A program made the position numbers and the translations under genes. The notes under the pieces were generated by a model that ran no database searches, was not told where the DNA came from, and worked only from the letters and a program-made list of their open reading frames with translations. Positions 1 to 58,688 of a stretch of 58,688 nt of DNA are shown here, piece after piece (position 1 is the first letter of the stretch; each line of letters starts with the position of its first letter). Origin of the DNA: Syntrophorhabdaceae bacterium (lineage in GTDB: Bacteria > Desulfobacterota > Syntrophorhabdia > Syntrophorhabdales > Syntrophorhabdaceae). The stretch is from NCBI GenBank assembly GCA_026415675.1, contig JAOAGQ010000039.1, positions 1 to 58,688 of the forward strand. Direction: 5' to 3'.

Positions 1-341
1 CCTTTACCGATACACAAACAGGAGTAACAGGTGGTAGGGGTGGCAGATCAAGTTGCCTCTTTGCTGAGCTTACCAATAACACAAAACTTGCCTTTGAACT
101 TGATATGTTGAGAAAGTTTAGAGATAAATATCTTGCGACAAATGTAGTGGGCAGGAAGATAGTGAAATGGTATTATAAGTGTTCCCCTTCCCTGGTGTCA
201 TTCATGATGGAGCATAAAGATGTGAGGGTGGTGTTGCAGATAGCCGTTGCACCGATTATCTACACGATTAAATATCCGATGATGCTTGCCATAGTTGTGG
301 TTCCAATCACGGTGATGGTGAGAAGGAAGGGGAAGAGTTAA
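1..341 (+). CDS. C-terminal part of a CFI-box-type envelope protein (5' end outside window)
   Basis: The reading frame is open from base 3, so the gene begins upstream of the window and only about 112 C-terminal residues are visible. The part from LRKFRDKYLATN through the motif VKWYYKCSP to the hydrophobic tail matches the C-terminal domain that follows a CFIATAAYGS-type motif in many deltaproteobacterial secreted proteins (family knowledge). Here the usual Cys-Phe-Ile-Ala-Thr box is not present; the same position reads SSCLFAELTNN, so only one Cys of the box is kept. A hydrophobic stretch near the end (IAVAPIIYTIKYPMMLAIVV) and a basic tail RRKGKS suggest membrane association. The function is unknown. 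Confidence 0.6.
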   Translation, partial: FTDTQTGVTGGRGGRSSCLFAELTNNTKLAFELDMLRKFRDKYLATNVVGRKIVKWYYKCSPSLVSFMMEHKDVRVVLQIAVAPIIYTIKYPMMLAIVVVPITVMVRRKGKS

Positions 342-395
342 AAAATGAAACGAAAGGAGAGCCTAAGTAAGGAGAGACAATTAAGGGGGTGAGAT

Positions 396-893
396 ATGGC
401 CAAAGAGAGAAGGATCCTCTTGGAGGGAAAGGACCATAATGATATGTTATCCCTCTTCAGGTCCCTGATAGAGATATCAGGTATTAAAGAGGGGGAATCC
501 CTTATATGGGCGGGGTGTCCAGGGCCGTGCTATTCTATGGCCACGTTCTTCAGTTGCGGGATAAAAGATAAGAATCTCAATATCTTCTTTGCCGGAGACG
601 GGGATATAAAAAGGCTATGGCAATTAGAAGATTTAGGGGATGTAGGGGTGACGGCGACAAAGAAAGTAGACCCCGTTCAGGCAAAAATCATAGTGATAAT
701 GTCAGGCCTTGTCCATGCCCCTTTTGGAAATGTGGAAAGACTCATAAAAGAGGGCCTTGCTGAAGGGGGTGTTATAATAGGGGAGACGGTGATACCCCAT
801 CTCTTTGAGGATATCCGCTGGACGGAGAGGATACCCTTTCGTTATATATTCGAGTTTACAATGAAAGAGCCCAAGGTTATTGAAATCTTATGA
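396..893 (+). CDS. Conserved hypothetical protein, 165 aa, with CPGPC motif
   Basis: I do not recognise a function with certainty. The protein is soluble, with no signal peptide, and alternates beta and helix segments like a small Rossmann-type fold. Near residues 41-45 it has a CPGPC motif followed by a hydrophobic turn and a second Cys (FSCG). It resembles DUF2124-type archaeal/bacterial proteins in general pattern, but this is a guess from memory. ATG at 396 follows a good Shine-Dalgarno (aagggggtgag). The epimerase gene starts 12 bases after its stop, so the two are probably co-transcribed. Confidence 0.7.
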   Translation: MAKERRILLEGKDHNDMLSLFRSLIEISGIKEGESLIWAGCPGPCYSMATFFSCGIKDKNLNIFFAGDGDIKRLWQLEDLGDVGVTATKKVDPVQAKIIVIMSGLVHAPFGNVERLIKEGLAEGGVIIGETVIPHLFEDIRWTERIPFRYIFEFTMKEPKVIEIL

Positions 894-905
894 AAAGGGG
901 TTGAT

Positions 906-1847
906 ATGGCGATACTGATTACCGGCGGTGCAGGTTTTTTGGGTTCAAAAATAGCCGAATACTATCTCAAAAGGGGTGAAGAGGTGGTGGTCTTCAGCCG
1001 CTCTGCAGGCCCAAACCATAAAGGGGCAATAAAAGGGGTTGTCTACGAAAGGGGGGATATAAAGAGCTGGCATGAGGTGCTAAACGTATTGAAAAGGTAC
1101 AGGATCAAATCCATATTCCACCTTGCGGCCATGCTTACCCTCCCATCGGAGGAAAACCCCTGGGCCTCGATTGAGACGAACGCTGTGGGCACGTATAACA
1201 TCCTCGAGGGGGCGAGACTTTTTGATGTGAAAAAGGTGATCTTTTCGAGTTCTATCGGCACATACGGGGTGTCAGAAGATACGGTGGTTGATGAGGATAC
1301 ACCCCAGCGACCGGCGAACATATACGGGTGCTGTAAGGTTTTCGGAGAACACCTGGGGCTATACTACCACAGAAGGTTCGATATAGATTTTCGGGGCCTA
1401 AGGGTACCTCAGATAGTGGGACCCGGGGTCAAGACCCCGGGTATAGGACAGTACATACCCTGGCTTATAGAGGCCGCGATAAAAGGGGAGCCCTTTGATG
1501 TATGGGTACCGGAGGATTTTATACAGCCCATGCTCTATGTGAAGGATGTGGTGAGGGGTTTTGTCATGCTCCACGATGCAAGGGAAGATACTGTAGGAAA
1601 CAGGGTATACAATATGGGGCAGATAACACCTGCCCCAAAGGCAAAGGAACTTGTCCAGGAGGTGAAGAAACATCTTCCCCAGGCGGATATAAGGTTTAAG
1701 CCGGATCCCTCTTTACTCCCTATACTCAAGACGATACCGAAGGACTTCAGGGGGGAGAAGGCAAGGGTGGATTGGGGATGGTACCCTGAATACGGTCTTG
1801 AGGATATGGTATCCGATTTCATAGAAGAGTATAAACGGATGGGGTAA
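906..1847 (+). CDS. NAD-dependent epimerase/dehydratase (extended SDR)
   Basis: This is a 313-residue extended short-chain dehydrogenase. The N-terminal nucleotide-binding motif GGAGFLG (residues 7-13) has the GxxGxxG form. An SSS stretch (114-116) supplies the catalytic serine region, and Y140-G-C-C-K144 is the YxxxK catalytic pair. The family usually acts on nucleotide sugars (UDP-glucose 4-epimerase type) or related substrates; the exact substrate cannot be read from sequence. It follows the unknown 165-aa gene closely and shares its direction. The next gene is convergent and only 13 bases away, with no clear terminator hairpin between them. Confidence 0.9.
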   Translation: MAILITGGAGFLGSKIAEYYLKRGEEVVVFSRSAGPNHKGAIKGVVYERGDIKSWHEVLNVLKRYRIKSIFHLAAMLTLPSEENPWASIETNAVGTYNILEGARLFDVKKVIFSSSIGTYGVSEDTVVDEDTPQRPANIYGCCKVFGEHLGLYYHRRFDIDFRGLRVPQIVGPGVKTPGIGQYIPWLIEAAIKGEPFDVWVPEDFIQPMLYVKDVVRGFVMLHDAREDTVGNRVYNMGQITPAPKAKELVQEVKKHLPQADIRFKPDPSLLPILKTIPKDFRGEKARVDWGWYPEYGLEDMVSDFIEEYKRMG

Positions 1848-1860
1848 TGTTAACCAGGCC

Positions 1861-3015
1861 TTATCCATCGCCAGAAGGAAGCCTTATGATAACGGAGGTG
1901 CCCCTCTTTTCCCCGGCTTTAATCGAGATATTGCCGTGATGTTTTCTCACCACAAGCCTCGCTATAGGCAGGCCAAATCCGGTGCCTTTAGGTTTTGTGG
2001 AGAAGAAAGGTTGAAAAAGCCTCTCCTCCTCTTCTTGAGGGGGTATGCCCGAATCTAATATCTCTATCCTGTAATAGTAGGGATGGGAAGCCTCTTTGGA
2101 GAGGGTGATGCGTATCTCCTTTTCCTTCTCGTTGCCCATGGCCTCCATACTGTTCTGGAGGAGATAGTAGAAGAGATGACGGATCCACACTCTATCTGCC
2201 TTTATTTCTTTTGTCTGGCATTCGTTCACTATATCCACCTTAATATCCCCGGGTATCCCCTCTTCCTTTAATGTTTTTATAACAGAAGCTATCTCCTCCT
2301 CTATATCCACAAAAGTCTTTTCCGGCTCAGACTGGAATATATCCATATAGACCTTGATATCCCTGACCATACCCTCGAGCCTTTTATTCTCTGCCATGAT
2401 GAGTTCGTATATCCTGTGCTCCTTTGTGTCCTCCTCCGAGCGGTCATGGAGCCTTTTGATATTCAAGCCTATGACAAGGGCAGGATTTCTCACCCTGTCC
2501 GCCACTTCCCTCATCACCTCGATATCGCAACTCACCGAATTTTCAATATAGGCCGTTGTCTCAACGAGAACACACAGATCCAGGAGTTTATCTATCACCG
2601 AGAAGACTTCTCCCTGTTTTTCTTTAGGCACCTCGTTGAGAATAATGTTGTGACAGAATTGCCTTATCATGCTGAATCCGAGATTGGAGAATCTCTGGTC
2701 CAGGTTTACCTCAACATGGCGTACCCCTATCTTCCAGAGGTACGATAGAAACTGTTCGTTTAGTTCTCCCTTAAAAAAAGTGGCAAACCAAGAAGACCAG
2801 ACCCTTTTTATCAACCCCTTTTCCTTCTCTCCCTCTAAAATGGAGCGGGTGGCCTCTATCCCATAGAATACATCGTAAAAATAGTTGGCAAATACCTCAC
2901 TTTTACCGATGAATATCTCTCTATAGGGGTCAAGTATAGCCATATCAGAGTCGGTAAGGCCTATCTTCTCCACAAAGAAGTGGAGCTTCTTATGGGGTGG
3001 TATATATTCTGTCAT
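1861..3015 (-). CDS. Globin-coupled sensor histidine-kinase-like protein lacking the phosphoacceptor His
   Basis: This 384-residue cytoplasmic protein has two parts. Residues 1-160 match a protoglobin/globin-coupled sensor domain, with the proximal heme ligand in IGVRHVEVNLDQRF (H100). A helical linker leads to a GHKL ATPase domain: N-box LLQNSMEAM (N288), G1 box DSGIPP (321-326) and G2 box KGTGFGLPIARL (343-354). The dimerisation helix reads VADRVRNPALVIG, where normal kinases have A-H-E-x-R-N-P, so the phosphoacceptor His is replaced by Asp (D173). It may therefore bind ATP without autophosphorylating in the standard way, or signal through a partner. O2, CO or NO sensing is the expected input for the family. 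There is no response regulator next to it. Confidence 0.85.
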   Translation of the reverse strand: MTEYIPPHKKLHFFVEKIGLTDSDMAILDPYREIFIGKSEVFANYFYDVFYGIEATRSILEGEKEKGLIKRVWSSWFATFFKGELNEQFLSYLWKIGVRHVEVNLDQRFSNLGFSMIRQFCHNIILNEVPKEKQGEVFSVIDKLLDLCVLVETTAYIENSVSCDIEVMREVADRVRNPALVIGLNIKRLHDRSEEDTKEHRIYELIMAENKRLEGMVRDIKVYMDIFQSEPEKTFVDIEEEIASVIKTLKEEGIPGDIKVDIVNECQTKEIKADRVWIRHLFYYLLQNSMEAMGNEKEKEIRITLSKEASHPYYYRIEILDSGIPPQEEEERLFQPFFSTKPKGTGFGLPIARLVVRKHHGNISIKAGEKRGTSVIIRLPSGDG

Positions 3016-3125
3016 TGTGATTCTGCCCTTATTCGTCTTCTTTTGTCAATTTTATCAGATTATAATTGCAATATCGAAGAAAAATTTATTAAATGTAATC
3101 CTATGAATACACGTCGGAGGTTTAT

Positions 3126-3515
3126 ATGAAGAGGGCATTATATATCACTGCGATGATGCTCCTTTTTGCAGGGGGCCAATATTTATATGGTCAGACAAAA
3201 GGGGAGGGATGGCTTGTATACTATATCGATGATATAGCAAGAGTAAAGTTCTATTATGACAAAATGAGCCTTGCAAGGGTGGAAAAGGATAAGGTCACGG
3301 TGTGGCAGAAGGTCACGGAAGAGGTAAGACCGAACGACGAACAGGAGAAAATGAAGATTCACCTTAAGATAGACTGCCGACAGAAGACGTACGATGTGCT
3401 AAGTGCGGTAAGTCCTTCAGGTTTTGCCGAGGTAGGGGATATCTATTCGGGTCATAAGAAGAGGTACATAGAGGAAGGACAGTTGAGGGCCCTTATGGAG
3501 AACGTATGCCCTTGA
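3126..3515 (+). CDS. Small exported protein, 129 aa, unknown function
   Basis: The N-terminus has a signal peptide (basic MKR, hydrophobic core, likely cleavage after YLYG or near Q23). The mature part is about 105 residues, mainly beta strands by appearance, with two Cys (one in KIDCRQKTYD and one at the end, ENVCP) that could pair in the periplasm. The layout, with a tryptophan-containing start of the mature protein and a late C-R-x-x-x-Y segment, resembles surface-adhesin-E-like small proteins, but I cannot assign it. A strong Shine-Dalgarno (cggaggt) precedes the ATG. It stands alone between a divergent kinase gene and a GntR gene that has its own promoter. Confidence 0.75.
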   Translation: MKRALYITAMMLLFAGGQYLYGQTKGEGWLVYYIDDIARVKFYYDKMSLARVEKDKVTVWQKVTEEVRPNDEQEKMKIHLKIDCRQKTYDVLSAVSPSGFAEVGDIYSGHKKRYIEEGQLRALMENVCP

Positions 3516-3542
3516 TTATAGACGGGACCCTTTCCTTTAAAC

Positions 3543-3571
3543 TTGACTAAAGGTATAGTTGTATATATATT
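3543..3571 (+). promoter_or_regulatory. Sigma-70 promoter of the GntR gene
   Basis: The elements are TTGACT at 3543-3548, a 17-base spacer and TATATT at 3566-3571. Transcription should begin near 3578. This rules out the earlier in-frame TTG at 3559 as the translation start and supports ATG 3598. Confidence 0.65.
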
Positions 3572-3597
3572 TAAGAAGTTTCGTAGATATTAAATCG

Positions 3598-4368
3598 ATG
3601 GGAAAAATCAGAGATATAGACCGTTCATCATTTGAACCTGCATATATCCAGCTTGTAAACATCCTCCGGGACCAGATAGCTTCAGGGGAGTTCAGGCCTG
3701 GCCAGAGGTTACCCTCAGAGGCACAACTCTGTCAACGTTACCAGGTGAGTCCTATGACAGTGAGGAGGGCGATCAACATATTGATAGACAGGGGTCTGGT
3801 AAGTACCGCCCAGGGACGGGGTACCTTCGTAAAACCCATAGAGTTGAGTACCGTTGTCTTTGGGTTGGATGAATTTACAGGTATTTTTACAAAGAATGCG
3901 GACACAAAGGTAAGGCTCCTCGAGGTAAGGATTGTCAAATCCGATGAGGAGATAGCAAAAAGGCTCGCCATAGATGTATCCGATAGGGCAATCCTTATTA
4001 GAAGACTTATACTCAAGGAAAACGAACCTACCATATATCACAAGGAGTATCTCGTATATGACCCAACGAGGCCCATTGTAGAGGGGGAGATGGAGGTGAC
4101 CGCTCTATACGGCCTTTTTACAGGTACGGGGGAGACGGCTCTAAAAAGAGGGGAGCTTGCCATTGAGGTTACGGTATTAGATGAAAAAGAGGCAAATCTC
4201 CTCAAGGCACCTCCCATGCTGCCTGCTTTCAGGCTTGAACATATTTTCTACGATTTTGACGATAGGCCTGCAAGCTGGGGAACGTTTCTCTGTAGGGGGG
4301 ATCGTCTAAGGTTTACAACTACGGTAGGGTTATCGGTCAACACAGATGAGAAAGATATCCGTATTTAG
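3598..4368 (+). CDS. GntR/HutC-family transcriptional regulator with UTRA domain
   Basis: The DNA-binding winged helix sits at the N-terminus, with the GntR signature PAYIQLVNILRDQI, then FRPGQRLPSEAQL, then the recognition helix in VSPMTVRRAINILIDRGL, and the wing ending in GRGTFV. The rest is a UTRA ligand-binding domain of the HutC subfamily, ending with the typical RGDRLRFTTTV pattern. The start was set at ATG 3598 because the promoter at 3543-3571 lies across the earlier TTG. There is no convincing Shine-Dalgarno and the leader would be about 20 bases. The corrinoid-protein gene follows 9 bases later, so the regulator probably controls that gene or a methyl-transfer pathway. The effector is unknown. 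Confidence 0.9.
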   Translation: MGKIRDIDRSSFEPAYIQLVNILRDQIASGEFRPGQRLPSEAQLCQRYQVSPMTVRRAINILIDRGLVSTAQGRGTFVKPIELSTVVFGLDEFTGIFTKNADTKVRLLEVRIVKSDEEIAKRLAIDVSDRAILIRRLILKENEPTIYHKEYLVYDPTRPIVEGEMEVTALYGLFTGTGETALKRGELAIEVTVLDEKEANLLKAPPMLPAFRLEHIFYDFDDRPASWGTFLCRGDRLRFTTTVGLSVNTDEKDIRI

Positions 4369-4377
4369 GGGAGAGAG

Positions 4378-5034
4378 ATGAATGGCTTGGAAGTAAAAGG
4401 AGAATTGGCTTATTATCTCGCCGATTTAAAAGAAGAAGGGGTTCTCAAGCTTGTAAAAGAAAGGCTTGATAAAGGGGAGGACCCCCTTCATCTCATGGAG
4501 GAATGCCAGCATGGGATGAGGCTTGTGGGAGAGAGATACGAACAGGGGGTATACTATATTTCAGGCCTTATTATGGCAGGAGAGATCATGCATCAGGTCG
4601 GGGACATGCTCTTACCCCTTTTGAAGGTTAAGGTTTCCGGAAACGACAAGGGAAAGATACTCCTCGGGACAGTAGAGGGGGATATACACTATATTGGAAA
4701 GGATATAATTAAGGTTCTCCTCCGCTGTTATGGGTTCACCGTTTACGATATCGGGGTGGATGTGCCCCCAGAAGATTTCCTTGAGAAGGCCATATCCCTT
4801 AAGGTCGATATAGTCGGTCTTTCATGCCTACTAAATACATGCTATACATCGATGGCAAAGACCATATCCCTTATACGGCAGGAGATGGGAAACAAAGGGC
4901 CTGTGCCAGGTATCATAATCGGTGGTATAGTCGATGAGGCGGTGTGCCGCCATGTGGGGGCCGATTTTTGGGCAACGGATGCAATGACAGGGGTCAGGCT
5001 CTGCCAGAAGATGGTAAGGGAAAGTAAAGCGTAA
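4378..5034 (+). CDS. Corrinoid (vitamin B12)-binding methyl-carrier protein
   Basis: This 218-residue protein has the layout of MtaC/MtbC-type corrinoid proteins: a four-helix cap domain (about residues 1-85) and a Rossmann-like B12 domain. The lower-ligand motif D-x-H-x-x-G is present as GDIHYIG (D102, H104, G107), so it should bind cobalamin base-off/His-on. The later GGIVDEAVCRHVGADFWATDA region is also typical of the family. Such proteins carry methyl groups between a substrate methyltransferase and tetrahydrofolate or coenzyme M enzymes. No methyltransferase partner is in the window, so the substrate is unknown. It is probably in an operon with the GntR gene upstream. Confidence 0.9.
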   Translation: MNGLEVKGELAYYLADLKEEGVLKLVKERLDKGEDPLHLMEECQHGMRLVGERYEQGVYYISGLIMAGEIMHQVGDMLLPLLKVKVSGNDKGKILLGTVEGDIHYIGKDIIKVLLRCYGFTVYDIGVDVPPEDFLEKAISLKVDIVGLSCLLNTCYTSMAKTISLIRQEMGNKGPVPGIIIGGIVDEAVCRHVGADFWATDAMTGVRLCQKMVRESKA

Positions 5035-5040
5035 GGACTA

Positions 5041-5946
5041 TCAAAAAAGGGCCTTTGAAAATTCTTGCGCACGGAAGGGGATAAGGTCGTCGAATTGCTC
5101 CCCTACCCCTACAAAACGGATGGGTATCTTTAGGGAACGGGCAATGGGTAGTATAAAGCCGCCCTTTGCGGTACCGTCGAGCTTTGTGATAACCATGCCG
5201 GTAACACCTAAGGCATCGTTAAACGTCTTTGTCTGGACAATGGCGTTCTGACCGTTTGTGGCATCGACGACAAGAAGGGTCTCATGGGGGGCACCTTGTA
5301 GCTCTTTACCCGTTACCCTTTTGATCTTTTTCATCTCTTCCATGAGATTTGATTTTGTATGTAGCCTCCCTGCCGTATCGAGGATCAACACATCAATCCC
5401 CCTCGCATGGGCGGCCCTTGTTGCATCGTAAGCTACAGCGGCAGGGTCAGACCCTTCCTTCTGTTTTATAACATCTATGTCGAGTCTTTTAGCCCACACC
5501 TCTATCTGTTCTATTGCCGCAGCCCTGAAGGTGTCACAGGCGCCGAAGAGTACCGTTTTCCCCATGTCTTTATAAAGTTTGGCGAGTTTCGCTATGGTGG
5601 TTGTCTTTCCGGCGCCGTTCACGCCGAGGGTCAAGATCACGAAGGGCGTATTGCCTGTTACATCCAGAGGGGATTCTACGGTCCTCAAAATTTTCTCCAC
5701 CTCTTCGGCAAGACCCCTTTTGATGTCATCCACAGAGTTGATCTGCCCCCTTTTCCATCTATCCTTCAAGGCACGAACGAGGATCTCCGTGATTTCAATG
5801 CCTGCATCGGAGAGAAGCAGTGCCTCCTCCACCTCATCGAATGCCGATTCATCAATGGCCCTCCCCTTTACAGCCCATTCAATCCTTGTCAGTATCTGTT
5901 CTCTGGTCCTTGTAAGGCCGTTCTTTATCTTATCAAAAATACCCAT
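5041..5946 (-). CDS. ftsY: Signal recognition particle receptor FtsY
   Basis: This is the SRP receptor GTPase that brings ribosome-nascent chain complexes to the SecYEG translocon. It has 301 residues and lacks the long acidic A domain of the E. coli protein, which is normal in this bacterial group. The N domain helices occupy about 1-95. The GTPase motifs are GVNGAGKTT (G1, 108-116), DTFRAAA (138-144), DTAGR (G3, 190-194) and TKLDGTAKGG (G4 region, 254-263). The start ATG is followed by the amphipathic MGIFDKIKNGL, typical of short FtsY proteins. It ends 6 bases from the convergent corrinoid gene. Confidence 0.97.
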   Translation of the reverse strand: MGIFDKIKNGLTRTREQILTRIEWAVKGRAIDESAFDEVEEALLLSDAGIEITEILVRALKDRWKRGQINSVDDIKRGLAEEVEKILRTVESPLDVTGNTPFVILTLGVNGAGKTTTIAKLAKLYKDMGKTVLFGACDTFRAAAIEQIEVWAKRLDIDVIKQKEGSDPAAVAYDATRAAHARGIDVLILDTAGRLHTKSNLMEEMKKIKRVTGKELQGAPHETLLVVDATNGQNAIVQTKTFNDALGVTGMVITKLDGTAKGGFILPIARSLKIPIRFVGVGEQFDDLIPFRAQEFSKALF

Positions 5947-5992
5947 TGGAAAGACCTATCCTTTGTCGGTGATTTTTTGGGGTGTCAGATTT

Positions 5993-6238
5993 TTATGTTT
6001 CAGGTACGTAAGGCTTGCCACATACCTTGCAGACACCGTTTTCAACAACGCCTATGCACGTCCCATCGCTACAGAGTATCCTGTTCTCAAAGTCTATCCC
6101 ATCATCCTCTGACTCCACTGTGCTATCCATGAGGGGGCTGCCGCAGAAATAGCAGAAAGGACCCAGGCGCAGGACATCGTTGTTACATTTTTTGCAAAAC
6201 AGAGTATCCAGTTCTTTTCCACACTTATCGCAGATCAT
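5993..6238 (-). CDS. Small zinc-ribbon protein, 81 aa
   Basis: The protein contains four CxxC pairs or near-pairs: CDKCG (residues 3-6), CKKC, CYFCG and CKVCG near the end, plus other single Cys residues. This fits two zinc-ribbon folds, and no catalytic domain accompanies them. The gene starts 3 bases from the end of the lipoprotein gene upstream on the same strand and ends 46 bases before ftsY. Many such ribbon proteins bind nucleic acid or act as partner subunits; the function here is unknown. Confidence 0.75.
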   Translation of the reverse strand: MICDKCGKELDTLFCKKCNNDVLRLGPFCYFCGSPLMDSTVESEDDGIDFENRILCSDGTCIGVVENGVCKVCGKPYVPET

Positions 6239-6241
6239 ACC

Positions 6242-6718
6242 TCACCTTTTTTTGATGATTTTCGATACCTTACCGTCTTCAAATTCAACGTATACAGTAT
6301 CCTTATTATCGGGCAACAACTTCCACGAAGGTTTATAGGTCCAGATGATTTTATTATCCGGGGTCTTGCTTACCATATCGGGCTCCCCTATCTTTTTTCT
6401 TACCTCTTCTTCCGTCATGGAGATGATACTATTCTGAAGGGCAGGATGGGACGGTTTCTCCTTTGATGTTTTGAAGAATGTACAGGATGGCAGGAACATA
6501 AAGGATATAAGAAAAAAGATAGATAAGCAACCCAAAAGAGACTCCGGCTTTTTCCACAATTTTTGTTTAAAAGATGTTGAAAAATTGTCATAGCTTGTGT
6601 CTATATTACCGTAATTATTATAGAATTTGATAGTTTGCAAAAAGCGGTGGCAAAAAAAATTCTTTTTATTTTCAAATAGTTTCAAAAGCCCACCTTTTCT
6701 CTCGGGGATGATTTTCAT
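6242..6718 (-). CDS. SmpA/BamE-like lipoprotein (start uncertain)
   Basis: The C-terminal 60 residues, beginning SMTEEEVRKKIGEPD and ending VEFEDGKVSKI, match the SmpA/OmlA (BamE-like) fold found in small outer-membrane lipoproteins. Ahead of it is a lipoprotein signal: a hydrophobic stretch SIFFLISFMFLPSC with the lipobox Cys. The full open frame from ATG 6718 would place about 60 hydrophilic residues before this signal peptide, which is unusual. A TTG start just before GCLSIFFL, with ggag seven bases upstream, is a more sensible start and would give a protein of about 97 residues. By family knowledge it may assist outer-membrane assembly, but the BAM complex itself is not in this window. 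Confidence 0.65.
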   Translation of the reverse strand: MKIIPERKGGLLKLFENKKNFFCHRFLQTIKFYNNYGNIDTSYDNFSTSFKQKLWKKPESLLGCLSIFFLISFMFLPSCTFFKTSKEKPSHPALQNSIISMTEEEVRKKIGEPDMVSKTPDNKIIWTYKPSWKLLPDNKDTVYVEFEDGKVSKIIKKR

Positions 6719-6749
6719 ACACTAAGGTTATCATGATTTGTCATAATTA

Positions 6750-7736
6750 TCAATAAGTTATATGTGTATATTTTTTCGATGCCTTCTCAAGGCGCTCCAT
6801 CATTGCCTTTCCGAGACCGTGTTTTGGTATTCTCTGGGCGTAGATAATTTTTACATCCTCCCTGTCCAGTTCTATAAGATAGGAAAAGAAGTTTGCCGCT
6901 GCCTCCCTCATATCACCTGAAGGGGAGAGAACTTTTGTATACTTACTTTTAGGGTTGAAGTCAGGGGAAGTGAAGGCGAGGTACGACGAATCGTGCTCCC
7001 CTATCTCCTCTACCCCATCTATGATTCTCAACGGCCTGTGAGGGGCATAGTGGTAGGGTAGTTCCCCTGGTGCAACACACTTACCACCTGAAGAACCCCT
7101 TTCGAGCACAGGATTTATCACCTCTGAGAGTTCCTCCATGCTTATGGCACCATGCCTGTGGATGTATGTCTTTCCATCCTCGAAAGAGACGATCGTCGAT
7201 TCGATGCCGTACGGGGTATCCCCTCCATCGAGGATAAGCTCTATTTTACTGTGAAGAAAGCGTGCCACATGGAGGGCTTTTGTAGGGCTCATATAACCGA
7301 AAGGATTGGCACTCGGCGCGGCTATGGGCCCCCCGAACGTTTTTATAAGCTCGAGGGCAACGGGATGGGAGGGCATCCTGACCGCAACCGTTGGAAGACC
7401 TGCCGTAACGATACCAGGCACTTTTTCTTTTTTTTTAAGAATCATGGTGAGAGGGCCTGGCCAAAAACGTTTTGCAAGGGAATAGGCCTCGTTTGGTATT
7501 TCTTCTGTAAGGTTAAAGAGGTCATCCATATCCCCTATATGGACTATTAAAGGGTCGAACTTAGGCCTTTTTTTTATCTCGAAAATCTTTGCCACGGCAT
7601 AGCTGTTTGTTGCATCGGCACCGAGACCGTATACGGTTTCTGTAGGGAAAGCGACAACCTCCCCTTTTCTCAAAAGGGATACCGCCTTTTCAATACCTTT
7701 ACGGTCATATCCATTTAAGATTTCCATCGCCATCAT
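6750..7736 (-). CDS. tsaC: Threonylcarbamoyl-AMP synthase (Sua5/TsaC)
   Basis: The enzyme makes threonylcarbamoyl-AMP from threonine, bicarbonate and ATP, the first step of the t6A37 modification of ANN-decoding tRNAs. The YrdC-type core is clear: [19 protein letters not shown], then the KKRPKFDPL motif, then the [12 protein letters not shown] signature. At 328 residues it also has the C-terminal Sua5 domain, so it is the long Sua5 form and not the short TsaC. The start overlaps the tatA stop by a few bases; ATG 7736 and ATG 7733 are both possible, as is the third Met (MEILNG). Confidence 0.95.
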
Positions 7737-7936
7737 TGCTCTTGCTTTGTAGGTTTCTTCTCATCCTTTTCGTTTTTAGGGGTTACATCGATCTCATCGG
7801 GTTCTTTCATCGATTTCTTAAAACTCTTTATCCCTTTCCCTATCGCGCCGCCGATCTCCGGCAGTTTTCCTGCCCCGAAGATAATAAGGACGATTACCAT
7901 GATCACGATCAGTTCTGGCATGCCAAGACCAAACAT
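7733..7936 (-). CDS. tatA: Twin-arginine translocase subunit TatA/E
   Basis: This 67-residue protein has the standard TatA layout: a short periplasmic start MFGLGMPE, one membrane helix (about 7-22), the FGAGKLP hinge, and an amphipathic helix [14 protein letters not shown] followed by a charged tail rich in Lys, Glu and Asp. It forms the pore-like part of the Tat system for folded proteins. TatC and TatB are not in the window, but a Tat-signal protein is encoded at 58116. A strong Shine-Dalgarno (aggagg) precedes the ATG. Its stop overlaps the start of tsaC. Confidence 0.95.
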
Positions 7937-7988
7937 ATATATCCTCCTTTTTTACGTTCACTATTTAACTTATCATGGGATTACCATG

Positions 7989-9335
7989 TTACTCCTTGAG
8001 ACCGTACTTTTTTATCTTGTTGTAAAGGGTGACCCTGTCAATATCAAGTATCTCCGCGGAACGCTGTATGTTCCAGTTGTTTTCTCTCAAAATTTTTAGA
8101 ATATGCTCCTTTTCGACGGCCTTTATGCTCTTATCTTTGACCGACTCTCCCTCGGGGGAGAGCTTTTGTGTTAGATTGAGGTCTTCTACGCTTATGGTTT
8201 GCTCTTTACAGACTACCATCGCCCTCTCTATAACATTTTCAAGCTCCCTTACGTTACCTGGCCAATGATAGTCCATAAGCATCTTGAGGCCACTCTCCGA
8301 TACCTTTTTTATTTGTTTACCCATCTCGATATTAAATTTGTGGATAAAGAACTCTGCAAGGTATGGGATGTCTTCCTTCCGTTCCCTTAAAGGGGGCATC
8401 TCGATGGAGATCACATTCAGCCTGTAGTAGAGATCTTCCCGGAAAAGGCCCTCTTCAACGGCTTTTTTTAAGTCCCTGTTTGTGGCTGCGATAATCCGTA
8501 TATCGAGTTTTATCGGGGTAATACCCCCTAGTCTCATGATCTCCTTTTCCTGTATAACCCTTAAAAGGCTCATCTGTAGTTTTGGTGTGATATCCCCTAT
8601 TTCGTCGAGGAAAATGGTACCGCCATTGGCGAGTTCAAATTTGCCTTTCTTTGTATTGAAGGCGTTTGTGAATGCCCCCTTTTCATAACCAAAAAATTCA
8701 CTCTCGAGGAGAGTCTCCGGAAGGGCCACGCATGAGACAGGAACAAAGGGCCCCTCTTTTCTGTAGCTCTCGTTGTGAATGGCCCTCGCAAGGAGCTCTT
8801 TTCCTGTCCCGCTCTCTCCCAAGATGAGGATATTGGAGTTACTCTTTGATACGGTCATGGCGAATTCAAATATCTTCTGCATCTTGGGGCTTTTACTCAC
8901 GAGGTCATGGAAACGGTATCTCTTCGTTAATTCCTTTCTGAGGTGGTCAACCTCTCTTACAAGGGTCTGGTTTTCTATAAGTCTTTTCACAAGCAAGGAT
9001 ATCTCTTCAGGGTCGCACGGTTTTATCAAATAATCATAGGCCCCCATCTTCATCGCTTGGACTGCCGTATGGACTGTCGCATAGGCGGTGATGATTATAA
9101 TCTGCAAACCGGGGGATATCTCCTTTGCCTTTTCCATGAACTCAAGACCGTCCATTTTTGGCATCTTTAAGTCCACCATCGCTATATCCCATTCCTCTTC
9201 CTTTACCATCTCGAGGGCCTTAAGGCCGTTTTCCGCTGTTCCAACGGCATGGCCATCTTCCATTAACCATTCGGCGAGGGAGTTTCTCACGATCTCTTCG
9301 TCGTCCACCACAAGGATCTTTATCTTCTTGGACAT
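7989..9335 (-). CDS. NtrC-family sigma-54 response regulator
   Basis: The 448-residue protein has a receiver domain (acidic D11/D12, phosphoacceptor D55 in IAMVDLKMP, K105), a sigma-54 AAA+ domain and a Fis-type helix-turn-helix. Walker A is GESGTGKE (173-180) and Walker B is GGTIFLDEIGD (238-248). The sigma-54 contact loop reads GAFTNA (220-225) in place of the usual GAFTGA. The C-terminal HTH is NIQRSAEILDIDRVTLYNKIKKYGL in register with Fis-like HTH. The heme-binding sensor kinase gene lies 18 bases upstream, so the two form a two-component pair. It should activate sigma-54 promoters, though none are evident in the window. Confidence 0.96.
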   Translation of the reverse strand: MSKKIKILVVDDEEIVRNSLAEWLMEDGHAVGTAENGLKALEMVKEEEWDIAMVDLKMPKMDGLEFMEKAKEISPGLQIIIITAYATVHTAVQAMKMGAYDYLIKPCDPEEISLLVKRLIENQTLVREVDHLRKELTKRYRFHDLVSKSPKMQKIFEFAMTVSKSNSNILILGESGTGKELLARAIHNESYRKEGPFVPVSCVALPETLLESEFFGYEKGAFTNAFNTKKGKFELANGGTIFLDEIGDITPKLQMSLLRVIQEKEIMRLGGITPIKLDIRIIAATNRDLKKAVEEGLFREDLYYRLNVISIEMPPLRERKEDIPYLAEFFIHKFNIEMGKQIKKVSESGLKMLMDYHWPGNVRELENVIERAMVVCKEQTISVEDLNLTQKLSPEGESVKDKSIKAVEKEHILKILRENNWNIQRSAEILDIDRVTLYNKIKKYGLKE

Positions 9336-9353
9336 CCCTTTCTCCTCGTTTAT

Positions 9354-10979
9354 TTACATGCCCCCTTTTTCTACATTAAAGGTCCGGGGAAGTTTTATCG
9401 TAACCGTAGTTCCGTGGGCAGGTACACTTTCTATATTTAGTGTACCACGATGGGAGCTGACAATTCCATAGACAACGGATAAACCGAGACCTGTCCCGCT
9501 CTCCTTTGTGGTGAAGAAGGGGTCGAATATCTTGGGGAGTATATCGGGGTCGATGCCGGGTCCATTGTCTACTATTTTTATAAGGACCATCTCCTCTTTC
9601 TCTATAAAATCGGTGTAAATGGTGATTTTCCCTCCCCCCTCCAGAGCCTCGCATGAATTTAGGATGATGTTTAAAAATACCTGTCTTAACTGCATGGGGT
9701 CGGCGGTAATGGTGGGAACCTGGGAAAACACCTTTTCAAGTTTAATCTCCTGGAGATTGATATGGTTTGACAGCAAAGTTACCGCATCCTCGATGAGAAG
9801 ATTTATGTTCACATCGTTTTTGAGGGAGGGTTCCCTCTGTCTTGAAAAATCGAGGAGGTTTCTCACAATTGTACTGCACCTCTGGGTCTCCCTCTCCATA
9901 ACGCTCAAATAGGAGGATATCTTAGTGATCTCCTCATCGCTTAAATTTTTCGATGCGAGCTTTCTCTCAATCAGTTTTGTGTATGTGAGTATGCCGTTTA
10001 GGGGGTTGTTGATCTCATGGGCGATAGTGGCGGAGAGTTTGCCGATGGATGCGAGCTTTTCCGATTGGATGAGCTGGGCCTGGGCCTCTTTTAAGGCGGA
10101 TGTCCTCTCTTCCACCTTATCCTCGAGGGTCTTTATAAATTCCTTTAACTCTTCGTCGGCCTTTTTCAGACGCTGGGTCATCCTTGCAAAAGACTCAGAA
10201 AGCATACCCATCTCATCCTTTGTAAATATTTTTGCCTCATAGTTGAAATCCCCTTCGGCAACCTGGGTTGTTGCCTTTACTAGTTCTTTAACGGGCCAGT
10301 TTACATACCTGTGAATCACGAGTATGATCACTATGGAGACCACCATGATCGTTATAATGGCAAACAATATCGTTTTTCGTGTTACCTGGGCTATGATTTT
10401 GTCCGTATTTTCAAGGGAAAGGGTCACATCGAAGACACCCAGCACATTCTGTTCGGGGCTATGGGCATGACATTTGGCTGTGTAACAGTCAGGGCCGTTA
10501 TAGATAGGGGTGATCATACCGAGAATCCTTTTTCCTCCCGATTTGAAGATCCTTGCCCTGCTCGGGGTATCAAGCCTTACAAGGGGTTTCCCCTCTAAGT
10601 GGCATGCGTAACAGGCCTCCGTTGTTTTACCCACCATAGTACCTATCTCTTTTTTGTCAGAGGAGAACATGATCTGGCCATCTTTGTTGAAGATCCTTAC
10701 CTTTTCGATCTCTTCCTGGGCCCCTACCGTCTCTATCGCATGGTGCACCGCCTCCCTGTAGTTGTGAAGCATGTTGAATCTTAGGCTTCTCGTCAGGGTT
10801 CCGCTTAACTGTTTGGCCCACAGGATGGCTTCGTTGAGTAAGGTCTCCCTCTGGGCTGCTATGTTTGTATAGGCGTATATCCCAATAAAAAGTATCAATG
10901 TTATACCAACCCATATGGTGAGTTTAAAGGTGAGAGAATAAGTCGTGGGCACCCTATTTATCATATCTGTGTAGCCCAC
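9354..10979 (-). CDS. Membrane sensor histidine kinase with a periplasmic c-type heme domain
   Basis: The 541-residue kinase has a first membrane helix (about 20-38), a periplasmic sensor region to about 203, a second membrane helix (204-223), HAMP (about 224-275), a coiled coil, HisKA with H321 in HEINNPLNGI, and a HATPase domain with the DNGPGID and GTGLGLSVVYG boxes. The sensor region contains CYACH (123-127), a classical CxxCH heme-c site, and a second C-x4-C-H site CYTAKCH (165-171). It should therefore bind heme covalently in the periplasm and sense redox state or a gas ligand. The start is GTG 10979; an ATG at 10964 is an alternative. It is co-transcribed with the NtrC-type regulator. 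Confidence 0.95.
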   Translation of the reverse strand: MGYTDMINRVPTTYSLTFKLTIWVGITLILFIGIYAYTNIAAQRETLLNEAILWAKQLSGTLTRSLRFNMLHNYREAVHHAIETVGAQEEIEKVRIFNKDGQIMFSSDKKEIGTMVGKTTEACYACHLEGKPLVRLDTPSRARIFKSGGKRILGMITPIYNGPDCYTAKCHAHSPEQNVLGVFDVTLSLENTDKIIAQVTRKTILFAIITIMVVSIVIILVIHRYVNWPVKELVKATTQVAEGDFNYEAKIFTKDEMGMLSESFARMTQRLKKADEELKEFIKTLEDKVEERTSALKEAQAQLIQSEKLASIGKLSATIAHEINNPLNGILTYTKLIERKLASKNLSDEEITKISSYLSVMERETQRCSTIVRNLLDFSRQREPSLKNDVNINLLIEDAVTLLSNHINLQEIKLEKVFSQVPTITADPMQLRQVFLNIILNSCEALEGGGKITIYTDFIEKEEMVLIKIVDNGPGIDPDILPKIFDPFFTTKESGTGLGLSVVYGIVSSHRGTLNIESVPAHGTTVTIKLPRTFNVEKGGM

Positions 10980-10998
10980 CCCTTCCTATGTGAGATCT

Positions 10999-11014
10999 AA
11001 AGAACATGTTCTTT
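10999..11014. promoter_or_regulatory. Perfect 16-bp palindrome, candidate operator
   Basis: The sequence AAAGAACATGTTCTTT is its own reverse complement and has no loop, which suits a dimeric DNA-binding protein better than an RNA hairpin. It lies 20-35 bases upstream of the sensor kinase start, so it could control the two-component operon. No matching second copy was noticed in the window. Confidence 0.4.
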
Positions 11015-11061
11015 TAAATTGAGGGTATCACAGATTTCACAAAACTTCAACATCCCCTGTT

Positions 11062-11316
11062 TCAACGGTATCTTATCTTGGCGATGAGCACTGTGATGCT
11101 TAAGATAAGGGATACTACGTTGGCGATGATAATCGGCGGTTCTTTGAGGAAAATACCGTATAGGAGCCATAGAAAGACCCCGATGGTCATCATCGAGGGC
11201 ATGAATATAGATACATCCTTTGCCTCCTTAAGCCTTATCATGCGGATAAACTGGGGCAACATAGAAAAGGTCGTGAAAAATGCAGCGATATAGCCTATTA
11301 ACTCTTTGCTCTCCAC
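11062..11316 (-). CDS. SemiSWEET-type sugar transporter (PQ-loop, 84 aa)
   Basis: A single triple-helix bundle of 84 residues fits a bacterial SemiSWEET, which works as a dimer to move sugars across the inner membrane by facilitated diffusion. Three membrane helices are visible (about 5-24, 38-56, 61-80). The PQ motif lies in SMLPQFIRMIR at the end of helix 1, followed by the basic KEAKDVS turn common in the family. The start is GTG 11316. The gene sits between the sensor kinase and the glycosyltransferase genes, all on the minus strand, and ends about 80 bases before the kinase. Confidence 0.9.
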   Translation of the reverse strand: MESKELIGYIAAFFTTFSMLPQFIRMIRLKEAKDVSIFMPSMMTIGVFLWLLYGIFLKEPPIIIANVVSLILSITVLIAKIRYR

Positions 11317-11328
11317 AGGATGAATGTT

Positions 11329-12348
11329 TTAATAAATTCTTTTCGATTGTTCAATAGGAATATGATTTTTTGGGTACAGAACATCGATCAGCTTAGGGGC
11401 ACAGGCCTTAACGGAAAAGGATGTTTTTACCACTTCATGACCTCTTATGCCCATCTCCTTCCTTTTATCGGGGTTTTCGATTAAAAAAGAGAGGGCCCTT
11501 ATCCATTCTTCCTCTGTTTTCGCATAGAGTCCGTTAACCCCATCCTTTACTATATCCACATTTATTCCCACAGGGGTGCAGACCGCAGGTACCCCAACGC
11601 CGAAGTATTGTAAAATCTTTAAACCGCACTTCCCCCAGGACCATAGATCATCCAAAAGGGGCATGATGCCTATATCGAGGGCCTTTAAATCCTCCACTTC
11701 CGTCTCTGAGGACCATCTTTTTTTAACAACCTTTATATGCTCACAATCGAAAAAGGTGTCACAGATGATATGGAGTTCAACATGTCTATATAGTTTCCCG
11801 AGCCTTTCAAACATGGGGCGCATCTTCTCCAGATAATGGATGCTACCGTGGTCCCCTATCCATCCTATGGCAACATTATCCTTTTGTATGGTGTAATCCT
11901 TCATTGAATACCGTTCATCTTCTATCGGTGTGGGTATTATAACGACCCTGTCCGTAAATTTTGATGCCTGGTCTTTTAGGAAACTGTTTCCTGCAATTAC
12001 GAAATCAGAGGCCTTCACCATATTTGCAAACCGTTTAAGGCGTGTTTTGGAATAAGGGGAGGAGGCCTTGGAGTTTCTGAACATGATGGCATCATCGAAA
12101 TCGAAGACCACCCTTTTCGCCTTCAAGCGGAAAATGTCGAGGAAGGGTCTTAAAAATCTCTTCCGCTGTAAAAAAATAGTGTCATAATCCCCTATGATAC
12201 CGAGTAATTTCATAAACTCCCCTAAAGAAGCGGGGTATAGAGCAACATCCGTTTTAATACCCACGGCATGGAGATAGGGTAGATACTGTAATACCCTGTA
12301 TCTGCTTGCGGCAACCTGCCATCCCTGGATCAAAAAGAGCACTTTCAT
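11329..12348 (-). CDS. Glycosyltransferase, GT-B (GT4-like)
   Basis: This 339-residue protein has the two Rossmann-like lobes of a GT-B enzyme. The N-terminus MKVLFLIQGWQVAASRYRV has the loop and arginine seen in nucleotide-sugar transferases. The C-terminal donor lobe carries GIMPLLDDLWSWGKCGLKIL, then YFGVGVPAVCTPVGIN and DGVNGLYAKTEEEW, the usual GT4 pattern with the GKCGLK in place of the more common E-G-x-P-x-x-x-L-E segment. The acceptor and sugar are unknown. It overlaps the GT2 gene stop by four bases, so both are translated from one message, presumably for LPS or another surface glycan. Confidence 0.9.
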   Translation of the reverse strand: MKVLFLIQGWQVAASRYRVLQYLPYLHAVGIKTDVALYPASLGEFMKLLGIIGDYDTIFLQRKRFLRPFLDIFRLKAKRVVFDFDDAIMFRNSKASSPYSKTRLKRFANMVKASDFVIAGNSFLKDQASKFTDRVVIIPTPIEDERYSMKDYTIQKDNVAIGWIGDHGSIHYLEKMRPMFERLGKLYRHVELHIICDTFFDCEHIKVVKKRWSSETEVEDLKALDIGIMPLLDDLWSWGKCGLKILQYFGVGVPAVCTPVGINVDIVKDGVNGLYAKTEEEWIRALSFLIENPDKRKEMGIRGHEVVKTSFSVKACAPKLIDVLYPKNHIPIEQSKRIY

Positions 12349-13304
12349 AAAAAATCCCTATCAAGAATAGATTCGATATACTCGATGGTAACCCTTCTTG
12401 ATGACTGAATTCTCTTCCTCTCCCTGAGTATATAAGGCATACGGATATATGCGGCGAGAGTTCCTTTTATGAAATAGTATGTCCTTGCCTTCCAGAAATT
12501 GAAAGCCACCCTTTTGACGAAGGCAAGACCCCTTCTTATGATTATCCGGAATAAATAGCGCCTTAAAAGCTCTGAAGGCATGTCCTTCAAGAAGAACATG
12601 GTGCAATTCCTGTTATTAAGGTATGTGGCCATATACCTTTTTCTCTTTATCGTTGCCCCTACCAGATGATAGGCAACGGCCTTAGGTACATATAATGCCC
12701 TGTATCCCGCGAGTTGTGCCCTGAAACTTATGTCCACATCCTCGAATGACGCAAAGAACTCTTCATCAAAAAGACCTATATCATCGAACATCTTTTTTCT
12801 ATAAAGGGCGGCCCCTGCATTTACCCCGAAGACGTATCTTACCTCTTCATACTGTCCCCTATCTACCTCCCCTGCCCCTATTATTTCAACGCCACCATCG
12901 CTATTTAACCTTATCCCGAGGATGTTTATCCTATCTTTTTCCAGGTATCTCATCATCTTAGGGCCGCACGAACCTGCCTCAGGATGCTCGATCAGGGCAT
13001 TATAAAGGGATTCAAGCCACCTCTCATGAAGCTCTATATCGTTATTTAAAAGTGATATAAAAGGGGAGGAGGAGGCCTCTATACCTCTGTTTACGGCATA
13101 GGCAAAACCGTAATTCTTTTCAAAGGGGATCACCTTTATATAGGGATACCTATCCTGTATCAATTTGAGGGAACCATCCGTTGAACCGTTATCGACAACG
13201 ATGATCTCAAAATCCTTAAAGGTCTGCTTTTTCAAAGAATCGAGGGGCATAGGGAGTAATTTCTCCCCGTTATAGTTCGGTATTACTATGCTCACCTCTG
13301 CCAA
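12345..13304 (-). CDS. Glycosyltransferase family 2 (rhamnosyltransferase-like)
   Basis: The 319-residue GT-A enzyme starts with SIVIPNYNGEKLL, then VVDNGSTDGS (37-45 region) that binds the nucleotide, then LLNNDIE with the metal-binding DxD-like triplet (N87-N88-D89). ASFEDVDISFRAQLAGYRA is the acceptor/catalytic region seen in rhamnosyltransferase-like GT2 proteins. The C-terminal part is basic and ends in an amphipathic tail that could sit on the membrane. Its partner genes are the GT4-like gene downstream (overlapping) and the methyltransferase two bases upstream, which suggests one surface-glycan operon. Confidence 0.92.
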   Translation of the reverse strand: MAEVSIVIPNYNGEKLLPMPLDSLKKQTFKDFEIIVVDNGSTDGSLKLIQDRYPYIKVIPFEKNYGFAYAVNRGIEASSSPFISLLNNDIELHERWLESLYNALIEHPEAGSCGPKMMRYLEKDRINILGIRLNSDGGVEIIGAGEVDRGQYEEVRYVFGVNAGAALYRKKMFDDIGLFDEEFFASFEDVDISFRAQLAGYRALYVPKAVAYHLVGATIKRKRYMATYLNNRNCTMFFLKDMPSELLRRYLFRIIIRRGLAFVKRVAFNFWKARTYYFIKGTLAAYIRMPYILRERKRIQSSRRVTIEYIESILDRDFL

Positions 13305-13306
13305 TC

Positions 13307-13987
13307 TTAAACCTCTCTTACTTTCACTGAGGAAAAGATATACTGTCTCACCAGAAAATCTATGAGCCTATTTCCTGTTAAAGAATTTATGGTTTTTAGC
13401 CATTTTGCCCCGGATGGTCTTTTAATGACCTCTTTAATCTCGAAACCGCCATCTCCAAAGAGTCTCTTTATGGATTTTATCGTAAAAAAACGTAGGTGGG
13501 TCTTATCCATTATCCCGTCTTCTGTATACTCCCATTCCCCCTTTATGGTAAGTTTTTTTATGATTCTGTAATGGCGTATATTGGGTATGCTCGAGATGGC
13601 CACCCCCCCCATTTTTAAAAAGGGGTTCTGTTTTTTAATGAGACCCCAGGGGTCAACGAGGTGTTCCAGGACATCGCCGTACATGATACAATCAAAATAG
13701 CCCCTTTCAAAGGGGAGGTCGATCTTCTCCACATCCCCTATGATGATCCTTTCGTAATAGGGCGCCCCATCCATTGCAATATCCTCTATGATCTCGATAC
13801 CAACTACATCGAAGCCCATCTCCTTCAATCTCTTTCCTGTCATGCCCCCTGCGCAACCCACCTCGAGTATTTTTTTTACACCCTTTGGTATTAAACGGAT
13901 CATGTCTTCTCTTGTGCTGTAATAATACGGGGATGGTTTGCCCTTTTTCATTTCATATTTATCCGACAATAGGTTTAATATTAGCAT
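13307..13987 (-). CDS. Class I SAM-dependent methyltransferase, 226 aa
   Basis: The SAM-binding motif I is ILEVGCAGGMTGKRLKEMG, followed by the acidic VVGIEI end of strand 2 and by YFDCIMYGDVLEHLVDP (motif II, DxLEH), a pattern of the Methyltransf_23/UbiG-like group often found in glycan clusters. ATG 13987 has no obvious Shine-Dalgarno. A second Met (MKKGKPSPYYY) at 13951 is an alternative start. The stop lies two bases before the GT2 gene, so the gene leads the glycan operon on this strand. Substrate unknown; a sugar or lipid-linked glycan is the natural guess. Confidence 0.9.
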   Translation of the reverse strand: MLILNLLSDKYEMKKGKPSPYYYSTREDMIRLIPKGVKKILEVGCAGGMTGKRLKEMGFDVVGIEIIEDIAMDGAPYYERIIIGDVEKIDLPFERGYFDCIMYGDVLEHLVDPWGLIKKQNPFLKMGGVAISSIPNIRHYRIIKKLTIKGEWEYTEDGIMDKTHLRFFTIKSIKRLFGDGGFEIKEVIKRPSGAKWLKTINSLTGNRLIDFLVRQYIFSSVKVREV

Positions 13988-14042
13988 CTACAGAGGTTTC
14001 TTTCAACGTACTATTTTATATCCGGCAGGCTTTAGAGATAAC

Positions 14043-14069
14043 TTGATTTAACCTGGTTTTTAATATAAT
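14043..14069 (+). promoter_or_regulatory. Probable promoter of the 248-aa methyltransferase gene
   Basis: TTGATT at 14043-14048 and TATAAT at 14064-14069 are 15 bases apart. The -10 box is perfect but the spacer is short. An alternative -10, TAATAT at 14066, gives 17 bases. The site lies in the intergenic gap between divergent genes. Confidence 0.45.
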
Positions 14070-14127
14070 ATCAGAGCTATTCCCTATCGGTAAGATGATA
14101 AAATTAAAAAGAGGGATATGAAGCCCG

Positions 14128-14874
14128 ATGGACGATATCTATATGAATGAACTGGAAAAGTATTTTTTGCAGAACAAAGGGAGGCTCATCCACAAATGGA
14201 TGCACTATTTCCCCATATACGAGAGGCATTTTAGGCCGTACAGGAACAGAGAGATCCATGTCCTCGAGATAGGTGTATATCAAGGGGGTTCCCTTCAGAT
14301 GTGGAAGGAATACTTCGGAGAAAAGGCAAATATATACGGTGTTGACATAAACCCTGCCTGCAAATCCCTTGAGGAGGAAAGGATAAAGATATTTATCGGA
14401 TCCCAGGACGATAGGGAGTTTTTGAGGTCACTGAAGAGGGAAATACCGAGGTGCGATATACTGATCGATGACGGCGGCCATACGATGGAACAACAGATCA
14501 TAACCTTTGAGGAACTCTATGAACATGTATCAATCGATGGCATCTACCTCTGCGAAGATACCCATACTTCTTACTGGAAATCCCACGGAGGAGGTTTAAG
14601 GAAGAAAGGTACTTTCATCGAATATATGAAGAACAAGATAGATGAGCTTCACGCCTGGCACTCAGAAGATACGAAGAGATTGTGCGTCAACGGATTTACC
14701 GAATCGACCTTTGCGATACACTTCTACGACAGTATAGTCGTTATTGAGAAAGGTACGATTAGAAAGCCCCACCATATGATGACCGGGGAGGCCTCACTCC
14801 TGCCTTTTAAGGATAGTAAAAGGAGAAAAAAGAGAGGGGTTTTCTCTCACCTCATAGACAGATTCAAGTCGTGA
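14128..14874 (+). CDS. SAM-dependent methyltransferase, CmcI/macrocin-O-methyltransferase-like
   Basis: The 248-residue protein has VLEIGVYQGGSLQMWKEYFG as motif I, IYGVDINP as the strand-2 acidic end, and CDILIDDGGHTMEQQI, the metal-site IDDGGH pattern typical of cephalosporin-hydroxylase (CmcI)-like and macrocin O-methyltransferase-like enzymes. These are metal-dependent O-methyltransferases that often act on sugars. LCEDTHTSYW follows, also typical. The C-terminus is strongly basic (RRKKRG). The gene starts a rightward group with the double-kinase gene 61 bases later, and faces the glycosyltransferase genes. Confidence 0.88.
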   Translation: MDDIYMNELEKYFLQNKGRLIHKWMHYFPIYERHFRPYRNREIHVLEIGVYQGGSLQMWKEYFGEKANIYGVDINPACKSLEEERIKIFIGSQDDREFLRSLKREIPRCDILIDDGGHTMEQQIITFEELYEHVSIDGIYLCEDTHTSYWKSHGGGLRKKGTFIEYMKNKIDELHAWHSEDTKRLCVNGFTESTFAIHFYDSIVVIEKGTIRKPHHMMTGEASLLPFKDSKRRKKRGVFSHLIDRFKS

Positions 14875-14935
14875 AGCATGGAAAGGGGCATAGAAGATTA
14901 AAACCCTAAGGTAACCATCACAGAAGGGCAAAAAG

Positions 14936-16330
14936 ATGAAGGATAACCCTATCGAATGGTACGTAAATCACGAAGAACTTCACGAGACCTTAAAGAGACT
15001 TAAACTCCAGGAAGAAAAAAGGAGGGATTACAGTGTATTAGAACACAAAGGGGAGAGGTTCTTTGTTAAGTATTTCAAAGAGAACGGTATCCTCGGTCGG
15101 CTGAGAAATCTTTTATCTCCAAGGGGAAAAAAAGAGTATGAAACAGGAAAGAGGCTCATCGAGGTGTCTATAAATACTCCCAAACCCCTCGGATACGGCA
15201 TCTCAAAAAACGGCTCCTATGTGGTACAGGAATGGATTGATGGTACTACCTTTTTAGATGTTTTTATGGCAGGGAAAAAGAGGGAGGAACTTCTTTTCCT
15301 TCTTGTGGATCTCTTAAGGGCTTTGAAGGTGCACGGCATACTCCACAACGACCTCCATCTGGACAATATTTTTGTGAGCGGAGGAAGGCTCTACCTGATA
15401 GACCTCCACAAAACGGTGATAAAAAGTAGTCTTTCCCGGAAAGAGGAGATAGTAAACATAGCCCATGCGGTTAACATGGTTTACGACGATCTTGACGAAG
15501 AGGAGAGGGGGCTCTTTTTTGATAGATATGGAGAGGTCTCGTTGAGGTTACCTGTTGAGAAGGCCATAGAAAAGATGAGGGATAGATGGGTGAGAAGAAA
15601 GAAAAAAAGGGCGTTCAAAAACACATCGAAGATAGAAAAGGTAGGGGGTGTTCTGTGGATAAGGGACAAAAAAGGGGTATCCGATAAGAGTCTGGGTATT
15701 GTGAAAAAGGATCGAAAGGTGCTTGTTGAGAGATATGAGGACCATATAAGGAAGTACTACAAGAGTAAAAGAAGGCTACTCAGGGCATGGGAAAACCACG
15801 TAGTTCTTCTATACTTGAAACTCAGAATCACCCCAGAACCGTACTGTACGGATGAAGGCCATATTCTACGTACGGGGTTTATTGCCATGGAGGACCTGAA
15901 GGGGAAAGGGGAAGAGCTTGACAGGTATCTCGATAGAAGGTATGACGAGATGGGGAGAGGGGAGAGGAGGGATTTTATTGAACGTCTCGCCGATTTTTTT
16001 TCTATGCTTTTTAAAAAAGGCATCTACCATACGGACATGAAGGCATGCAATATTTTTGTCTGCCATGACGGCTCCTTTCGTCTTCTCGATGTGGAGGATA
16101 TAATTTTCAGAAGAATCGATAAAAAAAGATTGATAGCCCTGCTTTTGCAGCTAAACACCACAGTACCTCTGAGGATAAGTACAAAAGACAGGATGAGGTT
16201 TTTTATCCGTATCACCGAATCGCTCCCCATAAATAGAAAGGAAGTGTTTTTCAGAGTAAAAGAAGAGTCCCTAAAGAGTAAGATCGTCTATGAAGGCAAA
16301 GAGGGTCTCAAAATAGAGGATTGGGGATAA
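14936..16330 (+). CDS. Double LPS-kinase-like protein (two Kdo/WaaP-type kinase domains)
   Basis: At 464 residues the protein holds two kinase-fold modules. Module 1 has a beta-3 Lys in FFVKYF (K45), a catalytic loop LHNDLHLDN (H137, D139, N144) and a metal Asp in YLIDLHK (D156), as in Kdo kinase/WaaP/InaA families. Module 2 starts near residue 260; it has YHTDMKACN (H365, D367, N372) and LLDVEDI (D385), but its beta-3 position reads LVERY, with Glu in place of Lys. These families phosphorylate Kdo or heptose in the LPS core. The second module may be weak or regulatory. Its place in the glycan cluster supports a role in LPS core modification. Confidence 0.85.
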   Translation: MKDNPIEWYVNHEELHETLKRLKLQEEKRRDYSVLEHKGERFFVKYFKENGILGRLRNLLSPRGKKEYETGKRLIEVSINTPKPLGYGISKNGSYVVQEWIDGTTFLDVFMAGKKREELLFLLVDLLRALKVHGILHNDLHLDNIFVSGGRLYLIDLHKTVIKSSLSRKEEIVNIAHAVNMVYDDLDEEERGLFFDRYGEVSLRLPVEKAIEKMRDRWVRRKKKRAFKNTSKIEKVGGVLWIRDKKGVSDKSLGIVKKDRKVLVERYEDHIRKYYKSKRRLLRAWENHVVLLYLKLRITPEPYCTDEGHILRTGFIAMEDLKGKGEELDRYLDRRYDEMGRGERRDFIERLADFFSMLFKKGIYHTDMKACNIFVCHDGSFRLLDVEDIIFRRIDKKRLIALLLQLNTTVPLRISTKDRMRFFIRITESLPINRKEVFFRVKEESLKSKIVYEGKEGLKIEDWG

Positions 16331-16339
16331 ACTCTTTTT

Positions 16340-16368
16340 TTGAATATTTCCCGGGTATGTGCTATTGT
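16340..16368 (+). promoter_or_regulatory. Probable promoter of the glutaredoxin-FTR operon
   Basis: TTGAAT (16340-16345), a 17-base spacer and TATTGT (16363-16368). The predicted start leaves a short leader that contains the strong Shine-Dalgarno agaggaggt before ATG 16396. Confidence 0.5.
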
Positions 16369-16395
16369 TAACTATACGATAAGAGGAGGTGTCCT

Positions 16396-16677
16396 ATGGA
16401 GATGAAGCGTGTGGATGGGGAAAGGAAAAGAGATCTAACCTTATATACCTTGAGTACCTGCATCTGGTGCAAGAAGACAAAGGAGCTCTTGAAAGAATTG
16501 AACGTCGGCTATGATTATGTGGATGTTGACCTTCTATCGGCAGACGATAGAGATGAGGCTATGGAGATAGTGAAAAGGTTTAACCCCCGCTGTTCGTTCC
16601 CTTCCCTTATCATAGATGGCTCGATATGTATCGTGGGCTTTGACGAGAAAAAGATAAGAGAGGCATTAAAAGCATAG
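16396..16677 (+). CDS. Glutaredoxin-family thiol-disulfide protein
   Basis: This 93-residue thioredoxin-fold protein has the active site STCIWCKKT (C22, C25) after the first beta strand, the RCSFPSLIIDG segment carrying the cis-proline, and GFDEKKIREAL at the end. That matches the NrdH/glutaredoxin-like group. The CIWC sequence differs from the CPYC of classical glutaredoxin. It should be reduced by the protein encoded two bases downstream, a ferredoxin-thioredoxin reductase-like catalytic subunit, giving a glutathione-independent thiol system. A strong Shine-Dalgarno precedes the ATG. Confidence 0.92.
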   Translation: MEMKRVDGERKRDLTLYTLSTCIWCKKTKELLKELNVGYDYVDVDLLSADDRDEAMEIVKRFNPRCSFPSLIIDGSICIVGFDEKKIREALKA

Positions 16678-16679
16678 GG

Positions 16680-17186
16680 ATGGATCCGTATATGGTTTCA
16701 AAAGAGGATATAGAGGGGCTTAAAAAGAAGATAGAGGATATAGCATCAAGGGGAGGCTATTATTTAAACCCCGATGAAGATTTTGTAAACGGTTTACTCC
16801 ATGGTCTATTGGTAAACGAGAAAAGATACGGATACCCCGCCTGTCCCTGTAGGCTTGCCTCAGGGATTCGTGGTGAGGATTTAGATATCATCTGTCCCTG
16901 TGATTATCGGGATCAGGATATTGCCGAATACGGCACATGTTACTGTAGCCTATACGTATCAAAAGATGTGATGGAAGGGAGGCTAAAACCTTCCCCCATA
17001 CCGGAGAGGAGAAACCCCTCGGAGAAGAAGGCCAAAGGGACGGAAACAGGGGAGATATTACTGGGAAGAGTCCCTTTACCCGTATGGAGGTGTAGGGTGT
17101 GTGGCTATCTCTGTGAGAGAGAAGAGCCACCCCCTCTGTGTCCTATATGCAAGGCGGATAAAGACAGGTTCGAGAGGTTTATTTAG
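16680..17186 (+). CDS. Ferredoxin-thioredoxin reductase catalytic subunit fused to a rubredoxin domain
   Basis: Residues 1-105 match the FTR beta subunit: six Cys arranged as CPC (55, 57), CPC (72, 74) and CYC (87, 89) hold a 4Fe-4S cluster beside the redox-active disulfide. The plant-type enzyme has CHC in the last motif; here His is replaced by Tyr. Residues 135-168 form a rubredoxin-like domain with CRVCG (138, 141) and CPICK (154, 157), of the short rubrerythrin type. The fusion could deliver electrons from rubredoxin directly to the cluster, reducing the glutaredoxin-like protein encoded just upstream. No FTR variable subunit is present. Confidence 0.93.
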   Translation: MDPYMVSKEDIEGLKKKIEDIASRGGYYLNPDEDFVNGLLHGLLVNEKRYGYPACPCRLASGIRGEDLDIICPCDYRDQDIAEYGTCYCSLYVSKDVMEGRLKPSPIPERRNPSEKKAKGTETGEILLGRVPLPVWRCRVCGYLCEREEPPPLCPICKADKDRFERFI

Positions 17187-17193
17187 CATAACC

Positions 17194-17703
17194 CTATAGC
17201 TCTTCAACGGTTTTTATCGCCTTTCTTATCTTCTTCGGGAGTCTTCTCGGGTTACCCTTCTTCTTTTCTCTACGTTCATCTTCCTCCTCATCCTTTCCGT
17301 ATAAGGGGTGCCCCTTCTCCTCCTCCATCAACACATCGAAACGGGATGGGGTGAGAAATGTGACCCCCTTTAGCTTTGCCTCATCTATAATCTTTCTGTC
17401 CGACGTGACAACTATCAAACGGGAAGGCCTGCCCCTTATCATGTCTATTATTATATCGTCTGCGGTCTCCTCTTTTTTCGAGTATATTACGTCTATACCC
17501 ATATAGTTTTCCCTCTGTCTCGTCAAAAAGGGGCTGTTGTATGCATCAAAGACAACGGTAAATTTTATATGTTTTTTCTTTTTGTAGCGGGCAAGCCTAT
17601 CGAGAATCGCCTTTCTCAAAATATCGATACTCGAGGAGGCATCAATTGGGGTATGTCTTATTTTATTGAGATAGTTGTAGCCGTCTATGACTATATGGAA
17701 CAT
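17194..17703 (-). CDS. NYN-domain (YacP/Rae1-like) RNA endonuclease
   Basis: The 169-residue protein begins FHIVIDGYNYLNKI, the DGYN motif of NYN/PIN-like nucleases, and continues with VVFDAY and VVTSDRKIIDEAKLKG, which carry the conserved acidic residues of the fold. The C-terminal tail is highly basic and acidic (KDEEEDERREKKKG). YacP/Rae1 homologues cut mRNA in a ribosome-dependent way in Bacillus (family knowledge). It is the last gene of the nusB/riboflavin run, 16 bases after nusB, and ends 7 bases from the convergent FTR-rubredoxin gene. Confidence 0.88.
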   Translation of the reverse strand: MFHIVIDGYNYLNKIRHTPIDASSSIDILRKAILDRLARYKKKKHIKFTVVFDAYNSPFLTRQRENYMGIDVIYSKKEETADDIIIDMIRGRPSRLIVVTSDRKIIDEAKLKGVTFLTPSRFDVLMEEEKGHPLYGKDEEEDERREKKKGNPRRLPKKIRKAIKTVEEL

Positions 17704-17719
17704 AGAATTTGCTGCCTTT

Positions 17720-18160
17720 TTATCCTTTTTGGGTTAGTCTTTTTTGAATATCCTCCTGACTGTGGTAATCTTTTAAAACCCTGTCCAGTATACCGTTTAT
17801 ATAATCACCAGACTCTTCGTTTCCATATTTCTTTCCTATCTCGATCGCTTCGTCTATGGCGACCTTTTGGGGCACATCGTTGCTGAAGAGCATCTCAAAT
17901 ATGGCAATGCGGAGCACATTTCTGTCCACCATACTTATCCTTTCGAGCCTCCAGTTTTCAGAGGCCCTCTCGATATAGCCATCTATTGTGCCCCGGTGTT
18001 CTGTTACACCGATAATGAGGGATTGGGCATAACGAACGACCTCATCGTTATAGGGAAATATTTTACAGTACCTCTCAAGGGCCGTCTTCGGGTTCTCCTT
18101 GTTGGTCTCCATCTGGTATAGGATTCTAAGGGCTAACTCCCGGGCCTTTCGTCTCCGCAC
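17720..18160 (-). CDS. nusB: Transcription antitermination protein NusB
   Basis: The all-helical NusB fold is recognisable from the N-terminal [18 protein letters not shown] and from the C-terminal region with [17 protein letters not shown] and [17 protein letters not shown], then [11 protein letters not shown]. NusB pairs with NusE (ribosomal protein S10) on boxA RNA for rRNA antitermination. At 146 residues the length is typical. The start overlaps the end of ribH by 28 bases, the usual ribH-nusB coupling. Confidence 0.97.
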
Positions 18161-18621
18161 AGATCACTACCCTTGATAAGGTTCACCATTTCGATCGCCG
18201 TCATGGCCGCATCATAGCCTTTGTTACCGGATTTCGTACCTGCCCTCTCGATGGCCTGTTCTATATTTTCGCTGGTGATCACCCCGAAGATCACCGGTTT
18301 TTCAAAATCCAGCGCCACCTGGGCGATACCCTTTGATACCTCTGAGGCCACATAATGGAAATGCTGTGTCGAGCCCCTTATCACAGCACCGAGACATATA
18401 ACGGCATCTATGGTCTTCTTCTTTGCGAGGAGTTTTGCCGTAAGGGGTATCTCAAAGGCCCCCGGTACTTTGTATATTTCTATGTCCTTTTCCTCGGCAC
18501 CATGCCTTAAGAGGGCGTCCATCGCCCCCTCGAGAAGCCTATCGGAGATAAAGCTATTGAATCTACTTGCGACTATCGCAAACTTGAAACCTTTGGCGTT
18601 TAGCTTACCTTCGTGTATCAT
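18133..18621 (-). CDS. ribH: 6,7-dimethyl-8-ribityllumazine synthase
   Basis: RibH joins 5-amino-6-ribitylaminouracil and dihydroxybutanone phosphate to form lumazine, the penultimate step of riboflavin synthesis. Characteristic motifs are [46 protein letters not shown] and [19 protein letters not shown], covering the substrate and phosphate-binding sites, with the catalytic His in the QHFHYV segment. The C-terminus is about 10 residues longer than usual and runs into the start of nusB. It lies 9 bases downstream of ribBA in the same operon. Confidence 0.97.
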
Positions 18622-18630
18622 GATAGCTCC

Positions 18631-19836
18631 TTAAACATTGTTGAGAATATGGCCGAGTTTTTTCTGTTTCGTTTTAAGATAGGCTATGTTCTCTTTTGTC
18701 GGGGAGATCTCGAGGGGGACCCTTTCCACCACCGTAATCCCATAGCCTTCGAGCCCTTTAATCTTTCTGGGGTTATTGGTAATAAGCTTCATCTTTCTTA
18801 TGCCGAGATCATTTAAAATCTGGGCCCCTATACCATAGTCTCTAAGGTCCGGCATAAAACCTAAAGCGATGTTTGCCTCCACGGTATCGTGACCCATATC
18901 CTGGAGCTTATAGGCCTTTAGCTTGTTTAAAAGACCAATCCCCCGACCCTCCTGTCTCATATAGAGAAGCACCCCTTTCCCTTCCTGCTCTATCATCTTT
19001 AGGGCAGAGTGGAGCTGTTCACCACAATCGCAACGGAGGGAGCCCAGAACATCCCCTGTAAAGCATTCAGAGTGGACCCTGACGAGGATCGTATCCTCCG
19101 GTTTTATTTCTCCCTTAACAAGGGCAAGGTGGGTTTTACTGTCTATATCATTTTCATATCCTATAATCGTGAACTCTCCCCCGTATTTTGTGGGGATCCT
19201 CGTCTCGGCGACCCTTCTCACGAGCTTTTCCGTCTTTGTTTTGTATTTGATGAGATCCGCTATCGTGCATATCTTTAACCCGTGTCTCTCTGCAAAGACC
19301 TCAAGATCCGGAAGACGGGCCATAGTGCCATCTTCCTTCATAATCTCGCATATAACTCCTGCCGGCTTTAATCCAGCGAGTTTTGCGATGTCCACCGAAG
19401 CCTCTGTATGACCTACCCTGAAGAGGACCCCCCCTTTTCTCGCCATAAGGGGGAAGATGTGGCCAGGTCTTGCAAGGTCTTCGGGCTTTGTGTTGTCGTC
19501 TATCGCAACCTTTATAGTCCTTGCCCTGTCATAGGCGGAAATACCTGTTGTTACCCCTTCTTTTGCTTCGATGGATACCGTAAAGGCCGTGTTGTGGTGG
19601 GAGGTATTCTCCTGTACCATAAGAGGTAGGTCAAGGGCCTTCACCCGTTCTTCTGTTAAAGATAGACAGATGAGGCCACAGGCGTACCTCGCCATGAATG
19701 TGATGGCCTCCGGTGTCACCTTTTCCGCGGCGATCATGATATCGCCCTCGTTCTCCCTGTCCTCATCGTCTACGATGATGATCATCTTTCCATCCCGCAC
19801 ATCCTGGATGATCTCTTCAATCGTTGAAATTGCCAT
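18631..19836 (-). CDS. ribBA: Bifunctional DHBP synthase / GTP cyclohydrolase II
   Basis: At 401 residues this is the two-domain RibBA. The N-terminal domain (about 1-200) makes 3,4-dihydroxy-2-butanone 4-phosphate from ribulose 5-phosphate and has [10 protein letters not shown] (23-32), the THD-like [11 protein letters not shown] region and the [16 protein letters not shown] motif. The C-terminal domain opens the imidazole ring of GTP and has the zinc site around [18 protein letters not shown] and the RQEGRGIGL motif. Both domains look intact. It sits between ribE (3 bases upstream) and ribH. Confidence 0.97.
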
Positions 19837-19839
19837 ACC

Positions 19840-20487
19840 TTAATCCCCTTTTAAAAAACCGTATTTTGAAAGAAATTCTTTTGTAATGCCCCTTTCGGAC
19901 CTAACGCTTATGAATCTCTCAACATATTTTCCAATTATATCCGTTTCTATATTAACCTTATCCCCTGGATTTTTGTCACCAATGGTTGTTCTGGACGCGG
20001 TATACGGGATTATGTTAACCGTAAATATGTTACCATGTTGCTCATTTACTGTCAAACTTATTCCATCTATCGCAATAGACCCTTTTTTTACAATATACCT
20101 TGTCAATTCCTCGGGAACCTCAACCTCAAAGAAGAGGGAATCCCCCGAGGGCCTTATGCTTTTTATAACCCCCAGACCATCCACATGGCCCATCACGAAA
20201 TGGCCTCCAAACCTTCCCGATGGTTCCATGGCCCTCTCAATGTTTACCCTATCCATCGCCTTTTTTTCTCGTAATGTGGTCAGATTGAGCGTCTCGAGGG
20301 AGGCATCGGCAAAAAAATACCCATTCCCTATCCTCGTGGATGTAAGGCATACACCGTCTATCGCTACACTATCCCCCTCTCGAATACCACTTTTGGCAAG
20401 GACCGTTTTTATGCGGAATTCCCATTTTCCCGAAGACTTCCTTATGTCCTCTACGATGCCGATATCTTCAATAATTCCTGTGAACAT
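19840..20487 (-). CDS. ribE: Riboflavin synthase, alpha subunit
   Basis: RibE dismutates two lumazine molecules to riboflavin. Two lumazine-binding repeats are visible: the first begins MFTGIIEDIG and the second follows GGHFVMGHVDG, each with a G-x-x-x-x-D/V-x-G-x-S/C-L-T motif (SVAIDGVCLT and GSIAIDGISLT). ATG 20487 gives the family-standard MFTGI start; the frame also has an upstream TTG that would add three residues and is unlikely. The start overlaps the end of ribD by 20 bases. Confidence 0.96.
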   Translation of the reverse strand: MFTGIIEDIGIVEDIRKSSGKWEFRIKTVLAKSGIREGDSVAIDGVCLTSTRIGNGYFFADASLETLNLTTLREKKAMDRVNIERAMEPSGRFGGHFVMGHVDGLGVIKSIRPSGDSLFFEVEVPEELTRYIVKKGSIAIDGISLTVNEQHGNIFTVNIIPYTASRTTIGDKNPGDKVNIETDIIGKYVERFISVRSERGITKEFLSKYGFLKGD

Positions 20488-21571
20488 AGCCTTCAACGCA
20501 GATGTCTTCTTTAAACCTCTTTACCGAGGTGATGTCTATCTTGTGGGCATCCTTGAGGAAATCTATGCCCCGTCCCCCTATGATATTGAGGGCATTCTTT
20601 CCCCCTATGATGATCGGTGCATAGAAGATGATGATCTTGTCGAGGAGACCTTCCTTTAAGATACTGCTATTCGTTTCTCCCCCTCCTTCTACCAGGATAG
20701 ACAGTATCTCCCTCCTGTATAGCTCTTCGCAGACACTTCTTAAGTCCACCCTGTTATTTTCATCTTTTTTTACCTTTACTATCTCCACACCCATGGACTT
20801 CAGTCTATTTTCCTTGTCAGAACGGCTATCCTCGGAAGTAAAGACGATCGTTCTGTATTTATCCGAAGTTTTGACTATATCGCACATAAGGGGGATTCTA
20901 AGTCTCGAGTCAAGGATGATGCGGAGGGGATGTTTTTTAGGTCTTGCGGTTCTCGGTATAAGCAAGGGGTTGTCGCTTATTACCGTATTGATCCCTACCA
21001 TAACCCCATCTACGGTGGATCTCAGTTTATTCACATACATCCTCGATTCCTCGTTTGTGATCCACTTGGAATCACATGTCTTTGTTGCTATTTTTCCGTC
21101 CAGGCTCGCCGCTGCCTTCACGATGAAGAAAGGCCTCTTTTTTTCCATATATACGACAAAGGCCTCGTTTAGCCTTTTTGCCTCCTCTTCGAGAAGGCCG
21201 ACCTTAACGCTGATCCCTGCCTTTCTCAAGGCTTCTACCCCCTTGCCGTTTACCGCAGGATTGGGGTCAAGCATGGCGACCACCACCTTTTTAATCCCTG
21301 CCTTTTTTATTGCATCCACACAGGGCGGGGTCTTCCCAAAATGGGTACAGGGTTCAAGGTTCACATAAAGTGTGGATCCCATGGCGTATTCTTTTGCATC
21401 TTCTATGGCAAGCACCTCTGCGTGAGGTTGTCCTGCCTTTTTATGGTAACCCTTGCCCACAATTTTGTTACCCTTAACGAGTAAAGCCCCTACCATAGGG
21501 TTCGGGGAAGTAGTCCCCATACCCTTTCTCGCAAGGGCTAAAGCCATCTTCATGTATTCTTCTTCTCTCAT
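20468..21571 (-). CDS. ribD: Bifunctional riboflavin deaminase/reductase RibD
   Basis: The N-terminal cytidine-deaminase-like domain binds zinc through H50-A-E52 and the PCTHFGKTPPC motif (C75, C84). The C-terminal reductase domain has KAAASLDGKIA, the NEESRMYVNKLRSTVDGVMVG segment and the LVEGGGETN motif that binds NADPH and ribosyl phosphate. Together they convert the pyrimidine product of GTP cyclohydrolase II to the ribitylamino form. At 367 residues the length is normal. A promoter lies just upstream (21607-21635). I see no FMN riboswitch in the 87-base gap before it. Confidence 0.97.
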   Translation of the reverse strand: MREEEYMKMALALARKGMGTTSPNPMVGALLVKGNKIVGKGYHKKAGQPHAEVLAIEDAKEYAMGSTLYVNLEPCTHFGKTPPCVDAIKKAGIKKVVVAMLDPNPAVNGKGVEALRKAGISVKVGLLEEEAKRLNEAFVVYMEKKRPFFIVKAAASLDGKIATKTCDSKWITNEESRMYVNKLRSTVDGVMVGINTVISDNPLLIPRTARPKKHPLRIILDSRLRIPLMCDIVKTSDKYRTIVFTSEDSRSDKENRLKSMGVEIVKVKKDENNRVDLRSVCEELYRREILSILVEGGGETNSSILKEGLLDKIIIFYAPIIIGGKNALNIIGGRGIDFLKDAHKIDITSVKRFKEDICVEGYVHRNY

Positions 21572-21606
21572 TATTGTCCCCGGAGGATATGGAAATAGGT
21601 AATCTT

Positions 21607-21635
21607 ATGGTATGTCAATTTAAAATAATTGTCAA
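21607..21635 (-). promoter_or_regulatory. Promoter of the ribD-ribE-ribBA-ribH-nusB operon
   Basis: Read on the minus strand: TTGACA (21630-21635), 17-base spacer, TACCAT (21607-21612). The spacer itself ends in a second TTGACA. The 5' leader would be about 30 bases, too short to hold an FMN riboswitch. Confidence 0.55.
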
Positions 21636-21658
21636 ATATAATAGACCACCTATCACGA

Positions 21659-22153
21659 TTATTCTTTTCCATGTCTATTTTCGTCTGCCATCGCTTCCCC
21701 TTTTTTCATCAGTATATCTTTAAGTTCATCCATAAATTCGTTTATATCTCTGAACTGACGGTAAACAGAGGCGAACCGCACATATGCCACCTCATCGAGC
21801 TTTCTCAGTTCTTCCATGACCATCTCCCCTATCTCTGTACCCTTTACTTCCCTCTCCCCTTTTTCGAGGAGGTTGTATTCTATCCTCGAGACTATCTTTT
21901 CAATGGCGGTGATACTTATAGGTCTTTTCTCGCATGCCTTCTTAAGACCAATAAGTATTTTAGACCTGTCGAACACCTCTCGCCTGCCATCCTTTTTCAC
22001 CACCATGGGCAGTCCTTCCTCGATCCTTTCGGCGGTAGTAAACCTTTTTAAACATTTAAGGCATTCCCTCCGTCTTCGAATCGTATCCATCTCCTTGTTC
22101 ATCCTTGAATCGAGGACTTTACTTTCAAAATGGCCACAGAAAGGGCATTTCAT
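21659..22153 (-). CDS. nrdR: Ribonucleotide reductase repressor NrdR
   Basis: NrdR is an ATP/dATP-responsive repressor of ribonucleotide reductase genes. The N-terminal zinc ribbon has C3, C6, C31 and C34 in [15 protein letters not shown] and [12 protein letters not shown]. The ATP-cone domain follows, with [16 protein letters not shown] and a final [14 protein letters not shown] signature. The 164-residue length is slightly over the usual 150-155 because of a charged tail. It overlaps the dCMP deaminase stop by four bases, and with it forms part of the nucleotide-metabolism section of the operon. Confidence 0.97.
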
Positions 22154-22620
22154 GTGTTCCTCCCATCCTTTACCCCAATCTGTATCAACTCTATATTCCC
22201 TTCCCTCAACATTTGCTCTGCCAGTTCATCGGGATAGCCATCTCCATAGAATATCTTTTTTATCCCGGCATTTACTATCATTTTAGCACATATAGAGCAG
22301 GGCATATGGGTCGTGTAGATGTCGGCTCCCTCTATGGATACCCCATGGTAGGCAGCCTGGATAATGGCGTTCTGTTCGGCATGGAGACCTCTGCATAGTT
22401 CATGCCTCTCCCCGGAGGCGATATTCATTTTTGACCTTAAACAACCCGTATCGAGACAGTGGGTTAAACCCGTTGGGGCTCCGTTATAACCTGTGGAGAG
22501 GATCCTCTTCCCCTTTACGATTAGGGCGCCCACACTCCTCCTGATACAAGTGGAGCGTTTAGAGACGATATGGGCTATCTCCATGAAATACGAATCCCAT
22601 TCGGGTCTGCTGTTTTTCAT
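22150..22620 (-). CDS. Deoxycytidylate (dCMP) deaminase
   Basis: The 156-residue zinc deaminase has the motif GLHAEQNAI (H80, E82) and [14 protein letters not shown] (C108, C111), which hold the catalytic zinc. The extra Cys-containing insert [12 protein letters not shown] before the active site is typical of ComEB/dCMP deaminases. It turns dCMP to dUMP for thymidylate synthesis. The start overlaps the glyA stop by four bases and the gene ends in a four-base overlap with nrdR, so all three are translationally coupled. Confidence 0.94.
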
Positions 22621-23870
22621 AGCGGATATATCTTAGCATAGAAGGGAAATCTACTGCATAAGGCCTTCACCTCTTCTTTTACCTCATCCTGGAAGGCCCC
22701 ATCGTCGATCCTTTCAAGCACCCTGTGGATAAGTTCTGCGATGATCTCCATTTCAGGCTCTTTCATCCCCCTTGTTGTGACGGCAGGTGTGCCTATCCTT
22801 ATACCACTTGTTATATTCGGCCCTTTTGTATCAAAGGGGATGAGGTTTCTATTAAGCATGATCCCGCTTCTCTCGAGGGCCTCCTGGGCCTCTTTTCCGG
22901 TTATGTTTTTGCTTGTGAGGTCTACGAGAAACAGGTGGTTGTCCGTTCCCCCGGATACTATCCTGTACCCCTTCTTCTCCATGGATGCGCACAGGTGTTT
23001 TGCGTTTTTGATAATCTGTCTCTGGTACTCCTTAAACTCATCGGTCATCGCATTTTTAAGGGAAACCGCCTTGGCCGCAATAACATGCATCAAAGGCCCC
23101 CCCTGTATACCGGGGAATACCGCAGCGTCTATCGCCTTTGCGAACTCTTCCTTGCAGAGGATAAGACCCCCTCGGGGACCCCTCATGGTCTTATGGGTTG
23201 TTGTGGTGACGAAATGGGCGTGTCTTACCGGATCCGGGTGTTCGCCGGCCACAACGAGTCCTGCTATATGGGCTATGTCCACCATAAGATAGGCCCCTAC
23301 ACTATCCGCAATCTTTCTAAACCTCTCGAAATCTATGAATCTCGGATAGGCACTGGCCCCGGCTATGATAAGTCTTGGCCTTACCTCCCGGGCAACCCTC
23401 TCCACCTCTTCATAGTCTATCATCTCCGTTTCCCTTGAGACCTTATAGCCAAAGGAAGAGTAGAACTTCCCGGAGAAACTTGCCCTGGCACCGTGGGTTA
23501 AATGGCCCCCGTGGGTGATATCCATACCGAGGATCCTGTCCCCGGGCTTTAACACCCCGTGTAATACCGCCATGTTTGCGGAGGAGCCCGAGTGGGGCTG
23601 GACATTCGCATGTTCTGCCTTGAAGAGTTCTTTCGCCCTGTCTATCGCGATACTTTCTATCTCATCAAGATAACGGCATCCACTGTAGAACCTCTTTGAG
23701 GGGTACCCTTCTGCATATTTGTTTGTAAGGACACAGCTCATGGCATCGAGGATGTCCTCCCCCACATAGTTCTCCGATGCGATCAGGATGAGGCTATACT
23801 CTTCCCTCTCGATCTCCTTCTTTATCAATTGATAGATTTGACTGTCACTCTCTGATAGTTTCATAATCAT
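22617..23870 (-). CDS. glyA: Serine hydroxymethyltransferase
   Basis: GlyA interconverts serine and glycine with transfer of a one-carbon unit to tetrahydrofolate. The PLP lysine is K227 in [15 protein letters not shown]. Other family marks are [39 protein letters not shown] and DIAHIAGL. At 417 residues it has the bacterial length. ATG 23870 and ATG 23864 are both in frame. It follows rpiB after a 62-base gap and runs into the dCMP deaminase, matching the rpiB-glyA-deaminase order common in deltaproteobacteria. Confidence 0.98.
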
Positions 23871-23932
23871 TCTGCCTTTTTAAAGAATCCACCCGGCTAC
23901 TAAGGGAAGACCGTTTACGTTTTAAGGTGTGC

Positions 23933-24382
23933 CTATTTGAGATGCTCCAACTCCCATTTCTTGATCTTCTCTACCCTTTCTCCGTGCCTTCCCCCCTCAA
24001 AGGGTGTATTAAACCATGCCTTCACTATCTCTTCCGCAAGGCCCGTACCTGTTACCCTTGCCCCGAGGACGAGGATGTTTGCGTCAAGGTGTTTTCGACT
24101 CTGTATCGCGGTGTACAGGTCATGGACTAAGGATGCCCTTATCCCTTTAACCTTATTTGCCACAACACTCATCCCCACCCCCGTACCACAGATCAAGATC
24201 CCTCTTTCCGCATCACCCTTTGATACAAGCTGGGCTGCCTTAAATCCAAAATCGGGGTAATCTACAGATGATGCCCCTTCGGTGCCTACATCTATGACCC
24301 TGTGGCCCTCCTGTTCGAGCAATGTTTTTATCCCCTCTTTCATTTGATAGCCCGCATGGTCAGAACCTATCACCACCGTCAT
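23933..24382 (-). CDS. rpiB: Ribose-5-phosphate isomerase B
   Basis: RpiB interconverts ribose 5-phosphate and ribulose 5-phosphate. The 149-residue protein begins [13 protein letters not shown] (D8, H9), and has [16 protein letters not shown] and the catalytic Cys in [12 protein letters not shown] (C65). These are all standard RpiB/LacAB features. It overlaps the fabF stop by four bases and so belongs to the fab operon. Ribulose 5-phosphate is also the substrate of RibBA in the same gene run. Confidence 0.96.
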
Positions 24383-25620
24383 TTTTCCAATCTCCTGAAG
24401 ATAAGGGTTGCGTTTGTCCCTCCAAAACCAAAGGAGTTGGACATGGCGATACGGATATCGTGTTCCCTTGCAACATTAGGCACGTAGTCGAGATCGCACT
24501 TTGGGTCAGGGGTTTCGTAGTTTATCGTTGGAGGGCAGATGTTATCCCTTATGCTCAATACCGTAAATATAGCCTCTATCGCCCCTGCGGCCCCTAAGAG
24601 ATGGCCTGTCATGGATTTGGTCGAACTAACCGGGATAGAGTATGCCTTCTCCTTAAAGACCTCTTTTATCGCAAGTGTCTCTATATAATCGTTCAGTTCC
24701 GTAGATGTCCCGTGGGCATTGATATAATCCATCTCGTCGGGGTTTATCCCACCGTCCTTAAGGGCCATCTTCATGCAACGGATAAAACCGTCTCCATCAG
24801 GGCAGGGTGCGGTAATATGGTACGCATCACCGTTATAACCATACCCTACAATCTCCGCATATATCTTTGCCCCTCTCTTCAACGCATGTTCAAGCTCTTC
24901 AATAACCAGTATCCCCGCCCCTTCTGCCACGACAAAGCCGTCCCTGTCGAGATCAAAGGGTCTTGAAGCCTTCTGGGGGGCATCGTTTCTCGTGGAAAGG
25001 GCCTTCATGGCATTGAACCCCCCCACGGTTAGCGGTGTGAGGTTTGCCTCTGAGCCCCCTGTGACCATAACGTCCGCATCGCCATACTGGATCACCCTGA
25101 AGGCATCTCCAATACAATGGGCCCCGGTGGCACACGCCGTTACGATGCAGAGGTTTGGGCCTTTTATGCCATACTGGATGGCTATATGTCCCGGTGCCTC
25201 ATTCGCTATGAGCATAGGGATAAAGAAAGGGGAGATCCTCCCCGGTCCTTTTTCAAGAAGGATGGAGTGGTATTTCTCCAGTGTGGGCAGTCCTCCGAGA
25301 CCTGTTCCCACGATAACGCCTACCCTCTCGGGGTCTTCTTTGGCCATCTCGATCCCTGCATCATCCATCGCAATTTTTGTTGCTGCAAGGGCATACTGGA
25401 TAAAAAGGTCTATCCTTTTTATCTCTTTTGGGGAAATGTAATCTTCCGGTCTAAAATCCTTTACCTCTCCAGCAAATTTCGTATCGTGCTGGGTTACATC
25501 GAAACGGGTGATGGGTGCAATACCCGATTCCCCGTTTATAATCCTCTTCCATACGTTGTCAATGCCTACACCGAGGGGGGTTACCAGACCGACCCCTGTT
25601 ACAACAACCCTTCTTTTCAA
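24379..25620 (-). CDS. fabF: 3-oxoacyl-[acyl-carrier-protein] synthase II
   Basis: FabF elongates acyl-ACP with malonyl-ACP. The condensing-enzyme triad is complete: C163 in [10 protein letters not shown]303 in [11 protein letters not shown] and H340 in [12 protein letters not shown]. At 413 residues the length is normal for FabF. The start codon appears to be TTG at 25620, just after a ggggtg Shine-Dalgarno, giving the standard [16 protein letters not shown] start. It follows acpP by 11 bases. As fabH is absent here, FabF may have to work with another priming route. Confidence 0.97.
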
Positions 25621-25631
25621 TATGCACCCCT

Positions 25632-25874
25632 TTACTGTTTTTCTGCGAGCCGTTGTTCGATATATTTTATCGCATCGCCTACGGTCTCCATCTTTTCCGC
25701 ATCCTCATCAGGAATCTCTATCCCGTATGCATCCTCAAGGGCCATGATCAGCTCTACGATATCGAGGGAATCTGCGCCCAGATCGTCGATAAACTTTGCC
25801 TCGGGAACCACTTCAGACTCATTCACCCCGAGTTGTTCCACGATCATTTCTTTTACTTTTTCTGCAACTGTCAT
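25632..25874 (-). CDS. acpP: Acyl carrier protein
   Basis: This 80-residue acidic helical protein has the phosphopantetheine attachment site [12 protein letters not shown] (S36). It carries fatty acyl intermediates for the flanking fab enzymes. The gene is placed between fabG and fabF, as in most fab operons. A clear aggaggt Shine-Dalgarno precedes the ATG. Confidence 0.97.
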
Positions 25875-25900
25875 TTTCTACCTCCTATTTTTTGAAAATT

Positions 25901-26626
25901 TTACATATAAAGACCACCGTTAACATTTATTACCTCCCCCGTTATATAGCCACTATACCCTGAGAGAAGAAAATACACTACCCTTGCAACATCTATTGGT
26001 TCTCCATACCTTTTAAGGGGTATGGCCTTTAGCATCTCCATTTTTGTATTTTCATCGAGGGCATCGGTCATCCTTGTCTTTATAAAACCGGGGGCTATGG
26101 CATTTACCCTTATGTTCCTCTCCCCGTACTCCCTTGCCACGCTCTTTGTAAAGCCGATGATACCTGCCTTGCTTGCAGCGTAGTTTGATTGGCCCGCATT
26201 ACCCATCACCCCGGCTATAGAAGAGATGTTCACGATGGAGCCCCCTGTTTTAAGCATGTGCTTTATTACCGCCCTTGTGCAGTTGAAAACCCCTTTTAAG
26301 TTCACCTGTATCACCCTGTCCCAGTCCTCTTCCTTCATCCTGAGGAGGAGTTTATCGTTTGTGATACCGGCGTTGTTCACGAGGTTGTTTATCCTGCCAA
26401 AGGTTTTTACAACACCGTTGACCGCCTCTTCTACAGCGGCGGTATCGACGATATTCACCGAGAAAAATTCGGCCTTTCCTCCTTTGCTGCGGATGGCCTC
26501 AACGGTTTCGCTACCGTCTATTATATCGAATATCGCCACGTCCCCCCCTTTTTCAGAGAGGAATTCGCAAATGGCCCTGCCGATTCCCTGGGAACCCCCT
26601 GTAACGATCGTTACACTCCCTTTCAT
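25901..26626 (-). CDS. fabG: 3-oxoacyl-[acyl-carrier-protein] reductase
   Basis: FabG reduces 3-oxoacyl-ACP with NADPH. The SDR motifs are TGGSQGIGRAI (9-18), NNAGIT (84-89), the catalytic Ser in NISSIAG (S136), and Y149-x-x-x-K153 in SNYAASKAG. IAPGFIKTRMTD and INVNGGLYM at the end are typical of FabG. The length is 241 residues. It overlaps the fabD stop by four bases. Confidence 0.96.
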   Translation of the reverse strand: MKGSVTIVTGGSQGIGRAICEFLSEKGGDVAIFDIIDGSETVEAIRSKGGKAEFFSVNIVDTAAVEEAVNGVVKTFGRINNLVNNAGITNDKLLLRMKEEDWDRVIQVNLKGVFNCTRAVIKHMLKTGGSIVNISSIAGVMGNAGQSNYAASKAGIIGFTKSVAREYGERNIRVNAIAPGFIKTRMTDALDENTKMEMLKAIPLKRYGEPIDVARVVYFLLSGYSGYITGEVINVNGGLYM

Positions 26627-27570
26627 CCTATGACTCCCATGATTTTTTCCATATCCTCCGGGGTTTCAACATTATAACACGGTGTGGAAGGGGCAATCTT
26701 TTTAATAAGGTTTGTCAGGACCTTCTGGGGTCCAACCTCTATGAAGAGTTCAACACCTCTATCTACCATATTCCTTACCGACTTTTCCCAGAGGACAGGG
26801 GAAAACATCTGTCTATATAATTTCTCCTTTACTTTAGCCTCATCCATCTCCGGTTCTGCATCCACATTGGAGAAAACAGGTATCTCCATTCGGGCAGGGG
26901 TGATACCGTTTAGGGCAATCTTCAGGTTGTATGCGGCATCCTCCATAAGGGGGCTGTGGAATGGCCCTGATACGTTAAGAAAAACCGCCTTTTTGTAACC
27001 TGTGCCCTTCAGTTTTTCTACAGCCTCCCTGACCGCCTCGATATGGCCTGAGATTACAACCTGCTCGGCAGAATTTAAGTTTGCCGGAACAACGATATGC
27101 CCCTCCCTTGATATCTCTTTAAGAGCGGTTGAGATCTTCTCCATATCCGCACCGATTAAGGCGGCCATCCCCCCTTTACCCTTTGGGCAGGCCTCCTCCA
27201 TGAGCATACCCCTTGTTCTTGTAATCTTAAGACCATCCTCAAAGGTAAAAAAACCGCTTGCAGCCAGTGCTGTATACTCCCCGAGGCTGTGCCCTGCTAC
27301 GAAGGATGGTCTGAGCCCTGTTTTATCTTTAAAAACTTGCCAGGTGGCAAACCCGATGAGAAACAGGGCGGGTTGAGTGTTATATGTCTGCCTTAAGTCC
27401 TCTTCGGGACCCTCGAAGCACAGTTTGGTAATAGAAAAACCGAGAACCTCATCGGCTTTTTTAAATAATGACCTTATCTCTTCGAATCCATCGAAGAGCA
27501 CCTTCCCCATCCCCACATACTGGGAACCCTGACCGGGAAAGACAACGGCTATCCTTTTCATATCCATCAC
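26623..27570 (-). CDS. fabD: Malonyl-CoA:ACP transacylase
   Basis: FabD loads malonyl groups on ACP. The motifs are VFPGQGSQYVGMG at the start, the nucleophile S95 in AGHSLGEYTAL, and the catalytic His in GPFHSPLM (H205). The 315-residue length is normal. The first codon of the frame is GTG 27570, overlapping the previous stop as GTGA, with in-frame ATG codons at 27567 and 27561. The neighbour upstream is an acyl-CoA dehydrogenase instead of the usual fabH. Confidence 0.97.
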   Translation of the reverse strand: MMDMKRIAVVFPGQGSQYVGMGKVLFDGFEEIRSLFKKADEVLGFSITKLCFEGPEEDLRQTYNTQPALFLIGFATWQVFKDKTGLRPSFVAGHSLGEYTALAASGFFTFEDGLKITRTRGMLMEEACPKGKGGMAALIGADMEKISTALKEISREGHIVVPANLNSAEQVVISGHIEAVREAVEKLKGTGYKKAVFLNVSGPFHSPLMEDAAYNLKIALNGITPARMEIPVFSNVDAEPEMDEAKVKEKLYRQMFSPVLWEKSVRNMVDRGVELFIEVGPQKVLTNLIKKIAPSTPCYNVETPEDMEKIMGVIG

Positions 27571-28730
27571 CTTCTCTTTCTTGTTGCCGCCTCTTTTATC
27601 AACTCGAGGGCTATCACGTTTCTCTGTATCTGGTTTGTCCCTTCGTATATCTGGAGTATCTTTGCATCCCTCATCATCTTTTCAACGGGGTATTCCTTCA
27701 TATAACCGTATCCGCCGAATATCTGGATTGCGTCTGTTGTCACCTTCATCGCCATATCGCTGGGGAAGACCTTGGCCATAGCGGATACCTTTGAGAACTC
27801 CCTCGGGTTGCTATCTATAAATCTTGCCACCGCATATACCAATGCCCTCGCCGCCTCTACCTGAATCGCCATATCCGCGAGCATATGCTGAATTGCCTGA
27901 AAGGTGATGATCTTTTTGTTGAACTGCTCCCTCTCTCTTGCATAGTTTACCGCCTCATCGAGGGCTGCCTGGGCAACACCAACGGCCTGGGCCCCTATCC
28001 CTGGTCTTGTCCTGTCGAAGGTCTTCATGGCGAGGATAAAACCCATCCCTTCTCTGCCGATTACGTTTTCCTCAGGCACAAAGCAGTCCTGAAAAACGAG
28101 TTCTCTCGTTGCAGAGGCCCTGATACCGAGTTTTTTCTCTTTTTTACCAAAGGAAAAACCCTCCATCCCTTTCTCTACGATAAAGGCCGTTGCACCTCTG
28201 CCCCCCTTCGTCTTATCCGTCATCGCTATGATCGAATATATCTCTGCCTCACCCCCGTTTGTGATCCACTGTTTTGTACCATTCAGTATATATCCACCCT
28301 TTACCCGTTTCGCCTCTGTTCTTATACCCTGGGCATCACTTCCAGCGTTTGGTTCAGTAAGACCAAAAGCGGCCAGTCTTTTCCCCGAGGCGATCTCGGG
28401 CAGGTATTTCTTCTTCTGAGCTTCAGTCCCTCCGAGGAGTATGGGATATGCCCCTAAAAGACTCGCCGCATAACTAACGGAGACCCCAAGACAACCCCTG
28501 CTCAACTCCTCCACTACGATACAGTTTTCGAGAGAACCACCTCCCATACCCCCGTATGCTTCAGGTATACTGACCCCAAAAAGCCCTGCCTCACCACATT
28601 GTTTCATTATAGACCATGGAAACTCCTCTCTTTCATCGAGTTCGGCCCTAACAGGTATAACCTTCTCCTCGGTTATTCTCCGGGCCAATGCCTGGATCTG
28701 CCTCTGTTCCTCGGTCAGAAAATAATCCAT
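27567..28730 (-). CDS. Acyl-CoA dehydrogenase
   Basis: This 387-residue flavoenzyme is of the short-chain/butyryl-CoA dehydrogenase type. It has FGLTEPNAGSDAQG and QWITNGGEAEIY for FAD binding, and the catalytic base E363 in QIYEGTNQIQRN, the position used by short- and medium-chain enzymes. It oxidises acyl-CoA to enoyl-CoA with an electron-transfer flavoprotein as partner. The gene sits between plsX (16-base overlap) and fabD (4-base overlap), exactly where fabH is normally found. It is thus tightly coupled to fatty acid synthesis genes, which is unusual for a beta-oxidation-type enzyme. Confidence 0.95.
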   Translation of the reverse strand: MDYFLTEEQRQIQALARRITEEKVIPVRAELDEREEFPWSIMKQCGEAGLFGVSIPEAYGGMGGGSLENCIVVEELSRGCLGVSVSYAASLLGAYPILLGGTEAQKKKYLPEIASGKRLAAFGLTEPNAGSDAQGIRTEAKRVKGGYILNGTKQWITNGGEAEIYSIIAMTDKTKGGRGATAFIVEKGMEGFSFGKKEKKLGIRASATRELVFQDCFVPEENVIGREGMGFILAMKTFDRTRPGIGAQAVGVAQAALDEAVNYAREREQFNKKIITFQAIQHMLADMAIQVEAARALVYAVARFIDSNPREFSKVSAMAKVFPSDMAMKVTTDAIQIFGGYGYMKEYPVEKMMRDAKILQIYEGTNQIQRNVIALELIKEAATRKRR

Positions 28731-29746
28731 CTCTTCTTCTCCTTTTTCTTTTGAAGTGCATCATAGCCTGAAATGGTCTCTTTTATAGATTCGTTCAGTC
28801 TTTTTTCCACAAAACTTTTTGCCATACCTATCGCATTTTTTATCGCCTTACCGTTCGATTTTCCATGGCATATAACGGTCACACCGTCTACGCCGAGTAA
28901 GGGGGCGCCCCCTATTTCAGAAAAATCGAGTTTTCTACTTATTTCGCTGAAGAGATCCTTTAAAAAGATATAGCCTATTTTACGGGTAAACTTTTTTTCA
29001 ATACCCTCCTTCAGCAATGCGATAATAGAATCGGCAACACCTTCGCTTATTTTCAAGGCCACATTTCCTACGAAACCATCGCTGACAACAACATCGGCAT
29101 TACCGTTGTACATATCGGTGCCTTCAACGTATCCGATATAATTCAAATTAAGTCCCTTTAATAAACCATGGGTCTCCCTTGTGAGTTCATTCCCCTTTGA
29201 TTCTTCCTCCCCGTTACTTAAAACCCCAACCTTCGGGGACGGTATGCCTAATACACATCGGGCAAAGGCATCACCCATGATTGCAAACTGGACAAGGTGG
29301 GTAGGTTTGCAATCTACGTTCCCCCCGGCATCTATTAGCACCGATATACTTCCCTTTATATTCGGGTGCAGGGTCGCAATCGCAGGTCTGTCCACAGACT
29401 TGATCCTGCCCAGGGTAAAAATCGCAAAGGCCATAGCAGCCCCCGAATTACCGGCGGTCACGATCCCATGGGCCTCTTTGTTTTTAACAAGCTCAAAAGC
29501 GATTCCCATAGAAGAATCCCGTTTTTTTCTCAGAGCGATGGAAGGGGACTCCCCCATATCAACCTCAACAGGGGTATGGATTATCTCAATCCCCCTTGTC
29601 TCCTTTAAGAGGGGTTTTATTGCCTTTTCATTGCCAACGAGTATAACCCTTACATCCCTATCTTCCCTACATATCCATTCTGCACCCTGTACAATAGCGG
29701 AGGGGGCATAATCACCCCCCATTCCATCGACGGCTATCCTTACCAT
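28715..29746 (-). CDS. plsX: Phosphate acyltransferase PlsX
   Basis: PlsX turns acyl-ACP into acyl-phosphate, the substrate of PlsY in phospholipid synthesis. The N-terminus MVRIAVDGMGGDYAP is the family signature. GNSGAAMAFA, the GVLSNGEEESKGNELT segment, DVVVSDGFVGNVALK and GGAPLLGVDG are further marks. The length of 343 is normal. It follows rpmF by 5 bases and overlaps the acyl-CoA dehydrogenase by 16. Confidence 0.96.
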   Translation of the reverse strand: MVRIAVDGMGGDYAPSAIVQGAEWICREDRDVRVILVGNEKAIKPLLKETRGIEIIHTPVEVDMGESPSIALRKKRDSSMGIAFELVKNKEAHGIVTAGNSGAAMAFAIFTLGRIKSVDRPAIATLHPNIKGSISVLIDAGGNVDCKPTHLVQFAIMGDAFARCVLGIPSPKVGVLSNGEEESKGNELTRETHGLLKGLNLNYIGYVEGTDMYNGNADVVVSDGFVGNVALKISEGVADSIIALLKEGIEKKFTRKIGYIFLKDLFSEISRKLDFSEIGGAPLLGVDGVTVICHGKSNGKAIKNAIGMAKSFVEKRLNESIKETISGYDALQKKKEKKRWIIF

Positions 29747-29751
29747 TCTAT

Positions 29752-29934
29752 TTAGGCTTCTTCAACCTTTAAGTATTGTTTTCCTTTATAGTATCCACAG
29801 TTTGGGCAAACAATATGGGGTAGCTTTGGTTCTTTGCAGTTTGGGCAGAGTGTAACATTTACAGGGGTTACCTTGTAATGGGTTCTTCTCTTATCCCTTC
29901 TTGATTGTGATGTTTTTCTTTTTGGGACTGCCAT
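29752..29934 (-). CDS. rpmF: Ribosomal protein bL32
   Basis: bL32 is a small large-subunit protein. The usual start MAVPKRKTSQSRRDKRR is at ATG 29934; an in-frame ATG two codons upstream also exists. A zinc ribbon is kept as CPNCKEP and CPNCGYY. An aaggag Shine-Dalgarno precedes the ATG and lies inside the end of the DUF177 gene, which overlaps rpmF by 44 bases. The DUF177-rpmF-plsX order is widely conserved. Confidence 0.97.
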   Translation of the reverse strand: MAVPKRKTSQSRRDKRRTHYKVTPVNVTLCPNCKEPKLPHIVCPNCGYYKGKQYLKVEEA

Positions 29935-30460
29935 AATCATCTCCTTGACGGGTTAAAAAAGATTTCAGTTTTTCTTCTAACAGTGTATATGAAACTTTGT
30001 TGCACTGGCATTCTTCTATGTTCAGGTTGTTACCGCAGGTCGGACATAGACCCCTACATCCCTCCTGGCACAATGGCTTAATGGGTATACTGAGCATTAC
30101 CTCATCGTAGACAATGGGAACGATATCTATTTTTTCCCCATCGAAAAAATATATATCCATTTCATCACTTATAAGCTCAATCTCCTTCTCTTCAAACGTC
30201 GGTTTCAAGATGAGATCCACATCAAGGGTTGTATCTATCTCCAGAGAGAAGTTCTCGAGACATCTGCTGCACGGTAGAGAAAGGCTACAGGAGACTCTAC
30301 CTTTTAGCTTGGCCCCATTTTCAACCTTTGTTATCCCTATCTCATAGCCTATAGGGGTGAGAAAATCAAACCCCTCCCCTTTCGAGGCAGGAAGGAGCCC
30401 CCTCTCTATCTCCCCTTTCACCAAACAGACACTCTCTATTTCTGATAAAAGTATAACCAT
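29891..30460 (-). CDS. YceD/DUF177 family protein
   Basis: DUF177 (YceD) proteins are needed for 23S rRNA accumulation and are nearly always next to rpmF. This one has the Cys motif LPCSRCLENF and a C-terminal cluster CQEGCRGLCPTCGNNLNIEECQC, the standard metal-binding end of the family. The promoter at 30484-30512 excludes an ATG at 30499, so ATG 30460 is chosen, with a leader of about 17 bases and no clear Shine-Dalgarno. The protein runs about 14 residues past the usual end into rpmF (SPKKKNITIKKG), as if its own stop had been lost. Confidence 0.9.
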   Translation of the reverse strand: MVILLSEIESVCLVKGEIERGLLPASKGEGFDFLTPIGYEIGITKVENGAKLKGRVSCSLSLPCSRCLENFSLEIDTTLDVDLILKPTFEEKEIELISDEMDIYFFDGEKIDIVPIVYDEVMLSIPIKPLCQEGCRGLCPTCGNNLNIEECQCNKVSYTLLEEKLKSFLTRQGDDYGSPKKKNITIKKG

Positions 30461-30483
30461 ATTATCCAACTTATGAGTCAGAT

Positions 30484-30512
30484 AATATAATGATTTCACA
30501 ACTTGATGTCAA
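30484..30512 (-). promoter_or_regulatory. Promoter of the DUF177-rpmF-plsX-fab operon
   Basis: On the minus strand: TTGACA (30507-30512), 17 bases, TATATT (30484-30489). This is the best match to a sigma-70 promoter in the window and drives a long housekeeping run. Predicted transcription start near 30477. Confidence 0.7.
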
Positions 30513-30567
30513 GTAAATTAACCTATTGTAAACGTTGTGGTTTTATAAAAACGGTTTCTAAGTAAGG

Positions 30568-30610
30568 ACAATTCTTATTGTGCCTTCTTCTCCACTGTCC
30601 AATTCAATTG
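30568..30610. repeat. Two short inverted repeats upstream of the Nramp gene
   Basis: ACAAT-tctt-ATTGT at 30568-30581 and CAATT-c-AATTG at 30600-30610 lie just ahead of the Nramp -35 box. They could be sites for a metal-dependent repressor, but such AT-rich repeats also arise by chance. Confidence 0.3.
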
Positions 30611-30620
30611 TACCTATTTG

Positions 30621-30649
30621 TTGCCTATCCTGAGTAAAAACCTTATATT
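30621..30649 (+). promoter_or_regulatory. Promoter of the Nramp gene (leaderless)
   Basis: TTGCCT (30621-30626), 17 bases, TATATT (30644-30649). The ATG begins at 30655, only five bases after the -10 box, so the transcript would start at or next to the start codon. Confidence 0.5.
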
Positions 30650-30654
30650 ATGAC

Positions 30655-31926
30655 ATGGCCTTTAGGTTTATAGAACGGATACTCTCAAAAAAAGGTCATA
30701 GGCCTGTCTCAGAGGGGCTTGAGATATTGAGATTTATAGGGCCCGGCTTCCTCGTTACCGTTGGTTTTATAGACCCCGGCAACTGGGCAAGCAATGTGGC
30801 TGCGGGCTCTGTGTATGGTTACAACCTTCTCTGGGTAGTTACCCTCTCGACCATAATGCTCATCATTATTCAACATAATGTGGCCCACCTGGGGATAGTG
30901 ACAGGACTGTGCCTTTCGGAGGCATCAACGAAGTTTATCCCTCCTATGGTGGCAAAAATATTTCTCTTCTCCGCCATGGTCGCCTCGATATTCACCTCCT
31001 TTGCGGAAATTATGGGTGCTTCCATTGCCCTTTATATGCTCTTCGGGATACCCATCCCCGTTGGCGCCTCTTTCTCTTTTCTATTTGTGGTGATCATGCT
31101 TTTCACCAATACCTATTCCAAGATAGAGAGGATTATCATTGCCTTTGTCTCCATAATAGGGTTCTCCCTTCTCTTTGAGCTCATCCTTGCCGATGTTGAA
31201 TGGGACAGGGGGGTGTATGGCTCCTTCATGCCCTCCATCCCTTATGGTGCGATGCCTGTGATCATGTCTGTCCTCGGTGCGGTGGTGATGCCCCACAATC
31301 TATTTTTGCATTCTGAAGTAATCCAGAGCAGGGAGTGGAATACTAAAGACGAACATACCATAAAGAGACAACTCGATTATGAGATGTTTGATACCTCGTT
31401 CTCTATGATAGTCGGATGGGCGATAAATAGTGCCATGATACTCCTTGCCGCCTCCGTCTTTTTTAGAAACGGTGTTACTATCAATGAGTTACAGCAAGCC
31501 TCAGAAATGCTCATACCTCTTCTCGGAAGCCATGCTTCGATAATCTTCGCGATCGGCCTTCTCTTATCCGGTATTGCCTCATCGATAACATCGGGGATGG
31601 CGGGGGGTACAATCTCTGCAGGGTTTTATGGAGAACCGTATAACATAAAGGACAGCCATTCTAAGATCGGTGTCTTTACCTCCCTTTTTTTCGCCCTCAT
31701 GCTCGTCTTTGTAACTAAAAACCCGTTTCAGGGGCTTATATATTCACAGATGTGCTTAAGCATTCAACTCCCTTTAACCGTTTTTGTCCAGCTTTATCTC
31801 ACGTCGTCTAAAAGGGTTATGGGAAAATATGTGAACAGATGGTATACCTCTTTAACCATGCTTCTCATAGGTTTGATCATAACATATTTTAACCTGAGGC
31901 TCTTTTTTGACTGGGTTATGGGTTGA
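30655..31926 (+). CDS. Nramp-family divalent metal transporter
   Basis: The 423-residue membrane protein has the LeuT-like Nramp fold. Both metal-binding motifs are present: DPGN in helix 1 (D40-N43, GFIDPGNWASN) and MPHN in helix 6 (M212-N215, VVMPHNLFLHS). The Met in helix 6 favours Mn2+ or Fe2+ over Ca2+ and Mg2+. About 11 membrane helices can be drawn. It imports metal with protons. The gene is alone on the plus strand, has no Shine-Dalgarno, and seems to be leaderless. Candidate operator repeats lie upstream at 30568-30610. Confidence 0.95.
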   Translation: MAFRFIERILSKKGHRPVSEGLEILRFIGPGFLVTVGFIDPGNWASNVAAGSVYGYNLLWVVTLSTIMLIIIQHNVAHLGIVTGLCLSEASTKFIPPMVAKIFLFSAMVASIFTSFAEIMGASIALYMLFGIPIPVGASFSFLFVVIMLFTNTYSKIERIIIAFVSIIGFSLLFELILADVEWDRGVYGSFMPSIPYGAMPVIMSVLGAVVMPHNLFLHSEVIQSREWNTKDEHTIKRQLDYEMFDTSFSMIVGWAINSAMILLAASVFFRNGVTINELQQASEMLIPLLGSHASIIFAIGLLLSGIASSITSGMAGGTISAGFYGEPYNIKDSHSKIGVFTSLFFALMLVFVTKNPFQGLIYSQMCLSIQLPLTVFVQLYLTSSKRVMGKYVNRWYTSLTMLLIGLIITYFNLRLFFDWVMG

Positions 31927-31931
31927 CCTTT

Positions 31932-32279
31932 TTATAGAATTTCATCCCCGTGAGTCGGGGGGAGGGTTTTTTTTATATCCTCTATCTCTTCCTCAATATC
32001 CTTTATCTCCATTTCCAGTTGACCGATTTGAAGTACCCTTTCCTTAAGATAGGGATCGTCTTTTTTTATATCCCTTCCGTAGGTGATCTCCATGTATACG
32101 TGCCTTCCCATTTCCGTATACAGGTGTTGTATCTCCCTTTTTAGTTTTGTTATGTCAACGAACTTCTTTTTTCCTATCTTTGCATGCTTCTCAACATTGA
32201 AGGCAAAATCCTGGGCCGTCTCTTTTATAGTTTTAAACCCTTCTTCCGTCTTTTTCTTCAATTCTTCTATTAAGGCCAA
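31932..32279 (-). CDS. Coiled-coil hypothetical protein, 115 aa
   Basis: No known family is recognised. The sequence is rich in Glu and Lys and nearly all helical. The N-terminal part has an amphipathic 11-residue rhythm (EELKKKTEEGFKTIKETAQD) like apolipoprotein/LEA-type helices. The C-terminal part (QIGQLEMEIKDIEEEIEDIKKTL) is a heptad coiled coil. It would be cytoplasmic. It sits 36 bases downstream of the MFS transporter gene on the same strand and ends 6 bases from the convergent Nramp gene. Confidence 0.7.
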   Translation of the reverse strand: MALIEELKKKTEEGFKTIKETAQDFAFNVEKHAKIGKKKFVDITKLKREIQHLYTEMGRHVYMEITYGRDIKKDDPYLKERVLQIGQLEMEIKDIEEEIEDIKKTLPPTHGDEIL

Positions 32280-32315
32280 GGGCTATCCTTTCTGTATAAT
32301 AATATACATTAAGAC

Positions 32316-33539
32316 CTATCTCCTTTCAACGATATTCGGTCTACCCCCTTTCACCGTAAAGATGAGGATTAAACCTATAACGAAGAATAAAAGAACGGAG
32401 AGTATCGCAGGCCTTTGGCTTCTGTATGTGGAGGAGAGGAACCCGAAGAAAAGGGGGCCTATGATCGCGGAAGATTTCCCCACAAGACTATAGATGCCAA
32501 AATACTCCGATTCACGACCGGACTCTAAGAACTGGGCGAAGAATGCCCTTGAGGCGGCCTGTATCGTCCCCAGACCAAAACCCGCAACCCCGGCTATAAA
32601 GGCAAAAAATACCTTTGACGAGGCAAAGAATGTGAGTATCACCGTCAATATCCAGAGATTAAGGGATAGAACCACCACCTTTTTTGGCCCCCATAGGTCT
32701 ATCCTCTTTGCCATAAAAAACGCCCCGATTAATGCCGTCGCCTGAACGAGAAGGTACATATAGACCAACTCTGTATTTTTAAAGCCAAGGGTGGTCGCTG
32801 CGTAGATGCTCGAAAAGACAATCACCGTATTGATACCGTCTTCGTAGATAAGATAGGCGATAAGAAATCTCCTTAAATTTCTTTCCTTCCCTATATGTTT
32901 CATGGTGGTGATGGTCTGTTTGAAGCCCATCCATGCATATTCCTTAATTACCCCCCGTTCTGTTCTGTCCTTAGGCAGAAAAATAAAGGCAGGGATCGCA
33001 AAAAGGCCGAAGAAGAGGGCGACCATAACCCATACAAGGCGGATAAAACCATGATTAATAAGGAGAAGGGCAAGAAAAAGGGAGAGGATGGACCCGCCGT
33101 ATCCAATACCAAAACCCCAGGCAGAGACCCTTCCCTGGTGTTTTTTCTCCGTGATCTCCGAGAGGAAAGAATTATAGAAGACTATACCTCCCTCCATACC
33201 TATATTGGCCATTACGATAAGGATGAACCCCTCTATCACCATGCCGTAGTCAAGGAGACTCAAAGATGCCACCCCGAAGATGGAGAGGGTGGTTAGAAAG
33301 ATAAGAAGCCTCTTTCTTATCCCCCCATAGTCTGCTATGCCTCCCAGAAAGGGGGATGCGATGGCAACAATCGCCATGCTTAAGGATATGGCCCTTCCCC
33401 ACCAAAGGTCACCGTGCCCATCTGTATTACCGACTATATAGTTGGCGTAATAGACAGGAAAAATCGTGGCCGCTATTACCGCGGAAAAACTGGAATTGGC
33501 AAAATCAAATAGACACCAGGAGGCAACGGTTTTGTTCAT
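32316..33539 (-). CDS. MFS transporter of the UMF1/Atg22-like group
   Basis: This protein of 407 residues has about 12 membrane helices. The N-terminus WCLFDFANSSFSAVIAATIFPVYY is the signature of the bacterial UMF1 (Atg22-like) family. The helix 2-3 loop carries GGIADYGGIRKRLL in place of the classical MFS GxLaDrxGrkr motif. FYNSFLSEI and the helix-11 region with GKSSAIIGPLFFGFLS are also typical. Substrates of bacterial members are not established. A promoter and a seven-base inverted repeat lie immediately upstream. Confidence 0.9.
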   Translation of the reverse strand: MNKTVASWCLFDFANSSFSAVIAATIFPVYYANYIVGNTDGHGDLWWGRAISLSMAIVAIASPFLGGIADYGGIRKRLLIFLTTLSIFGVASLSLLDYGMVIEGFILIVMANIGMEGGIVFYNSFLSEITEKKHQGRVSAWGFGIGYGGSILSLFLALLLINHGFIRLVWVMVALFFGLFAIPAFIFLPKDRTERGVIKEYAWMGFKQTITTMKHIGKERNLRRFLIAYLIYEDGINTVIVFSSIYAATTLGFKNTELVYMYLLVQATALIGAFFMAKRIDLWGPKKVVVLSLNLWILTVILTFFASSKVFFAFIAGVAGFGLGTIQAASRAFFAQFLESGRESEYFGIYSLVGKSSAIIGPLFFGFLSSTYRSQRPAILSVLLFFVIGLILIFTVKGGRPNIVERR

Positions 33540-33559
33540 GGGTAACCTATTTGGCGAGA

Positions 33560-33588
33560 ATCATACCCTGTCTTAAGAAAAAAATCAG
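33560..33588 (-). promoter_or_regulatory. Probable promoter of the MFS transporter gene
   Basis: Read on the minus strand: CTGATT (33583-33588), 17 bases, TATGAT (33560-33565). ATG 33539 follows after a short leader with aggt as a weak Shine-Dalgarno. Confidence 0.45.
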
Positions 33589-33703
33589 CCAAATTGTTTA
33601 CCATTTAGCGGTTATGTGTTTTAAAAGGTAAGGCAAACTTAACGTTTTATGTTTGGGATTTATGTAAGGGATGGGGTATCACCCCTTTTATCCATCGAAT
33701 GTA

Positions 33704-33732
33704 TAGAATGTATCTCAATGATATGTTATAAA
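33704..33732 (+). promoter_or_regulatory. Extended -10 promoter of tatD (leaderless)
   Basis: TAGAAT (33704-33709), 17 bases, TATAAA (33727-33732) with a TG one base ahead of the -10. ATG 33738 is five bases downstream, so transcription should begin at the start codon. Confidence 0.5.
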
Positions 33733-33737
33733 AAGAC

Positions 33738-34514
33738 ATGTCCGTTGATTCCCATAGCCATCTTGAGATGGAGACGTTTGATAGAGACAGGAAACAGGTA
33801 ATCGAAAGGGCATTACAGGCCGGTCTATCCCATATCCTCACCGTGGGTACGGAGGAGCGTTATTTCAAAAAGGTGATCGAGATTGTTGAGGGGTATGGGC
33901 CTGTATTTGGGGCAATAGGTATACATCCCCACAATAGCACGGATTTCTCAGAGGGTGTAATAGATGTTATAAGAACTCTATGTACCCACAGAAAGATCGT
34001 GGCCTATGGGGAGATAGGCCTCGACTTCTATAAGAACTACTCTCCAAGGGATACCCAACTTGATGGATTTAAAAGACAAATCGAACTGGCCATAGATCTT
34101 GACCTCCCTGTCATCATCCATTCGAGGCAGGCTGCCTACGAAACGGTAAAGGTGTTAAAAGATGTGGGGGGGAGTAGACTGAAAGGGGTGATCCACTGCT
34201 TCTCGTACGACTATGAGACGGCGAAAAAATTTGTAAATATGGGTTATTACATCTCCTTTCCCGGTACTATAACGTATCCTGACGGGAAGAAGGCCTATAG
34301 AATCATAAAAGACCTCCCTCTCGATAGGATCCTCGCTGAAACGGACTGCCCTTTTTTGACCCCTGTGCCCCACAGGGGAAAGAGGAACGAACCTTCCTAT
34401 GTTATACATACTATAGGCAAGATAGCGGAGGTAAGGGGCATGGACGTGAAGGATCTTTCGAGGGCCCTCCTCCAGAATTTTTATGAGGCATTTCCAAAGA
34501 CAAAAGGGGTGTGA
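33738..34514 (+). CDS. tatD: TatD-family metal-dependent hydrolase (3'-5' DNase/D-aminoacyl-tRNA deacylase family)
   Basis: This 258-residue TIM-barrel protein has the TatD metal ligands: the N-terminal VDSHSHLEME (HxH), Glu in YGEIGLDFYKN, His in VIIHSRQA, His in VIHCFSYDYE, and Asp in LAETDCPFLTPVPHRGKRNEP. The set is complete, so it should be active as a metal-dependent nuclease in DNA repair or turnover. There is no Shine-Dalgarno and the start seems leaderless. Its stop overlaps the next gene by four bases. Confidence 0.94.
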   Translation: MSVDSHSHLEMETFDRDRKQVIERALQAGLSHILTVGTEERYFKKVIEIVEGYGPVFGAIGIHPHNSTDFSEGVIDVIRTLCTHRKIVAYGEIGLDFYKNYSPRDTQLDGFKRQIELAIDLDLPVIIHSRQAAYETVKVLKDVGGSRLKGVIHCFSYDYETAKKFVNMGYYISFPGTITYPDGKKAYRIIKDLPLDRILAETDCPFLTPVPHRGKRNEPSYVIHTIGKIAEVRGMDVKDLSRALLQNFYEAFPKTKGV

Positions 34515-35092
34515 AAATGAAACCTGCGGTAATTATCGTAGATATGCTTGAAGATAGCTACAAGAAAAAGGGAAACGGGGAGAGAGAGGAGGAGAAGATA
34601 GTCCCTAAGGTCAGGGATTTCCTAAAAGATTGTAGGAGCCTTGCCATACCGATCATCTTTGCCTGTGATAGCTTTCTCGAAGGGGATTTTATCTTCAAGG
34701 GTAGATTTAAACCAACCGCCATAAGGGGTACTGAAGGGGCAAACGTATATAAAGCGTTGGAGCCCGAACCGATAGACATGATACTCCCTAAAAGGAGATT
34801 CAGCGCCTTTTTTAAGACGGATTTAGACCAGACCTTAAGAACCCTTGGTGTTGACACCGTTGCCATAGGAGGATTAAACACCCATGTCTGTGTCCTTGCA
34901 ACGGCCTTTGACGCGGTCTGTCATGATTTTTATACGATCATGCTCGAGGATCTCTGTGCGGCCCATAAAAAAGAGATACACGACAATACCGTGGAGGCCT
35001 ACAGACATTTTTCCATATACCCCCTGTTTAGGGTAATGACTTCTCGGGAGTTTTTGGAAGAGTTCAAACAGACCTTAAACCCTGGGCATTAA
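34511..35092 (+). CDS. Isochorismatase-family cysteine hydrolase
   Basis: The 193-residue protein has the catalytic triad of the nicotinamidase/isochorismatase superfamily: D11 in AVIIVDMLED, K94 in ILPKRRFSAF and C127 in GLNTHVCVLATAFDA, with the cis-peptide Gly-Gly before it. Nicotinamidases have a metal site of Asp and His residues after the first Asp; that is not evident here, so the substrate is not assigned. It is translationally coupled to tatD and is followed by the GerMN gene 21 bases later. Confidence 0.92.
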   Translation: MKMKPAVIIVDMLEDSYKKKGNGEREEEKIVPKVRDFLKDCRSLAIPIIFACDSFLEGDFIFKGRFKPTAIRGTEGANVYKALEPEPIDMILPKRRFSAFFKTDLDQTLRTLGVDTVAIGGLNTHVCVLATAFDAVCHDFYTIMLEDLCAAHKKEIHDNTVEAYRHFSIYPLFRVMTSREFLEEFKQTLNPGH

Positions 35093-35113
35093 ACATCTTG
35101 TAATATTTTTTCT

Positions 35114-35686
35114 ATGTGGAGAAAAGGGTACGATATCTATACGATAAAGAAAGGGGAAAAAGCGAAGAGATCTGTAAAAATAGCCCTTTTCCTCTTTTTT
35201 ACCATAACTGCCCTCTTGGCGGCCACTCTGGCCATCTATGTATATTTTATGAAGATAGAGCCCCAGTACAGTCTACCACCCCTTGTTCTCGACAGGGTAG
35301 TCCTTTTTGTCCCAACGGAACAGGGCAGGCTTATTGAAAAACAGATACCGGTTAAGATGAACCTGACGGAGAGGAAACTGGGGGAGGTGATTTTAAGGGA
35401 ATTAAAAAGGGATGGGGTATTGCCCGAACGTGTGAACTTACAGGATTTTGCCATTGATGATCAAGGAACGGTATATCTCAATCTCTCAAGGGAGATCTAT
35501 GAGCAGACAGGAGGGCCCCAAAAGGAGATAAATATGGTCTATAGTATTGTGAACTCCTATGTGGCAAACTTCAAAGACGCCAGGCAGGTACAGATACTCG
35601 TTGAAGGAAAGCCTGTTGAAACAATCGATGGCGTCGTTTATTTACATAAGCCTATAGCTATGAACAAAACACTGATGGAGGAATAG
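35114..35686 (+). CDS. GerMN-domain membrane-anchored protein
   Basis: The 190-residue protein has a basic cytoplasmic start ([11 protein letters not shown]), one membrane helix (about residues 24-45) and an extracytoplasmic GerMN (sporulation/germination) domain: [18 protein letters not shown], then [16 protein letters not shown], then the end [19 protein letters not shown]. In non-sporulating Gram-negatives such domains occur in envelope proteins, possibly binding peptidoglycan or lipid; the function here is unknown. serS starts one base after its stop. Confidence 0.9.
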
Positions 35687-35687
35687 G

Positions 35688-36959
35688 ATGATTGACCCTA
35701 AGATCATTAGAGAAAAAAAGGAGATCGTAATTGAGGCACTGAACAAAAGGGGGGCCTCCTTCGATATGGAAAGACTGGTCGCCGTTGATGAAGAGAGAAG
35801 GGTTCTCATACAGGAATCGGAAAAGATGAAGCAGGAAAAGAATGAGCTCTCCGATGAGATAGGGAGGATCAGAAAATCAGGGCCTATACCAAAGGAAAAG
35901 ATAGATCATCTCAAAGAACTGGGAACAAAGATCGATGAGTTAGAGAGAAGACTTAAAGAGGTAGAAAGAGAGTGGGAGGAGATGTCTCTCCTTATACCGA
36001 ATATACCCGATAAAACGGTGCCTATCGGTACCACAGAAGAGGAGAATAAGGTTGTTAAGGTCTGGGGGGAAAAACCGGACTTTTCCTTTGAACCCAAACC
36101 CCACTGGGAGATAGGAGAAGGGCTTGATATCCTTGATTTTAAAAGGGCTGCAAAGATCACGGGTTCCCGGTTTACGCTGTATAAATCCTTCGGTGCCCTC
36201 CTTGAGCGGGCTTTGATAAATTTTATGCTCGACCTCCACACAGAGGAGCACGGTTATACGGAAGTGCTTCCCCCTTTTATCGTAAACAGGGACTCTATGA
36301 CAGGTACAGGGCAGCTGCCAAAATTCGAGGAGGAACTCTTCAAATTGGAGGGCCTCGATTATTTTCTCATACCCACAGCAGAGGTCCCGGTGACAAACAT
36401 ATTCAGTAATGAAATCTTAAAAGAGGAAGAACTCCCCGTAAGGTTTGTCGCATACACACCATGTTTCAGAAAAGAGGCGGGGGCCCACGGCAAAGATACG
36501 AGGGGGCTTACAAGGCAACACCAGTTCAATAAGGTGGAGCTCGTGAAATTTGCCCTGCCAGAAAATTCATACGAGGAGCTCGAGGGTCTTCTCCTCGATG
36601 CAGAAGACGTTTTAAAGAAACTCGGTATACACTACAGGGTATCCCTCCTCTGCACGGGGGATCTGGGATTCTCCTCCGCAAAGACATACGATATAGAGGT
36701 CTGGCTCCCGGGTCAGAATGTGTACAGGGAGATATCGTCATGCAGTAACTTCGAGTCCTTCCAGGCGAGAAGGGCAAAGATCAGATACAGAAAAGGAAAC
36801 GGGAAGATCGAGTTTGTCCATACCTTAAACGGTTCAGGGCTTGCAATAGGGAGGACCGTAATGGCGGTTCTTGAAAACTATCAGCAGGCCGATGGTTCGA
36901 TCACTGTTCCGGATGTACTTATCCCTTATATGCGGGGGATAAAGCGTTTCCCTCTATAA
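35688..36959 (+). CDS. serS: Seryl-tRNA synthetase
   Basis: SerS charges tRNA-Ser. The N-terminal long coiled coil (about 30-105), which contacts the tRNA variable arm, is present. The class II motifs are in the core: motif 2 region [22 protein letters not shown] and motif 3 [18 protein letters not shown]. The TAEVPVTN serine-site segment is intact. The 423-residue length is normal. An aggaatagg Shine-Dalgarno lies at the end of the GerMN gene. The 3' end overlaps the decayed minus-strand gene by 41 bases. Confidence 0.98.
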
Positions 36960-39025
36960 GATTGAGGCATTTATCTATCCTTGATAAGACAGGAACGTCT
37001 TTTTCCTCTTCCCTTATCTCAACGAGGATATCTCTCGCCTTATCCTCCAATGTGTCAAAGAGTAAATCGATGGCCCGTAATTTGAGTTGCCTTCCCCCCT
37101 TCTCCTTCAAAGTATTCATGAGGGCGAGGATTGCCCCCCTTTTTCCTGTACAGGCTATAACCTTTATTAAAAGGTCAATGATTTATGGTTCGTCCTCCCT
37201 CTTTAAATGGAAGAGGAGGGGGTTTACCATGTCTTTATCATTGATCTCAACGAGTAGTTCCAAGGCCTTTGACCTGACTATTTTTTCCTCTGAGAAGAGA
37301 AGTCTCAGTATGGGTTTAATATCTATCCCGAAACCTTGCCCCTTTATCCTTTCGAAAAAACCCCTGTAATCGATGTGTAAACGTATAAGGCTTGAAAGGA
37401 TCAACCCCGCCTCTTCCCTATTGAAATGCATCTGTTCTTTATATGCATCGATCAACTCAAGACCTGGGGAAGCCAAAAAAGACCTGTTTACAGTGGCATT
37501 CTTGAGGATGTTCCTGATTTTAAGTTTCTCCTCGAACTCTTCAAGGCCTAAAACCCTGTATATGGGGTTTAGGAGGTATCTTCCCGAGAGGAGATAATAT
37601 AGAACACCCCCTGACTCCACGGTCTTTATGATCTCTTTTTCTATTAAAAACTCAAGGTAGTTGGATATTATGTTCTTTGGGATGGCCGTCTCATAAAAAA
37701 GTTCCTCGATGCTCCTTCCGATTAGATGGTTCTGGGTTCTGTCTATAAAGGCGGATAGGAGACTTCTTAAAACAGGGGTTCTCGAAAAACCCCTTTAAGA
37801 GATCCTCCAGTATCTTTTCCAAACTGACATCCCCCCAAGGTATAGAGGACTCCCATTTTTATTGTCCGAACCCTTTCCTATATAACTGGTCTCGTTCGAA
37901 AAGATCCCCTTTTGTCTATCTTTATTTCATAGACGGAATCAAGGGAACTCCTTGACAAGAGAGAACCCCATTCAAAAAAGGAATCCCTATCCCCTGAGAG
38001 TATAATATAGACATCATCTCGTTCCGAACAGAATTCTATAAATCTATCGAGCTTACCCCTCTCGGCATTTTCAAGGCTCTTATACCTCTCAAAGCTATCG
38101 AGGATGAAAAAACAGGGGCCTTTCTCCAAAAGCTTGATGGAAAGAGAAGCTATGTCGATCAGAGGGTCATTATGGATTCCCAGTTTTTTGAACATCACAT
38201 CTTTTGTCTCATCTACAGGTCTCATCCAGAGTTCACAGTAAAAGAGGTTAGGACTTATGATGGCGAGTTGAGGCATAAGGGAGGTCTTGATCAACGTCGA
38301 CTTCCCCGTTCCCATGTCGCCTACTATAATGGCGTTATGATATGTAAAGAGCTTATCCATTATCGCCGATACGTCCTTCGATTTTTGGAATGGCGAAACA
38401 TCGTCCCCGTTTGTATAGTCTTCAAAATAGATACCTCCCCTTGTAAAATCAGAAACGTATCTCCCATTCGATTCTATTATAGGAGAAACCGAGTTTCCCT
38501 TTTATCCCATTCGTAAATCTTATAAAGACCTCTTCCAGATAATCTTTAATGCGTTCCAAAAGGTGGAGCTGATAAGGGATATGGGCGGTATCGGATATTT
38601 TTATAACCCCCTCCCTGGGGTTGATATCTATCCCCTTCACACCGAGGGAAAGGGTAGAGGAACCGATCTTCGTCCTTTTAAGTCCATCGATTTTCAGAGC
38701 AGAATAGAAGATATCGAGGAGGAGATGGGAGAAATTGGAGGAGCATCCTTTTTTCTGGACTATCAACATCGCTGAATCTCCATTTATCAGTGAACAGATT
38801 GTATGGATTTGCGAAGGCAATGTCGTGGAGATATATCATCCCGAGGATCGTAAATAACTCTCCTGAGAACATCTCCTCAGTTCTGTCCTTAGAAGCAGGG
38901 ATGACCATCTCTATCATGTTTTTCAGTTGAAGGGTATGGGTCTTCAAGGGAAGGTTCGACTTTAGATCGAGTTCTTCACAGACCTCTTCAAGCCCTTGCT
39001 GCAATCTTTGAACCTCTGAAGGGAT
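36919..39025 (-). pseudogene. Decayed HD-domain / P-loop ATPase / HEAT-repeat gene
   Basis: Five protein fragments on one strand, in the right order but in changing frames, point to one broken gene. From the 5' end: an HD-like domain (THTLQLKNMIEMVIP, GMIYLHDIA) near 39004-38805; a frame change near 38810, then its helical continuation to 38449; a frame change near 38455, then an ATPase with Walker A GDMGTGKST and Walker B CFFILDSFER; a frame change near 37890; an in-frame TAA at 37859-37861; a frame change near 37775; a winged-helix and helical part; an in-frame TAA at 37183-37185; and HEAT-like repeats to 36919. That makes at least four frameshifts and two nonsense codons. The intact protein would have been a signalling or defence-type ATPase of about 690 residues. 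Sequencing error cannot be excluded but is unlikely for six lesions while neighbours are intact. Confidence 0.8.
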
Positions 39026-39030
39026 TCAGA

Positions 39031-39936
39031 TTAACGGAGGACTTTTTTTCTCCAGGCGTAGACTATGGGGCTTGCAACAAATATGGAGGAGTAGGTGCCC
39101 ACAATAAGCCCGATGAATAGGGCAAACGAAAAATCGAAGAGGACCTCCCCGCCTAAGAGCATAAGGGCACCGAGGGCAATAAGGGTGGTCAATCCTGTCA
39201 CGATCGTCCTGCTTAAGACCTCATTGATGCTTTTGTTGATAATCATCGCAAAGTCTCCCTTTGACTTCATCTTGGGTATGTTCTCCCTTATTCGGTCAAA
39301 GACCACAACGGTATCCTGAAGGGAATAACCTGCGACTGTTAAAAGGGCCGTAATGATTAAAAGGTTTAACTCTTTATCGAGGATGTAGAAGACCCCGAGA
39401 ATAGCAACCACATCGTGAAATGTGGCTATTGTTGCTGCAATGCCCGAGATGAAGGTAAACCTCCAGGCAATATAGATCACAATCCCGATTAAGGCGAGGC
39501 ATATGGCTATTATCGCATATTTTTTTAAATCCCTGCCGACCCCTGGTCCTACCATATTACTCCCGAGAACCTGGGCCTTGTTCCCTTTAAATTGACTGGA
39601 CAATATGGCGAGAATCTTATCCTGCACCTTCTCCTTCTCTGTATCCGCCATCTTTGTCTTTATAAAAAATTCCTTTGTGCCGCTCACCTGTTGGATCTGT
39701 ACATCCGTTATACCGCCCTCTATCAGGGTCTTTCTCATCTTCCCGATATCGACCTGTTCCTCAAACCGGATCTGTATATTCGTCCCCCCGGTAAAATCTA
39801 CGCTCAGATTCGCCTTACCGAGAACCACCATGATAAAGGCAAAAAACCCCAGGGCTACAAGAATCCCGGATAGTATAAAAGCCTTCTTTCTGAAACCGAT
39901 GAAATCTATGTTAGTATTTTTCAGTATCTCTATCAT
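39031..39936 (-). CDS. secF: Protein translocase subunit SecF
   Basis: SecF works with SecD to drive late steps of Sec export using the proton motive force. The 301-residue protein has the family features: an N-terminal membrane helix, VDFTGGTNIQIRF at the start of the periplasmic domain, the AGYSLQDTVVVFDRIREN motif in helix 4-5, and a final five-helix bundle with ATIATFHDV and SRTIVTGLTTL. It begins 10 bases after secD on the same strand. Confidence 0.98.
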   Translation of the reverse strand: MIEILKNTNIDFIGFRKKAFILSGILVALGFFAFIMVVLGKANLSVDFTGGTNIQIRFEEQVDIGKMRKTLIEGGITDVQIQQVSGTKEFFIKTKMADTEKEKVQDKILAILSSQFKGNKAQVLGSNMVGPGVGRDLKKYAIIAICLALIGIVIYIAWRFTFISGIAATIATFHDVVAILGVFYILDKELNLLIITALLTVAGYSLQDTVVVFDRIRENIPKMKSKGDFAMIINKSINEVLSRTIVTGLTTLIALGALMLLGGEVLFDFSFALFIGLIVGTYSSIFVASPIVYAWRKKVLR

Positions 39937-39946
39937 AACGCTTGCC

Positions 39947-41539
39947 TCAAATACTCAATTTTCTGGGTTTGTACTTCGTCAAAATCCAGTCGAAGATCGC
40001 CTTAGAGCCAAATACCGCAGTGAAAAGATTAATAATCATGCCGATGATTAAGGTGATGGCAAAGCCTTTTATAGGTCCGGTCCCGAAGATAAAGAGGACA
40101 CATGCGGTGATCAATGTTGTTATATGGGAATCGAATATGGCCACCCATGCCTTTGTATAGCCCCCATCAACAGCGGCCCTCACGGTCTTTCCAAGCCTCA
40201 ACTCCTCCCTTATCCTCTCGAATATAAGGACATTGGAATCAACACCCATACCCACCGTAAGGGCAATACCAGCTATGCCTGGCAGTGTCATCGTCGCCTT
40301 TAAGGCACTGAAAGCCCCTAAGAGGTATATAAGGTTAAGAAGTAACGCAATATTTGCGATAACCCCTGAAAGTCTGTAATAGAAGATCATAAAGGCGATG
40401 ATGAAAACGCTCCCAAAGATCGTGGCCTTCACCCCTTTATTTATAGAATCCTGACCCAAGGTAGGTCCTATGGTGATATTCTGCACCACCTTCACAGGGG
40501 CTGGAAGGGCCCCTGCCCTCAATACTATCGCTAAATCTTTCGCCTCCTCCATCGTAAAGCCCCCTGTTATCGTGGCCTTACCCCCTGAAATCCTTTCCTT
40601 TATAACAGGGGCCGAATATACGGTGTTGTCGAGGATGATGGCAAGCCTCTTGCCTACGTTCTCCCCTGTGACCTTATCAAAAAGCCTTGCCCCTTCGCTA
40701 TTGAACTCTATGGCAACGTAGGGTTCTCCCCCAAATTCACCCCCTATTCTCACCCTTGCATCCGTTAACAGGTCCCCTGTCAGGAGGGCCTGTTTCTTAA
40801 GGAGGATAGGCGTTGTGGTTGTAATGCCTGTCTCCCTGTTTCTCGTCTTCATATTAAGTATCTCATCCCCTTCCGGGGGGTTACCCCCTGTATATCTCCC
40901 GATATTCTCCTCATCGACGAGTTTGAATTCAAGCTGGGCGGTTCTCCCTATGAGCTCCATGGCCCTCTGGGGGTCTTTTATGCCGGGAAGCTGGACGAGT
41001 ATCTGGTTTTCTCCCTGTTTTACTATGGTGGGCTCTGTTACCCCGAACTGGTCTATCCTGTTTCTTATCGTCTCTAAGGCCTGATGGACGGCATTCTCCT
41101 TTATATGGGAGAGTTCTTTATCGGAGAGGAGGAACTCCATCGTGATGTTCTCCCCTTCTGTCTTTGTAGAGCCTGCCTTCAGATCAGGAAATTCTTTGCC
41201 TATGAGGTTATAGAGCTTCTCTTTCTGGTCAGCCACAACCGTAATCGAAAGGGTCTGCTCCCTCTTGTCAAGGGCAAGAAACCTTATTCCCTCCCTTATC
41301 ATCCCATCTTTTACGGCGTTAAACTTTCTATCCACCATATTTTCTAAAAGTTTCACCGTATCGAGTTCGAGCAAAAGGTGCATACCCCCTTTTAAATCGA
41401 GGCCGAGGTGGATCTTGTCGGAGGGGAGGTATTTTTTCCATGCCCCCTTAGGTTCAATCACGTTTGGCAAGCAGTATATAATCGATATAACGAGAAAGAT
41501 GATTATAAGAAAAGCCCGTAATTTTAAAGACTTAAGCAC
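39947..41539 (-). CDS. secD: Protein translocase subunit SecD
   Basis: The 530-residue SecD has a membrane anchor, the P1 head with LGLDLKGGMHLLLELD, a large periplasmic domain ending in TGGFTMEEAKDLAIVLRAGALPAPV, and a C-terminal five-helix part with IALTVGMGVDSNVLIFERIREEL. It starts at GTG 41539, preceded by cggag. YajC, usually just upstream, is not here: the next gene is divergent. The promoter is at 41584-41610. Confidence 0.98.
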   Translation of the reverse strand: MLKSLKLRAFLIIIFLVISIIYCLPNVIEPKGAWKKYLPSDKIHLGLDLKGGMHLLLELDTVKLLENMVDRKFNAVKDGMIREGIRFLALDKREQTLSITVVADQKEKLYNLIGKEFPDLKAGSTKTEGENITMEFLLSDKELSHIKENAVHQALETIRNRIDQFGVTEPTIVKQGENQILVQLPGIKDPQRAMELIGRTAQLEFKLVDEENIGRYTGGNPPEGDEILNMKTRNRETGITTTTPILLKKQALLTGDLLTDARVRIGGEFGGEPYVAIEFNSEGARLFDKVTGENVGKRLAIILDNTVYSAPVIKERISGGKATITGGFTMEEAKDLAIVLRAGALPAPVKVVQNITIGPTLGQDSINKGVKATIFGSVFIIAFMIFYYRLSGVIANIALLLNLIYLLGAFSALKATMTLPGIAGIALTVGMGVDSNVLIFERIREELRLGKTVRAAVDGGYTKAWVAIFDSHITTLITACVLFIFGTGPIKGFAITLIIGMIINLFTAVFGSKAIFDWILTKYKPRKLSI

Positions 41540-41583
41540 CTTTAACTCCGTATAAAAAGATTTTTATAAGAAAAACACACCAA

Positions 41584-41610
41584 ATTATATCGAACTGCCC
41601 AAATTGTCAA
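41584..41610 (-). promoter_or_regulatory. Promoter of secD-secF
   Basis: On the minus strand TTGACA (41605-41610) and TATAAT (41584-41589) are both perfect hexamers, with a short 15-base spacer. The leader is about 40 bases and includes a Shine-Dalgarno for GTG 41539. Confidence 0.55.
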
Positions 41611-41654
41611 GTCTTTTTTGACCTTGCGTTATTTTACCATAACATTAAATGGGG

Positions 41655-41683
41655 TTGAAAGGAAAGTGACATTATGTTAATTT
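41655..41683 (+). promoter_or_regulatory. Promoter of mobB (near-leaderless)
   Basis: TTGAAA (41655-41660), 17 bases, TAATTT (41678-41683), with TG one base ahead of the -10. The TTG start codon at 41693 is nine bases downstream, so the leader would be only a few bases. Confidence 0.4.
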
Positions 41684-41692
41684 ATCCCCGGA

Positions 41693-42190
41693 TTGATACC
41701 TATAGTCTCTTTTGTAGGCAGTTCAAAATCGGGGAAGACCACGCTTATTGAGAGGCTCATCCCCGTCCTTTCAAGTCAGGGTATAAAGATCGGCACGATA
41801 AAGCACCATCCCCATGACTTCGAGATAGATATACCCGGTAAAGATACACATAGACACAAAAAAGCAGGGGCAAAGATATCGATCATCTCTTCTCCTAAAA
41901 AGATTGCAATTGTCAAAGAGGTGAATAAGGACCTATCGGCTTTGGAGATCGTGGATAGGTTTATGGATGGTATGGACCTTATCATTTTAGAGGGTTTTAA
42001 AAAGGAGCCTATCCCGAAGATAGAGGTGTATCAGGTGAGACCTGAAGGGAGGCCCGTATGTATAGAAGACCCGAACCTCATTGCCGTTGTTGCGGATATG
42101 GCGTATAATGCCCATGTCCCCGTGTTTCACAGGGATGATATAAAGGGGATCGCATCTTTTATCGTCTCCAGATTTAAGCTTATGGGGTAG
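41693..42190 (+). CDS. mobB: Molybdopterin-guanine dinucleotide biosynthesis protein B
   Basis: MobB is a GTP-binding protein that aids attachment of GMP to molybdopterin for molybdo- or tungsto-enzymes. The P-loop is GSSKSGKTT (9-17), followed by GTIKHHPHDFEIDIPGKDTHRHKKAGA, the His-rich family signature, and later LIILEGFKKEPIPKIEV. The length of 165 is normal. The start TTG 41693 puts the P-loop at the usual distance from the N-terminus; there is no Shine-Dalgarno. MobA and Moe genes are not in the window. Confidence 0.93.
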   Translation: MIPIVSFVGSSKSGKTTLIERLIPVLSSQGIKIGTIKHHPHDFEIDIPGKDTHRHKKAGAKISIISSPKKIAIVKEVNKDLSALEIVDRFMDGMDLIILEGFKKEPIPKIEVYQVRPEGRPVCIEDPNLIAVVADMAYNAHVPVFHRDDIKGIASFIVSRFKLMG

Positions 42191-42210
42191 CCCCTTATTC
42201 TATAAAGGGG
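42191..42210. terminator. Weak hairpin between convergent mobB and CDF genes
   Basis: CCCCTT and AAGGGG are separated by eight bases in the nine-base gap and its borders. It could end transcription from both sides, but there is no U-tract, so it is a weak candidate. Confidence 0.25.
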
Positions 42211-43159
42211 GATTGTTGTATAGTTTTGAAGGACCTGACTCGTTTCTTTTTTTAGGTCTTTTCTTAAAGATGATACAGGTCTCATCGGTTAGGTTACATG
42301 ATACAGGGCATGGTTCTATATGTATCACCGGATCAACAGAGGAGATACTCGCCTTTATGTTTTTTTCTATTTTGTCCGCAGTCTCATGGGCATCGTTCAC
42401 ATGGGCCTTTCTGCATATGAGGAGATGGAAGTCGATATAGTTTTTGTTCCCCGAAACCCTGCTCCTCATCCTGTGGTAACCTGCATAGGGAAAAGGCATG
42501 GTCTCTATGATATCAAGGATACGCCTCTCTATATCTCCTGGTATCCTTCTATCCATCAAGGCTGAAACCCCTTCCTTCAACATAACGACCGCAGAAAATA
42601 TGATGATGAACCCTGTGATGACCGCAAATAACAGGTCGAAATGGATAAGTCCTGTATAATAGGTCATGGCAATCGCCAGTATTGCCGCAAGATTAGAATA
42701 TATATCGCTTCTATAATGGAGTGCGTCCGCCTTTAAGGCGTTTGAGTTCAACCGTTTTCCTGTTCTCACCAGCACGGTTGAAACGATGAGGCTTAGAAAA
42801 AGGGAGGAGACCATTACGGATAGGTCTAAAGGCGTATATCCGATCTCTCCCCCCTGTAAAAACTTCTGAAGGGACTTATATATTATCGATAATCCACTTA
42901 TGACTACCAAAAGGGCCTGAAGAACCGAGGCAATATCCTCTGTCCTCTCGTGGCCGTATTGATGTTCCTCGTCCGCGGGTTTTGTAGCCTTCTTTATGGC
43001 GAGAAGATTCATGATGGACATAAATACATCGAGGAGGCTATCTAAACCTGAAGAGAGTATGGCCATAGAGCCCGAATTGAAACCGGAGATGAATTTTCCC
43101 GCTGCAAGTACCCCTGCAGAGGCTATGGCAAAATAGGAGGCCTTCTGTTTTGTATCCAT
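42200..43159 (-). CDS. Cation diffusion facilitator (CDF) family transporter
   Basis: This 319-residue exporter has six membrane helices. The metal site in helix 2 reads SSGLDSLLDV, with D-x-x-x-D in place of the more common H-S-x-x-D, and helix 5 has DALHYRSDIYSN (HxxxD). The Asp-for-His change in helix 2 is seen in the Fe/Zn and Mn types of the family. The C-terminal cytoplasmic domain contains FHLLICRKAHVNDAHETADKIE, and the last 30 residues add two extra Cys (CPVSCNLTDETC). It probably exports Fe2+, Mn2+ or Zn2+. Confidence 0.93.
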   Translation of the reverse strand: MDTKQKASYFAIASAGVLAAGKFISGFNSGSMAILSSGLDSLLDVFMSIMNLLAIKKATKPADEEHQYGHERTEDIASVLQALLVVISGLSIIYKSLQKFLQGGEIGYTPLDLSVMVSSLFLSLIVSTVLVRTGKRLNSNALKADALHYRSDIYSNLAAILAIAMTYYTGLIHFDLLFAVITGFIIIFSAVVMLKEGVSALMDRRIPGDIERRILDIIETMPFPYAGYHRMRSRVSGNKNYIDFHLLICRKAHVNDAHETADKIEKNIKASISSVDPVIHIEPCPVSCNLTDETCIIFKKRPKKRNESGPSKLYNNPPL

Positions 43160-43180
43160 TAAAAAACTCGGTTCTTTCCC

Positions 43181-44443
43181 CTAACCAATACCTTTTCCAG
43201 GGTCAACGAATCTATTCTTTAGCTCTTTTGCAAGGGCTATATTTTCAATATGGCCTGTCTGCCTTGCCGTTATCTTTCCTATGATGGGCCTATTCAAAAG
43301 GTATAGATCCCCTATCAAATCCAAGACCTTGTGCCTTACGAATTCATTTTCAAACCTGAGTTCAGTATTGATCACACCCTCCTCGTTGAGGATGATGAGA
43401 TTACTTACCCTGCCCCCTGTGCCAAGCCCCATTTTTTCGAGTCTTTCAAAGTCCTTTAAAAAGCCATAGGTCCTCGCCGGGGCAATCTCCTTTATGAACC
43501 CCTCTTTTTCACATACAAAATGAAACTCCTGAAACCCAATGGGTTTGGGACCCTCAAGGACATAGTCGATCTCTAAATGTTTAGAGGGTTCGATTTTTAT
43601 GGATTTTCCCTCAGGGATACCCTGAAGCTCTACGGTTTCACCTATTACTATAGGCTCGATACCTGCATCCTGCTCTATAATACCTGCCTCTTCTATCTTC
43701 CTGCATATCTCTCTGGCAGAGCCATCAAAGATAGGCACCTCCTCACTCACCTTTACCAATATATTTGTGATCCCGTACATATGGAGAGTGGCCATTAGAT
43801 GCTCAACGGTCCTCACCATACAGTTCTTCCCTTTCACAAGGGATGCGTAACCCACGGAAAATACATAGTCCACGTAAGCAGGGATTCTTTCCCCGTCCGG
43901 GATATGCTCGAACACGATGCCCGTGTTCTCGGGCATCGGCAAAAGTATCATCCCTGTTTTCACCCCGGTATGGAGCCCCAATCCGTATGCAACAATGCTC
44001 TTTCCTATGGTCTTCTGTTTGTACACATCGAGACCTTTGAGGGGACCAATTCTTATTTCTTCGGTCTTAGAATGTAAAGGTCTCTCCTCGGAGGTACCCC
44101 TTTTTATCACCTCAAGGATCTTGTCGATCGAAAGGGGTTTCTCAACAAAATCAAAGGCCCCCATTTTTACCGCCTCAACGGCGGTTGAGATGGTGCCGTG
44201 CCCTGATATGACGATCACCATCCCCCCTTTGTTCAATTTTTTTATCTCCTTTAGAACCTGGAGTCCGTCGAGACCGGGCATCCAGATGTCGAGGAGGACG
44301 ATATCAGGCTCTTCTTTTTTGTAAATATCGAGACCCAGAGGACCGTCCGTTGCCTTGAAAACAATGAAACCTTCATCTTCAAGGAGAGGGGAGAGGCTAT
44401 CGAGTATCGCCTTTTCGTCATCGATTATGAGGATTTTCTTCAT
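43181..44443 (-). CDS. lpxC: Response-regulator receiver domain fused to UDP-3-O-acyl-GlcNAc deacetylase (LpxC)
   Basis: Numbering is from ATG 44449. Residues 1-120 form a receiver domain like that of NtrX/NtrC regulators: acidic pair D10-D11, phosphoacceptor D54 in VLLDIWMPGLDG, S82, and K104 in FVEKP. Residues 142-422 are a complete LpxC, which commits UDP-acyl-GlcNAc to lipid A. KQKTIGKSIVAYGLGLHTG starts the domain; zinc ligands are H217 (TVEHLMA), H373 and D377 (VRHKVLDLIGD), and the general acid/base His is H400 (ARQTGHIENIALA). Spacing between these sites matches E. coli LpxC. The promoter suggests the true start is ATG 44443 (KKILIIDDE), with a leaderless mRNA. lpxK is divergent. Confidence 0.96.
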   Translation of the reverse strand: MKKILIIDDEKAILDSLSPLLEDEGFIVFKATDGPLGLDIYKKEEPDIVLLDIWMPGLDGLQVLKEIKKLNKGGMVIVISGHGTISTAVEAVKMGAFDFVEKPLSIDKILEVIKRGTSEERPLHSKTEEIRIGPLKGLDVYKQKTIGKSIVAYGLGLHTGVKTGMILLPMPENTGIVFEHIPDGERIPAYVDYVFSVGYASLVKGKNCMVRTVEHLMATLHMYGITNILVKVSEEVPIFDGSAREICRKIEEAGIIEQDAGIEPIVIGETVELQGIPEGKSIKIEPSKHLEIDYVLEGPKPIGFQEFHFVCEKEGFIKEIAPARTYGFLKDFERLEKMGLGTGGRVSNLIILNEEGVINTELRFENEFVRHKVLDLIGDLYLLNRPIIGKITARQTGHIENIALAKELKNRFVDPGKGIG

Positions 44444-44449
44444 TTTCAT

Positions 44450-44478
44450 ATTTTACTTGAAAAAAGAGAGATTTACAA
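44450..44478 (-). promoter_or_regulatory. Promoter of the receiver-LpxC gene (leaderless)
   Basis: On the minus strand TTGTAA (44473-44478), 17 bases, TAAAAT (44450-44455). The start of transcription is expected at about 44443, exactly the second in-frame ATG, and this chooses that ATG over 44449. Confidence 0.5.
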
Positions 44479-44499
44479 TGGCCGTAGCCCTGTTCCCAT

Positions 44500-44526
44500 T
44501 TGATTTCTCCCTCTGTTTGTTATAAA
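44500..44526 (+). promoter_or_regulatory. Probable promoter of lpxK-leuA
   Basis: TTGATT (44500-44505) and TATAAA (44521-44526) with a 15-base spacer. A TAAATT alternative at 44523 gives 17 bases. The ATG at 44540 would leave a leader of only a few bases. Confidence 0.35.
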
Positions 44527-44539
44527 TTATCGTTATAGA

Positions 44540-45616
44540 ATGAGAAATGCCATAATTAGGGTATGGAGCGGTGAAGGAAGTTATATATCCTGGCTTTTAT
44601 GGCCACTCCTTTTTCCCCTCTCTCTCATCTATAAAGTCTGCCTAAAGGTGATCGACTTTCTCTACCGAAAGGGCATTAAAGAGGCAAGGGAGGCCCCCAT
44701 ACCTGTTATAAGCGTTGGCAATATAACCCTCGGTGGGACAGGGAAGACCCCTGTTGTAGAGAAACTCTCGTTAAGGCTAAAGGAGATGGGATTTAACCCC
44801 GGGATAATAACGAGGGGATATATGAGGAAGAGAAAGGGAACATTTTCTGTTGATATAGAGAGAGATAGTGCTACCGAGGTCGGTGATGAGGCCTATATGC
44901 TCGCAAAAAAGACGAAGCTCCCTGTCCTTGTGGGCAATGACAAAGGGGAGGCAATCGGTATGGGTATAAGGGAGTTCGATATAGATGTGGCTTTAATAGA
45001 CGATGGTTTCCAGACGAAAAACATAAAAAAGGACATGGAGATACTTATATTAGACGGAGGCAGGCGGGAAAAAAGGCCGGCCCTATTTCCCTTAGGCCCG
45101 TACAGGGAACCTGTTGAGAGGATATGCGATGCCGATGTCCTTATTCTCAAAAATGGTTCTCTTGACGAAACCATAGGTAGATATGCCGATGGGATCCCTG
45201 TCTATCCTATGAGATTTAGACCCCTCTATCTTTACAACATGAAAAGAGAGAGATATGTCCATCATCAGTTTATAAAAAATAGAGCGGTTCTCGCCTTTTC
45301 CGGGTTAGGGAACAACAGGTCTTTTTTTGACCTGTTACGGGATATAGGGGCATTGGTCGTGAAAGAGTTAAGTTTTCCCGACCATCACGATTATAGCGAA
45401 AGGGATCTCCGCCATATCCTGTCGTACAGGGATATAGATTTCATTATAACAACCGAAAAAGATGGGGTTAAGGTTTCAAGGATGGATCTCCCGGAAAATC
45501 TTTTTTGCCTCGCCATTGAGCCCGTTATAGAGAAGGAAGAGGATTTGTTAAAGAATATTACGCAAAAAATAGAGATTACAAAGAGATTATACGATGGAAG
45601 AGGTGGGTATGTCTGA
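44540..45616 (+). CDS. lpxK: Tetraacyldisaccharide 4'-kinase
   Basis: LpxK adds the 4'-phosphate of lipid A at the inner membrane. The 358-residue protein has a hydrophobic N-terminal helix (SWLLWPLLFPLSLIYKV), then PVISVGNITLGGTGKTPVVEKL with the P-loop (65-70), the ITRGYMRK motif, DVALIDDGFQTKNI (DDGFQ signature), the PLGPYREPVER motif and the FPDHHDYSERDL end motif. All are standard. It has no Shine-Dalgarno and a very short predicted leader. Its 3' end overlaps leuA. With the divergent lpxC fusion it forms a lipid A locus. Confidence 0.96.
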   Translation: MRNAIIRVWSGEGSYISWLLWPLLFPLSLIYKVCLKVIDFLYRKGIKEAREAPIPVISVGNITLGGTGKTPVVEKLSLRLKEMGFNPGIITRGYMRKRKGTFSVDIERDSATEVGDEAYMLAKKTKLPVLVGNDKGEAIGMGIREFDIDVALIDDGFQTKNIKKDMEILILDGGRREKRPALFPLGPYREPVERICDADVLILKNGSLDETIGRYADGIPVYPMRFRPLYLYNMKRERYVHHQFIKNRAVLAFSGLGNNRSFFDLLRDIGALVVKELSFPDHHDYSERDLRHILSYRDIDFIITTEKDGVKVSRMDLPENLFCLAIEPVIEKEEDLLKNITQKIEITKRLYDGRGGYV

Positions 45617-47132
45617 TAGAGTTTTGATTTTTGATACAACATTGAGGGATGGTGAACAATCTCCTGGAAACACGATGAACACCCAGGAAAAGATAAGGGT
45701 GGCGAAGCAGCTTGAGGCACTGGGGGTGGATATTATCGAGGCAGGCTTTCCAATCGCCTCTGAAGGTGACTTTGATGCGGTGAGGCAGATAGCAGGAACT
45801 ATTAAGAATAGCGAGGTGGCAGGCCTTGCAAGGGCAAACGATGAGGATATAGACAGGGCATGGGAGGCGATAAAGATCGCGGCAAAACCGAGGATCCATA
45901 CTTTTATATCCACTTCCGACATCCATCTTAAATACCAGTTCAGAAAAACCAAAGAGGAGATACTGAAGATAGCCGTTCGTGCAGTGGAAAGGGCAAAAGG
46001 TTACACCGATAACGTTGAGTTTTCCGCTATGGATGCCACGAGAAGCGACTGGGATTATCTTTGCGCCGTTTTGACGGCGGTGATAGATGCAGGGGCAACT
46101 ACGGTGAACATCCCTGACACCGTTGGATATGCTGTACCCACCGAATTCGGGGAGCTTATACGTTATATAAGGGAACATGTGCCCAATATCTCGAAGGCCA
46201 TAATAAGTGTCCACTGTCACAATGATTTGGGTCTTGCTGTCGCCAACTCGATTGCGGCTATACAGAACGGGGCCCGACAGGTGGAGTGTACCATAAACGG
46301 GATAGGCGAAAGGGCGGGGAATGCATCCCTCGAAGAGATAGCGATGATTTTAAAGACGAGAAAAAGCATTTTCAATGTCGATACCCGCATTGTAACGGAG
46401 AAGATATACCCCACAAGCAGACTGATAACCGCGATTACAGGGGTCTCGGTACAGCCTAACAAGGCGATCGTAGGGGCGAATGCCTTTGCCCATGAGTCGG
46501 GCATACATCAAGACGGTCTCCTGAAGGCAAAGCTCACCTATGAGATCATGACCCCGGAATCGGTGGGGATCCCGAAGAGCTCCCTGATCCTCGGTAAACA
46601 CTCGGGAAGACATGCGTTCAGAGACAGAATAGAGGCCCTGGGATACTCGTTGACGGAAAAAGAGTTGAACCAGGCGTTCAAGAGGTTCAAGGCCCTCTCG
46701 GATATGAAGAAAAACATATACGATGAGGATATAGAGATGATCATCATGGATGAAATCTACAGGATCCCCGAAAGGATAAAACTATTGTATCTCACCGTGA
46801 ATTGTGGCAATGTAATAGTCCCGACGGCAACGGTTAAGCTCGATATAGACGGTAACGTATTGCAGGATGTGGGGGTAGGGGATGGTCCTGTAGATGCTAC
46901 CTACAAAACCATAAAAAGGATGGTAAAGACAAGCAGTAAGTTACTCAAATTCTCTGTCAATTCCATCACAAAGGATATGGACGCCCAGGGAGAGGTCTTT
47001 GTTAAACTCGAAGAGAAAGGCCTTGTGGCGATAGGCAAGGGGGCCGATACGGATATCATAGTGGCAAGCGCAAAGGCTTACATCAACGCCATAAACAGGC
47101 TTGAATATATGAAGGCAAAGAAAGAAAGTTGA
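45609..47132 (+). CDS. leuA: 2-isopropylmalate synthase
   Basis: LeuA condenses acetyl-CoA and 2-oxoisovalerate, the first step of leucine synthesis. The catalytic TIM barrel begins FDTTLRDGEQSPGNTMNT and includes VHCHNDLGLAVANS and the ESGIHQDGLLK metal/substrate motifs. The C-terminal LeuA dimer domain (about 380-505), which binds leucine for feedback inhibition, is present with the VGDGPVDATYKTI segment. ATG 45609 has aagaggtggg as Shine-Dalgarno and an 8-base overlap with lpxK; an ATG at 45594 is an alternative that would add five residues. Confidence 0.97.
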   Translation: MSDRVLIFDTTLRDGEQSPGNTMNTQEKIRVAKQLEALGVDIIEAGFPIASEGDFDAVRQIAGTIKNSEVAGLARANDEDIDRAWEAIKIAAKPRIHTFISTSDIHLKYQFRKTKEEILKIAVRAVERAKGYTDNVEFSAMDATRSDWDYLCAVLTAVIDAGATTVNIPDTVGYAVPTEFGELIRYIREHVPNISKAIISVHCHNDLGLAVANSIAAIQNGARQVECTINGIGERAGNASLEEIAMILKTRKSIFNVDTRIVTEKIYPTSRLITAITGVSVQPNKAIVGANAFAHESGIHQDGLLKAKLTYEIMTPESVGIPKSSLILGKHSGRHAFRDRIEALGYSLTEKELNQAFKRFKALSDMKKNIYDEDIEMIIMDEIYRIPERIKLLYLTVNCGNVIVPTATVKLDIDGNVLQDVGVGDGPVDATYKTIKRMVKTSSKLLKFSVNSITKDMDAQGEVFVKLEEKGLVAIGKGADTDIIVASAKAYINAINRLEYMKAKKES

Positions 47133-47144
47133 GGGGAGATGAGT

Positions 47145-48407
47145 ATGGGAATGACGATAACAGAAAAGATACTTGCTTACCATAGTGACAGGGACGTAGT
47201 AGAACCGGGGGAGATTATAGAGGCGAGGATAGACCTCGCCCTCGCAAATGATATCACCGCCCCTTTATCCCTTGAAGAGTTTGAAAAGGTCGGGGCAAAA
47301 AAGGTGTTTGATACAGAAAAGGTGGCCTTTGTCCTCGACCATTTTACCCCCAATAAGGATATACTCTCCGCACATAACTGTAAGAAAATAAGGGAGTTTT
47401 CGAAGAAGTATGGTATTAAGAACTTCTTCGAAGGGGGTAGGTGCGGTATAGAGCATGCCCTTATACCGGAGGAAGGTCTCGTCTTACCGGGGGATGTGGT
47501 TATAGGGGCGGATAGCCATACCTGTACCTACGGGGCCCTTGGGGCTTTTGCAACAGGGATGGGGAGTACCGACATCACCTATGGTATGGTCACGGGGAAG
47601 ATATGGCTTAAGGTGCCTGAGAGTATAAAGTTTGTCTGTTATGGAAAATGGCAGAGATGGGTTACAGGGAAGGACCTGATCCTCCATATAATAGGCATGA
47701 TAGGGGTAGATGGTGCCCTTTACGGGGCAATGGAATTTGATGGAGAGGCAATATCGGATCTGTCGATGGATTCCCGTTTTACCGTGGCAAATATGGCGAT
47801 AGAGGCCGGAGGAAAAAACGGTATCTTTAAGGTAGATGAGAAAACCCTCGAATACATAAAGGGAAGAAGCAAGAGACCTTATAGGGTCTTCGAGAGTGAT
47901 CCGGATGGTAGATACAAAGAGGCATACGAGATAGACGCATCAAAGATTGGTTTAAACGTCGCCTGCCCTTCTCTGCCATCGAATGTAAAACCCGTTGAAG
48001 CATTGAAAGGGGTGGAGATAGACCAGGCGGTCATAGGTTCCTGCACAAACGGGAGAATGGAAGACTTAGAAATCGCAGCCCGTATACTTAAAGGTAAAAA
48101 GGTGGCGGATGGGGTACGGTGCATAATCATCCCTGCCACCCCAAAGATCTATAGGGAGGCATTAACAAGGGGCTTTTTTGAGATATTTCTCGATGCGGGC
48201 TGTATCATCTCTCCTCCAACATGCGGTCCCTGTCTGGGAGGCCATATGGGGGTACTGGCAAAGGGAGAGAAGGCGATCGCCACAACGAACAGAAACTTCA
48301 TAGGGAGGATGGGACATCCCGAAAGCGAGGTCTATCTATCCGGGGCTTCTGTCGCCGCTGCAAGCGCTATCAAGGGCACAATATCCCACCCCGAAGAAGT
48401 CTTATAA
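47145..48407 (+). CDS. leuC: 3-isopropylmalate dehydratase large subunit
   Basis: LeuC with LeuD isomerises 2- to 3-isopropylmalate. The 4Fe-4S ligands are the Cys residues in VIGSCTNGR and in [38 protein letters not shown] and [17 protein letters not shown] are further aconitase-family motifs. At about 420 residues it is the shorter LeuC/HacA type common in anaerobes and archaea. ATG 47145 has the better distance from the gagggg Shine-Dalgarno; ATG 47139 is possible. It is followed by leuD after 16 bases. Confidence 0.97.
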
Positions 48408-48423
48408 AAGTTAAGGAGTCGAC

Positions 48424-48909
48424 ATGGAATTAAAAGGAAGGATATGGAAATTCGGTGACAACATAGACACAGACATCATAATCCCTGCAAGGTATCTCTC
48501 CCTGACGGATCCCAAGGCATTAGGGGAACACTGTATGGAACCGATTGCCCCGAACTTTCACAAAGACGCAAAGCCCGGGGACATAATCGTGGCCGGGTCA
48601 AATTTTGGTTGTGGTTCTTCCAGGGAACACGCCCCTATAGCGATCTTGGCCCTCGGTATACCCCTTGTGATTGCAAAGAGTTTTGCCCGGATATTTTACA
48701 GGAATGCCTTTAACAAAGGGCTTGCCCTCCTTGAGGCGGATATCTTTGACGATGTAAAAGAGGGGGAGACGATAGAGGTGGATATCTCTTCGGGGACGAT
48801 TAAGCTCGGCACAAAAGTGGTGAAGGCAAAACCCATACCCCCTTTTATGGAAGAGCTCATCGAAGCCGGGGGTCTTATAAACTATCTCAAGAAAAAACTG
48901 GAGGAATAG
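48424..48909 (+). CDS. leuD: 3-isopropylmalate dehydratase small subunit
   Basis: The 161-residue swivel-domain subunit has the motifs [16 protein letters not shown] and [17 protein letters not shown], the latter contacting the substrate, and [13 protein letters not shown] near the end. Its short length matches the short LeuC upstream. The next gene, asd, starts 3 bases after its stop. In related genomes leuB usually stands between them and here it does not. Confidence 0.97.
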
Positions 48910-48912
48910 GAG

Positions 48913-49929
48913 ATGAAGACGTACAATGTAGCCGTTGTTGGCGCAACAGGCGCCGTTGGAAACGAAATGGTGGCGATCCTTGAACAGAGGAAGTTCCCGG
49001 TAAATAAGCTCACATTGCTCGCCTCGGCAAGGAGTATTGGAAAGACCTTAACTTTCAGAGGGGAAGAGATACCTGTAGATGAACTGAAGGAAGACTCTTT
49101 CAAAGGTATAGATATCGGTCTTTTTTCCCCAGGAGGGGCGGTGAGCCTCAAATACGCCCCTATAGCTGCAGCAGCAGGTTGCGTTGTGATCGATAACACA
49201 AGTGCCTTCAGGATGGAGCCCGATATCCCCCTTGTTGTACCCGAGGTAAACCCCCATGCTATAAAGGACTATAAAAACAGGGGTATCATAGCAAATCCAA
49301 ACTGCTCTACCATTCAGATGGTCGTTGTCTTGAAACCATTACACGATGCGGCAAAAATAAAGAGGGTTGTGGTCTCCACCTATCAATCCGTGTCAGGAAC
49401 AGGGAAAAAGGCGATCTTTGAACTCGAACAGCAGGTCCTCGCCATATATAACAATAAACCTGTAGAGAAAAACGTATATCCCCACCAGATAGCATTCAAC
49501 TGCCTGCCCCATATAGACGCATTTCTCGAGAACGGCTACACAAAGGAAGAGATGAAGATGGTAAATGAGACGAAGAAGATCATGGAAGATAATACCATTC
49601 AGGTCACCGCCACCACGGTGAGGGTCCCTGTCTTCTATGGCCACTCCGAGTCTGTAAACGTTGAGTTTGAAAGAGAGATTACCCCCGAGATGGCAAGAAA
49701 AATCTTGAGCAAGGCAAAAGGCGTCAAAGTCGTTGATGACCCCTCAAAGAACAAGTATCCCCTTGCGATCAATGCAGCAGGAAAGGATGACACCTTTGTA
49801 GGGAGAATAAGAAGGGACGATACCGTTCCCCATGGCTTGAATATGTGGATTGTGGCGGATAACATCAGGAAAGGGGCTGCCCTGAATGCGGTGCAGATTG
49901 CGGAACTGCTCGTAGAGAAATATCTCTAA
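48913..49929 (+). CDS. asd: Aspartate-semialdehyde dehydrogenase
   Basis: Asd reduces aspartyl phosphate to the semialdehyde, the branch point to lysine, methionine, threonine and diaminopimelate. The N-terminal NADP site is VAVVGATGAVGNEMV and the catalytic Cys is in IIANPNCSTIQMV. PVFYGHSESVNVEF and GLNMWIVADNIRKGAALNAVQIAE are standard. The 338-residue length is typical of the bacterial type. A clear aggag Shine-Dalgarno is in the end of leuD. This is the end of the leu operon. Confidence 0.97.
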   Translation: MKTYNVAVVGATGAVGNEMVAILEQRKFPVNKLTLLASARSIGKTLTFRGEEIPVDELKEDSFKGIDIGLFSPGGAVSLKYAPIAAAAGCVVIDNTSAFRMEPDIPLVVPEVNPHAIKDYKNRGIIANPNCSTIQMVVVLKPLHDAAKIKRVVVSTYQSVSGTGKKAIFELEQQVLAIYNNKPVEKNVYPHQIAFNCLPHIDAFLENGYTKEEMKMVNETKKIMEDNTIQVTATTVRVPVFYGHSESVNVEFEREITPEMARKILSKAKGVKVVDDPSKNKYPLAINAAGKDDTFVGRIRRDDTVPHGLNMWIVADNIRKGAALNAVQIAELLVEKYL

Positions 49930-49987
49930 AGAGCATAGATGTTCTCCCAGGGATAGTAAGTGATATTTTATTGGGTGGCTGTGAAAA

Positions 49988-50197
49988 GTGAAAAAGGGTA
50001 TCAACAGTAAAAAACATGTATCGATTACAGATTTCTGCGATCTGCTCTGTAAGTACGCAAGACTTCCAAAGGATTCGGCAGTGGACGGGTCGGGGAGTTG
50101 CAGGACTTTCCTGGCCCTCTACTGTGACTTAAAAAAGAAGCTCGTCCATAAGAATATGCCCTGTACTTCAAAGGAGATGGAAGGTAAGAGGGGATGA
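49988..50197 (+). CDS. Small Cys-containing hypothetical protein, 69 aa
   Basis: I do not recognise the family. The frame starts with GTG 49988 and codes for a basic protein with five Cys: two near residues 17-21 (FCDLLCKYARLPKD), two in the middle (SGSCRTFLALYCDLKK) and one near the end (MPCTSKE). The even spacing suggests a metal or iron-sulfur site. It lies 58 bases after asd and 30 bases before lemA, and codon use looks like its neighbours. It could be a real small gene with moderate probability. Confidence 0.5.
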   Translation: MKKGINSKKHVSITDFCDLLCKYARLPKDSAVDGSGSCRTFLALYCDLKKKLVHKNMPCTSKEMEGKRG

Positions 50198-50227
50198 TTT
50201 AAAGATTACTTTCGAAGAGGAGGAGAG

Positions 50228-50812
50228 ATGAAAAGGATATTACCCTCTGTTTTTGTGCTTACTTTTATAATCCTCGTTTCCGGCTGCGGGTATAACACGA
50301 TGCAGATGAAAGAGGAGGCGGTCTTTGCGGCATGGGCAGATGTAGAGGCGGCATACCAGAGGAGGAACGACCTGATCCCCAATCTCGTAGAAGTTGTAAA
50401 GGGTTATGCGAAACACGAAGCGGAGACCTTAAAGGCCGTTGTTGAGGCGAGATCAAAGGTGGGAAGCATACAGATCTCGAAGGATATGATAGGAGACGCC
50501 AAGGCGATGAGCCAGTTTCAGGCAGCCCAAAGTGAGTTGCAGTCCGCTTTATCCAGGCTCATGGTCGTGGTGGAACGATACCCTGACCTAAAGGCAAGCC
50601 AGAATTTTAGAGACCTCCAGCACCAGCTCGAAGGTACCGAAAACAGAATAAATGTGGCCCGAACAAGGTACAACAAGGCTGTTCAGGAATTCAATACATC
50701 GATAAGGATTTTCCCCAATAACATCACAAATAGACTCCTACTCAATCTCAAACCTAAAGAACCCTTCAAGGCAGAACCAGGGGCAGAGAAGGCCCCCCAG
50801 GTGAAATTTTGA
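50228..50812 (+). CDS. lemA: LemA family lipoprotein
   Basis: The 194-residue LemA has the signature [22 protein letters not shown] followed by [21 protein letters not shown], and the [24 protein letters not shown] region, forming a long helical bundle outside the cytoplasm. A lipobox, FIILVSGC (C20), marks it as a lipoprotein. LemA proteins are commonly found with TPM-domain proteins, as here. Their molecular role is unknown. It has a strong gaggaggagag Shine-Dalgarno. Confidence 0.95.
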
Positions 50813-50868
50813 TGTAAAAGCCGGGGTAGAACCATTAAAAATGGCCCAGGCTATGAAAAATAGGTGAA

Positions 50869-51756
50869 ATGAGAACAATACCAAAAAAGGCCTTCCCTTT
50901 TTTTCTTTTTCTCCTCCTCTTTTCTTTAGAGTCTGCATTGTCACTTGAAGTACCGCCATTGAAAGGCTATGTGAACGACTATGCAAACATGATATCCCCG
51001 AGGGTCAGGGCAAAACTCGAGGGGGAACTCAGGGAATTTGAACGCACCGATTCTACTCAATTCGTTATACTCACCATACCGTCCTTAATGGGGGAAGCCC
51101 TCGAAGACTATTCCATGAAGGTGGCAGAGACGTGGAAGATAGGACAAAAGGGTAAGGACAACGGGATCATCCTCCTCGTCGCAAATAAGGAGAGAAAGAT
51201 CCGGATAGAGGTAGGTAGGGGACTTGAAGGAAGACTTACGGATCTCGCTGCGGGGAGGGTCATAGACCTCGTTATGAAGCCGATGTTCAAGAGAGGGGAT
51301 TTCGATGGGGGCTTTACCGCAGGGGTACATGCGTTAGTCGATATTACAAGAGGCGAATATAAAGCAGATGCAAAAGGGGTTAGAAAGAAGACATCCGTCT
51401 CCTCTTATCTGACAACCCTCTTCTTTGCTGGGGTTTTGCTCCTCTTCATCGGAACCATCTCAAAATTTTTAGGAGCCGTAATGGGTGCGATTGGGCTCCC
51501 ATCAATATTCTATCTCCTTTTTGCCCCTTCCCTTTTTGTGCTTATCGTTTTAGGATTACTCGGTTTATTGATGGGGATATTTCTCCCCCTCATCTTTTCA
51601 GGGGGTACAGGTTATGGGAGAGGGGGAAATGGAGGTTGGTTCGGTGGTTTTGGAGGGGGATGGCATACAGGTTTTGGAGGAGGGGGGGATTCCTTCGGCA
51701 CATTCGGTGGTGGTGGAGGGGACTTTGGGGGAGGCGGGGCCTCAGGAGAATGGTGA
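50869..51756 (+). CDS. TPM-domain protein with Gly-rich C-terminus (YgcG-like)
   Basis: A signal peptide (about 1-23) leads to a TPM domain (about 25-150) with LKGYVNDYANMISPRVRAKLE, TIPSLMGEALEDYSMKVAETWKIGQKGKDNGIILL, and IEVGRGLEGRLTD. Two membrane helices follow (about 178-240). The last 50 residues are almost entirely Gly with Phe, Trp and Ser, probably a flexible extracytoplasmic or cytoplasmic tail. TPM proteins are linked to photosystem repair in plants and to LemA in bacteria; a phosphatase activity has been reported for some. It is in a lemA-tpm-tpm group. Confidence 0.93.
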   Translation: MRTIPKKAFPFFLFLLLFSLESALSLEVPPLKGYVNDYANMISPRVRAKLEGELREFERTDSTQFVILTIPSLMGEALEDYSMKVAETWKIGQKGKDNGIILLVANKERKIRIEVGRGLEGRLTDLAAGRVIDLVMKPMFKRGDFDGGFTAGVHALVDITRGEYKADAKGVRKKTSVSSYLTTLFFAGVLLLFIGTISKFLGAVMGAIGLPSIFYLLFAPSLFVLIVLGLLGLLMGIFLPLIFSGGTGYGRGGNGGWFGGFGGGWHTGFGGGGDSFGTFGGGGGDFGGGGASGEW

Positions 51757-52454
51757 TGAAAAAGTATAATCCCAGGGCAAAGAATTTTTTTACAGAGGAC
51801 GAAAAAAAGAGGATAGAGAAGGCTATCATAGAGGCGGAATCTAAGACCATAGGTGAAATTGCAATAGTTATGGTGGATAAAAGCGATGATTATCTCGAGG
51901 GGGATTTTTTAGGAGCCACCCTTTTCTCCGCCATTTTTTCCCTTGTGTTAACAGAAACCGTTTTTCACTGGGCACACCCTTTGATTGAGGATTTCTTCCA
52001 TGACCCGTTATGGTTTTTTATCCCTTTTGCGATTTTATTCTTCTATCCCATAAGGCTGATCCTGAGAGGGGTGCCCCAACTGAAAAAACCTTTTGTCAGT
52101 AAAAAACGTATGCTTACCGCAGTGAAAAAGACGGCTCTAATCTCTTTTTATGGAAAGGGCCTATATAAGACAAAAGGTCAGACAGGGGTTCTCATATTCC
52201 TATCTCTTTTTGAACATATGGTGTGGGTTATGGCAGACAGGGGCATATACGAAAAGATAAGTCAAAGTAAGTTAAATGAAATCGCCCTTTCGATCTCAAA
52301 AGGGATAAAAGAGAAGAGGGCCTGCGATGCCCTGTGCCAAGCGATTTTTGAAACAGGGGAGCTACTCTCAAGACATTTTCCTATTGAAAAAGGGGATGAG
52401 AACGAGATTCCTAACAGGATCTTTTTTGATTCAATGGACGGTCCCGTGGATTAA
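51756..52454 (+). CDS. Second TPM-domain membrane protein, 232 aa
   Basis: The start ATG 51756 overlaps the previous stop by one base and has aggag seven bases upstream; the longer open frame reaching back to 51636 is only a shadow of the Gly-rich region. The protein begins with a cytoplasmic TPM half (FFTEDEKKRIEKAIIEAESKTIGEIAIVMVDKSDDY), has two membrane helices (about 48-105), and ends with the second TPM half (GVLIFLSLFEHMVWVMADRGI and ISKGIKEKRACDALCQAI). This split layout is that of the YgcG-partner TPM proteins. Likely envelope function with LemA. Confidence 0.9.
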   Translation: MKKYNPRAKNFFTEDEKKRIEKAIIEAESKTIGEIAIVMVDKSDDYLEGDFLGATLFSAIFSLVLTETVFHWAHPLIEDFFHDPLWFFIPFAILFFYPIRLILRGVPQLKKPFVSKKRMLTAVKKTALISFYGKGLYKTKGQTGVLIFLSLFEHMVWVMADRGIYEKISQSKLNEIALSISKGIKEKRACDALCQAIFETGELLSRHFPIEKGDENEIPNRIFFDSMDGPVD

Positions 52455-52474
52455 ATATCATTGGGCCCATCCAT

Positions 52475-52996
52475 TTATTTTGTTCCGTCGTATGCCTTGA
52501 TCATTTTCTCCGTAATATCAAGTGGTTCTGCAAGATATGCCACCCCTGCGAGGGATCTCTCGAATACGATGGAAAGGCCTTCCCTTTCAGCTATTGAACG
52601 TACAACATCGTTTATCTCCTTAAACGCTTTTAAGGTCAACTCCCTGTCTATCTTTGAAATCTCAAGGTCGATATCCTCTCTTAGCCTCTTTAATTCCTTT
52701 AACTCGTTTGCTATCCTCTCCTGTTGTCTGATCGCCTCCTCCTGGCTTATCCTGTCCCTGTCCTTCTTCAACTTTTCTTCGAGGGCATTGACGCCATCCT
52801 GTTTCTGTTTTAAGAGTATCCTTTTCGCATTCATCTCTTGTTCAAGGGAGGCTCTGTAAGACTGTATCTTCCTCGATTCCCTCATCACCCTCTGCATATC
52901 GAATACCCCAATCTTTTGGGTCTGGGCATTTATATCCGGTACTGTTGAGAATACAAAAAGTATAACCAGGGCAAATAGAAAAGATATTTTTCCCAT
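52475..52996 (-). CDS. OmpH/Skp-family periplasmic chaperone
   Basis: The 173-residue precursor has a signal peptide (GKISFLFALVILFVFSTVPDINA, cleavage near DINA-Q) and a long helical hairpin rich in Glu, Lys and Arg, with the family start KIGVFDMQRVMRESRKIQSY and end SIVFERSLAGVAYLAEPLDITEKMIKAYD. Skp-like proteins hold unfolded outer-membrane proteins. ATG 52996 with the strong aaaggaggt Shine-Dalgarno is the start; the promoter at 53019-53047 excludes the longer open frame. It is usually found near bamA and lpxD, but here it stands alone. Confidence 0.92.
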   Translation of the reverse strand: MGKISFLFALVILFVFSTVPDINAQTQKIGVFDMQRVMRESRKIQSYRASLEQEMNAKRILLKQKQDGVNALEEKLKKDRDRISQEEAIRQQERIANELKELKRLREDIDLEISKIDRELTLKAFKEINDVVRSIAEREGLSIVFERSLAGVAYLAEPLDITEKMIKAYDGTK

Positions 52997-53018
52997 ATTG
53001 CACACCTCCTTTTTTTGT

Positions 53019-53047
53019 TTTATACACCATCTTTGGTAAAATTGCAA
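53019..53047 (-). promoter_or_regulatory. Promoter of the OmpH/Skp gene
   Basis: On the minus strand TTGCAA (53042-53047), 17 bases, TATAAA (53019-53024). The expected transcription start near 53012 leaves a leader with aaaggaggt. Confidence 0.55.
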
Positions 53048-53060
53048 AATGAGCTTTTTC

Positions 53061-53087
53061 TTGATTAAAAGCAGGAGATGGCATAAT
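53061..53087 (+). promoter_or_regulatory. Probable promoter of the DUF763 gene (leaderless)
   Basis: TTGATT (53061-53066), 15 bases, CATAAT (53082-53087); a TAATTT reading gives 17. ATG 53092 lies four bases downstream and ATG 53101 is the next in-frame start. Confidence 0.35.
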
Positions 53088-53091
53088 TTTT

Positions 53092-54162
53092 ATGGTGGAT
53101 ATGAAGAGAAGTGTAACAGACCTACCCCTCCATTACGGAAAGGCCCCGGCATGGTTGTTCTCAAGGATGAAGAGGTTTTCTGCTGCCATCATCGAGGTGA
53201 TCATTATTGAGTTTGGCCCAAAGGAGTTCATAAAAAGGGTTGCGGATCCCATCTGGTTTCAGGCATTGGGTTGTGCCGCAGGATTCGACTGGCATAGTAG
53301 CGGGGTAACCACAACCCTTTGTGGTGCATTAAAGGAAGGACTCAGCATGTTGGGGAATAGTATACCCATAGGTATATGCGGAGGTAAGGCAAAAAGGGCG
53401 TTAAACACCCCATCGGAGATCTTACAATATGGGGAGAGATGGTCGATCGACACCGCTTATCTTATAGAGATGAGTCGCCTGTGTGCAAAAATAGACAATA
53501 CGGCCATCCAGGATGGTTATAATCTTTACCACCATGCCTTTTTCTTTACAAAAGAGGGTGACTGGGCAATCGTCCAGCAAGGGATGAACACGAAAGACAG
53601 AACAGCCAGGAGATACCAGTGGTTTTCAAGAGAAGACCTCGATATCACATCGGAACCCCATACGGGCATTACCTGCGACAAGAAGAGTCAGGTGTTGAAC
53701 CTCGTAGCGAGGGAGAGCCTGAAAACAAGGGAGGCGATGGTGGAATTCGTGAGAGAAAACCCCGACAACATGCTTAAGGTATGGGAAAATGTGGTCTTGT
53801 CCATGCCCAAAAGGCACTATATTACCCCTTCTGACTATGATAAGGGGAGGTTTAAGAAAATTTTTACAACCCTTTACGAGGCAAACCCCGGGAATTTTAA
53901 AGAACTCCTTCAGATAAAAGGGGTGGGTCCGAAGACGGTGTCGGCCCTATCCCTTGTCTCGGAGCTCGTATACAATGCCCCTCCGAGCTTCAAAGACCCC
54001 GCGAGGTTCAGCTTTACCCACGGTGGAAAGGATGGCCACCCTTTCCCTGTGGACAGAAAGACATACGACAGTACAATAGAGTTTCTCTTATCGTGCATTG
54101 AAAAGGCAAGGCTCGGAGACAGGGAAAAGCTTAATATATTCAAGAGACTCTCCTCTTTATGA
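53092..54162 (+). CDS. DUF763 family protein
   Basis: The 356-residue protein matches DUF763: KRSVTDLPLHYGKAPAWLFSRMK at the N-terminus, FQALGCAAGFDWHSSGVTTTLCGALK, and a later helix-hairpin-helix-like segment FKELLQIKGVGPKTVSALSLVSELV that could bind DNA. The family is most common in archaea and thermophilic bacteria and has no assigned function, although the HhH segment and its phylogenetic pattern suggest nucleic-acid work. The start ATG at 53092 has no Shine-Dalgarno. The 3' end overlaps the convergent TIGR02757 gene by six bases. Confidence 0.93.
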   Translation: MVDMKRSVTDLPLHYGKAPAWLFSRMKRFSAAIIEVIIIEFGPKEFIKRVADPIWFQALGCAAGFDWHSSGVTTTLCGALKEGLSMLGNSIPIGICGGKAKRALNTPSEILQYGERWSIDTAYLIEMSRLCAKIDNTAIQDGYNLYHHAFFFTKEGDWAIVQQGMNTKDRTARRYQWFSREDLDITSEPHTGITCDKKSQVLNLVARESLKTREAMVEFVRENPDNMLKVWENVVLSMPKRHYITPSDYDKGRFKKIFTTLYEANPGNFKELLQIKGVGPKTVSALSLVSELVYNAPPSFKDPARFSFTHGGKDGHPFPVDRKTYDSTIEFLLSCIEKARLGDREKLNIFKRLSSL

Positions 54163-54954
54163 GGTAAAGTCACATCCTCTAATGAGGAGGCATCGTTTCT
54201 CGCAAAGCCTCCCTCTCTCCCCGGAACAATCGCCCTTTATACCAACGAGGTGGCACAACAACATATCGTATTTAAGGGGGTCTTCGGGGGAGTATTTTTT
54301 CAAGGCTTCTGTAATCTCAAGGGCTGCCCTATAAGAGGGGGTTATACTGTCAGTCCACCCAAGACATCTTCCAATCTTGAAAAGATGGGTATCGAGGGGG
54401 ACTATGAGTTTCTTCTTGTCTATAAAATTCCATACCCCTATATCTATATCATCCTTCCTTACCATCCATCGAAGGTATAGGTTCCATCTTTTCATGGGGT
54501 TTGAGGTAATCCTCTCAGGAAAAAAGAAGGTGAGTTCCTTCTCCTCTAAAGAAAGGTGTTTTCTCATATTCCATATGGCTTCCCTTGTATCACCTCTGTA
54601 GAGGAAGGATAGAAAACCGCCCAGAGTATCAAACCTGTCGATAATCTCTTTCAGGATACAAAAGAGTCTTACAATCTCCTTCGATTTTTGAAATCGGTAA
54701 TAGATACCTTCGAGAGGGGAAAAATCCCCTTTTTTTATAAAGTCAGAAGGCTTATCCCCGGTCCGGGAGAATAGTTCATCAAGAAATCTCTTAAACAGGT
54801 TTATCCTTCCATAGGCAAACTGGGAAGAGAGAAAACCTGCAACCTCCTTATCCTCAAGGGCTTTAAACCTGTGAACGAACTGAACGGGGTCTTCATTTAT
54901 GAGGGTTTTAAGCCTATCCTTTTCTTTTTCGTATATCGCCTCCAGGTTTAACAT
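54157..54954 (-). CDS. TIGR02757 family protein
   Basis: The protein of about 265 residues has the TIGR02757 pattern: LEAIYEKEKDRLKTLINEDPVQFVHRF, then DKEVAGFLSSQFAYGRI, then KRWNLYLRWMVRKDDIDIGVW and IVPLDTHLFKIGRCLGWT, and a C-terminal Cys cluster (KGDCSGERGRLCEKRC) like that of HhH-GPD DNA glycosylases with an Fe-S cluster. It is thus likely a distant DNA-repair glycosylase relative, which is inference. The start is ATG 54954, after agggtgg; the TTG just before is less likely. It follows the TPP-enzyme gene. Confidence 0.9.
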   Translation of the reverse strand: MLNLEAIYEKEKDRLKTLINEDPVQFVHRFKALEDKEVAGFLSSQFAYGRINLFKRFLDELFSRTGDKPSDFIKKGDFSPLEGIYYRFQKSKEIVRLFCILKEIIDRFDTLGGFLSFLYRGDTREAIWNMRKHLSLEEKELTFFFPERITSNPMKRWNLYLRWMVRKDDIDIGVWNFIDKKKLIVPLDTHLFKIGRCLGWTDSITPSYRAALEITEALKKYSPEDPLKYDMLLCHLVGIKGDCSGERGRLCEKRCLLIRGCDFTS

Positions 54955-54963
54955 CAACCACCC

Positions 54964-56514
54964 TTAGAGTACCATTTCTATCAAGTAGGGCCCTGGCTCC
55001 AAAAGCTCTCTTTTAAGGGTATAGATGAGGCCCTCTGAGTCATCGACAGATACCGCAGGGACCCCGAAGCCTTCCGCTACCTTTACCCAGTCGATAGCCG
55101 GGTCTTTCAGTTCAACCATGGACAGGGTATGCCTCCCTGGTTTTGTGATCCCTGCCCTCGCAAGCTCCAGTTTCAGTATATTGTAGCTTCTATTTGAACA
55201 TACGAGTGTTTTTATATTTAGACCCTCCTTCGCCTGTGTCCAAAGAGACTGGATCGTGTACATGGCGCTTCCATCGGCCTGAAAATTGATCACTACCCTG
55301 TCGGGGTATGCCAGGGCGGCCCCGATCGCGCAGGGCATACCATAACCTATAGCACCCCCTGTTACGGTGGTATAAAAGTGAGGGGGTGAACCTCTCGAGA
55401 GAAGATAATAGGGCAGGGCAGTTGTTAGACCTTCATCCACTATGATTGCCCCATAAGGCTGAAGGGCAGAGAGGATACAGCCGATTTTTTCCGGGTTGAG
55501 ACTGCCCGTTGGCATCATCGGTGAAAGAGGCTTTTCAAAAAAAGTATCGGGGATTTGTGAATATTCCGGGGCTTCAAGTATTTCTGCAAGGCTTTTCAGG
55601 GCTTCCACAACGTCTTGTCTTTCATCGCATAGAAAGATCTTTTCTGATGTTTCAGGGATAAGGTAACTCTGAATACCGTCATACCCGAAGAATGTAACCG
55701 GGTCCCGGGCCCCGGCGAGGATAACGGTATCGTATTGTGCCATGAGCTTTATCCCGCCTTCGGGGAAGTAAGGGATCCTCTCCACCGAGGGTAGCCCTGC
55801 ACCCCTTTCCATATATCCTGGAAAGGCAGGCACCACAAGGTCGCACCCTGTTTTTGCCTTAATGCGGGCCGCTTCTTTTAGGCCATTTCTGTGGAAGGCC
55901 CTTCCATCGAGTAAGAGGGCAGGTCTTTTCGATCGTTCGAGAAGCCTTGCCACATACTTCATGTACCCCCAATCGAGGGGGTCGTATCTGTGGGATAAAA
56001 GAAAGGGTTCAAAATAAAGAGTTTCCCCTTTTAGTACATCATGGGGGACGATCAGTGCGGCGATATGTCCAAAGAGAGTCTCCGATATGGATGCCCCCAT
56101 CTCCCCTGCAACCTCTGCCGCATTGCTCACCCTCCTGTACCTGTGGGTGCAGGTATCGAGCAACCCCTCGATGTCCATGTTAAGAGGGGGATCTGCCTTT
56201 TTATGCCATGTTGCATGGTCACCGACTATTAAAAGTATCGGGGATCTTGCCCGCTTCCCGTTATGGAGATTGGCGATCCCGTTTGCAAGCCCAGGTCCGT
56301 GGTGTAAAACCACCATCGAAGGTCTATCGAGGAGTCTTCCGTAACCATCCGCTGCGCCGGTCCCCACATTCTCATCGAGGCATAAAACAGGTCTTATACC
56401 GTCTATCCCATCGAAAGCGGAGAGTAGAGGTATCTCTGTTGTTCCTGCATTTACAAAGGAGAGGTTAATACCGGCGGATACCGCGATTTTCAATATTAGT
56501 TCTGCCCCGTTCAA
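54964..56514 (-). CDS. Thiamine-pyrophosphate-dependent enzyme, acetolactate synthase large-subunit-like
   Basis: This enzyme of 516 residues has the three domains of the acetohydroxyacid synthase/benzoylformate decarboxylase group. The catalytic Glu is in LCLDENVGTGAADGYGR. A central domain (about 180-320) may bind FAD or be vestigial. The PP domain has VINFQADGSAMYTIQSLWTQAKEGLNIKTLVCSNRSYN, where the TPP-Mg motif reads ADG in place of GDG and ends in SNRSYN. It differs from IlvB in the lid and is shorter, so it is probably not the branched-chain enzyme. No small subunit gene is adjacent. Substrate unknown. Confidence 0.85.
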   Translation of the reverse strand: MNGAELILKIAVSAGINLSFVNAGTTEIPLLSAFDGIDGIRPVLCLDENVGTGAADGYGRLLDRPSMVVLHHGPGLANGIANLHNGKRARSPILLIVGDHATWHKKADPPLNMDIEGLLDTCTHRYRRVSNAAEVAGEMGASISETLFGHIAALIVPHDVLKGETLYFEPFLLSHRYDPLDWGYMKYVARLLERSKRPALLLDGRAFHRNGLKEAARIKAKTGCDLVVPAFPGYMERGAGLPSVERIPYFPEGGIKLMAQYDTVILAGARDPVTFFGYDGIQSYLIPETSEKIFLCDERQDVVEALKSLAEILEAPEYSQIPDTFFEKPLSPMMPTGSLNPEKIGCILSALQPYGAIIVDEGLTTALPYYLLSRGSPPHFYTTVTGGAIGYGMPCAIGAALAYPDRVVINFQADGSAMYTIQSLWTQAKEGLNIKTLVCSNRSYNILKLELARAGITKPGRHTLSMVELKDPAIDWVKVAEGFGVPAVSVDDSEGLIYTLKRELLEPGPYLIEMVL

Positions 56515-56537
56515 TTTTTCTCCGTTAAAGAATCAGT

Positions 56538-57086
56538 TTAATCGGTCTTTTTTACATTTTCCAAGAGTTTTTGAGCCTTTTCCCTGTATAAAATGTTTAA
56601 CTCCTCAAACAGTCTTTTCCCCTCCTCCCAGGCCTCTATATTAATCTTAAGGGCATCCCCGGAGATACCCATGGCCTTTATGCGTAATAATAAGTCCTTT
56701 TTTATGGACTCCTCCCTTTTCTTTTTCTCCTCTTTTAAGGCTTTCTCAAGGTCTTCCATCTGCCCCGATAGGTTAGTACTCCCCTGAGAAAAAATGGTCT
56801 CTATTAATCTCAAGATACCCTTGTTATCTTTCTCGATGGAGAGTTCACCTATCAACTCTTCAAGGAGGGTTGATTTTTTTAACCTATCCTCTCCCTTTAT
56901 ATTAGCGAGCTCTTTCATCAGACTTTCATCCCTTACCATGCCCTCTAAATATCTGTTGACCAATCCTTTGATCCTTGACCTTATCTCATTTTTTTCAAAG
57001 GACCTCTTCTCCTCCTCATCCATTGTTAGATTCGCGGTCTTTTCCATTGCCAGCTCTATCGCGCTTTTAATCTTTGCCATTTCCAT
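56538..57086 (-). CDS. Coiled-coil hypothetical protein, 182 aa
   Basis: The sequence is nearly all helical and strongly charged, with heptad-like Leu/Ile patterns. There is no signal peptide and no membrane segment, so it should be a cytoplasmic rod-like protein. The N-terminal third ends in RIKGLVNRYLEGMVRDESLM; the middle QMEDLEKALKEEKKKREESIKKDLLLR is a probable coiled coil. No Cys and no recognisable catalytic motif. It lies 7 bases after the cupin gene and 23 bases before the TPP-enzyme gene on the same strand. Confidence 0.75.
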   Translation of the reverse strand: MEMAKIKSAIELAMEKTANLTMDEEEKRSFEKNEIRSRIKGLVNRYLEGMVRDESLMKELANIKGEDRLKKSTLLEELIGELSIEKDNKGILRLIETIFSQGSTNLSGQMEDLEKALKEEKKKREESIKKDLLLRIKAMGISGDALKINIEAWEEGKRLFEELNILYREKAQKLLENVKKTD

Positions 57087-57093
57087 CCCCTTC

Positions 57094-57483
57094 TTAGAAC
57101 TCTAAGTAATACGTGTCTTCTTTCTCGTATATTTGAGGGCTATATTCGACGACGAGGACATCCTCAAGGGCATAGAAGATATGGCCACAACCTGTCTTAA
57201 CCCTTACCCTGTCCCCCCTAGAGAGTATATGCTCTTCCCTTAGGTCGCCCTCAATATCTCTAAATAAGGCCCTGATCTTTCCCGAGATAACGAAAAACGT
57301 CTCCTCCTTCTTCTTGTGGTAATGGCTTCCCCTGAAGTAACCCTTCTTTATCTCAAAAAAAGCCAGATGCCTTATCTCTTCCCTGTAGGCTATCTGGGCA
57401 AACATACCCCTCTCTTCGATCCACCATTTTGCACCATCTATATCCTTTGTATTTGGTAACCTCTCTACAACCACAGATTCCAT
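57094..57483 (-). CDS. Cupin-domain protein, 129 aa
   Basis: A single cupin barrel is seen: the first motif has GSHYHKKKEETFFVISGKI (G-x5-H-x-H-x3,4-E pattern, with metal ligands His, His and Glu), the second has DRVRVKTGCGHIFYALED with a His ligand. The protein is similar to the WxcM-like and capsular-sugar-type cupins and begins with EERGMFAQIAYREEIRHLAF. It may be a sugar-nucleotide isomerase or epimerase, or a small-molecule binder. It lies between the flavodoxin gene and the coiled-coil gene on the same strand. Confidence 0.85.
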   Translation of the reverse strand: MESVVVERLPNTKDIDGAKWWIEERGMFAQIAYREEIRHLAFFEIKKGYFRGSHYHKKKEETFFVISGKIRALFRDIEGDLREEHILSRGDRVRVKTGCGHIFYALEDVLVVEYSPQIYEKEDTYYLEF

Positions 57484-57510
57484 GCCCTCTCCCTTATATA
57501 AAGATTCCCA

Positions 57511-57951
57511 TTAAAGCATCTCCCCTATAGCCTTGCCGTACTGCTGACAGGCCCTCAAGCCTTCTTCTTTTTCCACCTGGTCTTCATGGAGAAGGAAGGG
57601 CCCCAGGTTCGTCATGTTCATCTTGAATACATACTCCATCGTATCAAAGATAAGTTTTGCGGCATCTCCACTATGGGTATTGGACCCGAAGGCACCACCA
57701 ACCTTACCCTCAAGCGTTGCGTTCTTGGCGAGAAAGAGGAATGTCTTCATGTTTTCCGTCATATCCCTGTGATAGGTGGGACAACCAAAGACATAACCAT
57801 CATATCCGTTTAGTTCCTTTTCCGTCTTTATCTCGGATATCTTCTTCACTTCTGCCTCATGGCCGCTAATCCTAATCCCTTCGGCGATATATTCCGCCAT
57901 AGCCTTTGTTTTCCCTGTCCTGCTGAAATAGGCGATCAGAACCTTCTTCAT
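57511..57951 (-). CDS. Flavodoxin
   Basis: This FMN protein of 146 residues has the phosphate-binding loop YFSRTGKTKAMAEYIAEG at the N-terminus, the DGYVFGCPTYHRDMTENMK loop that holds the isoalloxazine ring, and the GGAFGSNTHSGDAAKLI segment. It could pass electrons between ferredoxin-type enzymes, as in iron limitation, or be a WrbA-like quinone reductase partner. The promoter at 57992-58020 and the aggagg-like Shine-Dalgarno (cggaggt) give a clear start. It faces the dienelactone hydrolase gene across a divergent gap. Confidence 0.93.
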   Translation of the reverse strand: MKKVLIAYFSRTGKTKAMAEYIAEGIRISGHEAEVKKISEIKTEKELNGYDGYVFGCPTYHRDMTENMKTFLFLAKNATLEGKVGGAFGSNTHSGDAAKLIFDTMEYVFKMNMTNLGPFLLHEDQVEKEEGLRACQQYGKAIGEML

Positions 57952-57991
57952 AATAACCTCCGTTATATCTAAAATTAAAGCTACGGCAGTG

Positions 57992-58020
57992 ATTATAACA
58001 CGTTTATCCGACTTATTCTA
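57992..58020 (-). promoter_or_regulatory. Extended -10 promoter of the flavodoxin gene
   Basis: On the minus strand TAGAAT (58015-58020), 17 bases, TATAAT (57992-57997) with TG one base upstream of the -10. The -35 is weak but the extended -10 is perfect. Confidence 0.55.
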
Positions 58021-58045
58021 ACAATCAATTTAAGGTGCTTTTTGA

Positions 58046-58074
58046 TTGACAGCAAACTTAAGTTCTTTTACACT
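58046..58074 (+). promoter_or_regulatory. Promoter of the dienelactone hydrolase gene
   Basis: TTGACA (58046-58051), 17 bases, TACACT (58069-58074). The leader of about 35 bases ends in a gggagg Shine-Dalgarno before ATG 58116. Confidence 0.6.
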
Positions 58075-58115
58075 CTAATATTATGTCCTCAAAACCTGCA
58101 TAGGGAGGTTGTGGT

Positions 58116-58688
58116 ATGGATACAAAAAAAGAGGGGTCTAAAGACAAAGGGGAGTTTCAAACAGGTTTAACGGACAGGAGGGGATTTTTAAAACAGGTTA
58201 CATCCCTTGCCGTCTCTATTGCCTCAGCAGAGGCGATTATCAATCTTCTGGAGGTGCATCCCGCTATGGCAGATTTGGTGCCAAAGGACGATCCGAGGAT
58301 CGTCACTGAAAGTTTAAAATACCCCGGGGCAACAGGGGATATCATGGCAAAACTCTCAATGCCGAAGGGTGCCGATAAACTCCCGGGGGTTATCGTTATC
58401 CATGAAAACAGGGGCTTAAATGCCCATATAGAGGATGTGACAAGAAGGGTTGCCCTTGAAGGGTTTTTGGCCCTTGCACCAGATGCCCTCACCCCGATGG
58501 GGGGTACACCAAAGGATGAGGCAAAGGCCATAAGTATGATAGGTCAGTTGGACCAGAAAACTACGGTACAGAACTTCGTCGCAGCCGTTAAATACTTAAA
58601 AACCCATCCCAAATCAACAGGAAAGATCGGTGTCGTGGGCTTCTGCTGGGGTGGTGCCATGGCAAACCAACTGGCGGTTCATGCCGGC
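58116..58688 (+). CDS. Tat-exported dienelactone hydrolase family protein (3' end outside window)
   Basis: Only the first 191 residues are visible. A twin-arginine signal LTDRRGFLKQ (about residues 18-27) precedes a hydrophobic stretch with a likely cleavage near HPAMA-D, so the protein is exported folded, consistent with the tatA gene in this window. The mature start LVPKDDPRIVTESLKYPGATG matches the dienelactone-hydrolase family; VIVIHENRGLN holds the substrate Glu, and VVGFCWGGAM has the nucleophile Cys elbow GxCxGG. The Asp and His of the triad should follow beyond the window. A periplasmic hydrolase of unknown substrate. Confidence 0.92.
   Translation, partial: MDTKKEGSKDKGEFQTGLTDRRGFLKQVTSLAVSIASAEAIINLLEVHPAMADLVPKDDPRIVTESLKYPGATGDIMAKLSMPKGADKLPGVIVIHENRGLNAHIEDVTRRVALEGFLALAPDALTPMGGTPKDEAKAISMIGQLDQKTTVQNFVAAVKYLKTHPKSTGKIGVVGFCWGGAMANQLAVHAG

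Follow-up and report, generated by a model that had tools for sequence, protein, structure and literature searches.

The window, by which we mean the whole stretch of 58,688 nucleotides of Syntrophorhabdaceae DNA analysed here, contains on its minus strand a single open reading frame that joins a receiver domain to LpxC, the enzyme of the committed step towards lipid A of the outer membrane (Table 1). The frame runs from an ATG start at 44449 down to 43181 with no internal stops, while the plus strand of the same interval has stops throughout. An initial annotation, made from the letters of the sequence, had described one frame with a complete receiver and a complete LpxC, and this description holds, as the 422-residue frame is intact and both Pfam domains are full. 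The receiver matches Response_reg (PF00072) over residues 6-115 (E = 1.4e-30), and the enzyme domain matches PF03331 over residues 145-411 (E = 1.5e-78; profile positions 1-267 of 268), with scores above the curated cut-offs of both Pfam PF03331 (264 bits against 27) and NCBIfam TIGR00325 (226 against 187). The residues that the annotation had named (D10, D11, D54, S82, K104, H217, H373, D377 and H400) are all found where it had placed them, as are the ligand spacings of 156 (H217 to H373) and 27 (H373 to H400).

Table 1. Features of the fusion locus, in window coordinates
Feature	Coordinates	Strand	Remarks
rec-lpxC fusion gene	43181..44449	-	422 aa, the genome's sole lpxC
NtrX-type receiver, residues 1-118	44096..44449	-	PF00072; acid pocket D10/D11, phospho-acceptor D54, S82, K104
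Interdomain linker, residues 119-143	44021..44095	-	Variable in length and sequence; low confidence in the structure model
LpxC catalytic domain, residues 144-411	43217..44020	-	PF03331, TIGR00325; E216, H217, H373, D377, H400
LpxK-like divergent neighbour	44540..45616	+	Read from its translation; context only

The enzyme domain resembles Aquifex LpxC closely (39% identity, TM 0.93). Because the window genome is 99% complete and encodes no LpxC other than the fused one, the cell relies on the fused enzyme, which is presumably active as a deacetylase on UDP-3-O-acyl-GlcNAc. A scan for sigma-54 promoters upstream of the fusion gene gave no match nearby, and the total number of matches equalled the chance expectation. 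Transcribed divergently from the fused lpxC is a gene resembling that for LpxK, another lipid A enzyme.

A frameshift or assembly join between the two domains, which the initial annotation had named as a possible artefact, is excluded by the presence of the same two-domain frame in related genomes and in many other families. Nor is the fusion absent from close relatives, as had also been considered: the frame occurs in about 30 of the 39 related genomes searched, at 63-74% identity and in a few cases with one or two stops inside the match. In one related genome (G001) the locus is cut by a contig end, and within the window's order the fusion is present in every member that has a full-length locus. 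We surveyed 395 genomes of the phylum, then inspected 80 of them more closely and finally the loci themselves, and the fusion turned up in 25 families or more. Once duplicates were removed, there were 78 distinct fused proteins, comprising 61 short receiver-LpxC forms and 17 long forms with an additional middle part of about 330 residues. Evidence for spread beyond the phylum comes from a pair of MAG loci, one from Nitrospina (L037) and one from Holophagales (L035); the former retains a degenerate AAA+ part.

A tree of 107 LpxC domains placed every fused LpxC in one clade (SH-aLRT 98), within which the sole nominally unfused row is the G001 gene cut at its contig end. This topology suggests one origin of the fusion, with INTERMEDIATES. 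Three frames of 934-1354 residues (L135, L142 and L151) had the appearance of kinase-receiver-LpxC fusions and were rejected as open-reading-frame overruns, since no Pfam match was found in the extra N-terminus; in two of the three, a separate ntrY lies upstream within the extra N-terminal stretch. One further locus (L127 in G132, 5983-7869) is an AAA-LpxC frame without a receiver; a frame of 91 residues separates it from ntrY and has the look of a receiver that was broken or frameshifted.

The initial annotation had also proposed, as the source of the receiver, a sigma-54 regulator whose AAA+ part has been lost. Three observations bear this out: the receivers belong to the NtrX clade, REC-AAA-LpxC intermediates exist, and free NtrX is gone where LpxC is fused. 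The best receiver-type NCBIfam match of the window protein is NtrX (NF051870, residues 3-134), with a whole-protein score of 122 against a cut-off of 600, and the sigma-54 AAA+ and Fis-type DNA-binding domains are absent; the protein derives from NtrX, yet it is not an NtrX. When set against the nearest NtrC-family paralogues from the same genomes, the fusion receivers and the receivers of NtrY-adjacent NtrX proteins formed one clade (98%), and in a second tree the long fusions, represented by their REC-AAA part, likewise grouped with NtrX. For L263, L264, L268 and L246, whose rows in this second tree were probably in a wrong frame and were not used, NtrX identity comes from searches with the L158 probe. 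In these bacteria, a large and little-studied group, NtrX, elsewhere a gene switch, is now part of LpxC, and its partner sensor kinase can therefore probably control the enzyme directly.

The 17 long fusions have the order REC, sigma-54 AAA+ and LpxC, some with a helix-turn-helix remnant. Aligned with genuine NtrX, they keep Walker A (GExGxGKE), and all 17 have lost both the catalytic Walker B glutamate and the GAFTGA loop, the element that contacts sigma-54. The stretch that can be aligned to the Fis-type helix-turn-helix is kept in 13 of them and deleted in four. Since the distribution of short and long forms on the LpxC tree requires several changes, and since repeated gain of the same domain in the same place is unlikely, the AAA+ part was probably lost several times among the fusions.

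Searches for NtrX orthologues, all made with a single NtrX (L158) as probe, separated the two kinds of genome sharply. A free orthologue was found in 40 of 40 genomes tested that have an unfused LpxC and in 1 of 73 with a fused one (24/24 against 1/33 in a first set, and 16/16 against 0/40 in a second, from which G077, with two LpxC genes, was omitted). The same division appeared within families that have both kinds of LpxC, with NtrX in 7/7 unfused and 0/7 fused genomes of family f29, and in 7/7 and 0/1, respectively, of family f51. The unfused genomes were picked mostly among those having NtrY, and the claim is therefore that a genome with NtrY has a free NtrX as well, except where its LpxC is fused. 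Among the fused genomes, G306 alone retains NtrX next to NtrY (fusion on C56, L139; NtrX/NtrY at C3:27062-30639, L232). Its fused LpxC is nested with those of family f29, while its own-family relative G267 has an unfused LpxC, and horizontal transfer or contamination is possible. Matches at 48-49% in family f13 (G078, G219 and G282) were rejected as NtrX, because in the tree they fall with a paralogue that G069 encodes in addition to true NtrX. Other NtrC-family regulators do exist in fused genomes. The window itself encodes one on its minus strand (7989-10979), next to a 541-residue frame that is perhaps its kinase; this regulator, too, is a paralogue and not NtrX.

We compared conservation of the receiver, the enzyme and the linker that joins them. 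The phosphorylation quintet D10, D11, D54, S82 and K104 is invariant in all 61 short fusions. E216, H217, H373 and D377 are likewise present in 61/61 and H400 in 60/61, the missing row being truncated by a contig end. Within the window's order, identity is 69.7% for the receiver and 70.9% for the LpxC domain, against 22.9% for the linker. By these patterns the receiver, conserved like the enzyme and with an invariant quintet, is under selection and not vestigial, and because its phosphorylation residues never vary, phosphorylation very probably matters to the fusion protein. Alternatively, the receiver might be a dead structural remnant, kept as a folding or solubility tag on an LpxC that works normally. 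Domain remnants can persist, as the AAA+ part of the long fusions has done without its motor residues, but in those same proteins the neighbouring receiver residues remained intact while the AAA+ motor decayed. Together with the conservation just described and the retention of NtrY where NtrX was lost, this makes a dead remnant very improbable.

The initial annotation had noted that no histidine kinase is adjacent to the fusion and that the partner must lie elsewhere. The first statement is correct for the window, but in about 20 other genomes the orthologous fusion lies directly downstream of ntrY: an NtrY-type kinase is the gene directly upstream in 17 loci, to which G049, G086 and G121 were added by coordinates. 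In an unfused relative (L158) the gene order is lpxC, DUF4390, ntrY and ntrX, which is likely to be the ancestral arrangement. The second statement can now be given a specific candidate, the single NtrY orthologue of the window genome (G000:C65:4829-6961; E = 1.0e-173), beside which the next kinase (7.5e-44) is weaker in E-value by about 130 orders of magnitude. This protein has NtrY_N, HAMP, PAS, HisKA and HATPase domains, and its H, N and G boxes are intact in sequence. Profile searches of 59 fused genomes found a single NtrY in each of 57, and the two genomes in which none was detectable are 68% and 75% complete. The latter of these, G408, carries two different receiver-LpxC fusion genes (L140 and L155) about 130 kb apart on a single contig.

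In the 11 genomes examined from the window's order NtrY is an orphan, since ntrY has no neighbouring receiver gene on its own strand. Kinase and fusion are linked in some 20 other fused genomes and unlinked in this order, where their pairing rests on orthology and exclusion. The missing kinase partner of the fusion is most likely this NtrY. Distance matrices gave no covariation between NtrY and the receiver beyond the share that NtrY has with the LpxC domain (partial r = -0.18). The orphan ntrY genes of the window's order (L202-L212) mostly have a laccase-family gene (PF02578) directly upstream, and downstream of them lie genes for SmpB or for ParB and a short-chain dehydrogenase. A gene of cluster 7 is found beside or near ntrY in L158, L122, L130, L136 and L161; the two members scanned are DUF4390 (PF14334), and the DUF4390 gene is possibly a further part of a lipid A signalling neighbourhood.

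Retention of NtrY where free NtrX is gone would also be expected if signalling ran in reverse, with the fusion acting as a sink or scaffold through which LpxC occupancy or lipid A demand is signalled to NtrY and from there to other regulators. The other NtrC-family regulators of these genomes might serve as recipients. However, no second conserved partner was identified and an extra, unseen step would be needed, and we regard this route as a very remote prospect.

We propose instead that a transcriptional two-component system was rewired to control LpxC directly, through fusion of ntrX to lpxC, loss of the AAA+ part and retention of NtrY, and we give this reading a probability of about 0.72. 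An in-frame fusion would first have joined the ntrX gene of an lpxC-ntrYX neighbourhood to lpxC. Next, the AAA+ domain would have ceased to hydrolyse ATP and to contact sigma-54, and it would have been deleted in several lineages to leave receiver-LpxC, an order of decay and deletion that we infer from sequence and from the living intermediates. The membrane kinase NtrY would have been retained with the fusion as its new receiver partner, as gene order, orphaning and co-occurrence indicate. The outcome would be a response regulator that has LpxC itself as its output domain. NtrY may sense an envelope or redox condition and phosphorylate D54, and the receiver may dock on LpxC in a manner such that phosphorylation alters docking or dimerisation and thereby adjusts LpxC output immediately, with no transcriptional step. 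Direct action of D54 phosphorylation on LpxC, which the initial annotation had also raised, is strongly suggested by conservation and gene content; its mode might be dimerisation, opening of the active site or a change in stability. Because NtrYX represses lpxC in alphaproteobacteria, a first guess by analogy is that phosphorylation might restrain the enzyme.

An AlphaFold model of the fusion (pLDDT 88, pTM 0.87, with pLDDT below 50 at residues 122-130) suggests that the receiver and LpxC domains have a defined or preferred arrangement, pTM alone being no proof of docking. Residues that fused LpxCs share but that unfused LpxCs seldom have, among them S151, V153, G166, K233, C249, Y383 and T398, are candidates for a docking surface.

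The main rival to control of activity is control of stability, in which phosphorylation of the receiver would expose or hide a site for a protease adaptor (LapB/FtsH-like, or Lon). Proteolysis through LapB/FtsH is the classical mode of LpxC control in E. coli (PMC12444477), and the window genome has a LapB-type zinc-ribbon gene, as do 14 of the 17 genomes tested. However, LapB-like genes are equally frequent in genomes with unfused LpxC, and the zinc-ribbon family also matches Gram-positive controls, so this evidence is weak. Moreover, the last helix of the model ends at residue 415, which would leave little room for a C-terminal degron like that of E. coli. We consider control of stability unlikely, if well ahead of a dead remnant or reverse signalling.

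Little is known of how LpxC is controlled outside the gamma-, beta- and alphaproteobacteria. A receiver built into the enzyme would, if the direct-control reading is true, represent a new class of LpxC control. Such control would account for NtrY having outlived NtrX in fused lineages. It would also offer a rare case in which the conversion of a transcription factor into the regulatory domain of an enzyme can be read step by step, and the idea that NtrY reports the state of the envelope to lipid A synthesis becomes testable with two purified proteins.

Compared with the standard LpxC of Aquifex, E. coli and P. aeruginosa, the fused enzyme has the same fold, zinc ligands and catalytic residues, and differs in having a receiver. 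LpxC-FabZ (NCBIfam NF009667) is also a one-frame LpxC fusion, but its partner is a lipid enzyme and not a signalling domain; the window protein falls far below the cut-off of this family. Receiver phosphorylation controls an attached enzyme in CheB, PleD and others, whose enzymes act in signalling, whereas the output here is a committed and usually essential biosynthetic enzyme.

Among systems that act on lpxC, NtrYX of R. sphaeroides and Caulobacter represses the gene via transcription (PMC7240162, PMC12444477). It shares with the fusion an orthologous type of kinase and receiver and an effect on LpxC and LPS amount, but there NtrX binds DNA, whereas in the window protein the receiver belongs to LpxC itself and neither the AAA+ nor the DNA-binding part is left. 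The two-component regulator DVU2934/DVU2931 of Desulfovibrio vulgaris has lpxC as its single mapped target, and in S. fumaroxidans the operon of the orthologous regulator has lpxC directly upstream (PMC3333781). Unlike the fusion, the regulator is a separate protein that acts on the lpxC promoter, and the likeness noted here is in the lpxC target. In P. aeruginosa, LpxC is regulated by binding of MurA, a precedent for direct activation of LpxC at the protein level (PMC12444477). We found no description of a receiver-LpxC fusion in the library of papers searched, and neither a fusion nor a receiver is mentioned in a review of lipid A regulation from 2025 (PMC12444477). Enzyme outputs are known among response regulators; what is new is a committed lipid A enzyme as the output with the source transcription factor lost, the receiver being that of NtrX itself and the intermediates still alive.
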